From: an uncultured beta proteobacterium | Lineage (GTDB): Bacteria; Pseudomonadota; Gammaproteobacteria; Burkholderiales; Rhodocyclaceae | Assembly: GCA_903917505.1 (NCBI GenBank) | Contig: CAIXAY010000526.1 | Location: 1-5,373 of the forward strand | DNA: 5,373 bases | Reading direction: 5' to 3' | Shown: positions 1 through 5,373 of the stretch, one piece after another | How the letters are laid out: each line of letters starts with the position of its first letter | Position numbering within the stretch: position 1 is the first letter of the stretch | Notes under the pieces: model-generated | The model's input: only the letters and a program-made list of their open reading frames with translations | The model's database searches: none | What the model was told of the DNA's origin: nothing | Position numbers and translations under genes: made by a program

Positions 1-16
1 GGACTCTCAGGAGTCC
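1..16. repeat. Short perfect inverted repeat at the left edge
   Basis: The first 16 bases are GGACTC, a TCAG spacer, then GAGTCC, a perfect 6-bp stem with a 4-base loop. It overlaps the last codons and the stop codon (7-9) of the truncated TRAP binding-protein gene. No T-run follows on the minus strand within the window, so it is not a demonstrable terminator. It could be chance, a small mutational palindrome, or a fold-back artefact if the window begins at a contig end. Confidence 0.45.
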
Positions 17-831
17 ATTTCAAGCAATCGACTGGCTACCTTTTGCTCCGCCTCGCTGGCTCCCAATTCCGCGCCATTCACAGACAAGGCTTCGAATTTG
101 GCCTTGTTCATCGCAACCAGCAGGGCACTATAGGCATGGTTCGTCATGCTCAGGTATTTCTGCACTTCGTAGAACTTTCCTGAGTAAAGCAGACCAAGTG
201 ACTGCTCTTGCGAATCCACGGTCTTCATTTCCAGGGCCGTGTACAGTTCACCGATCGGCATCGGAACCGGATTGGCACCGAGCAGTTTCCATGTCTCATT
301 GTGCGCCGGACTGCCGTTCGTGCGCACTTTCAAGCCCTTCACGTCGGCCGGCGTGTGCACCGGTTGGCGCGAGTTGGTCAATTCCCGCCAGCCGGTATCC
401 CAATACGCCAGGCCTTTGAGTTCGACGTCGCCGAGCTTGTCCATGATTTCTTGCCCGATCTTGCCATCCAGAACGCGGTAGGCATGCGCCGTGTCCTTGA
501 AGATGAAGGGAATATCAAAGACGCCGAGCAGCGGGACGATACCGGTGTAATTGGACGAACCCGAAATCACGATGTCGATGGTGCCTGAACGCGCGCTTGA
601 AATGGCGGCCTGGGCGTTGCCCAGCGAGCTATCCGAGAAGACCTTGATGTCGAGTTCGCCGTTGGTCTTGGCCTTGAGCAACTCGTTCATCTTTTCCCCA
701 CCCGCCGTCTGCGGATCGCTGCGCGCCGCTTCCGAAGCAAAGCGCAAAGTCACGGCCTGGGCTGTGCCCATGATTCCAGCCAGCAGGCCGGCCAGCAGCA
801 ACGACTTGAAAAAAGAATTCTTCAATTTCAT
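7..831 (-). CDS. dctP: TRAP transporter solute-binding protein, DctP family, C-terminally short
   Basis: Periplasmic receptor of a tripartite ATP-independent periplasmic transporter; it would deliver a substrate, typically a carboxylate or sugar acid, to DctQ/DctM membrane subunits not seen here. The 274-residue product starts with a Sec signal peptide: K2, K4 and K9, a hydrophobic core at about 11-24, and cleavage after AQA at residue 26. Family hallmarks follow: the TGWRE/TNSRQPV segment (147-157), GLKVR with R170, the arginine expected to contact a substrate carboxylate, and LGANPVPMPIGELYTAL (184-200), then VDSQEQ (205-210). The start is supported by AGGGGAG at 845-839, 7 bases upstream. 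Relatives usually have about 325-335 residues, so roughly 50 C-terminal residues are missing: the frame stops at TGA (9-7) in the helix where homologs continue. Whether this is nonsense, frameshift or sequencing error cannot be told, as only 6 bases remain. Substrate is unknown. Confidence 0.85.
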   Translation of the reverse strand: MKLKNSFFKSLLLAGLLAGIMGTAQAVTLRFASEAARSDPQTAGGEKMNELLKAKTNGELDIKVFSDSSLGNAQAAISSARSGTIDIVISGSSNYTGIVPLLGVFDIPFIFKDTAHAYRVLDGKIGQEIMDKLGDVELKGLAYWDTGWRELTNSRQPVHTPADVKGLKVRTNGSPAHNETWKLLGANPVPMPIGELYTALEMKTVDSQEQSLGLLYSGKFYEVQKYLSMTNHAYSALLVAMNKAKFEALSVNGAELGASEAEQKVASRLLEMDS

Positions 832-894
832 TTCATTTCTCCCCTTTAGATGAGACTACCCTCGTGATCCCGGATTTCTGGTGCCCAATAAATC

Positions 895-929
895 GCCACC
901 GTATCAGTTGCCACCGTCTACACGTGGCA
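895..929. promoter_or_regulatory. Cluster of GCCAC half-sites upstream of the TRAP gene
   Basis: GCCACCGT occurs at 895-902 and again at 910-917, exactly 15 bp apart. The second copy pairs with an inverted GTGGCA at 924-929, giving TGCCAC, 9 bases, GTGGCA (909-929). Direct repeats plus an inverted half-site on nearly one helical face and a half resemble an operator. The cluster lies 64-98 bases upstream of the TRAP start, between that gene and the 57-bp element. On the minus strand the hairpin lacks a following T-run, so a lysR terminator is a weaker reading. The bound factor is unknown. Confidence 0.35.
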
Positions 930-930
930 G

Positions 931-987
931 GACTTTAGATCGTTGTTCGATGCAAAACAAATGATTTAATTTTGATTAGCGTTATTG
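931..987 (+). promoter_or_regulatory. 57-bp shared regulatory element, copy A (upstream of the TRAP gene)
   Basis: This AT-rich block matches the reverse complement of 2020-2076 at about 40 of 57 positions without gaps (counted by eye). The core CAAAACAAATGA (953-964) is identical in both copies, and the outer GACTTTAGAT (931-940) differs from its partner by one base. CGTTAT (980-985) is also shared. It sits between the lysR stop and the TRAP start, with its GACT end 99 bases from the TRAP ATG. Relative to the downstream gene it has the same orientation as copy B has to the transaldolase gene. I infer a promoter/operator controlled by the LysR-type protein encoded between the copies. Confidence 0.6.
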
Positions 988-1011
988 TTTTTCGTAATGC
1001 TCTGCCTCCGC

Positions 1012-1956
1012 TCAGTGGTACAGCTCGGTCGCGATCTTTCTGATCTGGTTCAGCAACAGGCTGGCGCCCGGTGTCAGCACGGTATCGCGCCGCGTGATGA
1101 TGCCGAAATTCGCCATCTTGCACGGGATGTCTATCGGTATGATGGTCAGCGCCCCGGATTGCACATAGTAGTTGGCGATGCTCAGGGGAATCACGTGCAG
1201 ATAATCCGTATCCCGCATCAGGCTGAGGATCAGCGCCATCGACGTCGCTTCGATCACATCGGAAGGGCATTCCAGGCCGGCGTTGCGAAACATCGCATCG
1301 ATGCGGTTGCGCAGGATGCCGACCCGCGAAGTCAATATCCAGCTGGCCTGCGACAAGTCCTGCAAGGTGAGATCGTCACGCGCGGCGAGCGGATGTCCCT
1401 TGCGCGCAACGACGCATTCTATTTCTTCGGACAGGTCCTCGTAGACGAGGCCCGAATCGTCTTCCAGCTCCGGAATTCGCGCGATCAGGAAATCGAGTTC
1501 GTCGCGCCGCAGGCTCGCCAGCAGATCCTTGCTCGTGCCGACTTCGACGCCGACGCTGAGCTTAGGCGCTTCACTTTTGGTCCGAATGATGGCCTGCGGA
1601 ACCAGCGTCAGCGCCACGGTAATGATGATGCCGATCCTGACCTCGCCCGACAGCCCGGCCTTGAGGGCCGCCACCGAGGTCTGCCCGCGTTCGAGATTGG
1701 CCAGCGCCATGCGCACATGATCGATCATCGTCTTGCCGTAGATCGTCGGCCTCAGCCCGCGCGGCAGGCGCTCGAACAGCTGCACACCGAACATGTCCTC
1801 CATGTCCTTCAGCATCTTGGATGCGGCCGGCGCGCTCATATTGGTTTCCTGCGCCGCCTGATGAAGATTTCCCAAGTCGTTCAGGGCGACCAGCAGGACC
1901 ATCTGGCGCGCCTTGAGCGTGGTACGAATCCGACGCGCTGCATCGCTCACATACAT
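1012..1956 (-). CDS. LysR-family transcriptional regulator, GbpR-like
   Basis: A 314-residue DNA-binding regulator of normal LysR-type length. The N-terminal winged helix-turn-helix spans about residues 14-73: LNDLGNLHQAAQETNMS, then APAASKMLKDMED as recognition helix and linker, then FGVQLFERLPRGLRPTIYG. The phrase LFERLPRGLRPT.YG resembles GbpR-like regulators that often sit beside sugar or aromatic uptake genes. From about residue 95 comes a periplasmic-binding-type effector domain beginning GLSGEVRIGIIITVALTLVP. The frame stays open upstream to a TTG at 1989, but ATG at 1956 is preferred because AGGGGGAG (1971-1964) lies 7 bases upstream and the extra 11 residues do not look like family sequence. 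It is divergent from the transaldolase gene and co-directional with the TRAP gene 180 bp downstream; no terminator is visible between them. Its effector is unknown, presumably the pathway substrate or an intermediate. Confidence 0.93.
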   Translation of the reverse strand: MYVSDAARRIRTTLKARQMVLLVALNDLGNLHQAAQETNMSAPAASKMLKDMEDMFGVQLFERLPRGLRPTIYGKTMIDHVRMALANLERGQTSVAALKAGLSGEVRIGIIITVALTLVPQAIIRTKSEAPKLSVGVEVGTSKDLLASLRRDELDFLIARIPELEDDSGLVYEDLSEEIECVVARKGHPLAARDDLTLQDLSQASWILTSRVGILRNRIDAMFRNAGLECPSDVIEATSMALILSLMRDTDYLHVIPLSIANYYVQSGALTIIPIDIPCKMANFGIITRRDTVLTPGASLLLNQIRKIATELYH

Positions 1957-1963
1957 GGTGAGG

Positions 1964-1971
1964 CTCCCCCT
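1964..1971 (-). promoter_or_regulatory. Ribosome binding site deciding the lysR start
   Basis: On the minus strand AGGGGGAG lies 7 bases before ATG at 1956-1954. The alternative TTG start at 1989 has no comparable purine-rich tract, so this site fixes the start at 1956. Confidence 0.75.
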
Positions 1972-2002
1972 GGATTGCAACCGTGGCAATTGCTGCCGAC
2001 CG

Positions 2003-2035
2003 CTTATAGTTATTGAAATGTATAACGAATGTCAA
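2003..2035 (-). promoter_or_regulatory. Possible lysR promoter
   Basis: On the minus strand a perfect sigma-70 -35 hexamer TTGACA (2035-2030) is followed by an AT-rich stretch ending in TAACTATAAG (2012-2003). No -10 hexamer is both well spaced and well matched: TATAAG scores well but lies 21 bases from the -35, and the hexamers at 16-18 bases are poor. The -35 lies inside copy B of the 57-bp element, so a protein bound there could also control lysR transcription, as is common for autoregulated LysR proteins. Confidence 0.4.
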
Positions 2036-2076
2036 TTTTAATTCATTTGTTTTGTATTACACGAACATCTAGAGTC
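2020..2076 (-). promoter_or_regulatory. 57-bp shared regulatory element, copy B (lysR/transaldolase divergent promoter)
   Basis: Read on the minus strand this copy begins GACTCTAGAT (2076-2067), contains the exact core CAAAACAAATGA (2054-2043), and ends with CGTTAT (2027-2022). It parallels copy A at 931-987 over the same 57-base length. It lies in the 163-bp gap between the divergent lysR and transaldolase starts, with its GACT end 43 bases from the transaldolase ATG. A weak -10-like TATTAC (2055-2060) on the plus strand borders the core, but no good -35 accompanies it, which fits an activator-dependent promoter (inference). Confidence 0.6.
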
Positions 2077-2109
2077 TCTGCGACGAAACGCGTTTTGTAG
2101 ATCAATGAC

Positions 2110-2116
2110 GGGGAAG
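2110..2116 (+). promoter_or_regulatory. Ribosome binding site deciding the transaldolase-family start
   Basis: GGGGAAG ends 3 bases before ATG at 2120, giving about 6 bases between the GGGG core and the start. The upstream in-frame ATG at 2105 has no Shine-Dalgarno-like sequence in front of it, so the protein most likely begins MSENKYLQ at 2120. Confidence 0.7.
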
Positions 2117-2119
2117 AAA

Positions 2120-3154
2120 ATGAGCGAGAACAAATATCTGCAATGGTCGTACAGCGATACGCAAGCCGACTGGTGGCATGACTCGGCAATCATCGAAGAA
2201 CTGGAAGATGCGATGGCCAATGGCGCCGTCGGCTTGACGACGAATCCTCTTCTCATCAAGTTGTCGCTGTTCGCCAAGCCCGATGTTTGGCGCCCGATGC
2301 TCAAGAACATACCGGCATCGCTGACGCCGACGGAGAAAGCGGAAGAAATCGCGCGGGTAATCACCTCGCATCTTGCCGGAAAGCTGCTGCCGATTTTCGA
2401 GAAGACGAAGGGAGAGAAAGGCTTTGTCTGCGCGCAGGTCAATCCGACCCGGGCCGGAGATGCCGCTTTCATGCTCGACATGGCGAGAAGGCTGGCCAAG
2501 TGGGCGCCGAATATTTGCATCAAGCTGCCGGTCACCGCTGCCGGCCTGGAGGTCCTCGAGGAATGCGTCGCCGAAGGCATGAGCGTCTGCGCCACGGCGG
2601 GATTCACCGTACCGCAGGCCCTGGCGATTGGCGAACGGCACATGCAGGGCCTGGCGCGCGCCGCCAAGAACGGCGTCAAGCCGGGCAAGTGCTTCGCCGT
2701 GGTCATGGTCGGACGGCTGGATGACTACTTAAGGGATGTGGCCCACGACCGCAAAGCCAATGTCATGGAAAGCGACATCATCCAGTCGGGAACCGCGGTC
2801 ATCAAGCGCGCCTACACCCTCTTCAAGGAACGCGGATACAAGGCGATCCTGATGCCTGCCGGCATGCGCGGCCATTATCATCTGACGGCCCTAGCCGGCG
2901 CCGCGATGTCGATGTCGGTGGCGCCGAAGATTGCCGGCATGGCATTGGAGATACCCCAGCCGTGGACGGAACATATTCAGGAACCGGTCGCGGCCGATGT
3001 CATCGACCGATTGAAAACCATACCCGAATTCGTCCGCGCCTATGAACCCGACGGCATGAAACCGGCGGACTTCATCACCTATGGCGTCGTGCAGCGGACC
3101 TTGTCGCAGTTTGTCGAGGCCGGCTGGCTGCCGATGGAAGGCTACCAGCTCTAA
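2120..3154 (+). CDS. Transaldolase-family enzyme
   Basis: A 344-residue class I aldolase-type TIM-barrel protein, probably cytoplasmic, expected to form a Schiff base with a ketose-like substrate and cleave or transfer a dihydroxyacetone unit. Visible family motifs: an early acidic strand YSDTQAD (11-17), VGLTTNPLL (37-45, the TTNP signature after strand 2), ICIKLPVTAAGLEVLEE (132-148) with K135 as predicted Schiff-base lysine, SVCATAGFTVPQAL (155-168), AVVMVGRLDDYL (193-204, matching the FVGR.xD segment), and a late barrel segment MPAGMRGHYHLTALAGA (245-261). It is much longer than the compact fructose-6-phosphate aldolase/TalC type (about 220 residues) and its segments differ from standard TalA/TalB, so it is probably a specialised paralog rather than the pentose-phosphate enzyme. 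It is the first gene of the plus-strand group, divergent from lysR, with copy B of the shared element upstream. Family call is confident; substrate is unknown, and sugar phosphate versus unphosphorylated or sulfonated sugar cannot be decided. Confidence 0.88.
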   Translation: MSENKYLQWSYSDTQADWWHDSAIIEELEDAMANGAVGLTTNPLLIKLSLFAKPDVWRPMLKNIPASLTPTEKAEEIARVITSHLAGKLLPIFEKTKGEKGFVCAQVNPTRAGDAAFMLDMARRLAKWAPNICIKLPVTAAGLEVLEECVAEGMSVCATAGFTVPQALAIGERHMQGLARAAKNGVKPGKCFAVVMVGRLDDYLRDVAHDRKANVMESDIIQSGTAVIKRAYTLFKERGYKAILMPAGMRGHYHLTALAGAAMSMSVAPKIAGMALEIPQPWTEHIQEPVAADVIDRLKTIPEFVRAYEPDGMKPADFITYGVVQRTLSQFVEAGWLPMEGYQL

Positions 3155-3161
3155 GAAAGTC

Positions 3162-3229
3162 GTCACACCCGCGAAAACCGGTGTCCAGTGCCTAGGCCGT
3201 ACTGGATTCCGGCTTTCGCCGGAATGACG
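3162..3229. repeat. REP-like inverted pair between transaldolase and SDR genes
   Basis: Two 28-29 base units face each other around an 11-base spacer containing the palindrome GCCTAGGC (3190-3197). The right unit (3201-3229), read on the minus strand, contains a perfect 8-bp stem ATTCCGGC, GAAA loop, GCCGGAAT, the widespread proteobacterial REP-type motif. The left unit (3162-3189) matches it at 22 of 28 positions. Its outer stem (ACACC with GGTGT) keeps pairing although two pairs differ from the right unit, while two inner pairs are broken. The pair begins 7 bases after the transaldolase stop. It may limit 3' decay or attenuate transcription into the SDR gene. Confidence 0.8.
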
Positions 3230-3265
3230 ATGCGGAGCTCTATCTTTGGAATTCTGGATAAATAA

Positions 3266-4033
3266 ATGTCAGCTCTATTTGCCTTGACCGGCCGTACGGC
3301 GCTGGTGACCGGTGCCGGCCGGGGCCTGGGTTTTGCCTACGCGGAAGGCCTCGCGGCGGCCGGCGCGGCGGTGGTGATCAATGACCTGCATGAAGAAAGC
3401 CTGCGCGACGCGCTAGGCAAATTATTGGCAAACAACTACAAGGCACGCGGCCTGGCTTTCGATGTGACCAGCGAAACAGCGGTTGCCGAGGCCTTTGCCA
3501 GGCTGGACCGGGATGGCGTTGAAATCGATATCCTGATCAACAACGCCGGCATCCAGTTCCGCAAGCCGCTGGTCGAGCTCGAGCTGAAAGACTGGCAGCG
3601 CGTCATCGATACCAACCTGAACAGCGCCTTCATCGTCGGCAAGCAGGCCGCCCAACGAATGATCGCGCGCGGGCGCGGCGGCAAGATCATCAACATCGGC
3701 TCGGTCAACAGCCAGGGCGCCCGCCCTTCGATCGCCCCGTACTGCAGCGCCAAGGGGGGACTGGTGATGCTCTCCCGCTCGATGGCGGCGGAATGGGCGC
3801 AGCACGACATTCAGGTCAACACGATCGGGCCGGGTTACATCCTGACCGAGATGACCCAGCCGCTTGCGGACAATCCCGAATTCGATGCCTGGGTGAAGAG
3901 CAGCAATCCGGCCAAGCGTTGGGGCAAGCCCGAAGATCTGATCGGGACAGCGGTTTATCTCGCATCGTCAGCGTCCAACTACGTCAATGGGCAAATTATT
4001 TTTGTCGACGGCGGTTGGCTTTCGGTATTGTGA
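3266..4033 (+). CDS. Short-chain dehydrogenase/reductase, gluconate 5-dehydrogenase-like
   Basis: A 255-residue classical SDR of normal length, a cytoplasmic NAD(P)-dependent alcohol/ketone oxidoreductase. The Rossmann motif TGAGRGLG is at 15-22, NNAG at 92-95, and the catalytic tetrad is complete: N117, S146, Y159, K163. An acidic residue after strand 2 (INDLHEE, D40) suggests NAD rather than NADP preference. PGYILTEMT (189-197) forms the substrate-loop start, and the C-terminal YVNGQIIFVDGGW is standard. Overall texture (FALTGRTALVTGAGRGLG, IQFRKPLVELELKDWQRVIDTNL) is closest, from memory, to gluconate/ketogluconate 5-dehydrogenases and related polyol or sugar-acid dehydrogenases; FabG- or acetoin-reductase-like roles are alternatives. 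The start has only a weak Shine-Dalgarno (TGGA, 3255-3258, 7 bases upstream). It follows the transaldolase gene by 111 bp across the REP-like pair and precedes the E2 gene by 76 bp, with no clear terminator there, so SDR and E2 are probably co-transcribed. Confidence 0.92.
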   Translation: MSALFALTGRTALVTGAGRGLGFAYAEGLAAAGAAVVINDLHEESLRDALGKLLANNYKARGLAFDVTSETAVAEAFARLDRDGVEIDILINNAGIQFRKPLVELELKDWQRVIDTNLNSAFIVGKQAAQRMIARGRGGKIINIGSVNSQGARPSIAPYCSAKGGLVMLSRSMAAEWAQHDIQVNTIGPGYILTEMTQPLADNPEFDAWVKSSNPAKRWGKPEDLIGTAVYLASSASNYVNGQIIFVDGGWLSVL

Positions 4034-4109
4034 AGCGTTTCCTGCAAGATCGGCTGGAGCACAGCGGCGCAGGATAATGACGAATATGTAGTACCAAGGG
4101 GGAAGCAAA

Positions 4110-5373
4110 ATGGCTACGCCTGTAATCATGCCGCGACAGGGGCAATCGGTTGAGAGTTGCGTCATCGGGCAATGGCTCAAGAAGGTCGGCGACAAGGTGG
4201 CGGTCGGCGACGAGTTGTTCACCTACGAAACCGACAAGGCCATTTTTGACGAAGCGGCCAAAGTCGATGGGGAGCTGCTCGCCATCTATTTTGCCGAGGG
4301 CGATGACGTCCCCTGCCTGACCAACGTCTGCGTCATCGGCAAGCCGGGCGAAGACATCGGCGCTTTCGATCCGGCCGGCGCGGATAGCGCGAAAGCAAGC
4401 GCCCCTGCCGTCGCGGCGCCCACTACCCAATCCGCGTCGCACAGCGCGCCACCGGCAGCGGGCCCGGCGCCGGTCAACACCGCCGACCTGGCCATTTCGC
4501 CGCGCGCCAAAGCGCTCGCCGCCAAGCAGAACGTCGACTTGCGGGCGGTCAGCCCGAGCGGTCCCAAAGGCCGGGTCATCGAGCGCGACATCGTGCAATT
4601 GATCGACGACGGCCGCTTCGCCACCGGCGCCGCCGGCCAGGATTACCTGCCGGGGATCACGGGCAGCGGGATCGGCGGCCGGGTTTCGGTCGACGATGTC
4701 GCGGTCCAGGGCGCCGTGCCGCCGGCCTCGGCCAATACGGCCAGCTTCCGCGAAGAGAAGCACAGCAACATCCGCAAGCTGATTGCCAAGGCCATGGTGC
4801 AATCGCTCGCCAGCATGGCGCAGCTCACCTACAACGCCAGCTTCGACGCCACCGACATCCTGCAATTGCGCGCCAAGCTCAAGCAAGCCAAGGCATCGGG
4901 CCTGATCGACCTGATCGATGTGCCGGCAAACCTCACCATCAACGACATCATTCTCTACACCGTCTCGCGCGTCGTGAAAAATCACAAGAGGTGCAACGCC
5001 CACTACCATGACGACCGGATGGTGATCTTCGACAACGTCAATCTGGGCGTCGCCGTCGACACGCCGCGCGGCCTGATGGTGCCGACCATCTTCAATGCCG
5101 ACCGCTTGTCGATCGGCGAAATCTCGGCGCAGGCCAAGGAACTGTCGGCGGCCTGCCAGAAAGGCACCATTTCGCCGGATCAGCTCAAAGACGGCACGAT
5201 CACCGTCACCAATCTCGGCGCGCTCGGCATCGAGTCCTTCACGCCGGTGATCAACCTGCCGCAGACCGCCATCCTGGGCGTCAATTGCCTGAGGACGGCG
5301 GTGCGCGAGGTCAATGGCGTCGCCGTTCCCTACCCGGCCATGAGCCTGTCGCTGACCTGCGATCACCGCGCCA
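4110..5373 (+). CDS. Dihydrolipoyl acyltransferase (E2) of a 2-oxoacid/acetoin-type dehydrogenase complex, 3' partial
   Basis: Reads without a stop for 421 codons and leaves the window. As E2 core it would carry the acyl group on lipoate and transfer it to CoA, together with TPP-dependent E1 and E3 subunits not present here. Domains in order: lipoyl domain 1-80, with ETDKAIFDEAA giving lipoyl lysine K43; a Pro/Ala-rich linker about 88-127; a peripheral subunit-binding domain 129-165 (ISPRAKALAAKQNVDLRAVS, then PSGPKGRVIERDIVQLI); a second partial unit, ITGSGIGGRVSVDDV (183-197); a second linker; and the acyltransferase domain from about 217 (HSNIRKLIAKAMVQSLASMAQ), through VTNLGALGIESFTPVINLPQ (366-385), to DHRA with catalytic His 419. 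The partner DG of the DHRxxxDG motif falls past the edge. AGGGGGAAG at 4097-4105 supports the ATG at 4110. Only the last few tens of residues should be missing. The acyl substrate cannot be told: acetoin, pyruvate, or a sugar-derived 2-oxo/diketo compound. Confidence 0.93.
   Translation, partial: MATPVIMPRQGQSVESCVIGQWLKKVGDKVAVGDELFTYETDKAIFDEAAKVDGELLAIYFAEGDDVPCLTNVCVIGKPGEDIGAFDPAGADSAKASAPAVAAPTTQSASHSAPPAAGPAPVNTADLAISPRAKALAAKQNVDLRAVSPSGPKGRVIERDIVQLIDDGRFATGAAGQDYLPGITGSGIGGRVSVDDVAVQGAVPPASANTASFREEKHSNIRKLIAKAMVQSLASMAQLTYNASFDATDILQLRAKLKQAKASGLIDLIDVPANLTINDIILYTVSRVVKNHKRCNAHYHDDRMVIFDNVNLGVAVDTPRGLMVPTIFNADRLSIGEISAQAKELSAACQKGTISPDQLKDGTITVTNLGALGIESFTPVINLPQTAILGVNCLRTAVREVNGVAVPYPAMSLSLTCDHRA

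What the first reader, a model, noticed from the sequence alone, without database searches (positions are those of the whole stretch)
931..2076. A 57-bp element in inverted copies flanks lysR and precedes both outward transcription units
Copy A (931-987, plus) and copy B (2076-2020, minus) align without gaps over 57 bases with about 40 identities, including an identical 12-base core CAAAACAAATGA and a 9/10 match at the GACT end. Because the TRAP and transaldolase genes are divergent, both copies have the same orientation relative to their downstream gene. That is what a duplicated promoter/operator of one regulon would look like, and it ties the TRAP gene to the enzyme genes. The distances to the start codons differ (99 and 43 bases).
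Basis: partly seen in the sequence, partly recalled or inferred. Interest (0 to 1): 0.7.

Follow-up and report, generated by a model that had tools for sequence, protein, structure and literature searches.

The report
Two matching switches around lysR gene
A regulator gene sits between two similar control switches, one for an uptake-protein gene and one for a set of enzyme genes, so one regulator probably turns on uptake and use of the same nutrient; this is a well-supported new example of a familiar bacterial design.

Summary
Confirmed: 40 of 57 positions match without gaps; none of 300 shuffle pairs does as well. Each copy looks like a complete LysR-type promoter: 18-bp inverted repeat (GTTAT-N8-ATAAC in B), 17 bp, CATTTG with -35-like TTGTTT, 17 bp, -10-like TAgAGT/TAaAGT. 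The same layout lies beside lysR homologues elsewhere. A profile of 9 such sites, none from the window or its closest relative, scores B 30.1 and A 27.6; controls reach 15.2 (2.38 million unrelated positions) and 18.8 (6000 shuffles). Five other lysR loci have a second site just downstream of lysR (15.4 to 29.7), but only one is far above the shuffle maximum. Twelve of 12 dctP homologue loci lack the site, so this TRAP gene probably gained a copy of the regulator's operator. The core is not dispersed: 3 of 395 family genomes. The regulator resembles GbpR/AraR-type sugar regulators; membership is unproved. Its clade has Ala/Pro instead of Gln at the recognition-helix start, and its operator half-site differs. 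New member of a known kind; binding and activation are inferred.

The parts
2009..2026 (+). Copy B, probable LysR recognition site (inverted repeat GTTAT-N8-ATAAC)
   Evidence: Same arm-N8-arm layout and spacing in lysR homologue loci
2027..2052 (+). Copy B, spacer plus conserved activation/-35 region (TTAATTCATTTGTTTT; -35-like TTGTTT at 2047-2052)
   Evidence: Conserved in L001 and other lysR loci
2070..2075 (+). Copy B, -10-like TAGAGT toward tal, 17 bp from TTGTTT; transcription start predicted near 2082
   Evidence: TANNNT at this offset in 19 of 25 sites; start site inferred
981..998 (-). Copy A, probable LysR recognition site (ATTAC-N8-ATAAC, imperfect repeat)
   Evidence: Profile without window sites scores copy A 27.6
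955..980 (-). Copy A, spacer plus conserved region (-35-like TTGTTT at 960-955)
932..937 (-). Copy A, -10-like TAAAGT toward dctP; transcription start predicted near 925
   Evidence: start site inferred
2007..2035 (-). Possible lysR promoter on the opposite strand of copy B (TTGACA-17-TAACTA), its -10 overlapping the recognition site
   Evidence: Read by eye; similar TTGACT-17-TAACTC in L001; inferred
1012..1956 (-). lysR, 314 aa LysR-type regulator; likely binds both copies
   Evidence: HTH_1 and LysR_substrate; TF_pcaQ best NCBIfam model but below cut-off
7..831 (-). dctP, TRAP solute-binding protein (C-terminal end odd, see Noticed in passing)
   Evidence: PF03480, TIGR00787
2120..3154 (+). 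Transaldolase-like protein, first gene of the enzyme operon
   Evidence: PF00923; start by homologues
3266..4033 (+). Short-chain dehydrogenase
   Evidence: PF13561
4110..5372 (+). E2 component of a 2-oxo acid dehydrogenase-type complex, cut by the window end
   Evidence: PF00198, PF02817, PF00364

Best explanation
Each copy is a LysR-activated promoter. The regulator binds the 18-bp inverted repeat, centred about 65 bp before the predicted start of transcription. With inducer it also contacts the conserved region around -35, about three helical turns away, and recruits polymerase to the -10 box. Copy B drives the tal-SDR-E2 operon and probably also holds the regulator's own promoter on the other strand. 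Copy A, a duplicate of this operator, drives the TRAP binding-protein gene behind lysR. One regulator thus switches on uptake and breakdown together. Shown: the sequences, the fixed layout, its conservation beside lysR, its recurrence. Inferred: binding, activation, start sites, inducer, and that A arose by duplication.
For: 40 of 57 identity, 0 of 300 shuffle pairs as good. The orthologous tal promoter in L001 keeps the element. Regions upstream of lysR homologues show inverted repeat, 17 bp, CATTTG-like core. A profile of 9 sites without the window or L112 scores B 30.1 and A 27.6, next in the window 6.6, the reverse of B. Maximum 15.2 in 2,377,866 positions of 79 unrelated loci; shuffles of the window's two intergenic regions reach 15.8 (2000 base shuffles) and 12.4 and 18.8 (3000 dinucleotide shuffles each). 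A site just downstream of lysR in L124 29.7, L129 18.9, L128 18.8, L168 17.1, L165 15.4; the L124 and L128 ones also match a typed pattern with no mismatch. TANNNT at offset 26 in 19 of 25 sites, offset 27 in 4, at most 1 at each other offset from 14 to 42. Copy A is closest to the L112 and B operators, 50 and 47 of 71, against 44 or fewer for nine others. dctP homologues: 12 of 12 loci without the site, best score -1.1.
Against: No ortholog of copy A was available. Copy A's two arms are an imperfect repeat. Of 19 lysR loci not used for the profile, 7 (window and L112 included) have a divergent site above 15.2, 6 of them above 18.8; 7 more have a weaker match in the right place and 5 none. Of the five downstream sites elsewhere only L124 is well above the strictest shuffle maximum, L124 and L128 are near-duplicates, and the nine profile loci and L112 have no second site (none above 12.4). 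The sigma-70 consensus scan does not call these promoters. Several compared sites come in near-duplicate pairs.
Confidence: 0.85

Rival explanations
1. Two unrelated AT-rich promoters that look alike by chance or by shared promoter consensus.
For: AT-rich intergenic regions in a GC-rich sequence; weak hexamers not called by the sigma-70 scan; 6 of 200 shuffles also hold two loose core matches.
Against: 0 of 300 shuffle pairs; a profile without window sites finds both copies above all controls; spacing shared with other lysR loci; the core is in only 3 of 395 family genomes.
Confidence: 0.03
2. A dispersed or mobile repeat that landed on both sides of lysR.
For: Inverted orientation around a gene can suggest a composite element.
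Against: 1 place in the 3.5-Mb genome G001; 3 places in 395 genomes, each beside a lysR of this kind; the five genes scanned are not transposases.
Confidence: 0.02
3. The sites are bound by another regulator, and lysR is only a neighbour.
For: No tool shows the binding partner; the non-palindromic core is long for a LysR activation site (my judgement).
Against: The site accompanies this lysR beside operons of differing content, and its half-site differs together with the recognition helix.
Confidence: 0.08

Closest known systems
GbpR-ChvE of Agrobacterium: LysR regulator of a sugar-binding protein gene (passage read in PMC4086400; the Azospirillum gbpR/sbpA case is recalled)
   Same: LysR regulator of a periplasmic binding-protein gene; in A. 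brasilense L168 lysR has divergent catabolic genes and codirectional chvE downstream, with a site scoring 17.1 before chvE
   Different: ABC transporter rather than TRAP; window LysR is 36% identical to the L168 LysR; no protein named GbpR was compared
AraR of Halomonas, a LysR factor predicted to control divergent araMFGHCY and araR (passage read in PMC5507952)
   Same: LysR gene, divergent sugar catabolism/transport operon, motif found by genome comparison
   Different: Its motif is in a supplement that was not read; L-arabinose pathway, not transaldolase; the TRAP genes there are assigned to a GntR factor, AraR2
PcaQ of Sinorhizobium (passage on the pcaQ-pcaMNVWX region read in PMC5002191)
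   Same: Best NCBIfam model for the window LysR; regulator of a transport operon as well as catabolic genes (catabolic part recalled)
   Different: Model cut-off not met, 181.4 against 303.8; half-site sequence differs; [quoted passage not shown]
CatR/ClcR operators (passages read in PMC6449761)
   Same: Two-part operator: inverted repeat plus adjacent activation site
   Different: Aromatic catabolism; motif AkACC-N5-GGTAT

Membership tests
LysR-type (LTTR) target promoter | Adjacent gene encodes a LysR protein | tested here: met
   HTH_1 and LysR_substrate above cut-off
LysR-type (LTTR) target promoter | Inverted-repeat recognition site with T-N11-A character | tested here: met
   By eye in both copies; arms of copy A are imperfect
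LysR-type (LTTR) target promoter | Recognition site near -65 (place recalled) | tested here: inconclusive
   Centre about 64.5 bp before the predicted start; start not mapped
LysR-type (LTTR) target promoter | Activation site near -35 on the same helical face | tested here: inconclusive
   Conserved core there, about 31.5 bp centre to centre, but only a weak repeat
LysR-type (LTTR) target promoter | Binding by the LysR protein | not testable with these tools
   needs EMSA or footprint
PcaQ equivalog (TIGR02424) | Score above the curated cut-off | tested here: not met
   181.4 bits against 303.8
GbpR/AraR-like sugar LysR group | LysR and operator beside sugar-acid dehydratase, AraD1/GguC or ChvE genes | tested here: inconclusive
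   True of relatives at 44-50% identity, in G463 and G410, not of the window itself
GbpR/AraR-like sugar LysR group | Direct comparison with a characterised GbpR or AraR protein | not tested
   no such named sequence was fetched
Dispersed or mobile repeat | Many copies in the genome or its relatives | tested here: not met
   1 place in G001, 3 of 395 genomes; the window's own genome is not held

The most novel reading that the evidence does not exclude
A LysR clade switched its DNA specificity: loss of the usual glutamine at the recognition-helix start (Ala or Pro instead) went with a change of the operator half-site from GATAC/GTATC to GTTAT/ATAAC. This insulated a new transaldolase-type regulon from its sugar-acid relatives, and a copy of the new operator then recruited a TRAP gene whose relatives lie behind other genes.
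Probability: 0.4. Interest if true: 0.5.

Novelty: new member of a known kind. Interest (0 to 1): 0.37.

Why it matters
It ties the TRAP transporter to the transaldolase pathway by regulation, a lead to the pathway's unknown substrate. It also gives a compact, testable operator model (fixed spacing, -10 at one offset) for a LysR group found beside sugar uptake and catabolism genes, and a possible specificity switch that a few EMSA probes could test.

Tried and rejected
I looked for a second readable locus with lysR, tal and dctP together and found none. The tal ortholog at E<=1e-90 is in 1 of 28 genus genomes; at E<=1e-60 in 2 of 395 family genomes, one a 33% paralog (at most five candidates per genome scored). 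Viral contigs gave none; plasmids none at 60% identity or more and no record covering 80% of the DNA; phages no near match. Contig lengths in the protein lists hint at linkage only: tal and LysR share 45559, 96973 and 51527; tal and DctP share 131218.

Considered and dropped: chance, dispersed repeat, PcaQ equivalog. The sigma-70 scan found one unrelated site, no more than in shuffles. Paper searches: 0 papers for LysR with TRAP transporter, operator, both promoters and divergent transcription (4 of 5 terms); one paper, seen as a listing, for the gene set of this cluster; some searches were also read as listings. Only passages were read of PMC5002191, PMC6449761, PMC5507952 and PMC4086400; no supplements.

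Full report
Copy A (987-931, minus) and copy B (2020-2076, plus) share 40 of 57 positions ungapped; the best same-orientation score between the two intergenic regions is 25, while 300 dinucleotide shuffle pairs reach at most 15. The pair heads the list of 21 inverted repeats. The core TCATTTGTTTTG occurs nowhere else in the window at up to two mismatches, though 6 of 200 shuffles also had two or more such matches.

Genes: dctP (7-831, minus), lysR (1012-1956, minus), a transaldolase-like gene (2120-3154, plus), a short-chain dehydrogenase (3266-4033) and an E2 component (4110 to the end). Both copies read toward the gene they precede: A toward dctP, B toward tal.

A relative with DNA, L001 (a MAG labelled Accumulibacter, tal 88% identical), has lysR and tal divergent with one copy of the element between them. 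Its inverted repeat starts 47 bp from the lysR start codon, against 52 in the window. From the end of the element to tal there are 176 bp, against 43 in the window. So the element keeps its place relative to lysR. No close dctP lies in that 21-kb locus, and the genes read on the other side of lysR are scpA, scpB and a pseudouridine synthase. The element occurs once in that 3.5-Mb genome.

A search of 395 family genomes for TTAAWTCATTTGTTTTGNAT with one mismatch gave 3 places in 3 genomes and none with the reversed control pattern. The two new places lie between a lysR (59% identical to the window's) and a divergent TRAP dctP of another kind (36-37%). Their inverted repeat reads GATAC-N8-GTATC.

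LysR homologues at E<=1e-80 were found in 6 of 28 genus genomes (8 loci) and 12 of 399 order genomes (at most five candidates per genome scored). Upstream of many of them the same layout appears: 18-bp inverted repeat, 17 bp, CATTTG or CATTGG. A profile from 9 of these sites (L113-L121), without the window and L112, scores B 30.1 and A 27.6; the next window hit, the reverse of B, has 6.6.

Controls for that profile: 2,377,866 positions in 79 loci without this lysR reach at most 15.2, and 2000 base shuffles of the joined intergenic stretches reach 15.8. In 3000 dinucleotide shuffles each, the A side reaches 12.4 and the B side 18.8.

Of the 19 lysR loci not used for the profile (window, L112, L122-L130, L162-L169), 7 have a divergent site above 15.2: window 30.1, L112 27.3, L123 26.2, L124 34.4, L128 30.4, L164 35.0 and L165 16.9. 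Seven have a weaker match, 0 to 10.8, in the right place (L122, L125, L162, L163, L166, L168, L169), and 5 have none (L126, L127, L129, L130, L167). The eight plasmid loci are 8 of the 40 records listed, picked by me. The operator thus fades with distance in the LysR tree.

A second site just downstream of lysR, the arrangement of copy A, was seen in five other loci: L124 29.7, L129 18.9, L128 18.8, L168 17.1 and L165 15.4. Only L124 is far above the strictest shuffle maximum; L128 is a near-duplicate of it, and both match the typed pattern without mismatch. The site precedes an L-arabinonate dehydratase-like gene in L124 (just under that model's cut-off, 873 against 882), a similar frame in L128 (by eye), an aldose-epimerase-like frame in L129 (by eye), an ABC binding protein in L165 and chvE in L168. 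The nine profile loci and L112 have no second site (best other hit 12.4), nor do the longer stretches fetched for seven of the nine show one behind lysR.

In ten genomes chosen because they hold this lysR, a looser pattern with two mismatches gave 28 places against 2 for the reversed control. By my count 14 lie beside lysR and 4 precede sugar-type ABC binding-protein genes (two by profile; two by eye). The other 10, 7 of them with two mismatches, may be chance.

In 25 sites given, a -10-like TANNNT stands 26 bases after the C of CATTTG in 19 and 27 bases in 4; every other offset from 14 to 42 has at most 1. I picked these 25 by score and place, left out weaker divergent sites and two further G410 sites, and several are near-duplicate pairs. 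With a start 7 bases after the -10, the inverted repeat is centred near -65, the usual place for LysR regulators (recalled). On the other strand of copy B, TTGACA-17-TAACTA points to lysR and overlaps the repeat, which would fit self-repression; this is inferred.

Twelve dctP homologue loci were found in 7 of 28 genus genomes (67-88% identical). None of the 12 holds the site; the best score is -1.1. In the ten upstream stretches printed, dctP follows what reads by eye as the end of another gene, probably the TRAP large permease. The window's dctP instead follows lysR directly. Copy A is nearest to the L112 and B operators, 50 and 47 of 71, and shares with them the ATAAC arm and the TCAA-NN-TTAA stretch. 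The likely history is that dctP came to lie behind lysR under a duplicate of the regulator's own operator. A and B differ at 24 of 71 positions, B and L112 at 16, so the duplication is probably not recent.

Among the 120 LysR proteins listed of 352 found, the first 15 have Ser-Ala-Pro or Ser-Pro-Pro at the recognition-helix start, 102 others have Gln in the middle, and 3 could not be read by the pattern. Their operators known here (A, B, L112) carry the ATAAC arm; 16 of the 22 other sites carry RTATC. This suggests a change of specificity but rests on three operators from two genomes.

Naming: the window LysR scores best with PcaQ but below its cut-off. Relatives sit with GguC/AraD1, L-arabinonate dehydratase-like and ChvE genes, like GbpR (PMC4086400, passage) and AraR (PMC5507952, passage). 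I treat it as working like these, not as a proved member.

Noticed in passing
window 1-85: The last ~24 residues of the window's DctP match no homologue (at most 92% of the query covered in the 120 listed, most of which are 329-333 aa), and the window begins with a short hairpin GGACTC-TCAG-GAGTCC at 1-16; the end may be an assembly artefact or a truncated gene.
   Followed up: partly
window 3155-3265: The tal-SDR gap holds an inverted repeat (by eye) resembling a common intergenic repeat (recalled).
   Followed up: no
L134 1-56, L146, L158 17864, L159 10040 and 15067: Genomes G410 and G577 carry further operator-like sites upstream of ChvE and other ABC binding-protein genes, 8-13 kb from lysR and one far away.
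   Followed up: partly
L083 and L084: Distant tal paralogs (33-34%); L083 pairs one with an E2 gene 67% identical to the window's and a TRAP dctP.
   Followed up: no
L001 13312-18913: The L001 cluster continues with a lipoamide-dehydrogenase-like gene, a fused E1, another SDR and an HpcH/HpaI aldolase, a pathway of unknown substrate.
   Followed up: partly
P0121-P0240: Sharp split of the LysR list near 67% identity by the residue at the recognition-helix start, Ala/Pro versus Gln.
   Followed up: yes
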